This document shows, piece by piece, positions 1-64,000 of a stretch of 64,000 nucleotides of DNA; the stretch's first letter is position 1; every line of letters starts with the position of its first letter. The notes beneath the pieces were generated by a model. It searched no databases. It was not told the DNA's origin and saw only the letters and a list, made by a program, of their open reading frames with translations. Location of the stretch: assembly GCA_019925105.1 (NCBI GenBank), contig JAHGAU010000021.1, positions 930,001-994,000 of the forward strand, read 5' to 3'. The stretch comes from Niebla homalea. Taxonomy: Eukaryota > Ascomycota > Lecanoromycetes > Lecanorales > Ramalinaceae. The translations under genes and the position numbers were made by a program.

Positions 1-204
1 GATCTCAGCTGGAACTGAGTCTCAGCCTTACCGGAGCGGAGCGGCTTTACCTTGTTCCGCTGGCTTAACGCACGTACCTTTATATATGCAATACCTATAT
101 AGTTAGCTACCTACTTAAGAATAATAATATTATATACATTTTACCCTTTATATTAAGCACGTTACAATTTAATAGTAATAGCATAAGATCGCAGTAGTTA
201 TTAT

Positions 205-567
205 CATAATAAACGTATAGCCGTTATTACGAAGATCTCAGATTCAGATAACGCAGCAGACGCGACGAGCCCAGTGAATTCAACGAAAGTCTCTTTATTA
301 ACAACTTTATTACCGGTTATTATTATCTATATCGATCTAGTAGATAAACAACTAACCCGGTGAATAAAGCCGAGCCTTAAACTCGTCCTTTTTAATAGAT
401 TAAACGACGACATTATTAACCATAATACTTACGTTTACGAACGAATAATTCAAGTAACTCCTTAATTACCTTATACTTAAACCTATACTATAGCCCTTAA
501 AGATACCGCCAGAAGATCTTACCTTCGATCCTTTTATTTAAGATGTTTTTATTTTTATTAAGCTACT
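205..567 (+). pseudogene. Decayed gag-like reading frame of small LTR element copy 1
   Basis: In the frame containing ACG at 229 the sequence reads as a protein-like chain (near the start, residues resembling KISDSDNAADATSPVNSTK) and continues for roughly 120 codons. It is broken by stops that C-to-T or G-to-A change explains (a TGA, then TAAs for CAA). It sits just after the primer-binding site, where a gag gene belongs. I see no zinc knuckle or protease motif, so gag is inferred from position only. RIP makes it non-functional. Confidence 0.45.
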
Positions 568-1375
568 CCGTAATATTAATAATATTAATTTACAATATAT
601 ATATACGTATCTTAAACGCAAAGCTTAAGAATAATATAAGTTACTTAATAAAATAATAAAAATTAATATTAATATTAATATACGGCTTTAAATAAAAGAG
701 CTTAAGAAAAGATACTTATATATAATAAGTAAGGCCTTTATAATACTTTAATATAATACCCCATAAGACACCCAAATATCCTTATTACCTCTATAGTTAA
801 TTTATTAGTAAACCCGTTAATAGCGACCTAAACGGCCCGCGCGTACTTTTACTATAGTAAGATTTAAGGAAAAGGTGGACTATAAATACACCAGACCATA
901 TACCATACGTTATCTTGAAAAGCTTACTCGTCTTAATACTATTACGACCATAATATCACTTTTAACAAGCCTAATATAGCTTTAATATTAGACCTTCTAC
1001 TTTTATAATATTTACTTCTAGAGTAACTTACGGCCACCCGGCCTTACCCCTACCCCCTTACTTATGAATTCGACTTCGGTAATACCTCGGAGATTACGGT
1101 TTTAAGTAATTTAAAGCTTATAAATTCACGACTATAAACCGGGTACGTCCAAGACAATTTTTCGGGTTATGTAACTATCGATTTTTCTCGATTTTTCTCG
1201 ATTTTTTAACTTATACCTATTATTTTATATTAATACTTAATAACCACCTTATATACTCATTATTATTTATACTCGGACCTTTATATATATACTCTTTACG
1301 TCCGAGAAGCTTGTTATAATATTTTTAATAATAGATTACTCTTAGGGTAAGAGCATTTTTTTGTTGATAACAAAT

Positions 1376-1548
1376 TGTTAGGATCTCAGCTGGAGCTAAG
1401 TCTTAGCCCTACCGGAGCGGAGCGGCTTTACCTTATTCCGCTAACTTGGCGCACGCACCTTCATATATGCAATACCCACATAGTTAGCTACCTACTCAAG
1501 AATCATACATATCACATACATTTTACCCTTTATACTGAGCACGCCACA
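1376..1548 (+). repeat. Right LTR of small LTR element copy 1 (173 bp)
   Basis: TG...CA bounded direct repeat of 1-166. It keeps a near-normal base composition while the interior is AT-rich. A 61-codon open frame inside it is not a gene. Confidence 0.85.
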
Positions 1549-2491
1549 GATTATCCTTAATATAATATATTATAACCGTAATTTTTAATTCCTTTAATAT
1601 ATCAATATTAGTAAATAACGGTTAATTAAGATTATAATATATAAGAAATAACGATTTTAAAAACGAATTTCTTAGATCCTTAAAAATACGGTCCTTTTTT
1701 TGAGTAAATATAAACTTAATTTAAAATATTCTTCGCTTACGGCGTGGATTAATATATTTTAAAGTTACTTTTTTTAAATTTATAATAAAAAAAGGTTTTA
1801 CGTGCTTAAAGTAAGGTAATACGTTAAATATAAATTTTTACTTTAATATATAATTAATTTATAAAATTAGAAAAAGAGATACCCTTAATAGGTTATCCGT
1901 AACCTTGTTTTCTTTAAAATATATTTAATTTTAATATATAGTTTTCTTAACTTAAATATTTACTTTATAAAGATATCTTTATAATAATTTATATTTATAT
2001 ATTTTATAAATAGCTTATAATTTATATACATAATTAAAACCTTTTTATATTTAATATATAAGAAAGCTTCTCCTTAAATATAATAATAATTATTAATTTT
2101 TATTTATAAATATTATAATTATGTTCCGCTTTATTTATTATATATAAATTATAAATAATTAAAAAGGTATAACCGTTTTAAATTTAAGTAATATAATATC
2201 TGGCTCCGTATCCTAAAGTATTAATATATATATAAACCGGTATTTTCAGATTTTATTTAAATAAAACTTTAATTTTTATTACTATATTTTATATAAGTTA
2301 AAACGATGTATTATTTAACTCTTTTTATTTTTATTTTTTATTTCCGATTAAGCGGATAAGTAAGCGTATTATTTTTATAAAACTTTTAATTTATTTTCTT
2401 ATTATATTAATAATAGTTAAGAATCGTTTAATATTTTTTTTATTTTACGGTACGGGTTAATTAAGTATTTTTTTATATTTTTTAAGTTTAA
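1549..2491. other. RIP-degraded AT-rich DNA, no gene seen
   Basis: Long runs of A and T with isolated CG dinucleotides and very few CA or TG. No reading frame, tandem repeat or element end could be recognised. It probably is an old transposon mutated beyond recognition. Confidence 0.6.
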
Positions 2492-2496
2492 TTTAT

Positions 2497-2679
2497 TGTT
2501 ATATGCAAAGGCCATTGCCAAGACCTTTACGGGCACTAAGGCCTAAAGGGGTATAGCGGATGCCCGGTGCTTGGTGCATACTCATATTGACTCCTGTATA
2601 GCACTTATATAGATCATTATTTATATACTTACCACCCACTTTTATAGTGTATTTACTTATTACCACCTGGTATATAATA
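2497..2679 (+). repeat. Left LTR, small LTR element copy 2 (183 bp)
   Basis: Direct repeat of 3714-3896. It contains the shared AAAGGGGTATAGCGGA core that also occurs in the LTRs of copy 3. Confidence 0.88.
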
Positions 2680-3713
2680 AATAATAATAATAGTACGAGT
2701 TCTTTTACTTAATAATTAATGTAAAGAGATTACTATATTACTGCCTTCCAGTTCCTCTATTAAAATATTAAGTATAGCGTTATTTACCTCCTAATACCTA
2801 CCCTTCAGACCTATTCATTTAATACCTGAATTACTATGTCATTATTACGAGCATCCTTATTACTATTTGCCTTTTCAGCTCTTAAATTGACTTTCTTATT
2901 ATTTTAAACCCCACCTTTCTTACCAAAACTTTACCTTACTATCTACGACCTTTATATAAGATTTATACTTCTTAAGTCTCTCATTAAGTTATTACCCTTA
3001 GTTAAAGTATTACTACCACGGGTCCTTCCCACTATAATACTTAAAGATCTCTATAGCAAATTTATATTACCACCACCAGCTCCATCACTATCACCCGAGG
3101 AACCACCACTTTAACAAGAGCCTTAAGCCACTATAATCACAAGGTTACGGAGGTTTCTTACCTTTAATTTAAATATTTAACCATATTTACTTCTCTTACC
3201 CCTTATTATAATAAAAGTAGGCTTTAAGTATATACTTACGGTAAATACGGATATACTTAATAAAATAACGTATATTACTTATAAAGTTACGCTTTATAAT
3301 TAAACTAACATTATAAATTAAAAGATCCGCTTTTATTATAAGTTGACTTACGTTTATTACCGGCTTAAGTAAGCCGTATTAAAGGTTAAAACGTAAGGCT
3401 CAGATTATGAATTACGGATACTTACTCGGCTAAACCCTGGAGATCACGGATTTAAGCGATTTAACTCTTAAAAAACCCTTAAATCCACGATTATTTCCCG
3501 GGTGGATTACGGTAATTACCCGGCTTACGGTTTTTCGACTTTAACATTACTATACCTTCTTAATACGCCGCTATTACATATTGTTTTTACTTCTTTAACC
3601 TCTTTAGCGCTAAATATATTTATTCTCTAGCCCCGGAGCCGCTTTTATCTATAAGGCTATCGACCTTACCGTCGTTACGTAAACGTAACATTTTTCCTTT
3701 TTTTTAATATATT

Positions 3714-3896
3714 TATTATATATAAAGGCTATTGCCAAGACCTTTACGGGCATTAAGGCCTAAAGGGGTATAGCGGATGCCCGGTGCTTAACGTATACTT
3801 ATATTTACTCCTGCATAGCACTTACATAGATCATCATTCATATACTTACCACCCACTTTTACAGTGCATTTACTTATCACCACCTGGTGCATAACA
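3714..3896 (+). repeat. Right LTR, small LTR element copy 2 (183 bp)
   Basis: Direct repeat of 2497-2679. It ends in CA and is followed by the TTTAT target duplication. Its first bases (TATTATATAT) are the RIP-mutated form of the left LTR's TGTTATATGC. Confidence 0.88.
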
Positions 3897-3901
3897 TTTA
3901 T

Positions 3902-6799
3902 ATATCTTTTTTTATTTTATCAACTTTTTTAACATTTTAATTTTTATTATATTAAACTTAATTTTTTAAGTAATAACTTTAACTTTAATTATAGAATTTA
4001 TAGAAAAAATAATTTTTTAAGAAAATAAATTGTTCTTCCTATATTTTATATATACTTTAAGGATATTATTAAGATAAAAAATTAAATTAATAAAATTATA
4101 TTCCCTTTCAAAATTAAGGAAAAATAACTTTAAGTTTAATTTAAGGATAATTTTCAATATAATATTTATAAAGTTAATAAAAATAAATAAAAACATACGT
4201 ATTCCTTAAGGTATCTTCGTTAATTATAATTATTTAATATTTAATATATTAAAAATAAGATAGTATTAATTATTAAAGTATACTTTTATTACTTAATAAT
4301 TATACTTTATATTTATTTAAAAAAAGTTTTATATAATAAAATCATTAATAAATTATATATACTTTTTATTAACTTTATAGAAAATATAAATAATATTTTA
4401 TATATAAAGTAATAATTAAATATAAATTATAATTTAATTTTACCTTCTTTTTCTATAAGTATAAGGAATATGTTCTATATGTTTATTTATTTATTTATAT
4501 TTAACTTAATTCTTTATTATATAATTATCTTAAATTATAATTCCTTATTATTTAATAACCTTTTAATAATAAACTTATATAACTTAATTTTTAATCTTAA
4601 TATTACTTTATATAAAAATAAATCTATTATTCAAATCTCATATCATTTTTTTACGTTTATATCTTTATATATTTATAATACTTAAAGTATTTTAAGTTAT
4701 ACTTAATTATTTAGAATAATAATATTATTTAATATAATATTTTCTTTTTTATTTATATTTATAGTTTTTTTATATAATATTAAAATATTAATCTTTTTTA
4801 TTATTTTTTTATTTATTAAGAATATAATTCGAATTTACGGTAATTTTGTTTTAATATTAACTTTTTTATTTTATAATTTTAAAAAAAATAATTTTATTAT
4901 TTTATATATATATCTTAAGTATATTTACTAGGTATTATATTTATATTTTAATAATCCTTAATAAGTTATTAGGTTATTAGGTTATTTAATTTTTAAAATT
5001 ATATTTTTTATAATAAATGAATAGATTTTATTATTTTTATTTTTTATTTACTTCATCTTTTTCTTTACATTACCTTAATATATAGTTTTCTCTTCTTCTT
5101 ATTGGCTTCTTTAAGTTATTAATTACTTTTTGATATATATAATTATCCGTTTTCATTATTATAAGTATTATTAATTTAATTAATATTGCCTTTTCTTTAT
5201 ATATTATAAACTATTTATATTATTTAATGTTATGTTACGTAATTAATAATAACTCTAAGTATTATATTATTTTCTTATTTAATTTATTAAATATTATATT
5301 TATAAATTTAATTATCATCTATTTTTATCTGACAAGTTATTATTAATATAAAATAAGGTTTATTCTAGGTTTTAAATTATTATTTATATTATTTATAACA
5401 CCTTTATAAGCTTTTTTATTGTTTTTTAATTTTCCCGAGCTTCTTTATTGTTTTTTAAGTATTCTTATTATTATTATATCTTTTCTAATTCCTTTAAACC
5501 TTTACTTAATCGTTTCTATTTACTTTTTACTTAATTTATTTATTTTATTTTATTTTACCGCTTTAACTTTCTTTTATTTTTTTTATTTATTCTGATTATC
5601 TTTTATATATTTTTATTTCTCTTTGAATATATAAATATACCTTCCTTTTCTTATTAATTAATCGTTAAAATATATACTTTTAAAGTTAACTTTATTCTTT
5701 AAACCTTTTCTTTTTCTTATAGTTTATTAATTTTTATTAATTTTCAATTTTTTAATTTAATTTAAGCTTTTTTTCTTTTTTTCTTAATTTTATATTTTAA
5801 TAAGTTTATTTTAATTTCTTCCTTTAATATCGGTATATTTCTGTAATATAACTTTTTGAAAATAAATTTCAAAATATTTTATTTAAGAAACGTACTTACG
5901 GTTTAAGTAATCAAATATTTTCTTTATAAATAATATCCTTAATTTTTAATATCTTTATTTAAATTTTAAAGTTAATTATAATTAATTGTAACTATAAAAA
6001 TGCTAATGAGATATTAATTACGTTTTTTAATATATATTTTATTATTTTATTTATTATATTTTCCTGTTTTTTAAATTTCATATCCTTTCGGTTTAAATTA
6101 TATATAATATAAAATATACGTTTATAATAATTTAAGATAAAATAAATTTTTTAAGATAATATTTTAATATTATTTACGGCTTATTTAATAAAATTATTAA
6201 AATTTAATTTTAAGAATTCTTAATTCCATAGTTTTTAAGAATTCTTTATATTTTCCTTTATAATGTTATTTGTTGCTTTATTTATAAGTAAAACTTTAAT
6301 CTTTAATTACTTTATTTAATATATTACGTTTCCCTTAAACTTTATATTTATTACGTTTATTTATTAATTAAAAAGTATTTTCTTTATTTCTTTTTATATA
6401 TTATAGATCTATTTTTATATATTTTTTTATTTATTTATTTTATTTATTTCATTCTCTTAATTTATAAATAAAGTTTTAATCTTAAATTATATTATAATTC
6501 TTTATTATTAAATTTCCGATAATTTTGTGATTATTAATAATTCTTAAATCTTCTTTTTATTTACTCCGTAATAAAATTAATAAAATGTATTAAAATAATC
6601 TTTAAAAGTTGGAATTATTAATAATATCATTAAATCTTCTTTTATATTTAACTTTATTATTATTAAAAAATACCTAAAACTATCCAAGTACCTTTTTTAT
6701 TTTTATATATTAATTAATTCCCCTTTAAATTTAAATGATTAAGGGATTCTTAATAATGTTTTATTACTCCGTAAATAAAAGCTAATAAAATGTATTATT
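3902..6799. other. Extremely AT-rich RIP-degraded stretch, no gene seen
   Basis: Mostly TTTATTTATT-type sequence with few C or G bases. A 71-codon open frame at 4470-4685 is low-complexity (Ile, Leu, Asn, Tyr) and is expected by chance in such DNA. No element ends were found. Confidence 0.6.
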
Positions 6800-6812
6800 A
6801 AATAATCTTTAA

Positions 6813-7020
6813 CCGTACGAATGGATTACCACTCTCTGGACGGCCGTGGACGCTCTCTATCCTTTAGGATGAGAGCAGAGGCTGGGTGGACACCGATTTT
6901 TTAGTCTTAACGTTACAGATATCAGTTTACGGTTACCAGTAAGGTTTAAAGGCCTACTATTAAGGAACGCCGGAATTAGATTAGCTAGATCCGTAGTATA
7001 AATCAATCAATCAATCAATC
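6813..7020 (+). mobile_element. 5'-truncated LINE 3' end, 208 bp
   Basis: The end reads GGAACGCCGGAATTAG ... followed by (TCAA)n, the 3' terminus shared by all LINE copies in this window. The insert lies between 13-bp target duplications AAATAATCTTTAA (6800-6812 and 7021-7033), the hallmark of target-primed reverse transcription. The 5' part (6813-6895) is GC-normal and little mutated by RIP, unlike the DNA around it. Confidence 0.85.
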
Positions 7021-7033
7021 AAATAATCTTTAA

Positions 7034-8875
7034 TAATATTTATAATTATTAATAAATACGGGATGGTCCCGTAACTTATATAAATTTACTTTAATTTTCT
7101 TTATTCTTTATTTAATATAAAATAAAAGGATATATATTTTTTTTGGTAAAGGAAATAAAACAATAATAAAGGGAATAATAATATTATGATTAATTTCTTA
7201 CTTAATATAATAATACCTGGCTTTCTTTTTTTCTAATTTAAGGGTATTAAAATATATATAAAATAAAATATATTATTATTAACATATTATTAATATTAAT
7301 AAGGGTGTTAATATGAAAGGGGTTTACGGTTACTCCGAGTAACTATACTTTATTTTTATTTTTAATTTTTTTTAAAAAGAAAGGGTTAAGTTAATATACA
7401 ATTATATAACGTTAATAAAGGTCTTTCTGGTCTCTTAAGTTATTATATAAATATATATAAGTTATATTTTACTATAAGTTTATATTTTCTTTTAATTTAA
7501 AGTAGGTTTTTATAAGTTTATTTTAATCTTTTCTGTTTTTAATATAAGAAAATTTTAAGGAGGGTACCGTTAAATTAAATAAGTTCTAAGTCGGTAACTG
7601 TTATAAGTTATTATCGGTATTCTTAATATATACATGATATAATTATTATTATAAATATATTAATTTTTATTCTTTCCTATTAATTCTCTTAATTAATCTT
7701 ATTACTTATTTCTTTTTACTATTTATTCTTTTAATTTATTCTTTAGTTTTTCGATTCCTAATGATTTAATTTATAACTTAAAATAAAGAGTTTATTACGT
7801 CCGGTTAACGTATTATATAATTCATAGTTATTTCCTAGGAATTTTAAAGACCGGTTTAGATTTCCGTAAGTAATTTAAAACCTAATTATTATTTAAAAAA
7901 CTTTTAGCTTAATAATTTACGTTTTAATAAGAACTATTTCTTTAAAAGGTATATATACTTATTTAAGCCTTATTAAGGAATTTGATTTTTATAATCCTTA
8001 TTATTAAAATATACGGTTTAATTCGGTTACTTTAATAATTATTAAAGAATCTCATATATTTATTAATATTAAGGTACCCGGAATTATTTAATAAGATTTA
8101 AAAGATCGCTTACCCAATATAGGATAATCTTTAAGATTATCACCATATCTTTAAGGAACATAAGAATATATGTGATACTTTAAATTAAATTAAAGGAGTT
8201 TTACTTATAATATACGGTTTAATAGTTTAAAAGTTTAATCGCTTAAAATAATTTAATAAAACTTATAACTCGGTTAAGTTCGGTTATTCGGATTAACTTA
8301 ACGAGTTTTGTATTCTAGTTATTATAATCGTTAATTATTAAATAGTAATTTTACGTTATTTAAGGTAATTAATTTTTTCCAATTTTTTTTTCTTTAATTA
8401 CTTTAATTTCTTTTATTTTAAGAAAACCGCTTATATTAATTTAGAAGTTATATTTTCTTTAGTACTAATTTAAAATATCCGGTAATATATACGATTGTTT
8501 TCTAATTAAGGTTTAAGCTTATTATTAATATAAAAATATTATTATATTTTTATAATTAAAGCGCTTTATAAAAGCTATCGTTTCTTTTTACTTTTTAAAT
8601 CTTAATGGTTAATAGTTGATTAATAAATATTAATAATACTTTACTGATACGTATAAATAGGGTCCCCGTATTAATCGGGGGTAGCAATAAGGATATCCGA
8701 ATAAGGGTGCTTAAAAGGGGTTATTTAAATATTCTTACTTTTTCGATTTTAATGTTTATTTAATAAATAAGTAATAATTAAGAATATTCTATGGATATAT
8801 ATAAATCCATAATTTATTACTTTTATTATATATATATAATATAGTAATAATAAATTTATTATAATATCTTTAATA
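7034..8875. other. RIP-degraded AT-rich DNA, no gene seen
   Basis: No open frame, LTR pair or inverted repeat recognised. CG dinucleotides persist while CA/TG are rare, so this is probably ancient transposon sequence. Confidence 0.55.
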
Positions 8876-8880
8876 CTTTT

Positions 8881-9026
8881 TATTAGTGTATGGACCAAAA
8901 AGTGTAATAATATATAAATGATGATTCTACCTGAAGGATGGGAGCATTATAAGGATGCCTGTCCTCTACGTATAAAGGGTATCCTATACCTATTAATGCT
9001 CCTATATATATATACTATACTTAATA
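8881..9026 (-). repeat. 3' LTR of the 5.8-kb minus-strand element (146 bp)
   Basis: Direct repeat of 14511-14656, including the well-preserved core GGATGCCTGTCCTCTACG at about 8954-8971. Confidence 0.85.
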
Positions 9027-10571
9027 AATACCATTAAAAGAAAAAAGGCTATTACTTATAATAGCGTTTACCCCAATATATTAATATAAATATTAATATT
9101 TAATAATATATTATATTATTTATATCCTATGTTTTTATGTTAAAATTTTATTTAATTTTACGGGGGCGGCCGCGATTACGCTTAAAATAAAACATATAAA
9201 GAATATTAATAAACGATAAAGGTATTACTTTAATAAGCGCCAGTAATCGCAATAAAATAAGTTTATTATAACGGATAATAATAACGTTATTAAATTTAAA
9301 ATACGTAATATAGAATTCACGTAATAAGTTTAAGTATAATTTTAATAATAAAAGCTTATTATTATATTTTATACCTTAAATAATTTATTTAATTAAATAT
9401 TTATTGTTTTTTTCTTTATAAATAATTCTTTTAATAATATATTCTTCTTTATTTTCGGAATCGGCTTCGAAAATAAATAATACGTTACGGTTAAGTTATT
9501 TATTAAAAGGGTTTTTATTAAATTATTAATTAACTTTAATATATTAATTAAAATAATTAATATTATCTTTATATTAATAAATAATTTAAGCTTATATATA
9601 AAATAATTAATTTTCTTAATAATAATAAAAAATCCGGTATATTATTAATATAACTTATAATTTTCAATACCGGGGATATTATATTTATAATATAACTTTA
9701 AATAAATTAAATTATTAATATTAAATTAAATTAATTTATAATTTTAATTATACCGGAATTTAACTATTATTTACGTAAATTTTAATAAGTCTTATGTTTT
9801 TCTACGATTCTATAATTAAAGTATATTATATTTAAGAATTGGAAAGGTTATTAAAAGGTTTAAGGGGTTACGGATATTTATATTATAATAAATTTTATTC
9901 GGAATAAATTTAATTAATACTAACTTTAAATTATTTAAAATATTTTAAATATATAAAATAATATTTATTTAATTATAATCCGGATATATAATTATAAAGT
10001 AACGTAATACGATTTCGACCGTTTAATTAATCCTTTTTAATTAATTATTAATTTAATAATAATATATATTAAACGTAAAAATATAAATATCTATTTTTTT
10101 TAAATATAAATTTCTAAAATACGGAAATAAATTTATGATTTTTTTTTAATATAATATTAAAAAGAATTTTTTATCCTTATTTTATTAATTCGGTTAATAA
10201 TAATTTTACTTAATTATTAACCTTAAATTTAATATTACCGGGGAATAAGAATACCGGCTTAAAGAACTTATCAGTAACGGTAAAAAGTATATCGCAATTA
10301 TATTAATTTAATAAAGCGATAATAAAGTTTATATAAATTATATAGAAAATAATTAACGGATTTAAAATTAATTAAAGTAATTTATAAGGTATATATTTCT
10401 TAATTTAATTTAAGTTATACTTAAGGCAATACGTAATATATTTCCGTAACTATTTATTTAACCCGAATAAATATATTAAGTTCATTAATTTATTATAGGA
10501 TCGGTTAAAGTTATTATATAATAAACTATTATATACTTATTGAAAGATTGCCTTCTTAAGTTTATTAAATA

Positions 10572-10735
10572 TATACAATCGTGGTGGATGGTTGGCGGAT
10601 TCTAGGTTGTAGATGAGGCCGTCCTCCAACGAATAACTGAAAATAATTATGTTATCCACGAATACTCGCGTAAAATCTCGTACTGAACGTAGCATATTAT
10701 CTATTTACCTTTATATATATAGAGGACTGCCTTTA
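10572..10735. other. GC-normal island inside the 5.8-kb LTR element
   Basis: This stretch (for example CGTGGTGGATGGTTGGCGG at about 10580-10598) has ordinary base composition and intact CA/TG dinucleotides in the middle of heavily RIP-mutated DNA. It looks like a later short insertion. I found no clear terminal repeats. Short flanking ATATATA on both sides could be a target duplication but is uninformative in AT-rich DNA. Confidence 0.4.
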
Positions 10736-13700
10736 AAACCCATTAATATAACTGAAGATTCCTTTTAACCCCTATAAGAGATAATATAGAGTTTATACCG
10801 ATCGGATTTGTATACAAGAAATTAATAAAAATAATTACGGGTATTAATTACGGTAATATATTCGTAATTTATAATTAAAGAAATTATTTCTTACTATAAT
10901 AATAATAAATATAAATCGGAAATTAAAATTTTATTAAGTAATTAAATATAGATTATAATACGGCTTTTACGTCCGTTTAAAATATTATATTAAACGATAA
11001 AAGTAAAATATAAAAATTCCGTAAATTATATAAATTAATATAATTTACTTTTATTATATATTTTATTTAAAGTTTAATTTATAATCTTTTAATTTTTACG
11101 CTTAATATTATATACTTTTTAAGTTTAATAATTATATTAAGTTAAAAATTAATAAGTATATATTAATTTTTTAAAATATTAATTATAATATTATTATCTT
11201 TAAAAATATTATTAAATTCTTTAACAATATTATTTAATTAAACTTACGTATTTCCGTTATACATATAAATCTTAACGCCGTTAAATAAAATTTACTCCTT
11301 ATAATTATTAATTTATAATAACCGGTCTAAGTAAATCTTTAAATAACCAAAAGTTATAAAGATTATTCCGGAGAATATAAAGATTAATATTATTATTATA
11401 GTAACTTTATAAATTTTTAACTTAGATTTTTAAGTTCTTTATCCGTAAGTAACGAATGGTATTAATAAACTTAAAATTATTATATAATAAAATTACGGGA
11501 ATAAATTATATAAAATTTTAAATCTTATTTTACATAATAAGTTAATTTTTTAATTAATATCGTTTTTAATTTAAACGATTAATATTTTTAAGTTAACGAT
11601 ATATATAAATACGTTATTTCGGAATTTAAGATTATAAAACGGTATTAATTATGGTTTAAAGATAAAATCCTAAGACTTTAATAATTCTTTTAAAATCTTT
11701 TTTTTTAATATATAATTAACATTTATACCGTATTATAAGTTAAGATTTAAGTTTATTACTTTACGTAAATTATACGTTATAGTTATACTATTTCCTTTAT
11801 AAAGGTAATTACCTTAATGTTTATATTTTTATAAGTATTAATAATATATTTTTAATTATTAAAATTAATTATTATTTTATTAAGAATTATAATATCGGTA
11901 ATAATTAAAATATTAATAAATAAATTATATATTAAATAAATTTTAATTGCGATTTTTTTTAAGGTAAGTATTATATTCTTTTCCCTTAAAAAGAATAAAT
12001 TAAGTATTATAAATTTATTAATAATTAACTTAAAATTATTAACGTTTATAACCGGAATTAACTTAAGTAATTTCTGGATTTTAAAATTTAAATCTAGAAT
12101 TTAAGAGAATATAATATTGTAATTAATAATTATAATAAGGTAACCGTTATTTATATAGAAGTTTATTATAGATAAATTAAGGGTAAATTAGACTTTACTT
12201 ATAGTATATTAATATACCTTAAAAGTAAAATTTATAAAATACGCGCTCCTTATTATAATAAAATTAATAATTATAAATATTACGTTATTAATTTATTAAG
12301 CTTACGTATATTAATTATTAACGGATTAAATCCGTTAATTTAATAAAAAGGCCTTAAGAATATTTAAGTTTATTTCTTCTGATTTTTAATAATTATATTT
12401 AAAATAAATAAAAAGTTTATTTTACAATAAGTACTTTAATATATATTTAATATATTAATAACGTACGGGGAATTAATATATAAAATATATTTTTTTTATA
12501 ATAAAATTATTATTATCTTAAGATCCTTTTAATTCTTCTTTATTAAGTAACGTATTTTCCTTTTTTTTATCCTTAAGTATAAAGGCTTAATTAATCCTTT
12601 ATTTTATACGGTATATTTAATATTTAAAATTAAACCTTCTTTTTAAGGGCTTTAATTTTCTTTAGTTTAACGTTAATATTTTCTTTTATAACGTTAAGAA
12701 TAATTATTATTATCCTTTTTCTTAAGGGCGTATATCGTAAGCTTTATTTTATCTATATATTTAAAAAGATAACGTTAATAATTAAAAAAAAAAAGATTAA
12801 TTTTTAAATTTTATATAAAATTCTAATTACCTTAAAATAACGTATCCGTTCTACGATTTTACGGATATATCTATAAAGGTACGTAATACTTAATAACGTA
12901 AACTTATTAATTATATTTAAATTTATTTATAAGCTTAAAATAATTATTAATAATAATAATTATATTTAATAATTATAAATCCCGTTAAAATTTTAAGTTT
13001 AATCCGCCGTAAATAAGTATAAATTAATTTTAAATATTATTAAAATTTAATATACGCGTAGCCCGTAAAATAGTTTATATATATTTATAAAGCTCCCGGT
13101 TCTGAAAAATATTATTTATAATATACTTTTTAATAATTAAAATATTTAAGCCGACTTATTAAGGTAACTTAAATTTAACGATAATTTAAAAAGTTTATTT
13201 AATTAAATTATTATTATATTTAATAAATCATTTCTTAATATTTAATAACTCTATAATATATTATTTTAAAGTAATATTTCTTAAGTATAATTATAAATTA
13301 TTCCGTAATAATTATATATTTATTATTTAAGTAATATCCTTTAATTAATTAATAAAAATATATATATCCCGGAAAAAGGTATATTTCCCGGAATACTTAA
13401 TTATAAGAGCTATATCGGAAAACTTATTTTCATAGAAAAAGTTGAAAAATCCGACGTTACCGGGATTAAAATTTATTAATCGGTTTAACTATAAGTTTCT
13501 TATTAATTATATTATATTATTAAAAGGAGGGAATAAATTATCGCCGGGATTATTTTATTATTAATTTTATATAATAACGGAAATTAATTCTTAAATTATA
13601 CCTTATAGTTATATTATTTATTTTTCGGTAAAATTTATTATTTTTAATTAATTAAGCGGATTAATAGGTTAAGTAAAAATTATTTCTTTAATAAAAATAC

Positions 13701-13859
13701 CTTTTATTTAATATAATAAATTTAAATTTAATAAACTTAAGTTTAATATATTAAATTTATTAAACTCGGATTCCGGTTTAATACTTAAAGTTAAAGGGAA
13801 CGTTATAATATTAACGTTAATATAAAAGGTAAATCTAATAACTATTATAATAATAAAAA

Positions 13860-14260
13860 ACTATTTAATAAAAGTAATAATCTTACGGTATTAAGTTTTT
13901 AAGGACTTTAACCGTATTAATATAATTTAAATTTACCTGATTTTATTAAGGTTAATAACGATTTATATAATAATTATAACGATAATAAGGCGTTTTTAAA
14001 GTATAATAAATTATATTAAAGTATTAAAGGATCTGAAATCCAGTTTTTAGGAATTAAATTAAGAGAAGTAATAAATTTTATAGTTTTAGAAAATTTTAAC
14101 CAAAGTAATTTACTTACGGTAAATATAGTTTTTAAATTACTTAATCGCTAATTATTCTTAATTATTTAAGTGACTTTTTCCGAAATTAAATATAAGATAA
14201 TTATAACTATTAAGTTACCGGATTTTAATAAAGCGTTTAATTAATAAATTAAAGTAATAA
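13860..14260 (-). pseudogene. Decayed gag-region frame of the 5.8-kb LTR element
   Basis: Read on the minus strand from about 14260 this gives an uninterrupted protein-like phase of roughly 130 codons, with residues such as LPDFNIIT near the start and NLIPKNWISDPL in the middle. Every break is TAA or TAG, as expected when RIP turns CAA/CAG into stops. Its place just downstream of the 5' LTR and primer-binding site suggests gag. No zinc knuckle was seen, so the product assignment rests on position. Confidence 0.5.
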
Positions 14261-14510
14261 TATTAAAATCCGGTAATGCTTAAGAGGTTTATAATATATA
14301 TATTTTCTTTATAGTGCCGTCTTTAATCTTTCTTTAAAAATATTTAAAAGTGAATTAAAGGCGGTATTTTAAAGGATATAAGGTTAATACTTTTAATATT
14401 ACTATAAAGGAAGTATCCGCTATAATTAATAAATTAATACTTCAGTTTATATTAGCGGATCTTACGATATACGTTAATATAGTATTAATGTAAATATTAT
14501 TACTATTATT

Positions 14511-14656
14511 TATTAATATATAAATTAAAAAGTATAATAATATATAAATAATAATTCTACCTAAAGGATAAAAGCATTATAAGGATGCCTGTCCTCTACG
14601 TATAAAGGGTGTCCTACACCTATCAATGCTCCCATGCATGCATGCTGCACCTAACA
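14511..14656 (-). repeat. 5' LTR of the 5.8-kb minus-strand element (146 bp)
   Basis: Equal in length to 8881-9026. It is more RIP-mutated in its first 60 bases and keeps its last 80 nearly intact. CTTTT target duplication follows. Confidence 0.85.
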
Positions 14657-14661
14657 CTTTT

Positions 14662-14919
14662 ATTACTGTTAATTAAGGAAAAGGTACGGTAAGTTATTTA
14701 CGATTAAATCGTATAATTAAACCAAAATCCTTAATATATATAAGTAAATAAATGCTTTTTTAAGACCGTTAAAAAAGATAAAAAGGGATAAAAGAATAAA
14801 AGTAATTAAATAATAGGTAATAATAGATTAGAATTGAAGATAAGCCGCAGCCCCTATATAAGTTAATAAGGTATAAGTTTTTTATTATAGTAATCCGTTA
14901 TACTTTTCCTTTTCAAAGT
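14662..14919. other. AT-rich spacer, nothing recognised
   Basis: Short RIP-type sequence between the 5.8-kb LTR element and the MITE. No feature seen. Confidence 0.5.
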
Positions 14920-14929
14920 ATATACGAAT

Positions 14930-15272
14930 ACTCCGGCAAGCGGGACGGGATATATCCCATGGGATAGGGACGGGATAGGGATAAGACGGGATAGAATAAG
15001 GTTTATCCTATCCCGTACTACTACGGGATGGGACGGGATGGGATAGGGATATACCAAGATCCCGCCAAGCCAAAAAATTACTATAAATTGTATATATATT
15101 ACTATATATAAGTAAATTTAAATATAAAAATCCAAAAATTCGATTTTATAAGTGAATTATTTACTTAATCCGGTTAGCCCCGTTAAGACTTAGGATCTTG
15201 GCTTTACCCGGCCCACGCGGGATGGGATAAGTGAATCGAAAAACCGGCCCATCCCGTCCCGCTTCCCGGAGT
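14930..15272. mobile_element. 343-bp MITE with inverted ends and 10-bp target duplication
   Basis: The left end ACTCCGGCAAGCGGGACGGG is mirrored at the right end (CCCGTCCCGCTTCCCGGAGT). The element is flanked by a perfect 10-bp direct repeat ATATACGAAT (14920-14929 and 15273-15282). Inside are tandem GGGATAGGGACGGGATAGGG-type units and a second inverted pair (CCAAGATCCCGCCAAGCC against GGATCTTGGCTTTACCC), giving strong secondary structure. No coding capacity; a 64-codon minus-strand frame here is an accident of the repeats. The 10-bp duplication fits Mutator-like elements, which make 9-11 bp duplications. Composition is GC-normal, so it was barely touched by RIP. Confidence 0.85.
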
Positions 15273-15282
15273 ATATACGAAT

Positions 15283-16145
15283 CGATTCTACCCTTAATTA
15301 ACCCTTTTAGTGTTTCCATTCCTTCATGCACCCATCAGCAAGTTTGGTGCATTCTATACCCTCCCCCTTTCCAAAGTTTAATAAAAATATCGATATTATA
15401 ATAAATATATTAAACTCTGAATTAATAAATAATTAAAAATTTAAAGTATTATTATAAAGATATCTTATTAAAAAGTTATATATTTATATTATTATCATAA
15501 TACGTAAGATAATACCGTTATTTTATCCCGGATATCTATTAAAAAAAAGGCATATTATAAAAGGACGAAATGAATATTAAGTTTAATTATATATATTATA
15601 TCCGTTTAATAAATTAATAAGTTACCTAAATTATTTCTTTATTATTTATATAATATTTCCCTATCCCTTGGATTATAAATTTCCTTATTTATATATTTTA
15701 ATTTACGGTATCCTGAATTAATACGTTCCTTTACGTACGATATTCTTTTCTATATATAATAATTATTATTATCCTCAATAATCTTTTAATTTAAAGTTTT
15801 AAAGATATTAACCGGGTATTTTATCGACGTTCTTTTACGCATTACGTATATAACGGAAGAAGTTCCTTCGTTTATAGGAAACGCTTTACTTTGCGATATC
15901 CTAACGTCGTATCCTTGTTTATAGTATAATAACGAGGGCGTTAAGGTTTCTTTTTAATCGGTGGCATTAATACGGGATAAGAGGATAAATATAAAGATAT
16001 GGACATACGGGGTAAATAATACATTACTAGGGATATACATATATATATATGATTACTTAGATAGCTTATCTGTCCTTATAGGACAGAGGATTATCATTAA
16101 TACTATACCACTTATACCTTTATTTGGACACGGTCCTTATCAGTT
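15283..16145. other. Unassigned region between MITE and LINE
   Basis: Starts with a short GC-normal segment (15300-15370) containing an inverted pair TGCACC/GGTGCA, then AT-rich DNA. Near 16069-16086 is a hairpin CTGTCC-TTATA-GGACAG. A 63-codon frame at 15961-16152 has no recognisable similarity. I see no gene. Confidence 0.45.
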
Positions 16146-16199
16146 AAAATAATTATCCTTAAGAAACTAAGTCAGTCATATTATTTAAAGGTAAAAGTT

Positions 16200-16376
16200 T
16201 ATAGGCCGATTACACTCTTTTATACGTTAAGGAAAGCCTTAAAAACGGTAATTATAAAGATCCTTAATAATTACGCGGAAGAATACGGGCTCCTTTTTAA
16301 CCAATAAATAGGTACGAGGAAAAAAAGGTTAATAAAAACGGCCTTAAAAGGTCTAATTAACGGTATATATATAATA
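16200..16376 (+). pseudogene. LINE reverse-transcriptase fragment
   Basis: Homologous stretches occur at 43620-43800 (plus) and, inverted, at 34930-35100. The readable residues TLRKALKTVIIKILNNYAEE and GLLFNQ, followed by a stop and IGTRKKR, match the reverse-transcriptase motif 'LGK-LEKV-A-RI ... HGLLP--QMGAR-GRST' of I/Tad/Jockey-type LINEs. Stops coincide with CAA/CAG-to-TAA/TAG changes. Confidence 0.75.
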
Positions 16377-17669
16377 TCAAATTATAAGAAGAAGTACGTA
16401 ATTTAATAAAGTAAATTATTAAAGATTACTTTATAATTTATAAAATAAAAAGATATTATTTTTTCTTATAAATTAAATAAAACGCTTTTTAAATAACCGG
16501 GTAATATTAAATAATTTAAGTTACAAAATAAGTTTAATAAAATTAACGATAACCGGACTACTTTAAGGGTTACTTATTTTTCCGGTTTTATTTTCTCCCT
16601 TCAATAATTTATTAATTAAAGAATTAATAAAGTTTAAATAGAAAATCTAAATAAAAAGTTTTTTTAATAATAAATTTTTTTAATAATATTTATTTTTTAA
16701 TTTAAAGTACGTTTATTTATATAAATTATTTAATGTTAAAATAAACTTATAAACTTTATTTATAATAAATAAAAATGTATAATACTTAATTTACGTTATA
16801 TAAGTATAGATTTATTTAAATAATTAAAAACCCGAAACTATATAATATAATAATTATAATAAACTTAAGTAGAATTATAATAAAATTGGAAATTAGTATT
16901 AAGGTTCTCGGTTTTTAAATTAATAAGAAGTTAAATTAAAAGGGTTATATAGAAAAATCTAAAGAAAAATAATCCTATAAGAAAAAGTTTTATTTATTTT
17001 ATAATATTAACGTAAAAAGCTATTTATAAAAGGTTAAAACTATTTATTAAGTAATAATAAAACCGGCTATAACGTACGTGGTAACTATTTAATATATACT
17101 TAAAAGGACCTTTAAATAAAAGAAAGAGCCTATTTAATAATGATAAAAGGTTTAAAACCAATACTTAAAAATAATTAATAACGCGTATAAAACTATTTTT
17201 ATCTTAATATTAAAGTTTAAGGTCTTTATATTACCGATTAAATTAACCCTTAATTAAATAATTACTTAAGCGAAACTTAAGAAATATACGTACCCGGTTA
17301 TAATAATAAGGAATAAATAAATCTATATAAATTTTAAAAAGTCCCGGGCGGGGAAAAACAAAAAGGAAATATTAATTTTATTAATATTTAAAAGGTTAAT
17401 ATAAATACTTATAAGTTCTTACCTAATATAAGGAAGGCGGAAATTAAAAGAATTATAAGAATAAAAGTAATAACGATTATTAAATAAACTATAATATAAT
17501 AAATTAAGCGTTGATATAAGTATAAAAGATTAATCTTTTAAAAGCGGTAATATTTAGCCTTAAATAATAAAGAGATTACCGATAGGTATTTTCACCGTTA
17601 CGGGATTATAAAGAAGAAAAATAATACGTTAATATTTTAACTCCGGACGGGTAAAAAAAACTTAATTTA

Positions 17670-17830
17670 TGTTATGTCCAAAGGCTATTGCCAATCACTA
17701 AGGACCAAAGGGGTATAGCGGACGCCCGGTGCTTGGCGCACACACTCATATTGCGTACCTTCATAGCTAGATACTTACTTATCATATATATTATACCCAC
17801 ATTTTACTTTAATACTCTTAGTACCTGATA
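17670..17830 (+). repeat. Left LTR, small LTR element copy 3 (161 bp)
   Basis: Starts TGTTATGTCC and ends CCTGATA, the RIP-mutated form of CCTGACA. Equal in length to 19629-19789. Confidence 0.9.
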
Positions 17831-18131
17831 AATGGTAGTAATAGCGATAGTCCTTTTACTGTGCTCTTAATACAGAGCTACTCTTACCTTTATTCTCCTA
17901 TTATTTTATAGATAAGAAACGTATAATACTCTTAATACTTACGTTAAACGAGAATTTTTAATATTTAATTATCGATCCCTTTAAACGGCTTTTAATTAAC
18001 TTATTATATTAATAGTATTATCTGCGGGTAAGCGAGCTATATTTTAACCAGAGGAAGAATAACCTTTATCCTTAAATAACGGCATAAAGAGGTTTTTACT
18101 CTTAATAAATAATATAGAAAAAATGGAAAAA

Positions 18132-19450
18132 ATATTTTTATAGCTTATTAAAGACGTTAAGGATCTTAGATTTAATACTTAAAAGTTAAAACATAAGGTT
18201 ATAAAGCTTAAAGAAAAACGCTTATTATCTAAAGACCTTAAAGAATAATATTGTTGCAATCTTTTATACTTAATAAAGCCCCCTTTTAATAATAATATTA
18301 AGGTCGACCTTATTAAAGAGAAAGAGAAGGATATATAAAGAGCGGAAATTAAAGTAATACGTTTTTTCATTAAAATAAATGAATTAAACCGTTAACGTAT
18401 TAATAAAGTAAATTACTTTAATAATATTATAAACGTTTATAAATTTATCGATTAATTCTAAAGCATTAGTATAATTAAATTATTAAAACTTATCTTTTAT
18501 AATATCGTTATTTACTTTATTAATAATAAGGATAATTTCTTAAAGGAAACGTATAATTAATAGATCTCTAAATTAAGTAATATAACTTGTAAAACGCTTA
18601 TAGCTTAAAGTACTTTGGATCCTTTTTACTTAATACTTAAAAAACGGTTTAAAACTCCGTAGAATTAATTATTAAAATAACTTATAGCAATAAGGTATAC
18701 TCGTAAGGACGTAATAAATAAGAAGAATACTATAGCCTTCATAAGTAAAATAATAATGTTATATTACCGGATTAATAATAATACTTAATAATTTACCTGG
18801 TAATAATCTCTGTAAATAGCTTTCGATCGCTTTAAAGGTCTTTTATGAAATATATTCACTCGCCTTATTAATAGCCTTAATGACTTTATTATAAATGTAC
18901 GTATTAAACAACCTGGCTGGTACGAGTCCTTCTATAATTACGGTAAATTGAAGCTTTAATAAAATGGATACTATAACCTTAATAAGAATAAATTTAATCT
19001 TTTGAAATTACGTTATATTAAGCCTCGTTAAAATATTAATAAATTTAAAGCTCAATTTAAAGATAGCGATAAATATCGCTTTATTAATAATACCAGCCGT
19101 AAGGTATTCCCTGTATTTAACCCTTTAAAGGTTTATTACCTCCGTTATAATAATAATAATAGTAACTTTACCCTAGAATTAAACGATAAAATTAAGCCCT
19201 TACTATAAAACGAATACGTCGGTATATATTGGGTAGGTAATTAGGGTTATTTTTATAATAAAAAGGGTAACGTATGGTCCTCTTAAAACCCATATTAGAA
19301 TAATACCGTTATTATAGTAGCAAAAAACTCAACCGGTTAAACCACGGAGATTACGGATTTAAGCGATTTAACTCTTATAAAATACTTAAATTTATAACTA
19401 TTTCCCGGGTAAGATTGCGATAACTACCCGGCTTACGGTTTTTCGATTTT
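18132..19450 (+). pseudogene. Decayed single-frame gag-like ORF of small LTR element copy 3
   Basis: From the ATG at 18132 one phase can be followed for more than 400 codons, broken almost only by TAA/TAG. The N-terminal third is lysine/glutamate/leucine-rich and would form a coiled coil (residues such as KLKEKRLLSKDLKE and DLIKEKEKD). Further on come PGWYESFYNYGK, the stretch VFPVFNPLKVYYLRYNNNN, and a glycine/tyrosine segment GYFYNKKGNVW. The final part (TTEITDLSDLTL, then NYPAYGFS) corresponds to the block conserved in the other small elements at 3430-3540. It is compatible with a Gag-type structural protein, but I could not confirm a CCHC knuckle. One or two single-base indels are likely near the end. 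Confidence 0.55.
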
Positions 19451-19628
19451 TTCAACTTTCCTTTAGCAATTAGCTTTAATGCTTAATTACTATTACTTCC
19501 TTTTACTTCCTTAATATGCTTAACGTTAAATATACTTAATCTTTAACCCCGGAGCCGCTTTTATTTATGAGGTTATCGACCTCGCCGTCGTTACGTGGGC
19601 GTAGCATTTTTCCTTTTTTTGGTGCATT

Positions 19629-19789
19629 TATTATGTACAAAGGCTATTGTTAATCACTAAGGATTAAAGGGGTATAGCGGACGCCCGGTGCTTGGCGCAC
19701 ACACTTATATTGCGCACCTTCATAGCTAGATACCTACTTATCATATATATTACACCCACATTTTACTTCAGTACTCTTAATACCTAACA
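19629..19789 (+). repeat. Right LTR, small LTR element copy 3 (161 bp)
   Basis: Starts TATTATGTAC (mutated TGTTATGT) and ends CCTAACA. Followed by the ATTTA duplication. Confidence 0.9.
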
Positions 19790-20839
19790 ATTTACTTCCT
19801 TTTTATTATATATATTAATCACCGAATAAATACCGGTTATAAGTATAAATAAAAGAAGTAAGATACGGTTTACGTACTTATTTTACATTTGTTATTTATA
19901 AAGCTTAGAATAAAAATCAAAAAGGCGGGAATAAACGATTACAGTAACATACTCTTTATAAAATAAAATATCCGGGCGGTTAAAAAATTTATAAGATTTA
20001 TAGGCTTATTACTTTAGTTTAACCTTATTAATAAAATAAACAAAATCGCTAAAAACCTTATAAAGAAAACCCGTTACCGGCCAAAAAAAAAGGAAAAATA
20101 AATATTAATTATAGTAATTATATAAAGCGGAAAACATTTTTTATAGCCAAAAAAATACGATAATAAATACCTATTAAAAGTCCTTAAAAAAGACGGCCGC
20201 GCTAATAAGATAAAAAAGTAAATACGATTAAAATAATAATAATATATATACCGGTAAAGGTATTTAAAAATATTATTTAAGATATTAATATAGGGTAAAC
20301 TTATAAAGAGATAAAAAAGTAATAAGTTTAAAAATAATCCTTAAAAGGACTTAATTATAATATTATAGGTTTTCTTTAAAAAAGCGCATAAATTATTATT
20401 GTTCTTTAAAGAATTATAAATATTTTTTATCCTTTAAGATAAAAGTAAAGGTTGGATAAATACCAGTTTTTAATCTTAACGTTATAAATATTAGGCTTTT
20501 ACGGTTATTAATAAAGCCCGATAACTGATTACTAAGGAACGCCGGAATTAGCTTAGTTAGATCCGTAGTATAAATCAATCAATTAATCAATCAAAATAAT
20601 AATTAAGATTAAGTAATCTATCTTTAAATAAATCCTTTCTAAAGAATAAATAATAGATAGATTTATTAAATTATTTAAATAAATAAAATTTGTGTTTTAC
20701 CCGTAAGTTATTAATTTATATACCGTATTAAAAAATAAGTAATAATAAATAAAATAAATTACTGGTTTACCGTTATTATTATTAAAGGGAATATTAAAGT
20801 ATTAATATCCTTATAATATTGTTTAATATATATACGTAT

Positions 20840-21877
20840 AGGTACGTACGAACCGCTACCCGGTATAAGGGAGGCGGAGGCCAAGAGGGTTACGAGGGTA
20901 AAGGCAGCCGCGATCGTTAAGTAAATTAAAACGCAATAAATTAAACGTTAACATAAATATAAGGGATCGATCCCTTAAAGGCGGCGGTATTTAGCCTTAA
21001 AGAATAAAGAGATTATTAATAGGTACCTATACCGCCACTGGATTATAAGGAGGGGTAATAATATATTAATAATCTAATTCCGGACGGGAAAGAACGGCTT
21101 AACTTATTTCTTTTTTATTATATACGCCGGTAATTAAGTACATACCGGCTATGAATATAAATAAAGGAAGTAAAACGTTATGTACGTATTTATCTCCTAT
21201 CCATTATTTACGGAACTTACGGTTAAGTTAATTAAAAAAGCGGAAATTAATAATTATCGTTAAATATTAATTATATAAAAGGGTACTAAGGCCGCCGTTA
21301 AGTTTATAATAATCATGGGCTTATTATTATAATTTAACTTAATTAATAAAATAAAAAAAGTTATTAAAAACTTTATTAAAAAGCCCTGTTATTAATCTTA
21401 AAATAAGAAAACGTAACGGGAAAACTATACTTAATAGGGGTTAAAAGTTACCGTTAATATTAAAACGATATAGGAAAAATTAATATAAACGGTAATAATA
21501 TTTATTATAAAGGACGCTATATATGAATAGAGTAATAATAATATATATACCAATAAAAGTACTTAAAGATATTATTTAAAATATAATACAAAGTAAACCC
21601 GTAAAGAAATAAAGGAGTAATAAGTTTAAAGGTAACCCTTAAAAGGACTCGGTCGTAATATTATAAGTTTTTCTTGGAAAAAGCGTATAAATAAATAATA
21701 ATTATAAACGTTCTTTCTCCTTTAAAATAAAAGTAAAGGTTAAATGAATACCGGTTTTTAATCTTAATATTATAGATTTTATGTTTTTACGGTTATTAAT
21801 AAAGTTTAATAAGTGGTTATTAAAAGACGCCGGAATTAACTTTGCTATATCCGTAATATAAATCAATTAATCAATCA
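20840..21877 (+). mobile_element. 5'-truncated LINE 3' portion, 1.04 kb
   Basis: Flanked by a 12-bp duplication A(T/C)ATATACGTAT (20828-20839 and 21878-21889, one RIP-type difference). It contains the last part of ORF2 (about 20940-21110, parallel to 17480-17663) and the full 3' untranslated region, ending GACGCCGGAATTAAC then TCAA repeats. The first 100 bases are GC-normal while the rest is RIP-mutated. Confidence 0.85.
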
Positions 21878-21889
21878 ACATATACGTAT

Positions 21890-22159
21890 TAACTTAAAAG
21901 TATTATATATATTAAAATACTCAACCGCATATCTCAGAACGGCCGGGATCCTTTAGAGATAGATTTACTCTTCCTACATATACCTAAATAACTGAATCAA
22001 TGAATACGTTGTATACTCATTACATTATACAGGTCTCATAGAAGTAATTATCTACTTTACTAAATAAGTATCGGCCTCATCGTCGGGTATGGCGCGGTCC
22101 TTTCGGGCCAGGGGCCAGGCGGGACTGCCAGGCCGACCCGCCGCTTTCAGGGCACCTCT
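21890..22159. other. Less-mutated flank left of the TIR transposon
   Basis: Composition rises from AT-rich to GC-rich, and 22085-22159 is strongly GC-rich (GGGCCAGGGGCCAGGCGGGA). Removing the transposon at 22162-26786 would join this to the gene island at 26789. It may be the original left edge of that island. No gene recognised. Confidence 0.5.
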
Positions 22160-22161
22160 TA

Positions 22162-22216
22162 GAAGAGTTCACCCCCTAACCGGACAAACCCCCTAACCGG
22201 ACACGCTAAACCCGAT
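22162..22216 (+). repeat. Left 55-bp terminal inverted repeat
   Basis: Perfect inverse of 26732-26786. Begins GAAGAGTTCA and ends AAACCCGAT, with a doubled internal 15-mer. Confidence 0.9.
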
Positions 22217-22564
22217 CTGCCGTAGGTATAAAGAATCTCTCCTAGCTTATACTTAATCTGATATACGCTACGCACTTTATAATATCTATTATACGCGTAT
22301 ATATTAAGCTTTATTTATACTTTATAGTATTAATAAATCAACTTAATTATAGATTAAAAAGAGATTATATAAGTTTTATATTTAATAATTTTGTTAGTGA
22401 GATTATTTAATATATAATACGCGTTATATATTAAGTGGAGTATTTTAGATTCAGAACGTTAATAATCTCTTAGCCCGTAAGGGCTCAATAAAAGTCGTAA
22501 TATACGGCTTTTAAGTTCATCCTGTAAATATATATAAGGGTAATAAAGTAAATAAATAAACGTA

Positions 22565-22648
22565 TTTTTTTTATTAAGTCTTAATTGGAATCGATCCCCG
22601 GACTTAATATAGATAACGGATGTATTAGTTAACTGGGCCAACTATAAT
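22565..22648 (-). other. tRNA-like stretch with A-box and B-box
   Basis: On the minus strand TGGCCCAGTTAAC (starting at 22640) matches the polymerase III A-box. GGATCGATTCC (22597-22587) matches the B-box, about 43 bases downstream, the spacing found in tRNA genes. The T-stem and acceptor stem do not pair well, so this is not a working tRNA. A decayed tRNA copy or the head of a tRNA-derived SINE is more likely. A 60-codon open frame over the same bases is incidental. Confidence 0.4.
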
Positions 22649-22709
22649 ATTACTATAATAAGGGCTTATTACCATATATAAAGTATAAATTATAACGTAA
22701 TAAAGTAAA

Positions 22710-22753
22710 GGGGAAAAGAAGGGGGGAGGGGGGCTATAAAGGGTGGGGGGGGG
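22710..22753 (+). other. G-run cluster, possible G-quadruplex
   Basis: Five G-runs of 3-9 bases (GGGG, GGGGGG, GGGGGG, GGG, GGGGGGGGG) within 44 bases, in otherwise AT-rich sequence inside the TIR transposon. Confidence 0.6.
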
Positions 22754-22759
22754 CTCCGC

Positions 22760-24720
22760 TCTGTTTATAGGTATAATTATATTGGCGGTAATAACGTTAC
22801 GGATATAAATCCGGATAAGCTTAATATTACTTTAATAATAAGGGATATATATATAGAGCGATAATAATCTTTAGTTCGATAAGCCGATTACTTATTAAAA
22901 GCTTAAATCATTCAGAAATAGTGTTAAACCTATTAGTAAGGTTAAACCCGGTTATTTTATTTACTTATTTTCTTAACTTCTTAATCCTTTAACTTTAACT
23001 TAATATTTTATACTCTTTATTTATAGCCGGCCTTTAACGGCCTTTACTTAATTCTTCTATTATTACCTGTACTTATAACTTTACTATTAAATAAGTCCGT
23101 AATATTATTAATATAACCGTAATAAATAAAAGTAAAGTAAAAAGAGTAATAACAGGGGTAAATTATAAATTTTTAAGTATCCTTTTCTTTAATGTCTTTT
23201 TCTGGTAAAACTTATAAGTAAAGACGTTAATATTAATAAATAGGATTTCTTTTTTAAAGGCCGCGGCTTTCTTTTTCTTTTAAGTTTCTTAATTGCGATT
23301 ATTAATTGTTGCCTGGTTTATAACTCGTACTTTACCTTTATATACGTCTTTAACTCTTTTATTCTTATTCTTTTTACGTTTATTAATTATTAATAACTCG
23401 TTATTAATGGTTTATTTAATCGTGAAAGAAGTTATAACTTGGATATAAATATTATTTACTTTTTAAATAGTTAATATTACGTTCATTCCGTCCTTTATAT
23501 TACGGAGGAGTTCCTAGACTTATAACGCTTTTATTAAAGTTATAGTTACTTTAATAATCTTATTTAAATTGGAATAAGAAAGAGTTCCTTTTAATAACGT
23601 TATTAAACGAGATAAAAATAAGTTGATTTATAAGTTAATTTGCTTACTTACTTTATAATTCTCTTATTAATCTATTTACTAATTTTTTTATTAATTCTTC
23701 TACTTAATATATAATAAAAAGAAGAGTTCTTAAAGGATAAGCTTTGTATTGAAGGGTAAAAGACCTGTTTTTCATTATATAAACTTAATAATTTCAGGTA
23801 TAAAGGTAATATCTTAAGCTAAAAGGTATTACTCGATAAAATTAACTTTATTAATTTAATAGCTTTTATTGAATTTAAAAATATTAAAAATATATATTTT
23901 ATAATTCATTATAAATAAAGTAATAATATTAACGTTTAAAGGCTAAAAAGTATAAGTTAAATAAGATAATAAATATAATAATATTATCTTATTCTTAATA
24001 ATAAATTTAATAACGATAATTAAAATATAAGATATATAGCCGTTTATATAGAGTATATAGTAAGTACTTTTAGTGGTTTATGTTTCTTAATAAAAGTAAT
24101 CTTAAAGTTATCTAAGGCCGATTTCATTATTTATTTATCTATTTTTATTAATAACGATTAACCCTCTATCATTAAGAACTTTAAATTAAGCCTTTTATTT
24201 AAATTTTATTTTAAAGATTATTTACGACTTTAAAATACGTCTATCTATAGAAATATACTCGATAAGCGAAACCTAATTACGGTTCCTATATTATATTATG
24301 TATTTATTATTAAATTTATATTTTAAGATAATAATATTAAGCTTTACGATAATATTTATTATAAAGCTTTTTTTATCTATATTATAAGTATCCTTAATTT
24401 ATACGTTGAATTCCGTTTTCAACTGGGAGTAAAGCTTAAATTAGCCCTTAATAATATATATATCATAAGTTAAAGTTCTTTCTTTATTAATTAATAAAAC
24501 GTATTTCGTTTTAAGGTTTAAATAGCGATATAAAAATTTTAAAATTGATTTAATACCGATAATATAAATAAACCCTTTTTTACGGAATATATCTTATATT
24601 ATAAACCGGATTTATTCAATACGTATAGGTTATCCTTAAGCTTAAAGTTTAATAATTTATTATTTTAAAGCGGCTTTTTTTATAGGATAAAATACCTATT
24701 AATTATTTATTTATATTTAT
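22760..24720. other. Decayed interior of the TIR transposon
   Basis: RIP-mutated sequence with no frame I can follow. Some stretches keep coding-like texture (for example 23160-23420), so the lost transposase gene may lie here. Confidence 0.4.
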
Positions 24721-24725
24721 AATAA

Positions 24726-24887
24726 TATTACGTGTAAGCAGTATAGATACCAAGATAGACATAGCGCAGGGGCTTAGGGCTATATATGCTTGGCGCGTAC
24801 CCACATAACTAGTAATACTGTTCATAGTTGTAATCCAGGCAGTTACCACTCCACCCTTAATACTTGCACTTCGTCTTTTCCTTGATA
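24726..24887 (+). repeat. Left LTR, small LTR element copy 4 (162 bp)
   Basis: Direct repeat of 25777-25938 with RIP-type differences only. Includes CATAGCGCAGGGGCTTAGGG. Confidence 0.9.
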
Positions 24888-25776
24888 AATAACAGCAATA
24901 ATTAAGTTCCGATTCTACTTATATCGTTATATATAAGAGGGACCCTAAATATACCCTTATTAACCGGTAGATTATAGTACGTAAAGTACTTAGCTTAATA
25001 AACTACCGACTTTTAAGCACCCTTTAATTAACGGATTATATACTATACGTAGTACCTATACTTAAAGTTATAAACCAGTAAATAATACGTTCTTTTATAA
25101 TAACTTTTTATTTTCGAAGACTTATAAATATAATAGTTAATTATTAACCTAACCTCCGGACCGTAATACTTATAATAAGTAATAAAGACTTTATATTAAA
25201 GATCGATAGGGACGTAAGTTAAATATAACGGATAAAGAAGGATACTTTAAACTATATATTTTAAAGTCGGTATAAAAACCTTACCATTTATATATTTTAG
25301 GGCCGGCATAAAGGCCTTATATATACTCCTTATATTATATACTTTACGGTTAATATAAAGACTATATAAAGAGTATATATTACCGTAATGGTAAGAATAA
25401 GTTATTACTTAATTTATAGTATATAATACTTATAACTTAACTAGTTAATTAATAAAAGCAAAAGCATAAACATAAGTAATAATAATAAGGATATATATTT
25501 ACCCGGTAAAACCACGGAGATCACGTTTTTAAACGATTCAGCTTAAATCCAATCGCTTAAAATCCACGACTATTTCCCGGGTTACGGTCCCGTTCGGTCC
25601 TCATTAATATTACCGTTTACTTTACCTTATTACTTATTAACCAGTTAATAAATAACGTTATTAATATACTTAAAGCTTATTCTTAGTTACCTTTATTACC
25701 GAGTAAGCCAATATCCATAGCGTTTTATAATGGATAGTCCGACGTAGGCGTCGGCTTTTTCCTTTTTATGGGCACT

Positions 25777-25938
25777 TATTACGTGCAAGCAGTATAAATA
25801 CCAAGATAGGCATAGCGCAGGGGCTTAGGGCTATATATGCTTGGCGCGTACCCACATAACTAGCAACACCGTTCATAGTTGCAATCCAGGCAGTTACCAC
25901 TCCACCCTCAATACCTGCACTTCGTCTTTTCCCTGATA
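25777..25938 (+). repeat. Right LTR, small LTR element copy 4 (162 bp)
   Basis: Direct repeat of 24726-24887. Ends CCTGATA before the AATAA duplication. Confidence 0.9.
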
Positions 25939-26149
25939 AATAATAAAGCTTTATTAATATAATTATTAAGTGTATTATTAGGAATATTGTACTTTTTAAT
26001 AATCTTCCTTTATAAGATATTACGGTTCTATTTATAATATTAATACATAAGGTTAATCCGTTCGGCCAGAATAAATTTTATAAAGGTTATATATAACTTT
26101 AAGTAAATAGGGTTCCTATTTACCTCTCTTGGTTAAGTCCTTTATTTAA

Positions 26150-26545
26150 AGCAGTATTTTTAAGCTTATTACGATATAAATATATAAGGATTAAAGGTGG
26201 CTTTATATTAAAGGGTTTACGGAAGGGTTTATAAAAGATTTTACGGAAGGGCTTACTTATTTCTTAGAGTCTTTAATTAAAACATAATAATTTAAAGCTT
26301 ATCGTAATAAAGGTATTTAAGGATTAAGCGTAATTTCTTACGGAAAAGTTTGCGGAAAACCTTACGGAAGGGCCTATAGAGGACCTTACGGAAAAGCTTA
26401 CTTATATCTTAAGTTTTTTATTTAAAACGTAATAATTTTAAGCTTATCGCAATAAAGGTATATAAGGATTAGGTATAACCTTATATTAAAGGGTTTACGG
26501 AGGGGCTTACGGAGGGGCTTGCGGAAGGGCTTGCTGAAAGGTTTG
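26150..26545 (+). repeat. Tandem repeat of about 135-146 bp, nearly three units
   Basis: AAGCTTAT(C/T)(G/A)C-type anchors recur at about 26163, 26296 and 26442. Each unit holds TATAAGGATTA and GGTTTACGGAAGGG-like segments. The last part (26496-26542) contains a 15-bp sub-repeat GGGGCTTACGGAG. It lies near the right end of the TIR transposon. A 95-codon minus-strand frame here is repeat-derived (KPLRKPLRKPF) and is not called a gene. Confidence 0.65.
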
Positions 26546-26562
26546 TTTATTAGTGAGATTAA

Positions 26563-26616
26563 GGGTGACGGTGACGGTGACGGTAACGGTAACGGTAACG
26601 GTGACGGTAGCGGTGA
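26563..26616 (+). repeat. Hexamer microsatellite (GGTGAC/GGTAAC)n
   Basis: About eight to nine units of GGT(G/A)AC with variants GGTAGC and GGTGAT. The same hexamer type, on the opposite strand, builds the large array at the right end of the window. Confidence 0.8.
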
Positions 26617-26731
26617 TAACAATAGTAAGGATGAGACTATCCAAATCCTATTTACTGGCAGTCTAGTAGAGTAATATGGGTGTAAAAGGTAAGTTGAAGA
26701 CCTAACCAAAAGAAAAAATTAAAAAATCCCA

Positions 26732-26786
26732 ATCGGGTTTAGCGTGTCCGGTTAGGGGGTTTGTCCGGTTAGGGGGTGAACTCTTC
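26732..26786 (-). repeat. Right 55-bp terminal inverted repeat
   Basis: Perfect inverse of 22162-22216, followed by TA and then by non-mutated gene-island sequence. Confidence 0.9.
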
Positions 26787-26788
26787 TA

Positions 26789-27738
26789 CCGACCATCGCC
26801 AATCGCCGATCGACGGATTCTCGATGATCGAGCGCTGCCCTCTCATTCGCCGACCGTGTCCACACCGCTGCACCAGTTCGGTTCCAACTGAGAAGGTTCT
26901 ACGGAGGAGTATTTCCGGGCGAGCTGACGACCGCCTCTCTCACCGCCTCTCTCACCGCCTCTCTCACGACTTCGCCTCTGTACATTGCCGATCACCGTTT
27001 CACTACTGCTCAGCTGATCATCCATTGGGAAAATACGTCACGCAGCTCGCGAAGTGTGCTATTTCGGTATAAGGGCATATTCCAAGTGTGTGTCATGGCG
27101 GAAGCCAGGTTGGCAGGTTGCAAATCAGGGGATATCATTTCTCATATGTAGCATTTAGGGGCGATGAACCTTGTGATTCTCTACCTACATACGTTGATCT
27201 CTCCGTTCTCCCGCGAAGAGAGAGCGTAGCTTACTAGGATGGATCACTGCGGATCCCCCGTTAACTTTGCAGACTGGGAATCTGGGGACTTGGATTCGTC
27301 TCTCTCACGACCGGTCGTTCTGCCAATTTCTTGTGATTATTCAACCGATGGAAATTGACATATACCTCGTCTGCGTATCGTATGTGGTTTGCTCGAGGTT
27401 GGTCAGGCTAGAAGGCAGTAATGCAGGGAAGCTACTGACGTGAGCGTGATGCCGGTACATCGGGTCCAAGGGATTCAGAATTCATCATCGTAACTCAGAA
27501 AAGATCCCTGTTGCCCACCCTTGCATCAGTACATTGTTAACTAGGAATCGATCTACAACGCAGTTAAACAGAAGCCAGCTGAGTTATTATGAGCTGTTTT
27601 CTTAACTGGTCGGGTGAAAAGGCAACAGTGCAGCAGAGACGCGGCTGAAGTGAGGGTGATGTCAGTAAGTCTCAGCAGAAAATCCTTATTCCCACAGGAA
27701 GAGAGCATGTGCTAAATCTCTTGTCAGCCAAACTATGA
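26789..27738. other. Gene-island DNA upstream of the secreted-protein gene, no other gene seen
   Basis: GC-normal, not RIP-mutated. It includes a three-fold ACCGCCTCTCTC repeat (about 26930-26965). A diverged direct repeat also appears: GGCAGTAATGCAGGGAAG...GTGAGCGTGATG near 27414, and GGCAACAGTGCAGCAG...GTGAGGGTGATG near 27621. Open frames at 26776-27072 (plus) and 26843-27025 (minus) overlap each other, and the first starts inside the transposon end, so neither is credible. The region may hold the promoter and part of an older gene cut by the transposon. Confidence 0.5.
26930..26966 (+). repeat. 12-bp tandem repeat ACCGCCTCTCTC x3
   Basis: Three perfect copies in the gene island. No function evident. 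Confidence 0.75.
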
Positions 27739-27739
27739 A

Positions 27740-27747
27740 TATAAAAG
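27740..27747 (+). promoter_or_regulatory. TATA box candidate for the secreted-protein gene
   Basis: TATAAAAG lies about 150 bases before the start codon. It is followed by a pyrimidine-rich stretch (CGTCCTTTCCTGC) and a CAACAA-rich leader, a common layout of filamentous-fungal promoters and 5' leaders. Confidence 0.6.
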
Positions 27748-27893
27748 ACACGTCCTTTCCTGCTAGTTCTTGAGAATTTACATTCGACAACAAACACAAC
27801 AACCACATCTACAATCAATACAGCTACACCTTAACACAGCCATTTTCAATCCTTACCAATCGTCCAACACTCAACAATATCAAATCATCCATT

Positions 27894-28239
27894 ATGAAGA
27901 CCACCTTCATCATCGCTTCTATGGCCATCTTCGGCGCCATGGCAAACCCTGCTCCAAGCCCAATGGGCATCGAAGTTATTCGGCGAGACGATGGACGGAC
28001 TATGGTTCGTGAAGTTGTAAGTTTCAGTGACATAGGGTAGTCTTCAGTCGTCGTGGTTAATCTGAACCCAGGCTCGCTCGTTGAGCAAGCGATCATGCAC
28101 CAACTGCGTTCACGTTGGTGGTGCGTGCACAATTGGAGAGGGTAACTGCATGACCTCTGAGCATGCTTCTTGCACGGACTGTGGCAGCGGGGATGTTATC
28201 TGCGTTGATACCGACGGGGGCTCTTGCGAGGCCCCCTGA
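27894..28239 (+). CDS. Small secreted cysteine-rich protein, Kex2-processed, 96 aa, one intron (candidate effector)
   Basis: Exons 27894-28016 and 28072-28239 join in phase 0 to give 96 residues. Residues 1-17 form a signal peptide (MKTTFIIASMAIFGAMA, cut before NP). Residues 18-48 are a propeptide ending in the dibasic Lys-Arg (47-48) of a Kex2 site; an Arg-Arg at 30-31 is an alternative. The mature part (49-96) is 48 residues with eight cysteines at 50, 53, 60, 67, 75, 78, 85 and 93, enough for four disulfides. They fall into two similar modules, SCT(N/D)C-x6-C-x6/7-C. The chain is acidic and rich in Gly, Thr and Ser. The unspliced frame stops at 28040, so splicing is required. The start is the first ATG after the TATA box and leader. 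I recognise no family; a secreted effector, antimicrobial peptide or Kex2-released signal are all possible. It sits alone in a GC-normal island walled in by RIP-mutated transposons, a classic location for effector genes in fungal plant pathogens (context only). Confidence 0.75.
28017..28071 (+). other. 55-bp spliceosomal intron of the secreted-protein gene
   Basis: Begins GTAAGT and ends CCCAG. A TTAAT branch-site candidate (28056-28060) lies 11 bases before the 3' splice site. Two earlier AGs (28026 and 28046) would each lead quickly to a stop, so only 28071 keeps the cysteine-rich frame open. Confidence 0.75.
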
Positions 28240-28830
28240 GCCTACAGAAGCGGCGGTGTGGTCAAAAGCTCGGTGCAGGCTTTATTTTCCGAATGTACGA
28301 ATGGTGTCGTAATCACAATCGTTTTCTGTATCTTAAGGCCTTAAATAAGAGTTTTCACATATTACTACGAACTGGCGTATGTGTTGTGCTAGGTGGTGGT
28401 GAGAGGAATTCATTGAGTCAACTATCTGATGAGAAAAGAGAAGGGAGCAGGGAAGGCCCTACATTATGTACAGGGAGCGTACTCAGATGTACGCCCAGGT
28501 GATGAGAAGTTCACAACACTTTCATCACAACACAACCCTGTCTCCAACACATGATTGGTGCGTTCATCAACACGTCCAACAGTTTGTTCATTCACATCGC
28601 CATTTAGAAGGCATCAAATTAATATTCCTTTACGCCAAGTAAGAAAATATTAAGAAAGTATATAACCAAAGTACGGCCACTGGAAACCTGCAAGCTACTT
28701 ACCAGAACAGCTTGTTCACACTTCAGCCTTATCATAGGTACGGCGGGCCATAGGGAGGAAGAGGACAATGCGGAATTTAGAATTTAGAAAATCAGAAATT
28801 TAAAAACCTTTTAAATACGATTAATTCACT
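28240..28830. other. 3' flank of the gene island
   Basis: GC-normal non-coding sequence. TTAAATAAGAG near 28341-28351 could serve as a poly(A) signal about 100 bases after the stop. A frame at 28224-28502 overlaps the gene's end and has no recognisable content. After about 28790 the DNA changes sharply to AT-rich. Confidence 0.5.
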
Positions 28831-28937
28831 ATATATATATTTATATTATAATATTTCTGGTCTTTTTAAACTTTAACTATATATATATAGTTATCACGGT
28901 ATAAGGGCTGCGATACTGATAGCCAAGAGCCCGGTTA

Positions 28938-28967
28938 ATGCGCTAGGCCCAACTGAGCCTAGCGCAT
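28938..28967. repeat. Perfect 11-bp hairpin near the island border
   Basis: ATGCGCTAGGC and GCCTAGCGCAT enclose an 8-base loop. Not followed by a T-run. It lies about 75 bases before the inverted repeat at 29041 and may belong to the end of that element. Confidence 0.8.
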
Positions 28968-29040
28968 GCCCTCCGTACACTTATATATAAGCATACTATA
29001 CCATAGATTTCTCTACATAATTGAAATTCAGTCATATTTA

Positions 29041-29243
29041 TCAGGGTTCAGGGTTATTAGTAGCTTAGGAATAGGCCCTACCGGGCCTACCTACCTAGGA
29101 GTGTCACCGACTGGATATACTAAGGCCTTTAGCCCCTTCACTTTTATACCTCTGTACTTTACTGTCTTTAATTATACGTAATATACCCTTTACCTTCCAA
29201 CCACCTTAAAGGGGCTTATACTTTAATATTATATTAAGGTTAA
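29041..29243 (+). repeat. Left member of a ~200-bp inverted repeat enclosing the 21-kb nest
   Basis: Matches the reverse complement of 50340-50570 with indels and RIP-type changes. The best part is TTAATTATACGTAATATACC and CTTCCAACCACC then GGGGCTTATACT. Removing the copia nest (30832-49787) and the short LINE insert at 49967-50319 leaves about 2.2 kb between the two arms, the size of a DNA transposon with long inverted ends. Exact termini and target duplication were not found. A 71-codon frame here is not a gene. Confidence 0.55.
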
Positions 29244-30831
29244 CCTATCTACGCCTTTATAAAGAGTAGCGAAATAAAATAAAGGCTTTTATGAATAATA
29301 ATTATTAATAACGGACGGTAAATTAATAATTAATAACGGTATTAAACGGGCGTTAATTACGGTTAAAACGTATAACGATTAATAGTTAAACGGACCATAA
29401 GAAAACGTTAATAATTAAAACGGAAAATTACGATAACTTTAAATAAATAAATATAAATTCTATTAAGTTATATAAAGAATTAATTTAAAAGTTAAACCTT
29501 AATAAAGTAATTTAAAGCTTATAAGAAAAGTAAACCTTAGAAGAATTATTATAAATTTAATTAAAAATAAACTTATAGGAGTTTATAAAATCCTTATTTA
29601 CCTTTTTACTTATTAAAACCTTTAATTAAGATATTTAATTTTATACTTATTTTATAATATAGGGTATTTAATACCCGGAAGAAAGAACACTTTAAGGAGT
29701 ACTTTATAATATAGGGGAGCAATATTAAATCTTATTATAATGTAAGTTTTATTGTTTTACCCTATAATATTACCTTTATAATACGGAATCCGTTTAACGG
29801 AAAAGTTAAAAAAACCTATCTCTTTCCTTCTTTTTAATCTTTTTTTTTTATTCATTTTTATTTTTCTTTTATTTTTCCCTATTTTTCCCTTATTTTTATT
29901 TACCGAAGTTATAAATGATAAACCTTAATAATCTTTTCTATTAAGGTTTTTACGTTAAAATGTAACTTATAAAGTAATTCTTAAAAAGACCCCGATTAAT
30001 TAATATTATTTATTAAGGATAAAATTTTTTCATAATTCAATAAAAAAAATAAGGACCTATTAAATTATTTAATTACCAAGAATTTATTTTTAAATAGTAA
30101 TTATAAAAAATATAAAAACTATTTTACCCATTAACTTTATTATAAATTAAAAGGTATTACCTTAAAGGAATTAATTAAATGTATTTTATACCTTATAGAG
30201 ACTTGCGTTTATTTTACTTTTTAATTTATATTATTTAAGAAATATAAGGAATTCTTAAAGTAATTAAATTTTTTATATTCAGAACGTAACGTTAATATAT
30301 AATATTATAAAAACGTAAACGATAAAATATAAGTCCTTTAAATAAAATTAAATAATATTAAAAGAAATTTATAATTAAAAATTAATTAAATTTTCCGCTT
30401 ATAATAATAAAATTATAGAGATTTCCTTCCCCCAGAAGATTTAAACCGTTTTAAAGCGTTAAAAATCCGTAATTATAAATTAAAAAGTTGAAACGTAAAC
30501 TTTATTATTAAGCTTAAAAATCTTTAACGGAATAATTTAACCCTTTTATTTTATTGATTTATAATATCCTTTACCCTTTATAAAAAGCTTAAGTTAATTA
30601 AAATTAAAACCCTTAAACTTTTTATAAAGGAAAACCGTAATTAATATTATTCTTTAAACGTTACGTTATTATTAAGCTTTAAATAAATAAAAATCAATAA
30701 TTAATTATATAAATTTAAATTAATTATATTTTAATATTATTAAACTTTAAAGTCCTTGAATAATTAAAAACCCAATATAATAATAACGTTTTATTAAACT
30801 TTTAAACCTTTAAGGAATTCTAGATTTTTTT
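29244..30831. other. RIP-mutated interior of the inverted-repeat element
   Basis: AT-rich with many CG dinucleotides. No continuous frame recognised. It may hold a decayed transposase. The T/C-rich stretch at 29820-29900 is low complexity. Confidence 0.45.
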
Positions 30832-30993
30832 TGTTAAATGTCCAGGATCGCCACTTGGGAGATTACGTAACGCGGATCAGATTAAATAAGGCGGACGTAT
30901 TAAACTTAAGTAAAATAGCGGCATATAGTTTTATATATAGTCTTACTTTAGATATAATAATAATTAAGTAACTTATACCTTTTAACTTTAATA
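30832..30993 (+). repeat. 5' LTR of the nested copia (162 bp)
   Basis: Starts TGTTAAATGTCCAGGATCGC. Equal in length to the LTRs at 49626 and 60026. Its GC-normal core (CACTTGGGAGATTACGTAAC) is conserved in all three. Confidence 0.9.
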
Positions 30994-31015
30994 AATTTTA
31001 AGCCCGGACTACGCG
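30994..31015 (+). other. Half-tRNA(iMet)-type primer-binding site of the copia
   Basis: TTTTAAGCCCGGACTACGCG here, GTTATAAGCCCGGATTATA at 60189 and, on the minus strand at 56965, GTTATAAGCCCGGAAAA. Undoing one RIP change gives GTTATGAGCCC, the complement of the anticodon-side end of the 5' half of initiator tRNA-Met. Confidence 0.7.
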
Positions 31016-32781
31016 TTTAAGTATTTAAATAATATCTTTTAATATTTAATTTAACTTATAAACGGTAATAAACTTATAATTTAAAATATACCCGTAAACG
31101 ATATTTATATATAAGCTATATTATTAAAAAATCTTTTAATTAAACGTATAATATTACGGCTATAAATAGAAAAAGTTATTTAATTACTTATATGCCTAAA
31201 TTAAAAAAGGAGAACGTTTTATTAATAAGAAAATATAAATTTTTATTTTTTAACTTTATTAAGGGCTATAAATATTTATATATTGGAAAAGTTAAATTAA
31301 CGTTAAATTAACGGAGCTAAAACGTAAAGCTCTTAAAATTAATATATATATATAAAGTTTTAATTAAAGTTAAGTAAGAAATTTGAAACGTTAAATAAAT
31401 ATTAAATATATTATAAAACTTTATTAAGTTTAAAGTTTTAAAGACTATATTAAAATTAAGTTTTTTCAAGATTAATTAACAATAAATTACTTAGATTGAA
31501 GTATATTATAATTAAAAATTATTCGTTTTAATTTAATTTTAAAAAGTAAATACGGGACGGAATAAATAATTAATAATTAAACCTCTTAAAGTAAAAAATT
31601 AATCCTTAAAAAAAAAGTTAAAAATTAACTATAAAATTCTTTAATAAATAATTAAATTTAAAACGAGCCTATTTATTACGGATCTTAAAAATTAAAGCTT
31701 TTAAATTAAAATAAAATAATTAAAATAAATTTAAACGCTTTAATTATAAAAATTAAAAGCCTTTAAATAAAAAAAGGTAATAATTTTAAAAGGTATATAT
31801 ATAATACTATAATACGTCATAAAGTTTAATTTTAAGCTTAATTGGAATAAAGAATACTTTAATTAATAAAGCTTTATAGTACTTATTACCTTAAATTACA
31901 TAATAGTCCTATATAAAGTATAATACTTAAATTTTATCATTTAATAGTATCGTTATATATATAGTACCTTTTTCCCTTTTATATTTAAGGATTTAAAAAA
32001 AAAAAGAAAACAGTCTTAATCTAATTAATAAAGATTAAATTAAAAATAAAAATTATTTATTATTATAAACGTTAAAATTATATAATAATTTTAACTTAAA
32101 AGCGTTTAAGGAACCCTTAATTAATTTATTAAATATTATTATTTTTAAGTTAAGTATAAATATTAAGAATTAAATCTTATCGTTTAATATAAGTTATTTA
32201 TTACTTTTAAATAATAAGTCTTTAATATATTAGTTTAAAACTTAAGTATTATTAATAGTTATAATATAAATAATATCTTATTAATCTTATTTTCCGTATA
32301 CTTTATTAATAATAATAATTAAGAAAGATTTTATTATAGGGGGTTTCCTTTAAGCTTAATCCCTTTATTAATAAATTAGCGGCAATAAATATTATAAAGT
32401 TAGTAAATAAAAAACTAAATAACGATTAATAACCTTTAAAAGTTAAAAGAAAAAAATACTTTTAAGGTATATATAGCCTTAAAGAATTATTACGATATTA
32501 ATATTAATTATTTAATTAATATTATAAAAAGCCCGGATATAATTTAAAAATAACTTAAAAATTAATATAAATTTTAAAAGTTTCAACGATATATAAAGCT
32601 TACTTAAAAGCTTATAAATTTATAAAAAACCCCGGATATAATAATTAATAAGTATAATAGCCGTTATTAAAAAGTCTATATTAAGATTAAAGGGATTAAT
32701 AACTCTTTAATTATCCCGTATTACTTGATTATTTAAATATTCTAAAATAAATTAAAAAAATCGTAATAAACGTAATATTTA

Positions 32782-35700
32782 ATTGATTGATTGATTGATT
32801 TATACTACGGATCTAGTTAAGTTAACTCCGGCGTTCTTTAATACGCGGCCTTTTAATTTTATTAATAACCGTAAAAACCTGATACTTATAACGTTAAAGT
32901 AAAAACCGGCGTTTATTAAACCTTTATCCTTTATTACTTAAGGTAAAAGATATTAACGGCCGTTTAAAGAATAATAATTTATTTATATACTTTTTATATT
33001 TTAACTCCCCAAGAAAATCTATAATATTATAACCGTACCTTTATAAAGATTATTTTTAAATTTATTATTCTTCCGCTTTTTTATATATTTATATTGCTTT
33101 AACCTTATATAATATTTTTAAATATCTTTATTAATACTTACGCGTTTAATATATACCCTTTTTATATTATTATTATTATTAACTCTTTTAAAGACTTTTA
33201 ATAAGCGTTTATTATTATATTTATACGGCTATAAAAGATACTTTTTAATTTATATAATTAATATAATTAATTTCCGTTTTTCTTTTTCTTTTTTAACCGA
33301 TAACGGGCCTTTTTTATAAGGTTTTTAATAACTTTATTTATTTCTATAGTAAAACTAAATTATAATAATAATCCGGTAAATATTATAAACCTTATAATTA
33401 CTTAAATACTTCGTTTTATAAATAATATTTAATAATAATTATAAGTATTAATTTTTATTATAAATTTTAATTTAGCCTCCGTAAATAAAAAATAAAAGAT
33501 AAAAATATATATAGCGTTTTATTTTCTTTATTTATATTTATATCCGGCGTTTATCCGACCTCCGATATATATAATAAATAAAAAGTAAATTAAACCGTTC
33601 TTACCCGTTTAAAATTAAATCGTTAATACGTTATTATTTTTCCTTATAATATTATAACGGCGGAGATACTTATTAATAATCTTTTTATCGTTAAAAGCTA
33701 AATAATAATAACTTTAAAATATAAAGTCTTTATAATTTTATTAACGCTTAATTTACTTTATCGTAATCTATAAGGTAATTATTATATTTTTTATTTTTTA
33801 AATCCTTTTAATTTTAATTTTAATCTTTTTTATATTTAATAAAAACTTATATATATTTAAATTAATTTTTAGGATATTAATAAGGTTAATTATCTTTTTA
33901 ACTTATTCCTACTTTATTTTAATAAGAAAAGGGATAAGTATCTTTAATTTATTCCCTTTAATTCAAGGTTTATTAAGATTCTGGCGGATCCGCCCGTTTT
34001 TTATTATTATAATTAGGTATATATATCTTTTTAACCTTATTTAAGTAACTATTTAATTTAATAAAATTTTAATTAACGGTATAAAAACCTTAAACTTTAA
34101 TACCGGGATAAAGGTTACTTTATAAATATTATTAATTATTTTTAAATATTGGTTTTAAACTTTTTTTAAAATTTAAATAAACTTTTTTTATATCCCGGAA
34201 TATTTTTAAGTATATATTAAATAATTATAACGTATATTATAATTAGCTTTATTATAGCTTAATAAATAATCTAGGCCTTTTATAACGTAACTCCTTATAT
34301 TAATACGGCGAGATAAATAAGGTTTTTTTCTTATAAAATTATCTTCTTTTAAATTTTTCTTATATAGTTTTTTTAATTAAGCTTTTTATTTACTTAAAGG
34401 CTAAGGATTTTAATATTAATATCCGGCTTTATTATAACTTTACTTAAGTTTATTATAGCTATTATATTATATAGCTTTAAGCTTTTAATTATATAAATAA
34501 GCTTATATTTATACGGTATAAATTAAGCCCCGTAAATTCTTATTTATTAAAAATAAACTTTATAAGTTTATTTTAATTTTAAATAGTTTATACGTATAAA
34601 AATACTATAAATTAAAAAATAAACGTTATTACTAAAGTTTTTAATTTAAACCTTTTATTTTAACTTAATAAATTCTTTAATTAATAAACCGGTAAAAAAT
34701 AAAAATATTATAAAAGAAGTAAATAATCTTTAAAGGATCCCCGTTATAATAAGCTTTATTAAGTTTATCTTTTATTTTATGTTAATTAATGTAACTTATT
34801 CGCTTAAGAAATTTTTTATTTATTTAATTAAAAAGGGTAATATCCCCTTTTTCCTTAAGTTATATAATAACCTTTAATAATTTATTTTATTAAAGGTACT
34901 TATAATATACTTCTTTCGGTAACTTTATACTATATATACGCCGTCGATTAATCCTTTAAGGGTTATTTTTATTAATTAATTTCTTTTTACTTTTATTTAT
35001 TAATTAAGGAGAAGTCCGTAATTTTTTATATAATTATTAAGGATCTTTATTAATACCGTTTTTAAGGTTTTCCTTAACGTATAAAGGAATATAATAAATC
35101 TACAAAATTTTATTTTAAAAGTAATCCGGCTTAATAAACTTCTTAAGGATAATCGTCTTTATTTCCTTAAATTTATATAAATAATAACCGATATTAAAAT
35201 ATACTTAAAAGAAGTAAATAAAAACTTTTTTTAAACGGTAAAACTATTATTAATAAGAATCTATTAAAAATCTTATTCGGTCTTAAAATTTTATTTTTCT
35301 TTAATTTATTAATTATTTTAATTATTATATCTTATATTATTACCTTATTTATTAATATAAGGTCGGGGTATATAATATTATTAATATCGTTTAAATTAAC
35401 TTTTAACGGAGGGGGAAAAATGTTCCTTTAAGGGTTTTAATTTTACCGTTAAAGGTATTAATTAAAATATTATTAAGTCTCTTAAAAAATGGAAATTTAA
35501 GGATAAGCTTTAATTTCTTATTCCGTTCTTTATTATACTTCGTTAACTTTTAAATATTATAAAATAAAACCGTTAAGTTATATATCGTAAACTGAAAATA
35601 TATTTACTTAATTTTCTTAATAATCTTCTTTTTTTCTTTTTAAATAACCTTTAATTAATTAAATATTTTTTAAGTTTTATATTTAAAAGCCTGCTTAATT

Positions 35701-38567
35701 AGCCTTTTCGCCTTTACGGTTATAATTATATATTTTTTATTTTAATAGGTTTTAACTTTTTAAAAGGATTTTATTAATAAAACTGTTTTATTAATTATTT
35801 ATAAAAAGGTTAATCCGGTCTTTATTATTTAATTAAGGGAGGTCCGTAAATTATATTACTGTCTTTTCTGTTTTTATATAAACCTTTATTTTTTTAATTA
35901 TTTTTTACGCCCTTTTTACTGGTGGTAACGGGGTTATATTAACGGTTTAATCTAGGGTTATTTATATTAATATATAATTCGAGTTATATTTTAAGTCTTT
36001 TTAAGGCCCGTATATAATAACCGTATTAACGATACCTTTTAAGTTAAACGTTAAGTCAATCGTAATTTTAAATCCTTAATTTTTTTATATTATAATTCCT
36101 TTTAACGTTAATAATATAAAATCGGATTAAATAATAATTATTAATAACTCTTTAAATTTAACGTAATTAATTATATGCTCTTCCTTATTCTATTTAATAT
36201 AATAAAGATTAAAATCTTTTATTAAAAGGTACTCGTTAAGTACGGTTATAATATCCTTAAGCAATAGGATTATAAAAGGTTTTTTTTATTAACCAACGGC
36301 GGATTATATACGTTATAAATATTTGAGTTTCCTTTAATATTTTTTTTTTTTATATAATTTAAAATATATATCGATTCCCTTTATAATAAATAACGTTTTA
36401 ATTATCTATATTTAATTTCTTATTGATAAAGAAATATATCCATATCTTCTTATCTTTTTTAAAGGTTAAGTAAAAATTATTTTCCGGGTTAATTAAAGAA
36501 TATATATACGGGTTATACGGTAACTTTTATATTATTATAATATTAATATCCTTTATTTTTTTAAATTTAAATATTAATATTATAGCTTTAATTATTTCCT
36601 TATATACGTAATACTATATTACCCTTAAAAGTATAAGTATATTATATATTAGTTTTTATTGAGTTTTCCTTATTAGTTTTAATTTATATAATTAATTTTT
36701 CTTTAAAATTAAGTATTATTTATTTTAATTTTCTTATTATAATAATTATTCCGGTTAAATAACTAGCCTTAAAAATTAATATAATTATAAGCTTCCTCTT
36801 TTTTATGTTATTAATTATAACGTTTTATTTTTCCTTTTTTAACGGGTTTTATTTACGTTTTAAGATTATCCTTAATTATTTTACCGGTTTAACTTTATAT
36901 AAATTATAACGTTAAATTTTCATTATTATTTTAATTTCTTTATATTAAGTTTCCTTAATCCTTATTAAGTACCGTAAGTTTTACGCCGGATAATTATTAT
37001 TCTTATATATTACGTATTTTAACGTATTTTTTATTAAGCTTTTTATTATTAAGCTTACGTATTTATACGTATTATACCCTCCGGTATATATTATATATTT
37101 TATATTATGAAGGTACCTCGTAATAATATATTTATACCTTTAATATTTAAAATATTAATAAATATCCGTTACTTAATTTTATAACCTTATTAATTTAAAA
37201 GACTTACCTTTTATTACTTCCTTATTAAGGATATTATTATATATCCTTATTAATATTACGTTTAAGATAACTATAAAGTATTTCTTTATCCGGTTAAGGG
37301 CATTTAGCCTTTTTATTATAAAAGGAAAACTATAATTAACGATCTTTAACCCGGGATAAAAAACCGTATTTTCCCTTTTTATCTATTTTATAATAGCCTC
37401 CCTTTCCTTTTTTATAAACCTTATTAAATATATCCCGTTTACCGTAATAACGAACGATTACCTTAATATTTTTACCGTTTTATATCCCTTTTTATTAACT
37501 TATCCTTTTAACTTCTTAAGCCTTTTTTTCGCTTTTAATAAGGCTATATTAAGGAGGATATTTTTACTTTATAATTTATATATTGCAATAATCTGCTCCG
37601 TTAACGGTTCCCTTATTATTTTAAACGCCTTTATTAATTATAAAGGATTTATTTTTATAATTTTTATTTTTTTTTTTCTACCCGATAATTATATAGTTAT
37701 TATTTTCGTTTTCTTTAATACCGCTATTTTTTCCTTAATCCCCGTTTCTTTTACCGTTGATATAAATATTGTTTTTATAGCCTTTATTATTTAACTTACC
37801 TTTACCCTTATCCGTAAAGCTTCTTTTATTGCTCTTTTATTTTATACGTAACCTCCTTAATTCCCTTTATTTCTTTTTATTAATATTTTTATTACCGTTT
37901 TTTAAGCTTTACGTATTTTTTTTAAATCCTTTAATTTTATCTTTATTGTTATATAAAAATCTTTTATTTTTTATAACTTAATTCATAATATTAATAAAGT
38001 TTTTAATATAATATCCTTTTATTTAATTATAAGGAGGCCTTTTAACGTTTTTACTGCTTTTTCCCTTATTATATTCCCTTTATACGTTTAATAATTATTC
38101 TTTCTCGTAACTTATCCTTAATTACCCGATACTTTTTTATTTTTACCCGGTTTTCTCTTAATTTATATATACTTAATAAGGTTTTCTCCGCCTCCGTTTA
38201 TTTTTTATCCGTTATTACGTATTATCCCCATCTCCTTTATCCTTTATTTACTTTTTATAATTACGTTACCCTTATATATTATACGCGTTTTTTTATGTAT
38301 ATCTCGTTAACTATAAGCTTTTTATTTAACTTAAATATTTTTTATTATATAGTTATTACGCCGTCCGTATAAATTATTATTATTTCCGTTAATAAAGGCC
38401 GTTTACCCTTTTACCCTTTTTATTTCCACTATTACTCCGCTTCCGCTTATCGTACTTAAAGCCTTCGCCTTATTATTACTTAAATTATACACGTATGCAT
38501 CGTTTTGGACCTCTGGGGCCCCTTTATTCGTCGCCATCTGCTTCGTATCTAATTATTATGATTATTA
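32782..38567 (-). mobile_element. LINE A, full length (~5.79 kb), minus strand
   Basis: Inserted in the copia between perfect 13-bp duplications AACGTAATATTTA (32769-32781 and 38568-38580). The 3' tail (ATTGATTGA repeats, minus-strand TCAA) is at 32782-32800. The 5' end near 38545 (GATGGCGACGAATAAAGG on the minus strand) matches the start of LINE B. Order on the minus strand: 5' untranslated region and ORF1 in about the first 2 kb, then ORF2 with the reverse-transcriptase block at 35100-34930, then the C-terminal region (33720-33600) and the 3' untranslated region. No intact frame. The length equals LINE B once the insert there is removed, so both are probably complete Tad/I-like elements. 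Confidence 0.87.
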
Positions 38568-38933
38568 AACGTAATATTTAATATTTACTTAAACGACTAT
38601 ATAATAAGGCTTAAGTACCCTTAAATTTTACGATATTATATAAAGGGCCCATAATAAAGAAACTCAGGCGGTTATTTAATAATTAAACGTCTTAATATAA
38701 ACTTATAAGGATACGTTAAAGGGTTATAATAAAAAACCCTTTAATAAAACCCGGGAAAAGTTTATTTATTAATATTATATTTAAAAGGGATATGATAATA
38801 AATATATTAAGGATAAAGATTAAGATTTTTTACCCTAAAAAAAACTTATAAAGTTCTATATTAAGAAGCTTAAAATTATTAAAAAAAATCTTATTATATT
38901 TATAAATTTCTCAATAATAAATTTTTATTTATT

Positions 38934-39474
38934 ACATCTGTAAATTTATAAACCAGCATATAAGCACTCCGAGTACAAGTGAGTAGGATAAACAGGTTAA
39001 GCTTATATCCCCTTTCACTTAGCCTTTAAGCGTTCGCGAGTATCCGGTTTACTCGTAAGTTTCTGGGATTCTTATAAGTTTTACTTTTTTTTTTAACTTA
39101 ACGTTTTTTTAATTAAATTACCACCTTTAATTACCCCCCCCTTAAGGATAAATTACTAGTTATTAGGATAACTTTTAATTAAAAAACCCGAATCTGTAAT
39201 TAATTTTTAAAAACGTTAAATATTACGGCTTATAGGGGGGGGTTATGGTTATACCTGTTACCAGGAAAACTTAATAAAAAAATTTATAAAAAATAAAAAC
39301 CGTTATTTTACCGTTTTAAACGTTTTTATTTTAAACTTTTTTTTACCCGTTCGAGACCGCTCGGAGCGTTCGTAAGTTTTCCGGGATTCTCGTAAGTAAC
39401 TTACGAGCGATCTGAGTGAATAAATTCCTTTTTTTTTGGCTACTCGATCTGAGCAGGTCGCAGATTTGCTGATG
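38934..39474. mobile_element. 541-bp TA-flanked non-autonomous DNA element in the copia
   Basis: The second copia copy (near 62330) lacks this segment, which gives an empty-site proof of insertion. Ends CATCTGTAAATTT and, inverted, CATCAGCAAATCTG match allowing RIP changes, and TA flanks both sides (38932-38933 and 39475-39476). Inside are a pair of similar blocks (ACTCGTAAGTTTCTGGGATT and GTTCGTAAGTTTTCCGGGAT) and opposing runs of C (about 39134-39141) and G (about 39235-39242). No coding capacity. It fits a Tc1/mariner-type MITE. Confidence 0.75.
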
Positions 39475-41899
39475 TAACGTATATATAATAATTAATAACG
39501 ATAATATTTATTACTTTAATAAATTTATAAAAATTAATAATTCAACATAATAATTATAATTAATATGTTTTTTATAAGAAAAGATTCTTTTAAAAAGAAT
39601 TAAGACTTTATTAATCTTTATTTTTAAGGCCTAAGTTAATAAAAATAATTATATCAAAGGTATAAATACTATATATATAATATATAAGGTAAATAATAAG
39701 CCGGTTAAAATAAAATTTACGGATATAATATATTGTCTAATAAATTTAATCAATTTTATATTTAAAACGTAATTTTTAAATTATAAGGTTGGAGGAAATA
39801 GCGACGAATAAAGGGACCCTAGAGGTTTAAAACGATGTATATACGTATAACTTTAATAACAGTAAGAGAAGTATATTAAGTACGATAAGTAAAAGTGGTA
39901 TAATAGTTAAAAATAAAGTAATAAACGGGTAAATAGCCTATATTAATAAAAACGGCGATGACGTATATAGGTAATATAATAATAATAAGTTAAAAAACAC
40001 TTAAAGTAAATAAGGGAATTAAGGTTAATTAAATACGTATATTAAGGTATATAAAACGCGTAATAATAATACGGAGGTAATAAGTAAATAAGGGGGTAAA
40101 AAGGCCAATACGGTATTAACGGTAAAGAATACGGGCGGAAAGAAAGGGCAGAAAGATCACAATAAAAGTATTATTAAGGGTATATAAAAAAGAAATAAAA
40201 TTAATAAAAAGGATAAAATCTTAAAGGATTAAAAATAAAAGGCAGAAACGGTATGTCGCTTAATAAATAAAGGTAAAAAAGCGGTAAAAAAAATAATAAA
40301 AGCTTTAAAAGGATTTTTTACGGTAAAATAAAAGGATATTACGTTAAAAACCTAATTAATATTACGGATTAAGTTAAAAGGTATAAAAGACTTCTACGTA
40401 AAAATAAAGGTAAAATTAAAAGAAACGGAGCGGTTATAAAGTTCTTAAGGGGCGGTAATAAAAACGTTAATAAAAGGTAAAGACGGCGGCTTAAGATTAA
40501 GTATATAAAGCGAAAGTATAAAAACGGCGGCCCCTTAAATAAAAGAAAGTTAAATAATAAGGGTAATAAAAGGGTACTTGCGGTAAAGAATAAAAAGATA
40601 ACGGAGGAAAAGGCGGTTACGTTAAAAAAATAAAAATAATAATAGTCCGTTTATTTAATAATAAAAAGAGGAATATAATAATAAAAATAAATCCGTTATA
40701 GTTAATAAAAACTCTTAAAATAACGATAGAACCGTTAATAAAATAAATTGTTATAATATATAAACTATAAAATAAAGATATCCTCCTTAATATAACGTCT
40801 TTAAAAATAAAAAAAAAGCTTAAAAAGGTTTAAAATTTAAATTAATAAAAAAAATAAAAATTAATTAAAATTTTAAGGTAATCGTTTACCGTTATAATAA
40901 ATAAGATATATTTATTACGTTTTAAGGAAATTAAAAGAAAGGTTACGTTAAAAAATAAAAAAAAAAGAATATAATTTTTTACTTAAGGTTTAAAATCATT
41001 AACTATAAACTTCCGTTAATAATAAAAAGACTTAACTCCTTAAAATATATAAAAAGGTACTTTATTATTATATTAAGCGTAACGTTAATAAAAATATATA
41101 ATAACGTCTTAAATAAAAGGATTATTAAAAAAGATTTCTTAAGATAATTTAACTATAAAATAAAGTAATTAATATTTATTAATATTTTAAATATTAAGGT
41201 TATAAATATATTATTATAAAATACTTTAATATTATAAAATATACGGTTTACGTTAAAAATTACGATATTTATAAGTATATAAAGTTAATAATTAAAAAGC
41301 TTATAAAAAATACGTTTAAATACGTTATATATAATAAGGAAGGATACTTAATATAAGATTTTAAATATATAATAAAAGCCAGGAAATTAAATATAAAAAG
41401 ATTTAAATAATTATAAAAATCCAATAATATAACGTATATAAAACTGATTTAATAGGCCAATTAAAAATAACTTTAAAACGTAAACTTAATTAATTAAATA
41501 ATAAGGGGTAAATAGCGGTAAAAAAAAGAAAGCTTTTTATAATCCCAACCTTAAAAATTAAATATCTTATACCTTTAATAATAACCGGGAAAATATTAAA
41601 ATAAAAAATATTTAACTTTAATAAGAAGTCCATAACTTAAACGGATATAAAAAAGAGAACTTTTATAAAGGTTAATATATAATATATTAACGTTTTTAAG
41701 AATAATATTATATAATATTTATAATAAAGGAATTAAAGTAATAATATTAATATTTAAGTTTAAAGAAGTTAAAGACGTTAACGTTATAATAATATAAAAA
41801 TTATTATATAGCCTATATATATATTTATTTATTAACCCGGGGGAAAGGTTTTATTTAGCCTTTAAGGGGGATAAAATAACCAGAATATATTTCTTTATA

Positions 41900-42265
41900 G
41901 GTGGCAATAGCACACGTGTCGGTGAGGACATTCAGTAGTGCAATCGGAATTCTGAAATTATAGTATTGGACAGACCCGTAAGGTAATGGAAAAGCAATAG
42001 GTTTAAGGGCAACCCTTAAGTGGATTCAGTCGTAATATTATAGGTTTTCTTGGAAAAGGTATATAAATAGATTCTTATTCTTTAAATGGCCGTAGATACT
42101 TTTAGCCCTTAAGACGTAAATAAAGGCTGGGTGAATACCGGTTTTTATTCTTAACGTTATAGATATCAGGTTTTTTACGGTTATTAATAAGGCTAAATGG
42201 CCGAGTGTTAAAGAACGCCGGAATTAGCTTAGCTAGATCCGTAGTATAAATCAATCAATCAATCA
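41900..42265 (+). mobile_element. Short LINE-derived element 1 (366 bp) inside LINE B
   Basis: Flanked by perfect 13-bp duplications ATATTTCTTTATA (41887-41899 and 42266-42278). Starts GGTGGCAATAGCACACGTGT, exactly the same first base as the element at 48621, and ends with the LINE tail (TCAA)n. About the last 270 bases match the 3' untranslated region of the LINEs. The head also resembles LINE sequence but is diverged. CA/TG dinucleotides are well kept, so RIP was light. A repeated, fixed 5' boundary argues for a SINE-like lineage rather than random truncation. Confidence 0.85.
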
Positions 42266-43619
42266 ATATTTCTTTATAAATAAGCAGTTTAACGTAAATA
42301 ATTAAAATATTATTTATTATAATAAAAACCTTTATATACTCCGTATTATAAAAGAAAAGGACTTAAAGGGCGACTTTAATATTTATAATATATATAACCC
42401 GCCGTTAATTAATAAAGAAAAACCTTTTATAATACCGTTATTTAAGGAAATCTTAATTATTTTAAATAAATATATATTATTTAAAAACTTTAACTTATAT
42501 TATTATATATAAAATAAAAAAAAATATATAATAAATTAAGTTAAATTAAATAATTTATTAATAGTTATTATTTAAATTAATTTTTTATTATTAATATTAT
42601 AAGGAACTATTACGTAAAAAAGTTATAAGTTTAAAATAATAATTAATTTAATTTTTAATACGGAAAAGGTTATTAACGCGGTTATAATATATAGGTTATA
42701 AAAGGATTTAAAATATAGCTCGGACTATATACCAATATAAATAACTTTAAATTAAATTATTAATACGATTTTATTATTATTAATAAAAAAAACGTAAAAA
42801 ACGGTTAAAATAATAAAGGTTTATATAAAAACGGAGGAAATAATAATATAGCTTATAAATTTTCCTTAATTACATAATAAAGATTAAATTAACCTTTCTA
42901 TAAAGTAAATAATAAAAGTATTAAATAAAATAATTAATAAAATTATCTTAATAATAAAACTTTCTTAAAGAGTTAAAATTTATTAAAATAAAAAATATAT
43001 AACCGCGATTATAAAAGTAAAAAAGTTAATTAAGTAAGTTTTTAAATATAAAAATTAAAAAATACTTAATTAATTAAAGGTTATTTAAGAAGAAAAAAAA
43101 AGGATTATTAAGAAAATTAAGTAAATATACTTTCGGTTTATAATATATAATTTAATAGTCTTATTTTATAATATTTAAAAGTTAACGAAGTATAATAAAG
43201 AATAAAGTTAAAAATTAAAATTTATCCTTAAATTCCCGTTTTTAAGAAACCCGATCATATATTAATTAATACCTTTAACGGTAAAATTAAGGCCCTTAAA
43301 GGAACATTTTTCTTTTTTCCGTTAAAAATTAATTTAAATAATATTAACGGCGTTATATATTTTAACCTTATATTAATAAATAAAATAATAATATAAAATA
43401 TAATAATTAAAGCGATTAATAAATTAAAGAAAAATAAAACCCCGGGATTAAATAAGATTCTCAATAGATTCTTAATAATAATAGTTTTATTATTTAAAAG
43501 GGTTTTTATTTACCTTTTTTAATTATATTTTAACGTTAATTATTATTTACGTAAGTTTAAGGAAATAAAAATAATTATCCTTAAAAAGCTTATTAAGCCG
43601 GATTACTTTAAAATAAAGT

Positions 43620-43800
43620 CTTATAGATTTATTATACTTTTATATACGTTAAGGAAAACCTTAAAAACGGTAATAATAAAGATCCTTAATAAATATATAA
43701 AGAATTACGGACTTTTCCCCGATTAATAAATAAAAGTAAAAAGAAATTAATTAATAGAAATAGCCTTTAAAGGACTGGTTAACGGTATATATATAGTATA
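43620..43800 (+). pseudogene. Reverse-transcriptase fragment of LINE B
   Basis: Collinear with 16200-16376, including TLRKTLKTVIIKILN and LINGIYI. RIP stops present. Same family as LINE A. Confidence 0.75.
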
Positions 43801-46800
43801 AAATTACGGGAAAAAGTATATTATAAGCCTTTTTTCTCTTAATATTATAGGTATTTTTAATAAAATGAATTATTAAAGGTTATTATATAACTTAAAAAAA
43901 AAGGATATTACCCTTCTTAATTAAATAAATAAAAAGTTTCTTAAGCAATTAAGTTACATTAATTAACTTAAAATAAAAAATAAGCTTAATAAAGTTTATT
44001 ATAATAAGGATTCCTTAAAGATTATTTATTTTTTTTATATTATTCTTATTTTTTAATAATTTATTAATTAAAAAGCTTATTAAGTTAAAATAGAAAGTTT
44101 AAGTTAAAAACTTTATTAATAACGTTTATTTTTTAATTTATAATATTTTTATATATATAAATTATTTAAAATTAAAATAAACTTATAAAGTTTATTTTTA
44201 ATAAACGAAAACTTATAAGGCTTAATTTACGTTATATAAATATAAATTTATTTATATAATTAAAAGCCTGAAATTATATAATATAATAATTATAATAAAC
44301 TTAAATAAAGTTATAATAAAGCCGGATATTAATATTAAAGTTTTTAACTTTTAAATAGATAAGAAGCTTAATTAAAAAAACTATATAAAAAAAGTTTAAA
44401 AGAAAATAACTTTATAAGAAAAAGGCCTTATTTATTTTATTATATTAATATAAAAAGTTATATTATAAAAAGTCCGGATTATTTATTAAATTATAATAAA
44501 GTTAATTATAATATATACTATAGTTATTTAATATATATTTAAAAATATTCCGGGATATAAAAAAAGTTTATTTAAATATTATAGAAAGTCTAAAACCGGT
44601 ATTTAAGAATAATTAATAATACCTATAAAGTAATTTTTATCCCGGTATTAAAATTTAAGGTTTTTATATTACCGATTAAAATTTTATTAAATTAAATAAT
44701 CGTTTAAATAAAATTAAAGAAAAATATATACTTAATTACGATAATAGGAAACGGGTAAATCCGTTAAAATCTTAATAAGCCTTAAGTTAAAAAAAAAATA
44801 AATTAAAAAAATTTATCTCCTTTTTTATTAAGATAAAATAGGAATAAATTAAAAAGGAAATTAACTTTATTAATATTTTAAAAGTTAGCTTAAGCGGATA
44901 TAAACTCTTATTAAGCGTAAAAAAACCGAAATTAAAAGGATTTAAAGAGTAAAAATTATAGCGATTATTTTATAAATTATAATAAAGTAAATTAAACGTT
45001 AACGGAAATATAAAAGTTTTATACCTTAAGGTTATTATTATTTAGCTTTTAACAATAAAAAGATTATTAATAAATATCTCCGTTATTATAACGTTATAAA
45101 GAAGGATAATAATATATTAACGATGTAACTTTAAACGGGTAAAAACGGTTTAACTTATTTCCTATTTATTATATATATTAAGGGTCGGATAAACGCCGGA
45201 TATAAATACGGATAAAAAAAGTAAAACGTTATATATATCCTTATTTCTTATCTTTTATTTACGGAAATTAAGTTAAAACTTATTATAAAAATTAATACTT
45301 ATAATTATCGTTAAATATTATTTATAAAGCGAAGTATCCGGGTAATTATTAAGTTTATAATATTTACCGGATTATTATTATAGTTTAATTTCATTATAAA
45401 AATAAATGAAATTATTAAAGACTTTACGGAAAAAGCTTATTATTAATTAAAGAAAAAAAAAGGAATAAAAACCGGTTACGTTAATTATATAAATCGGAAA
45501 GCATCTTTTATAGCTATAAGGATATAATAGTAAATACTTATTAAAAGTCTTTAAAGGAGTTAACGGCGATAATAATATAAAAAGGGTATATATTAAATGC
45601 GTAAGTATTAATAAAGATATTTAAAGGTATTATATAAAATTAAAATAATATAAATATATAAAAAAGCGGAAAAGTAATAAGCTTAAAAATAACCCTTATA
45701 AGGATATAATCGTAATATTATAGATTTTCTTAAAGGAGTTAAAATATAAAAAGTATATAAATAAATTATTACTCTTTAAATAATTATTAATATCCTTTAT
45801 TTTAAAGGATAGAAAATAAAGGCCTGGTAAACGCCGGTTTTTACTTTAACGTTATAAGTATTAGGTTTTTACGGTTATTAATAAGGTTAAAAGGCCGCAT
45901 ATTAAGGAACGCCGGAATTAGCTTAGCTAGACCCGTAATATAAATCAATCAATCAATCAATCAAATTATAAGGTTTAACTTAATATAACATAAACGGTTT
46001 AAACGGTAACGTATAATTAAAAAAAGCTTATTTATAATAAATAAAACGGCTTATTTATAATTAATTTATAGGAACTTACCCTTATTATAATAACGTTTAA
46101 CGTATTTTCAACTATACTTACTTAATATATACGTATAAATTACCTTAAAGCTTAAAAATTATTTTAATTAACGGACGTATTAATCGGGATGGATTTTAAA
46201 CGTAAATATTATAATAATAATAAGGCTAAAAACGCTTATCATATATATTATATTCATATAATATAAGGGATACCTTAAATTTATAGAAAATCCGTTAAAA
46301 TTTATTTATACGGACTTTTTAAGGATAATTAATCCTTAAAAGTATAATAGAATAACGTATTATATAACCTTCCGTAATAATAAGATTATAATATTAAAGG
46401 TCCACCCGTTAATATATAAATCGGACGTAATTTAACGGTTTAAGGAGTTTAAAGTTAAATATAAATAATTTCCGGATCGAAAAATTAAATATTTTCGGGT
46501 TAATGGCCGGGGTAAATATACGTTTAAGGCCTTCTTAAATTATTTAAGGCAATATAGGATTATTTTCGAAATAATAATATATAAAAACCCTAAATAAAAT
46601 CCAATTAATAAAAAAATTAACCGGGAAATCGGTAAAAAGATTAAAGCTATATAAATAATAAAAAATATATTTAAAAATCTTTGACCAGAACTTATATAAA
46701 TAATAAACTATATAATTATACGGATATTATATATATAACTTAAAGGGGTAATATTATATTAAGCTTAATATAATAAGAAATTAAATATATCCTATGTATA

Positions 46801-48620
46801 TACTTTAAGGTTAATTATATATATAAAAACGGTAGGTTACCGGATTAAGTTAAATAATAAATTGAAATTATATATCTTAATAGGTTTTAATAAAGGAATT
46901 AATAAATACTTTAAGGTAATTAATTTATAAGTAAAACGGTTTAATCTTATAATAAAGAATATATATAACGTATATATTAAGGAAAAACGGGTAATACCGT
47001 TAAATAATTTAAATTATAATAAGTTTATAAACTGAATTTAAGAACTTAAAAAGGTAAAAAAGCCTTAATAAAATTCTAATTTAAAAAAGGAGTTTAAGAA
47101 TTATGGTTTAATTAAGACAAATATTATAAATATAAATTTTACCGTTATTAAGCGACTTATACGTCCGGCCGTAATCTTTATTTAAAGAATGGTTTTACCG
47201 GACCCCTTAAGCTTAATAGCGAAAGATTTAAAGATTAATTATAATTAAAAGTAAATATAATAAATCAAGAACTTAATTAAAAATAACTTTAACTTTACAT
47301 TTCCGGATAAGTTACGTAATATATTATTAAATTGTTTTTTCCCTTAACTTTATTAATTTATAATAAAGATAAACCGGTATATTTTTTAATCTTAATATCC
47401 CTTAAAATAACCCCGGAACTTATTAAGCTTAAAACCTATAAAGAAATTATAATAAATAAGTATACCCGGATAAACTAAGAGTTAACGGGAAAAAATAAAT
47501 ATAATTTTTTTAAAAAATTAATACTTAAGTCTTAATTATACGGAATTAGATCCCCGTTAACGTAACGATACTATAAAGACGGTAAGTTTATACTTTTAAA
47601 CGTAAAGTAAATAATAATATAATTCGCTAGAAGACTTAATGGGTAATATATAGTTTTAAATAACGTAAAGGTATTAATTATAATAAAACGTTTATTTTAA
47701 TAATAAAATTTATAAGCTGTAAAGTTTTTTTTACTTTTATAATGGTTAATACTTAGGATTTAAAGTAAATAAACGTTAAAATAGTGTTCCTTTACGGTTT
47801 TATTGAGGAAAAAATATATATAAAATAATAAAAAAATAAAAAAAAACCGGTAAAAATAATAAGAAGTTCTATTATAAGCTTAAAAAAACTTATATAAATT
47901 AAAATAATTATTATAATTAATATATAATTATTTCTAAAAATTTACAATTATATAGGGCTTTAAATTTATTTATACGGATTATTACGTAGTTTTTTATTTT
48001 AAAACCGGTATAATCGTAACCATATATATAAATAATATCCTAATAACTAATCCGTTTAAATAAAAGATTTAAGACTTAAAGGCTATATTTAATTAAAAAT
48101 TCCGTATATTTAATTTAAGTTTAATAAGTTATTATTTTAATATTATTATTATTTAAGATTAATAAAAATTAAACGATCCATTTTAATTAAAAAGTTTATA
48201 TTAAAAAAGTAATATAAAATCACGCTTAATAAGAAGCTTATTTAATATATATATTTATATAAATTAATTTTAAACCAGAACCGTTATTTAAGGGCTATTA
48301 AGTAAAATCGGAGTTTAAGTAATAATATTAGTTAACCGTAAGTTTATTAATATATATTATACTTAATATATAACCGGATATAGTTTATATAATAATAGTT
48401 ATTAATTAATATTCCGTAAATCTATTTTATTAATACTGGTTATATATAAGGTAAATTATACGTTATTTACGGACTATTATATATTTTAAATTAATATATA
48501 AGGGTAAACTTAAGGCTCTTAATAAATATATTAATTCTAATTTTATAGTTAACTTTATTTATAAGTTAATTTTAAATTATTTTTTTAACGTAATAATTAT
48601 ATTAATTTATTAATCTTTAA

Positions 48621-48987
48621 GGTGGCAATAGCACACGTGTCGGTGAGGACATTCAGTGGTGCAATCGGAATTCTGAAATTTTAGCATTGGATAGACCCGT
48701 AGGGTAACGGAAGAGCAATAGGTTTAAAGGTAACCTTTAAGTGGATTTAATTATAATATTATAAGTTTTCTTAGAAAAGGTATATAAATAAATTCTTACT
48801 CTTTAAACGGCCGTAGATATTCTTAGCCCTTAAAACGTAAGTAAAGGCTGGGTAAACACCGGTTTTATTCTTAACGTTATAGATATCGGGTTTTTTACGG
48901 TTATTAATAAGGCTAAATGGCCGAGTATTAAGGAACGCCGGAATTAACTTAATTAGATCCGTAGTATAAATCAATCAATCAATCAAA
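48621..48987 (+). mobile_element. Short LINE-derived element 2 (367 bp) in the copia
   Basis: Flanked by perfect 12-bp duplications ATTAATCTTTAA (48609-48620 and 48988-48999). Same start and same end as the element at 41900, differing mainly by C/T and G/A changes. A 67-codon minus-strand frame here is incidental. Confidence 0.87.
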
Positions 48988-49189
48988 ATTAATCTTTAAA
49001 AAGGTAATCGATTATAGTATTATTTACCTATAAAGTTAAGTATACGGGATAAACGTAAGTTATTAAGGAAGCTATTTAACTAAAGGACCTATTAAAATAA
49101 ATATAACTTAATAAATCTAAATATATATTTATTATTACGATTTATAATAATAATTAAGGGGTTATCGTATTAACTAAAAACCCGGTATA

Positions 49190-49375
49190 TTACGTAAGGA
49201 TAAAGTATATAAGTATTTAATTATACTGGCTACGGGAATAACTTAAGGTTAATATTATTAATCTTAAATATATTTATATTATGGAGTAGGTAATTAACAG
49301 GTTAATAAAGGCCTTATTTATTAAGACCTTTATATAATTTAAATAGGCATTAAAACTTAAAAAGCCATTATATCG
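49190..49375 (+). pseudogene. Copia RNase H C-terminal fragment
   Basis: Readable residues KYISI, then LYWLRE, then INLKYIYIMEQVINRLIKAL and a KTF-like block, correspond to the copia signature KHIDI(R)YHWLRE ... VADGLTKAL. A preceding stretch (about 49120-49185) fits the CDNQGA-type region. This fixes the superfamily as Ty1/copia and the orientation as plus. Followed by about 250 bases of GC-moderate sequence with repeated GGAGCTA(C/G)TTA motifs before the 3' LTR. Confidence 0.7.
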
Positions 49376-49625
49376 ACAGTTTAAGGACTATATACTTACC
49401 GACGGCGGACCTAATAATAAGCCGGGTAATAAGGGATAAATAAGTGGTAACTATATAGGGGAGCTAGTTACTTAAGAACCAGGAAAGTTAGTTACTTAAT
49501 AATTAGGGGAGCTACTTAGTAAATACGGTAATTAAACTCTTATATAAAAGGATATAACGTTAAGGCTATAAAGGAGCTATTTAATAAGTGAGATTTACGG
49601 GCTATATATAAAGTTTAAAGGGGAG

Positions 49626-49787
49626 TATTAAATATACAGGATCGCTACTTAAGAAATTACATAACGCGGATCAGATTAAATAAGGCGGACGTATTAAACC
49701 TAAGTGGGATAGCGGCATATAGCCTTGCATATAATCTCACTTTGTATATAGTAATAATCAAGCAACTTACACCTCTCAATTTCAACA
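49626..49787 (+). repeat. 3' LTR of the nested copia (162 bp)
   Basis: Starts TATTAAATATACAGGATCGC (mutated TG to TA) and ends TTCAACA. Less RIP-mutated in its last 80 bases than the 5' LTR. Confidence 0.9.
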
Positions 49788-49953
49788 TATATTTAATTAA
49801 TTAATTACTAATTAACCTATATTTGTAAATACTTATTATTATAAAATTACTTAAATTAATACTTATTCCTTACTCCCGTACGTTTTTTTATATCTTAATA
49901 TAAATTATAAATCCGGTAAAAAACAACGTATATATTTAATAATTAATTCTGTT
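49788..49953. other. Right interior of the inverted-repeat element
   Basis: AT-rich spacer between the copia and the short LINE copy. Continuation of the element that starts near 29041. Confidence 0.4.
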
Positions 49954-49966
49954 TTATAATTAATTT

Positions 49967-50319
49967 GATTGATTAATTGATTAATTTATACTACGGATCT
50001 AGCTAAGTTAATTCCGGCGTTCCTTAATAACCGGCCATTAGGCCTTATTAATGACCGGAAAAACCTAATATCCATAACGTTAAGACCAAAAACCAGTATT
50101 TACCTAGCCTTTACTTCTATTTTAAAAGATTAAAAATATCTATAGCTGTTTGAAGAATAATAATTTATTTATACACTTTTTCCAAGAAAGCTATAATATT
50201 AAAACCGAGTCCTTTTAAGGGTTACCTTTGGACCTACTACTCTTTCGTCTCCCCACGGGCCTGCTCTATGCCAACATCTTAAGTAATATTTCTGAATGCC
50301 CTCACCGGCACGTGCGCTA
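49967..50319 (-). mobile_element. Short LINE 3'-end copy (353 bp), minus strand, little mutated
   Basis: Flanked by TTATA(A/G)TTAATTT (49954-49966 and 50320-50332). On the minus strand it starts TAGCGCACGTGCCGGTGAGG, eight bases inside the start of the 41900 and 48621 elements, and ends in the TCAA tail. Against the LINE at about 21535-21640 nearly every difference is a C/T or G/A change, so this is a RIP-free view of the same LINE 3' end. GC-normal in its 5' third. Confidence 0.85.
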
Positions 50320-50339
50320 TTATAGTTAATTTAAAAATT

Positions 50340-50570
50340 ATAATTATAACCAATATTAGAGTATAAGCCCCTCTAGGGTGGTTGGAAGACAAAGGGTATA
50401 TTACGTATAATTAAAGATATTAAAGTATAGAAATATAGGAGTCAAAAGGCCGAAGGCCTTAATATACTTAATCGGTAATACTCCTGGGTGCCGGATTAAT
50501 CCCGGGCTTAGCCCGGGGTAAACCCGGTAAGGCCTACACCTTAACTATTAACGCCCCTAAACCCTAATAT
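50340..50570 (-). repeat. Right member of the ~200-bp inverted repeat
   Basis: Reverse complement of 29041-29243, with an extra hairpin CCCGGGCTTAGCCCGGG at about 50502-50518 absent from the left arm. The next copia element landed 11 bases beyond its edge. Confidence 0.55.
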
Positions 50571-50581
50571 TACTACCCCCC

Positions 50582-50796
50582 TGTCAAATTTGAGAGGTAC
50601 TAGTTGGTTCATTTAATCTATCTAAGAGATTTGATTAAGTCCAAGAATTCCGCGTTAACCCGATTAGGTAAAACTATTATATTTAACGTTAAATCCGGGA
50701 CCTTATTATTTTTTTTCTTACGTTATATATAAGTCTTATAGGTTACGTAATTAAATTACGTAATATCTCTTAACGTTCTTTTCTTAAATTTCGATA
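50582..50796 (-). repeat. 3' LTR of the minus-strand copia (215 bp)
   Basis: Direct repeat of 56966-57180. Contains CGTTATATATAAGTCTTATA in both copies. Confidence 0.88.
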
Positions 50797-53700
50797 TTCT
50801 TACTTAAATTCTTAACAGATTTATATTACCATTAATTATTATACTTTAAGGGCCCTTTTAATCCGGCTACTTATAAAGTAAATATCGTTTTTTAATAAAA
50901 ATACCTGTTTTAAAAAATATTTTCAATTATTTTACTTTATATATTAAATTTAAATTAAAAAGGGTTTAATAATCCTTTATAATAATAAAAGTCTATATTA
51001 TAAATACACCCTTAAAAGTCTTTAAGTTGAGAAATCTATATTACGGACTTAAATAAATAAGATTTTAAGGAAAATAATAAAATTATATATTTATAATATA
51101 GGGAATATATTACTTAAAATATAGAAAATAAAATTTAATTATTTAAAGTATATAAAAACTATATACCCGGAGTATACCTAAAATATAACTTTTATAGGAT
51201 AAATATAATCGGGAATTAACTTTTATATAATTAAAACTTAAAATTAATTACTTAAGTAAAATATAAAGAATAAACGACCTTATTAATTAAAAAAAAAAAC
51301 TCCTTAAAGTTAAATATTTAACGGAATAATCTGAAAGCATCCTTAAAGATAAGTTTTATAAGCCTATTTATAATTTATTAATTAATAAGGGTCCATTAAA
51401 TATTAATATTATAATTAACGATTTTTTTACGTTATTACTTTAATTAAATAATAACGTATTTAATATAAAAGTAAAATAAAGGGTCCTTAGATAAAGTAAT
51501 TGCCCCTTAATTATTATTATAAATAATAATATATCAAGGTAAGTTATTCCCGGGATTAATTTATTAAGAAAACCGTAAAATTAAATAACTTCCTTTATAA
51601 CTTAAGTTTAATTAAAGAATTCAGCTTTATAAAAGGAAAAGGCTACGTTAAGTTATCTTTTAAATAATTAATTAATTATAATATTACCGATATTAAAAAT
51701 ATAACCTAAAATAAAGCGATAGGTTATAATATTATTACCTTAATTTAAATCCGTAAAGCCTTAAAGAAATATAATTCTTCCTTAAAAAATAAAATAATAA
51801 CTAACGGTTTTCTTTAAGTATTAAAAGATCTTTTTAATAACTTTTTAATAAGTTTTATAAAAGTTTAATATAAAACGGTAAATTACCAATATAAAGTATA
51901 TAATATTAAGCTTAATATTTAATATAACGTATATTAAAGACCTTATTATTAATTAATAATTTTTTAATAATTTTTAAATTAAAATATAATTCTTCTTAAT
52001 AAATACCGGCTTAAACTTTATAATAATTTCTATTAAGGTATTTTTATTAATAGCTTCTTATATATTAAATTACTTAAGGATCCGTTTAATATAACCGGAT
52101 TATTTTAATTAAAAAATATTATTAAAGCGGTTATAAAAGACCGTTATACTTAAATAATAACTATAAAAACTTAAATCCGTTATATAGAATTTTTTATTTA
52201 AGGACTTTTTAATGGCTTTAATACCTTATTAAAAAGGATTAATAAATAAAATATTATTTATATAAAAGGCAATAATAATATTATTAACCGGCTTAATAAA
52301 AACGTTATAATCCGAATTAATAAGAATAAAACCCGATTACTTTATAAATTTAATAAATATTTTATATTAAATTTAAGGTAATTATTTAAGTTTATAAAGC
52401 GCTTTTCTTAACTTATAAATTTTATTAATATTATTTTTAAAGTTTTTAAATTATTTTATTTAAATATTTTCCTTTACGTTACTATAAAAAAATATTATAA
52501 TTACGTTTATTTACTTTAAGTCTTAGTTATACATTATTATTAAAGTAAAGATTATCTTATAACTTATAGGTTTAATAATTAAAGTAAAAGTTTTATTATA
52601 ATTTAAGTTTAAATATTACTTAAATTTACGGATAACCTAACGGGCTTTAAAGCGGATAATTTCCTTTTATAAATTTCGCTTTAAAGTATATATTTAACGG
52701 TTATAAAAGACGTTCCTCTTTTTAAAACGTTTAATAAAGACTTAAATATAATTATTTTTAATAGATTTATATTTAGTCCCTATAATACCGTTTTATTTAA
52801 GTTAAAAATAAGAATCTTTTTAAGCTTTAATATAAGTTTTAAATATGATTAATTCCGTAAGATTTATAAATAAGATTAATATGAATAGCCTTAAAAAGTT
52901 TAAAGAAAATTCTTAGATTTAAATTCCGGGGTATCGTTTAAGGATAATATTATAATCTAAAGGAAATAAACCTTATTTAAGAGTTTTAAAAGAGTTTATT
53001 AAGGTTATTTAATAATTTATAAGGTTATTAATAGCCTATAATATTAAAGTATTTTTTAAGGTTAAAGATAAAGGAGTATTTAACCCTGAAAAAAACAATA
53101 TTGCCTTTAAGGATATTACCTTAAAAAGTTATAAACGTAGAATAAAATAAAGTAAAACTATTATAAAAGGTTTATTTCCGTTTATTTAAATAGAATTAAT
53201 AAACTATTGATAAAAATTTAACTTTTTTAATTATATTTTTCCCCCTTTATTATAAGATTTATAGTTTTTAAAGTATCCTTCTTTTTACGTTATATAATTT
53301 AAGAGATTAAAAAAACCCGGTCGGTATTATAAAGTAATATATATTATTTTAATATTACCCCTAGAAACTGATTAAAGTGCTTAATTTAACTTTAAGTTCC
53401 TTTTTATTAAAGCCAATAGCGGGTTTACGGTATATATAATATTTTTTAATTTTAAGTTTTCGAATATTATATAAATAAAACTTCGCTCTAATAAGCAATT
53501 TATAGGGTATTTTACTTTAATCGGTAATAAATAACCGGTTATATAAGTAAATAGCAGTTTAAATAGCTTATATTTAATAATCCTTAAACTTTAAACTTAT
53601 ATTTAAAAATATAATTCTTATTATTATTATTAAGGTTTAACCGAGTCTTTTTAAGGCGTTATTTTATTAAGGGGTTTTATAAGTAATAAGCTTTTACGTA

Positions 53701-54848
53701 ATACTTAAATTAATACGTTATTAAGTGAAAATATTAATATTTAATTTATTATTTAATTAAATATAATAAATTTAAAACTTAGAATATTTATATATTTTCC
53801 GGAATTATTTAAGAAATTTATAGATATCCTCCTTAATATTGGTAATTTTAACCGTAGAATATTTAATATAATTATTAAGATAAGTAATTATATATATTTT
53901 TATTTTTTTATAATTAATAAATCCTATAATATTAATATAAATAAAGTTTATATAAAAGCATTTTAAATAAATAAGGCATTTATAGGGTTTATTCTTTATT
54001 TTATAGACCGTATAATATAAATAAGGGTCTTCTTTTAAGGGTAGTTTATTTAAATTTATACCTTATAATATACCGGTAAGACGTTTAATATTATTTTTAC
54101 TTAAATAACCTATCCGTTTATATTATAATTTAAGTGCCTTTTTATTAATAATATAAGGCCCGGGCAAGGAATTATTTAAGTTAAATACGGTAAATTTAAC
54201 CTTTACGTTTTTAATTTTTATTTAAATAAGTTAATCTTTTTTCTTTAATATATTAAGGTTAATAAAAACGGTAATAAACGCCTTAATAAACCTTTAAAAA
54301 GTAAAATAAAAAAGGTTATTTAATTATATTTAAACGGTAATACGTTTATCGTTAATTTAAATATTAAGTAATTTATCTTTAAAAATAAGTTTTAAGGAAT
54401 ATTTATTTTAAGTTAATTAACCTTAAGAAATTAAGTTAATTAACGTATCCGGAATATAAAGAACGTTAAAAAGTTATAAAATCCTCTTTATATTATTAAC
54501 CTTATAATAGACTTCAATAATATTTAAGTTTATTAACTTAAAGTATTTTTTAAGTTTATTTATAACGGTAACTTTATTAATAATTATAATATAATAATTA
54601 ATAAATATAATTTTATCCCAAGTTAAATATTAAAAATAAATATTATTTAAAGTTTATTTCTTAATAATTAACTTAACCGAAAATGCTTTTTAAGTAATAA
54701 TATATACCTCCGAAGAACTATTATAAATATATTTATTATCCGACTTATTAAATTTCTTTTTATCTTTATTATTATTACCGTTTAAAGAACGCTTTTTACC
54801 TTTATTATTTTTACCTTTATTATTATCTTTATTATTATTCTTTTAATT

Positions 54849-54890
54849 ATAAGTACCGGCGGTATAAAAATTAATATAATAAAAAGTATA
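54849..54890 (-). pseudogene. RIP-mutated CCHC zinc knuckle of copia gag
   Basis: Minus-strand codons TAT ACT TTT TAT ... TAT ACC GCC GGT ACT TAT occur at exactly the spacing of C-x2-C-x4-H-x4-C. All four metal ligands read as Tyr, the product of TGT or CAT mutated to TAT by RIP. Position about 2.1 kb from the 5' LTR is somewhat far for a copia gag but acceptable. Confidence 0.65.
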
Positions 54891-56935
54891 ATACTTTATT
54901 AACCGTTAAGTTTAAGCTCCGTTTAATCCTTTTATTATATTTTTCTATAACTTAATCGTAATAATTTAAGCCTTAAGATTTAATCTTAAAAGTTAATTTA
55001 TTAAATAGGTTTTAACGATATACGTTACGTCGTTATGGTTAAATATAAAGTTACGTATTATTTAAAGTATTCAATTAATAGCGTATTTTAACGTATAAGC
55101 AGGAATATTAATAGTTTTCTTAATATTAAGGATATTATTTTCTTTTTCTTATTATATAATTAAGTTATATATTTAAATATATCAAGTAAAATATTAATTA
55201 TATTTTTCTTTAAACCTTTATAAAAAAAGAAAGATTAAATAATTAATATTTATTTTAAGAATTAAGGATATTATAATAATATTATTATAGATAAGTTTCA
55301 ATTAAGCTATATAATTAAAAACGTCCTTATATTAATAAAGCTTTAATAAAATTAATTAATTATATAAATTATTAAAATACCTTAAGCCTTTTAACTTATA
55401 AGTAATAACTATATTTTTTTAAAATTTATAAATATTTTTATAGTTATTAAAGTTAATAATATAAATAAATCTTGAATAAAATTAAATAATATTTATGGTT
55501 AAATTATAGTTTTATTTTTATTTTTATTTTTTTTAATTTTAATCCGTAATAGTTTCTTTATTTTTTTTAATAAACTTAATTTATTTATTAACTTAAATAT
55601 AACTTTAATATTAAGCTTAAATTAAAATACGTTTTATTTTATATATTTAACTTTAAAAGCCTTTAAGGCTTTTAAGTTTAAGAATATAAGTAAGTAATCT
55701 ATAAACTTTAATCCGGAGTTTTTTAATTATTTTAAATAAAAAAATAAATAATATAATTAAAGAATTCAGTATTAATATTTAAAAAAAACTTTTACCTTAA
55801 ATTTATTAAAAAAGTAACTTAAAGTAAAAAAAAAAAGATTACTTTAATTTAAATTAAAATAAGCTAGGTTTAAATATTATAATTCTTTAAGGAATTATTT
55901 TTTTCTTAAGAGATTAACGGTATTAAAAAAATTATATTTAAAGATTTTAAATAACCTATATTATTCTAAATTATCTATAAGAAGTAAAATATTTAATATC
56001 CTTAAGAAAAATAAAGACGGAATCTTTTATATTATTTAGCCTCCCAGTTATTAATGGTTATAAAAGAGATTAATTCCGTATAGATCTATTTTAAGACCGT
56101 AATAATAATATGGAAAAAGAATTTTCAATATTACCGTTCTTAATAAAGCTTTAAATAAACTTTAATTAAATATTAATAAACTTAATATTTAACTTAAGTA
56201 ACAATATAATAATAGGGAGTCTCTTACGAGATTTTCCTTAAGAATTTATCTTCTTAAAGGATAATAAAGGTTAATCTTTATTATTATATAATAATAAACG
56301 TTTAAAATAATAAGTTAAATTAATTATCTTAATATAAATTTATATATATAAATAAGTAATAATATATACGCTTTAAACCCTTAATAATTAAGGGTTTAAA
56401 TTAAAGGAAATAAGCCTATAATAGAAATAATTAATAATAATATACGTAACGGGTAATTTCCGTTAAACGAAATATTAAATTTATAAGAATTATTATTTAT
56501 TTTTAAAAATTTTCTTTTAAAAACGGGTATATTAAGGTTAAAATTAAAATTTTCTCGTTAAAATATAAATAACTACGTATATATACGGTTACCCTTAAGG
56601 TAATAATTTTATTAAAATCGTTAATTGCGATTTTTATACTTTAAAAATTTTTATATTATAAAAGGATTTAAATACCTTAAATTTACGATAATAAGATAAT
56701 TATAATTAAGTTTATATATAATTTAAAGCTTTTATATATTATAAGTATTATTAATTATTTATATATTAAGTTAAACTTATAATTTAAAGGTTATTATATT
56801 AATTTAAGGAGGAAAATTACAATATATAGGTTAAGAAACGTTTTAAGTCGGTAAGGTCTTAAGTTAATAAAATTAATATTAAACCTATTAAAATATTATT
56901 AAAGTTATATAAATACTTAAATATGTTTAATTAAA

Positions 56936-56956
56936 CCCGGAAAACGTTTTTCCGGG
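56936..56956. repeat. Near-perfect palindrome beside the copia primer-binding site
   Basis: CCCGGAAAA-CG-TTTTTCCGGG, immediately downstream of the primer-binding site on the minus strand. The other copia elements continue differently at this point. Confidence 0.75.
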
Positions 56957-56965
56957 CTTATAACT

Positions 56966-57180
56966 TATTAAATTTAAGAGGTATTAATTAATTAATTTAA
57001 TTTATTTAAGAGATTTAATTAAGTTTAAGAATTTTACGTTAACCCGATTAAGTAAAATTATTATATCCAACGTTAAATCCGGGACCTCGTTATTTTACCT
57101 CCTACGTTATATATAAGTCTTATAGGTTACGTGAACAGATCACGTGATATCTCTTGGCGCTCTCTTCTTGGATTTCGACA
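56966..57180 (-). repeat. 5' LTR of the minus-strand copia (215 bp)
   Basis: First half RIP-mutated, last 80 bases GC-normal (CACGTGATATCTCTTGGCGC). Followed by CCCCC. Confidence 0.88.
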
Positions 57181-57193
57181 CCCCCCTTAGGAA

Positions 57194-57211
57194 AGGCTCG
57201 TTTTCGAGCCT
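57194..57211. repeat. Perfect 7-bp stem with TTTT loop
   Basis: AGGCTCG-TTTT-CGAGCCT, 14 bases outside the copia end. No T-run follows, so not a terminator-like site. Confidence 0.75.
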
Positions 57212-57294
57212 GTAAATATATTAAAAGGAAAAAATTTTAAACTTAAAATCACCCCTTTTACCCTACTAATTAACTAGGTAACTAAAGTAAGGTC

Positions 57295-57520
57295 TATATA
57301 TTACCCAGCTTACCCGTTATTAGCTGGCCGGGTAAATAATAGAGGAATCATAGATTACCCAGCTTACCCGTTATTGGTTAACAAGGTAAGTAATATAAAA
57401 GTTATAGATTACCCAGCTTCCCCGTCACTGGTTAACCGGGTAAGTGGTATAAGAGTTACGGGGGTAGGATCGTGGCGGTAGCCGGGTAAGTGGTATAAGT
57501 AAGCGGGGGTAGGATTATGG
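57295..57520 (+). repeat. 54-bp tandem repeat, three full units and a partial one
   Basis: TTACCCAGCTTACCCGTTAT anchors recur at 57301, 57355 and 57409, exactly 54 bases apart. Each unit also contains GGTTAAC(A/C)(A/G)GGTAAGT. A partial unit (GCCGGGTAAGTGGTATAAG) ends near 57520. Composition is GC-normal. No coding sense evident. Confidence 0.8.
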
Positions 57521-57576
57521 CGGTAACCACTATAGTAAACCTTGAAACGCGATTTCGTCCGGGGGGTTCCTGGGTA

Positions 57577-60025
57577 AATATCGTTTTTTACGATTTAACC
57601 CCTTTTTAAAATATTTTTTTAACCTTCTTATTTTATATATTAACTTTATATTAATAAAAGGGTATATAATCCTTATAGATAAATAATAATAATAATATCT
57701 ACTTTAATAGCTTTAAAGAGCTATGAGTCTATTTTAAAAAGCCTTTAAACTTAATAAGGACATAATACATAACTTATAATTTTAAGTTTCATACCCGGAA
57801 AGTTTATTATTTACTTTAAATATTTAAGGTAATTTTTAAACAATTAATATATTAATTAGATTTCCGGGCCGTAATCCGGGTTTATCCGGGTATTTTTTAT
57901 AAAAAGTTTTAATTAATTCTTAAATAGAAAGGAATTCTCCGGTGTTGATATAATATTAAACTTTATCCGGGGGTAAGTTTACCTTATTTATTTATCTTAA
58001 TATTATAGCCTTTATCTTCGGTTAATACGTTAAAGGTTAATAATTTCTTTAAAATTTTACTCCTTAATACCTTTTTTATTAATAATAATAGTTTTTAAAA
58101 ATAAATTAATTTATCCCGGTAAAACAATATCTTAAAAAAAAAATATAGGTTAATTCGCTTCTTTAAAAAGTAAAATAAACCCGGAAAGTATTTAAGACGT
58201 TTAATTCATAAGAGGAATAATATTATTTAAGGATAATATAAAAACTTAAATATTTATAATTTAGCTTTTTATTAAACCGATTAACTATTAGATACTAAAG
58301 GTTTCAGTAAATTTTGTTATTAATTTTGAACTTTACGTTTTTACGTTAACGGTTAACTTATTTGAACGTTTTATTATAAGCCTTATTAAGATTAAAACGA
58401 ATTATAGTAAGAATTTCTTATATAATTTTAATAATATTAATAACTTTTTTAACTTAAAGTTATTAACGGGTAATAACGTAATTAATATTATTAATTTTAA
58501 ATAATATCCTTAAGTAAAAGCCTTCATTAAAATAAAAAAATACTATTTTAGTTAACTAATCTAATAAACAATTATCGTATTTAATTGTTTTATAAATAAT
58601 TTACGTAAATTTAAGGTCCCTATTTTATTTTTTAATTTATTCTTTTAATTTAACCGTTACTTTTAACGTAATAAAGAGTCGAGGTTTAAGGGTTAATTTT
58701 AATTTAATATAATAAAAAACGCGATATTTTATCAATAACTCAAAAGCAATAATTTAAAATAATATTATCCGGAAGGCCGTAATATTTGATTATTTTCCTA
58801 ATAAAGAATTAAGTTATGTCTTTAAAGAAAACCCCTTTTTTTATATAATAAAGGATATAATATCGGTTTTTAAATAATATATAAATTATAATAAGGATAA
58901 CATTTATATTAAATATGTAATTACTAATAAAGTTAATTAAAAGATTAATTTATTTTATGTTAAGATTTCTGATTAATAAAGTAATCCTATAGGCTTTTAT
59001 TATAAAGCCTTAAACTGAAAATAAATATTATGATTTAGTACATAACAGTTAATATTATCTTATAAAATAGGTTAAAAGAAGTATTAAAAAGTAAGTTTAA
59101 TTATATAATTCCGGCCGGGGTAATTATTAATTAATTTATTATAAATATACTTTAAGATATCCGTAATAAATAATATTAATATTTATAATTTATTTTTATT
59201 AATAAATGTATTAAACTAAACTTTAATATAGATTAAAAATATACCTTTAAAGTTAAATAATCTATCCTCCGTAATTATTATTTTAGATTCCGTTAAAATT
59301 TTTATCGCTATAATTAACTTCCCGGATTTACTTATAAGACCTAAGTTTTTGAGTATTAAATAGATTGATACCGGTATTTTCCCCACCTTATTTAGGATTA
59401 AAACCTCAAAGCGTTCAGAAAGTAAAACGGTTTAAAATTAATCTTTAACCCTATTATCGTTATTACTTTATAATTAATATTTAAATATTTAAATAAGGAA
59501 ACATTATTTAAGTAAGCTTAAATAACAACGTTTAGATGATTAAATTAAACCTTATTTATATATTATTAATATAAAGCGGAGTTATTAATCGAATTAAAAG
59601 GTATAACTGTTTATATTTAAAAGCGTTAAATAGAATAATGACCATAATAAATTTTTACTTTCTGGATATATACGGAGCTTATTAAAGGCTACGATAATAT
59701 CTAAGCGGGTAATTGGTTTATAATTAATAACTCAGAATAATACCTACTAAATCAGAAGGATAGGGTAGTAATTCCCCTTAATAAGAATATTAATACTATG
59801 GTAATTTACGTATAGTTATAAGTTACTATTAAACCTAAGGTCAAAAAGAATAAAGGATTTATAAAGGGCTTTACTATGTTTAATAAATTCTTTTTCCAAG
59901 TTTTTAATAATACAATCCTTTAATTTTTAAAGCTTATAACTTAAAAGCGGATAAATATGATTTTAAGGGGGATCCTTTTAAGGTTAAATTAATCTTATAA
60001 TCATAGTCCCGGTACGGGGGTAATT
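57577..60025 (-). mobile_element. Fragment related to the 50.6-57.2 kb copia
   Basis: 57577-57690 aligns with 50879-50990, just inside the 3' LTR of the minus-strand copia (GTAAATATCGTTTTTTA, then TTTTATATATTAA and AGGGTATATAATCCTT). Beyond that the similarity is lost to my eye. No LTRs. Read as a decayed partial copia element in the same orientation. The rest of the interval is RIP-mutated without a visible gene. Confidence 0.4.
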
Positions 60026-60187
60026 TATTAAATGTGCAGGATCGCCACTTGGGAGATTACGTAACGCGGATCAGATTAGATAAAGCGGACGTACTAAACT
60101 TAAGTAAAATAGCGGCATATAACTTTATATATAGTTTTACTTTATATATAGTAATAATTAAGTAACTTATACCTTTTAATTTTAATA
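60026..60187 (+). repeat. 5' LTR of the truncated copia copy (162 bp)
   Basis: Starts TATTAAATGTGCAGGATCGC. The first 100 bases are GC-normal and nearly identical to the LTR at 30832. Confidence 0.9.
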
Positions 60188-63158
60188 AGTTATAAGCCCG
60201 GATTATATATTTAAATACTTAAATAATATCTTCTTAATATTTAAATTAACTTATAAACGGTAATAAACTTATAATATAAAATATACTTATAAATAATACT
60301 TATATATAAGTTATATTATTAAAAATCGATTTAATTAAACGTATAATATTACGGCTATAAATAAAAAAAGTTTATTTAATTATTTATATTCCTAAATTAA
60401 GAAAAAGGACATTTTATTAATAAGAATATATAGATTATTATTTCTTAGCCCTATTAAAGGCCGTAAATGCCTATATATTAGAAAAGTTAAGTTAATACCG
60501 AGTTAACGGAGCTAAAACGTAAAGCTTTTAAGGCTAATATATATACGTAAAGCCTTAACCGGAATTTAAATAAGAAATTTAAAACGTTAAATAAATATTA
60601 AATATATTATAAAACTTTATTAAGTTTAAAGCCTTAAAAACCGTATTAAAATCAAGTTTTTTCGAAATTAATTAAAAATAAATTATTTAGATTTAAATAT
60701 ATTATAGCTTAAAATTATTTACTTTAATTTAATTTTAAAGAATAAATATAGGACGGAATAAATAGTTAACGGCTAAACCTCTTAAAGTAAGGATTAATCC
60801 AAAAAAAAAGGTTAAGAACCAATTATAGAATTCTTTAATAATAATTAAACTTAAGATGAACCTATTTATTATAGATTATAAAAATTAAAGCCTTTAAGTT
60901 AAAATAAAGTAATTAAAATAAGTTTAAATACTTTAATTATAAAGATTAAAAGCCTTTAAATAAAAAAAAAACAATAATCTTAAAGGTATATATATAATAT
61001 TATAATACGTTATAAAATTTCGTTTTAAGCTTAACCGGAATCCTTTAATTAATAAGGCTTTATATTATTTATTACCTTAAATTATATAATAATCTCGTAT
61101 AAAATATAATACTTAAACCTTATTATTTAATAATATCGTTATATATAAAGTACTTTTTTTCCCTTTATATTTAAAGACTTAAGGAAGGAAAACCGTTTTA
61201 ATTTAATTAATAAAGATTAAGTTTAAAGTAGGGATTATTTATTACCGTAAACGTTAAAGTTATATAATAGTTTTAACTTAAAAACGTTTAAGGAACCTTT
61301 AAACGACTTATTAAATACTATTATCTTTAAGTTGAATATAAACGTTAAGAATTAAATATTATTATTTAACGTAAATTATTTTTTTATTCTTAAATAATAA
61401 GCCTTTAACGTATTAAACGTCGTTAAACTTAAACTTAAATATTATTAATAATTATAATATAATTAATATTTTATTAATATTATTTTCTATGTATTTTATT
61501 AACGATAACGATTAAGAAAGACTTTATTATAAGGGGTTTTCCTTTAAGGTTAATCTCTTTATTAATAAATTAACGGTAATAAATATTATAAAATTAATAA
61601 ATAAAAAACTAAATAACGATTAATAATTTTTAAAAGTTAAAGGAAAAAGATACCTTTAAGGTATATTTAACCTTAAAGAACCGGTACGGTATTAATATTA
61701 AGTATTTAATCGATATTATAAAAGCCCGGATATAATCTAAAAAGATTTAAGGATTAATATAAGCTTTAAGGGTTTAAACTATATATAAAGTTTACTTAAG
61801 AGCTTATAAGCTTATAAAAGGCCTTAAATATAATAATTAATAAATATAATAACCGCTATTAAAAAGTCTATACTGAAATTAAGGTGATTAATAGCTTTTT
61901 AATTATTTTAAATTACCTCGTTATTTAAATATTCTTAAATAAATTAAAGGAATTATAATAAATATAATACTTAGTATTTATTTAAACAACTATATAATAA
62001 GGCCCGGGTATCCTTAAATTTTACAATATTATATAAAAGGCTTATAATAAGGAAACTTAGACGGCTATTTAATAATTAAACGTTTTAATATAAGCTTATA
62101 AGGATATATTAAAGGGTTATAATAAAAAGACCTTTAATAAGACCCGAAAAAAGCTTATCTATTAATATTATACTTAAAAAAAACGTAATAATAAGTATAT
62201 TAAAAATAAATATTAAGACCTTTACCTTAAAAAGAAGCTTATAAAGTTCTATATTAAAAAGCCTAAAATTATTAAGGAAATTATTACGTTTATAAACCTT
62301 TTAATAATAAATTCTTATTTATTAAAATATATATAATAATTAATAACGATAATATCCGTTACCTTAATAAATTTATAAAAATTAATAATCCTTAATAATA
62401 ACTATAATTAATATATTTTTTATAAAAAAAGATTCTTTTAAAGGGAATTAAAACTTTATTAATTTTTATTTTTAAGGCCCGGGTTAATAAGAATAAGTTA
62501 TATAAGGGGTATAAGCACTATTTATATAATATATAAGGTAAATAATAAGCCTATTAAGGTAAAATTTACGGATATAATATATTCCCCGATAAACTTAATT
62601 AATCTTATATTTAAAACGTAACTTCTAGATTATAAGGCTTAACTTAATATAACGTAAACGGTCCGGATAATAACGTATGGTTAAAAAAAGCTTATTTATA
62701 ATAAATAAAATAATTTATTTATAATTAATTTATAAAAACTTATCCTTATTATAATAACGTTTAACGTACTTTTAACTATATTTATTTAATATATATATAT
62801 AAGTTACCTTAAAGCTTAAAAATTATTTTAATTAATAAATATATTGATTAAAATAGATCTTAAATATAAACGTTATAGTAATAATAAAACCAAAAACGTT
62901 TACTATATATATTATATTATTAAACGGTTATATTTTCAATTATATAAGGGATATTTTAAACCTATAGAAAACCCGTTAAAGCTTATTTATATAAACTTTT
63001 TAAAGATAATTAATCTTTAAAAATATAACGGAATAACGTATTATATAACCTTCCGTAATAATAAGATTATAATATTAAAAATTTATTTATTAATATATAA
63101 ATCGGACGTAATTTAACGGTTTAAAGAGTTTAAACCTAGGTATAAATAACCCCCGGAT
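60026..63158 (+). mobile_element. Truncated second copy of the nested copia
   Basis: The 5' LTR (60026-60187, 162 bp) and the following 3 kb align with 30832-32768, 38581-39777 and 45966-46480 in order, without the LINE and MITE insertions. This copy therefore gives the empty sites of those insertions. Similarity stops at about 63158 and a non-RIP sequence begins; no 3' LTR is present. Heavily RIP-mutated, no open frame. Confidence 0.87.
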
Positions 63159-63262
63159 TAAAGGATTACCTTACGGGTGTCCTGCAAATTTCTAAAAGGG
63201 TGTCAAAATGGTACCAAAATGCTTGGATTTTGAAAAGGGTATCAAAAGGGTTTCAAAAGGCT
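63159..63262. other. Non-mutated junction before the satellite
   Basis: GC-moderate sequence with recurring AAAAGGGT(G/A)TCAAAA motifs (63196, 63234, 63246). It breaks the copia abruptly. No gene recognised. Confidence 0.5.
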
Positions 63263-64000
63263 TTTACCTCACCCTCACCATCACCATCACCCTCACCATC
63301 ACCCTCACCATCACCCTCACCATCACCCTCACCATCACCCTCACCATCACCTGCACCACCCTCACCTGCACTACCACCCTCACCATCACCTTTACCTCCA
63401 CCCTTACCCGCACCCGCACCCTTCACTTGCACCCTCACCATCACCTGCACCATCACTCTCACCCTCACCTCACTTGCATTACCACCTTTACCACCACCTA
63501 CATCATCACCCTTACCACCACCTGCACCCTTACCCTCACCTGCACCCTTACCCTCACCTGCACCCTTACCCTCACCTGCACCCTTACCCTCACCTGCACC
63601 CTTACCCTCACCTGCACCACCCTCACCTGCACTACCACCCTTACCATCACCTTTACCTCCACCCTTACCCTTACCCGCACCCTCACTTGCACCCTCACCC
63701 GCACCCTCACCCTCACCCTCACCCTCACCCTAACCCGCACCTGCACCTGCACCTGCACCTGCACCTGCACCTGCACCTGCACTACCACTACCACTACCAC
63801 TACCACTACCACAACCACCCTCATCACCCTCATCACCCTCATCACCCTCATCACCCTCATCACCCTCATCACCCTCATCACCCTTACCTTCATCACCCTT
63901 ATCACCCTTACCCTCACTCTCACCCTCGCCATCACCTGCACTACCACCCTCACCTTACCACCACCCTCACCTACCTCACCATTACCATTACCATCACCAT
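63263..64000 (+). repeat. CACNNN hexamer satellite, strongly strand-asymmetric, continues past the window
   Basis: Built from CAC-starting hexamers in successive blocks: (CACCCTCACCAT)n at 63265-63348; an 18-bp unit CTGCACCCTTACCCTCAC about five times at 63518-63612; (CACCCT)n at 63690-63730; (CACCTG)n at 63737-63780; (CACTAC)n at 63779-63812; and a 9-bp unit CACCCTCAT about eight times at 63819-63882. A segment CTGCACCACCCTCACCTGCA at about 63352 recurs at about 63612, a higher-order copy. G is nearly absent from the plus strand except in TGCACC. The open frames here (Ser-Pro/Ala-Pro on plus, Arg-Val on minus) are products of the repeat and are not called genes. Confidence 0.9.

What the first reader, a model, noticed from the sequence alone, without database searches (positions are those of the whole stretch)
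27894..28239. Orphan secreted eight-cysteine protein with two tandem four-cysteine modules, alone in a transposon desert
The spliced product has a signal peptide, a propeptide ending in Lys-Arg, and a 48-residue mature part whose cysteines form SCT(N/D)C-x6-C-x6/7-C twice. Internal duplication of a CxxC...C...C unit in so small a peptide is unusual, and I know no family with it. The gene is the only credible host gene in 64 kb and sits in a GC-normal island between RIP-mutated elements, the typical setting of fungal effectors.
Basis: partly seen in the sequence, partly recalled or inferred. Interest (0 to 1): 0.9.

Follow-up and report, generated by a model that had tools for sequence, protein, structure and literature searches.

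The report
Conserved fungal secreted cysteine-rich protein
This looks like a real gene for a small, disulfide-rich secreted protein, and not an orphan: close relatives occur in lichen fungi, endophytes, saprobes and plant pathogens, in a family for which I found no name.

Summary
It is not an orphan: a profile search lists 51 relatives (E <= 10), 22 with organism names, from four classes of Pezizomycotina; exon 2 is 91-93% identical to Usnea, Cornicularia and Xylariales sp. AK1849. The intron is conserved: 27 of 29 family fragments go on with Val (GTN) at the same codon, 7 then run into exon 2 in another frame. No credible Pfam or NCBIfam match.

Two readings are not supported: a duplication beyond the cysteine spacing (426 of 2000 permutations reach the observed score), and a mere propeptide (that segment is as conserved as the Cys domain; a dibasic site precedes the first Cys in 10 of 26 members). 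Low-confidence models resemble one knottin-like fold across both 'modules'. The host is probably a lichen-forming Lecanoromycete (one neighbouring gene). Best guess: a widely kept extracellular ligand or inhibitor. Horizontal transfer is possible, not shown (AU p 0.20-0.35).

The parts
26751..28750 (.). GC-normal stretch without RIP signature between RIP-mutated repeats
   Evidence: composite RIP index between -0.99 and +0.09 in the eight 250-bp steps here, above +0.7 in 14 of the 16 steps listed on either side (25001-26750, 28751-31000); the left end is a repeat family
27740..27747 (+). TATA-box-like sequence about 150 bp before the ATG, followed by a CA-rich leader
   Evidence: read directly; not tested
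27894..28016 (+). exon 1, 41 aa: signal peptide (about residues 1-18, by eye) and the conserved GIEV...VREV segment
   Evidence: relatives of exon 1
27966..28016 (+). GIEV...VREV segment, predicted beta-hairpin in the model of relative P0004; as conserved as the Cys domain
   Evidence: mean share of the commonest residue 0.72, against 0.73 for non-Cys positions of the Cys domain; 21 members without the window
28017..28071 (+). 55-bp phase-0 intron, GTAAGT...CAG
   Evidence: 27 of 29 family fragments continue with V (24 with VS) at this codon, 7 run into exon 2 in another frame
28072..28239 (+). exon 2, 55 aa and stop: linker with Lys-Arg and the eight-Cys domain
28240..28345 (+). downstream stretch whose in-frame translation resembles, by eye, the read-on tail of relative P0012

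Best explanation
A single-copy gene of a probably lichen-forming fungus encodes a 96-residue secretory protein of a broadly conserved Pezizomycotina family for which I found no name. Shown: gene structure, family, conserved intron position, conserved GIEV...VREV segment plus eight-Cys domain. Inferred: the signal peptide sends it to the ER, where the eight cysteines oxidise into four disulfides that form one compact knottin-like domain; the GIEV...VREV segment, predicted as a hairpin, stays with it or is removed at the Lys-Arg site in those members that have one. The very acidic product (net -7 by K+R-D-E from the first Cys on, no aromatic residue there) acts outside the cell as a ligand or inhibitor of a target that many fungi meet, in the thallus matrix or on neighbouring cells, rather than as an effector tuned to one host. 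Estimated odds (judgement): gene real 0.97; secreted 0.9; disulfide-rich single domain 0.8; knottin-type fold 0.45; general extracellular ligand or inhibitor rather than host-specific effector 0.45.
Confidence: 0.45

Rival explanations
1. A symbiosis effector: the fungus secretes it to act on its photobiont (or a plant, in other members), as small secreted proteins are supposed to do.
For: Small, probably secreted, Cys-rich, in a repeat-rich compartment. PMC9232553 (passages read) reports small secreted proteins induced early in lichen symbiosis.
Against: The same paper's discussion calls most SSPs genus- or species-specific, while this exon 2 is 91-93% identical to members of two classes and the family occurs in dung, wood and insect fungi (lifestyles recalled). 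No second copy was found in the genome.
Confidence: 0.25
2. An antagonistic (antimicrobial or antifungal) peptide against competitors.
Against: The domain is strongly acidic: net -7 with no Lys or Arg after the first Cys, unlike classical cationic peptides (general knowledge). Other members are less acidic (one is +2, two are 0).
Confidence: 0.15
3. A secreted metal-binding (metallothionein-like) peptide, with the two CxxC pairs and the conserved His holding metal.
For: Two CxxC pairs and a His that is at least 90% conserved after the first pair. Weak Pfam matches of zinc type: zf-Tim10_DDP E 0.087 in 1 of 27 members, Zn_clus E 0.64 in 2 of 27, all far from significant.
Against: A secreted protein is normally oxidised in the ER (general knowledge). 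The conserved GIEV...VREV segment is unexplained.
Confidence: 0.06
4. A recently transferred gene (this can hold beside any of the functions): a near-identical copy has moved between distant fungi that share lichens or leaves.
For: Window, Usnea, Cornicularia and Xylariales sp. AK1849 are 85-93% alike, while AK1849 is 60% like Xylaria acuta and 72% like Xylariomycetidae sp. FL0641, and Monilinia 65% like Botrytis of its own family. The AK1849 copy lies on a 3.9-Mb contig, which speaks against simple contamination. A neighbouring enzyme is 44-48% identical to the non-lichen ascomycetes named in the list.
Against: AU tests do not reject class-wise clades (p 0.22 Sordariomycetes, 0.35 Leotiomycetes, 0.20 Lecanoromycetes with the window). 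DNA of the relatives could not be fetched. No intact mobile element was seen around the gene.
Confidence: 0.25
5. Not a functional gene in this genome: a chance open frame or a decayed copy.
For: Isolated in a RIP-mutated desert.
Against: Intact frame, splice sites and all eight Cys; E = 3.5e-25 to a relative.
Confidence: 0.02

Closest known systems
Unnamed Pezizomycotina family found here (for example BDR22DRAFT_894894 of Usnea florida, BJ170DRAFT_692334 of Xylariales sp. AK1849, CLAFUW4_08563 of Fulvia fulva)
   Same: Similar N-terminus, GIEV...VREV segment, eight Cys with the same gaps; intron at the same codon in the fragments that show it
   Different: Five Xylariaceae have 6 instead of 7 residues in the last gap; six Sordariomycete members have ten Cys; the dibasic site comes and goes
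Fungal knottin-type effectors, Melampsora MLP124266 and Fulvia Avr9
   Same: Small, secreted, disulfide-rich; the predicted model weakly resembles single cystine-knot peptides
   Different: No sequence match to a solved chain at E < 1; knot not shown; those two come from plant pathogens (PMC6889267 and PMC9632046, passages read)
Lichen small secreted proteins (PMC9232553)
   Same: Small secreted proteins of lichen-forming fungi
   Different: Described there as mostly genus- or species-specific; this one is shared between classes

Membership tests
The unnamed Pezizomycotina eight-Cys family | GIEV...VREV segment plus C-x2-C-x6-C-x6-C-x7-C-x2-C-x6-C-x6/7-C domain | tested here: met
The unnamed Pezizomycotina eight-Cys family | phase-0 intron between the two parts | tested here: met
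   27 of 29 fragments continue with V at the codon, 7 run into exon 2 in another frame
Knottin (inhibitor cystine knot) | Cys spacing C-x2-7-C-x3-10-C-x0-7-C-x1-17-C-x4-19-C (as given in PMC6889267) | tested here: inconclusive
   fits in nine ways, but 2334 of 5000 random placements and 5000 of 5000 gap shuffles fit too
Knottin (inhibitor cystine knot) | III-VI disulfide passing through I-IV and II-V | not testable with these tools
   model coordinates not at hand and models of low to medium confidence
Knottin (inhibitor cystine knot) | overall fold | tested here: inconclusive
Hydrophobin | eight Cys with two CC pairs (recalled) | tested here: not met
   no adjacent Cys; no hydrophobin among the Pfam matches of 27 members
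CFEM | match to the CFEM profile | tested here: not met
   no CFEM match for the 2 exons and 27 members
Species-specific fungal effector | restricted to one or a few related species | tested here: not met
   22 of 51 hits carry names, from 21 organisms
Species-specific fungal effector | induced on contact with the host and acting on it | not testable with these tools
   no RNA-seq or assay
Tandem duplicate of a four-Cys module | similarity of the halves beyond the cysteines | tested here: inconclusive
   426 of 2000 permutations reach the observed score (19 members), 967 of 2000 (8 members near the window), 99 of 2000 (five Xylariaceae, borderline); 14 positions give little power

The most novel reading that the evidence does not exclude
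An undescribed, Pezizomycotina-wide family of acidic knottin-like extracellular proteins, with a conserved N-terminal hairpin, that acts between organisms in lichens and on leaves and is passed horizontally between mycobionts and the endophytes that share their thalli.
Probability: 0.12. Interest if true: 0.7.

Novelty: new member of a known kind. Interest (0 to 1): 0.4.

Why it matters
Small secreted fungal proteins are often lineage-specific and hard to compare. A single-copy one that is nearly unchanged between a probable lichen fungus and a xylarialean points to a conserved extracellular target, or to transfer, and allows tests in tractable species. It also shows that an isolated secreted gene in a RIP-mutated desert need not be a young orphan effector.

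Tried and rejected
Orphan status: rejected. Duplicated module: not supported. Known families: no credible Pfam or NCBIfam match; the weak ones include GATase_5 E 0.26 for exon 1, LSM12_LSM 0.035, AcnX_swivel_put 0.075, zf-Tim10_DDP 0.087, Zn_clus 0.64 and a cobaltochelatase model 0.059 in 2 of 27. Nothing convincing among solved chains by sequence: best E 2.5 and 1.1. Structural libraries: small cystine-knot peptides recur at low Z; absence of other folds proves nothing. Horizontal transfer by tree: not resolved. Starship cargo: PF11917 matches 34 stretches, none in the window, the nearest a broken piece at C21:891929-892363, 66 kb from the gene. Paralogues: none seen. Telomere: the last 6.3 kb of the contig hold no TTAGGG and one lone CCCTAA. 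Prokaryote genome scan: one match, L014, which I take for chance (33% over 38 residues, a bacterial contig); viral contigs: none. The bacterial promoter scan means nothing for a fungus. Literature: protein ids and sequence words gave 0 papers each; of the other searches I saw the listings only, except for passages of three papers.

Rows dropped: the tree used 22 rows; read-through members (P0136, P0140, P0143, P0144), single-exon fragments, P0162, P0173 and P0012 were left out. The Cys table used 26 members that carry the domain (P0162, P0173 and the fragments left out); the duplication test used 19 of these 26, since six ten-Cys members and Monilinia P0007 do not fit the pattern.

Full report
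OBSERVATION. The window is C21:930001-994000 of a 50.6-Mb, 52-contig assembly. Exon 1 (27894-28016) gives 41 residues and exon 2 (28072-28236 plus stop) 55. The intron of 55 bp starts GTAAGT and ends CAG, phase 0. The Cys gaps are 2-6-6-7-2-6-7. The stretch from about 26751 to 28750 has normal GC and no RIP signature, while the window as a whole has GC 0.227 and composite RIP index +0.93. Four closed open frames of 110 codons or more exist in the window and none looks like a gene: one is antisense to this gene, one AT-rich, two in a CCTCAC repeat.

NOT AN ORPHAN. Exon 2 alone finds 10 proteins, 9 of them with E between 3.5e-25 and 6.5e-11 and one at 2.1e-8. A profile of nine of these finds 51 proteins with E <= 10 (these ten among them), 22 with organism names from 21 organisms: Usnea and Cornicularia (Lecanoromycetes), Aureobasidium and Fulvia (Dothideomycetes), Monilinia, Botrytis and Clarireedia (Leotiomycetes), and Sordariomycetes such as Xylariales sp. 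AK1849, Xylaria acuta and Xylariomycetidae sp. FL0641; the remaining ones, among them Nemania, Podospora, Niveomyces and, weakly (E 0.099, only the exon 1 part alike), Claviceps, are Sordariomycetes as I recall. Exon 2 is 93% identical to Cornicularia and AK1849 and 91% to Usnea (one search gives 93% for all three over the local alignment). No credible Pfam match for the window's exons or 27 members, and no credible NCBIfam match for the 27 members.

GENE MODEL. Many unnamed relatives are frames of exon 1 that run on into the intron. Of 29 such or similar fragments, 27 continue with Val after the conserved R-E-V (24 with Val-Ser, as GTAAGT gives), and seven (P0149, P0152, P0156, P0164, P0165, P0166, P0167) then run into exon 2 in another frame. 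The two that do not (P0162, P0173) are annotated gene models that go on otherwise. This supports the intron without RNA data. The translated leader of P0170 and the tail of P0012 also resemble, by eye, the window's untranslated flanks.

ANATOMY. In 21 aligned members (the window not among them) the mean share of the commonest residue is 0.53 for the signal part, 0.72 for the GIEV...VREV segment, 0.40 for the linker and 0.73 for the non-Cys positions of the domain. The segment is predicted as a beta-hairpin in P0004 (strands 26-32 and 35-41). A dibasic site stands within four residues of the first Cys in 10 of 26 members, the window's included; any basic residue within three in 17 of 26. So it is a constrained part, perhaps kept in the mature protein, not clearly a disposable propeptide. 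The two halves of the domain resemble each other no more than permuted halves: 426 of 2000 permutations reach the observed score for 19 members, 967 of 2000 for 8 members near the window, and 99 of 2000, a borderline value, for five Xylariaceae. From the first Cys on the window's domain holds seven acidic, no basic and no aromatic residues; across the 26 members the net value runs from -7 to +2.

ORGANISM AND SETTING. That makes a lichen-forming Lecanoromycete probable. The fetched flank from 994001 to the contig end is RIP-mutated in each 1-kb step measured (index 0.82-1.42), without a telomere array. No second copy of the gene was found.

HISTORY. The tree mixes classes, and some pairs across classes are closer than pairs within them (AK1849-Usnea 85%, AK1849-Xylaria acuta 60%, Monilinia-Botrytis 65%). 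Eleven Sordariomycete rows without AK1849 and FL0641 form one side of a branch (support 87/96), and the two Dothideomycetes group (92/91). But the alignment is short and the AU tests reject neither all Sordariomycetes (p 0.22), nor these without AK1849 (0.33), nor Leotiomycetes (0.35), nor Lecanoromycetes with the window (0.20). Horizontal transfer is a lead only.

FUNCTION. Knottin-type fungal effectors are known (PMC6889267 and PMC9632046, passages read), and lichen small secreted proteins are reported as mostly genus- or species-specific and induced early in symbiosis (PMC9232553, passages read). A protein kept nearly unchanged between classes and lifestyles fits a general extracellular ligand or inhibitor better than a host-tuned effector. 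This is inference; no activity was tested.

VERDICT. A conserved family of small secreted Cys-rich proteins for which searches found no name; ordinary in kind, interesting for its conservation. The orphan reading is wrong; the duplication and pathogen-effector readings are not supported.

Noticed in passing
window 22160-22216 (-) and 26732-26788 (+): A 57-bp perfect inverted repeat 4.5 kb apart belongs to a repeat family found in many contigs, in several as inverted pairs 0.6-0.9 kb apart, so the island's left edge is probably the end of a transposon-like element.
   Followed up: partly
window 28382-28581: A stretch just downstream of the gene recurs in part at C13, C27, C43, C4 and C18 at 75-98% identity, without the gene.
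   Followed up: partly
P0141, P0142, P0145, P0146, P0147, P0148: Six Sordariomycete relatives have ten cysteines, one extra in the loop of the second half and one at the C-terminus, perhaps an added disulfide.
   Followed up: no
P0007 (Monilinia): This member lacks the last Cys and ends differently, a possible gene-model error or decaying copy.
   Followed up: no
window 63101-63950: GC-rich CCTCAC-type tandem repeat with extreme strand skew inside the AT-rich desert.
   Followed up: no
G000:C21:891929-892363: Broken DUF3435 (PF11917) piece, one of 34 matched stretches in the genome; most hold stops, five pieces on C16, C9 and C46 have none inside.
   Followed up: no
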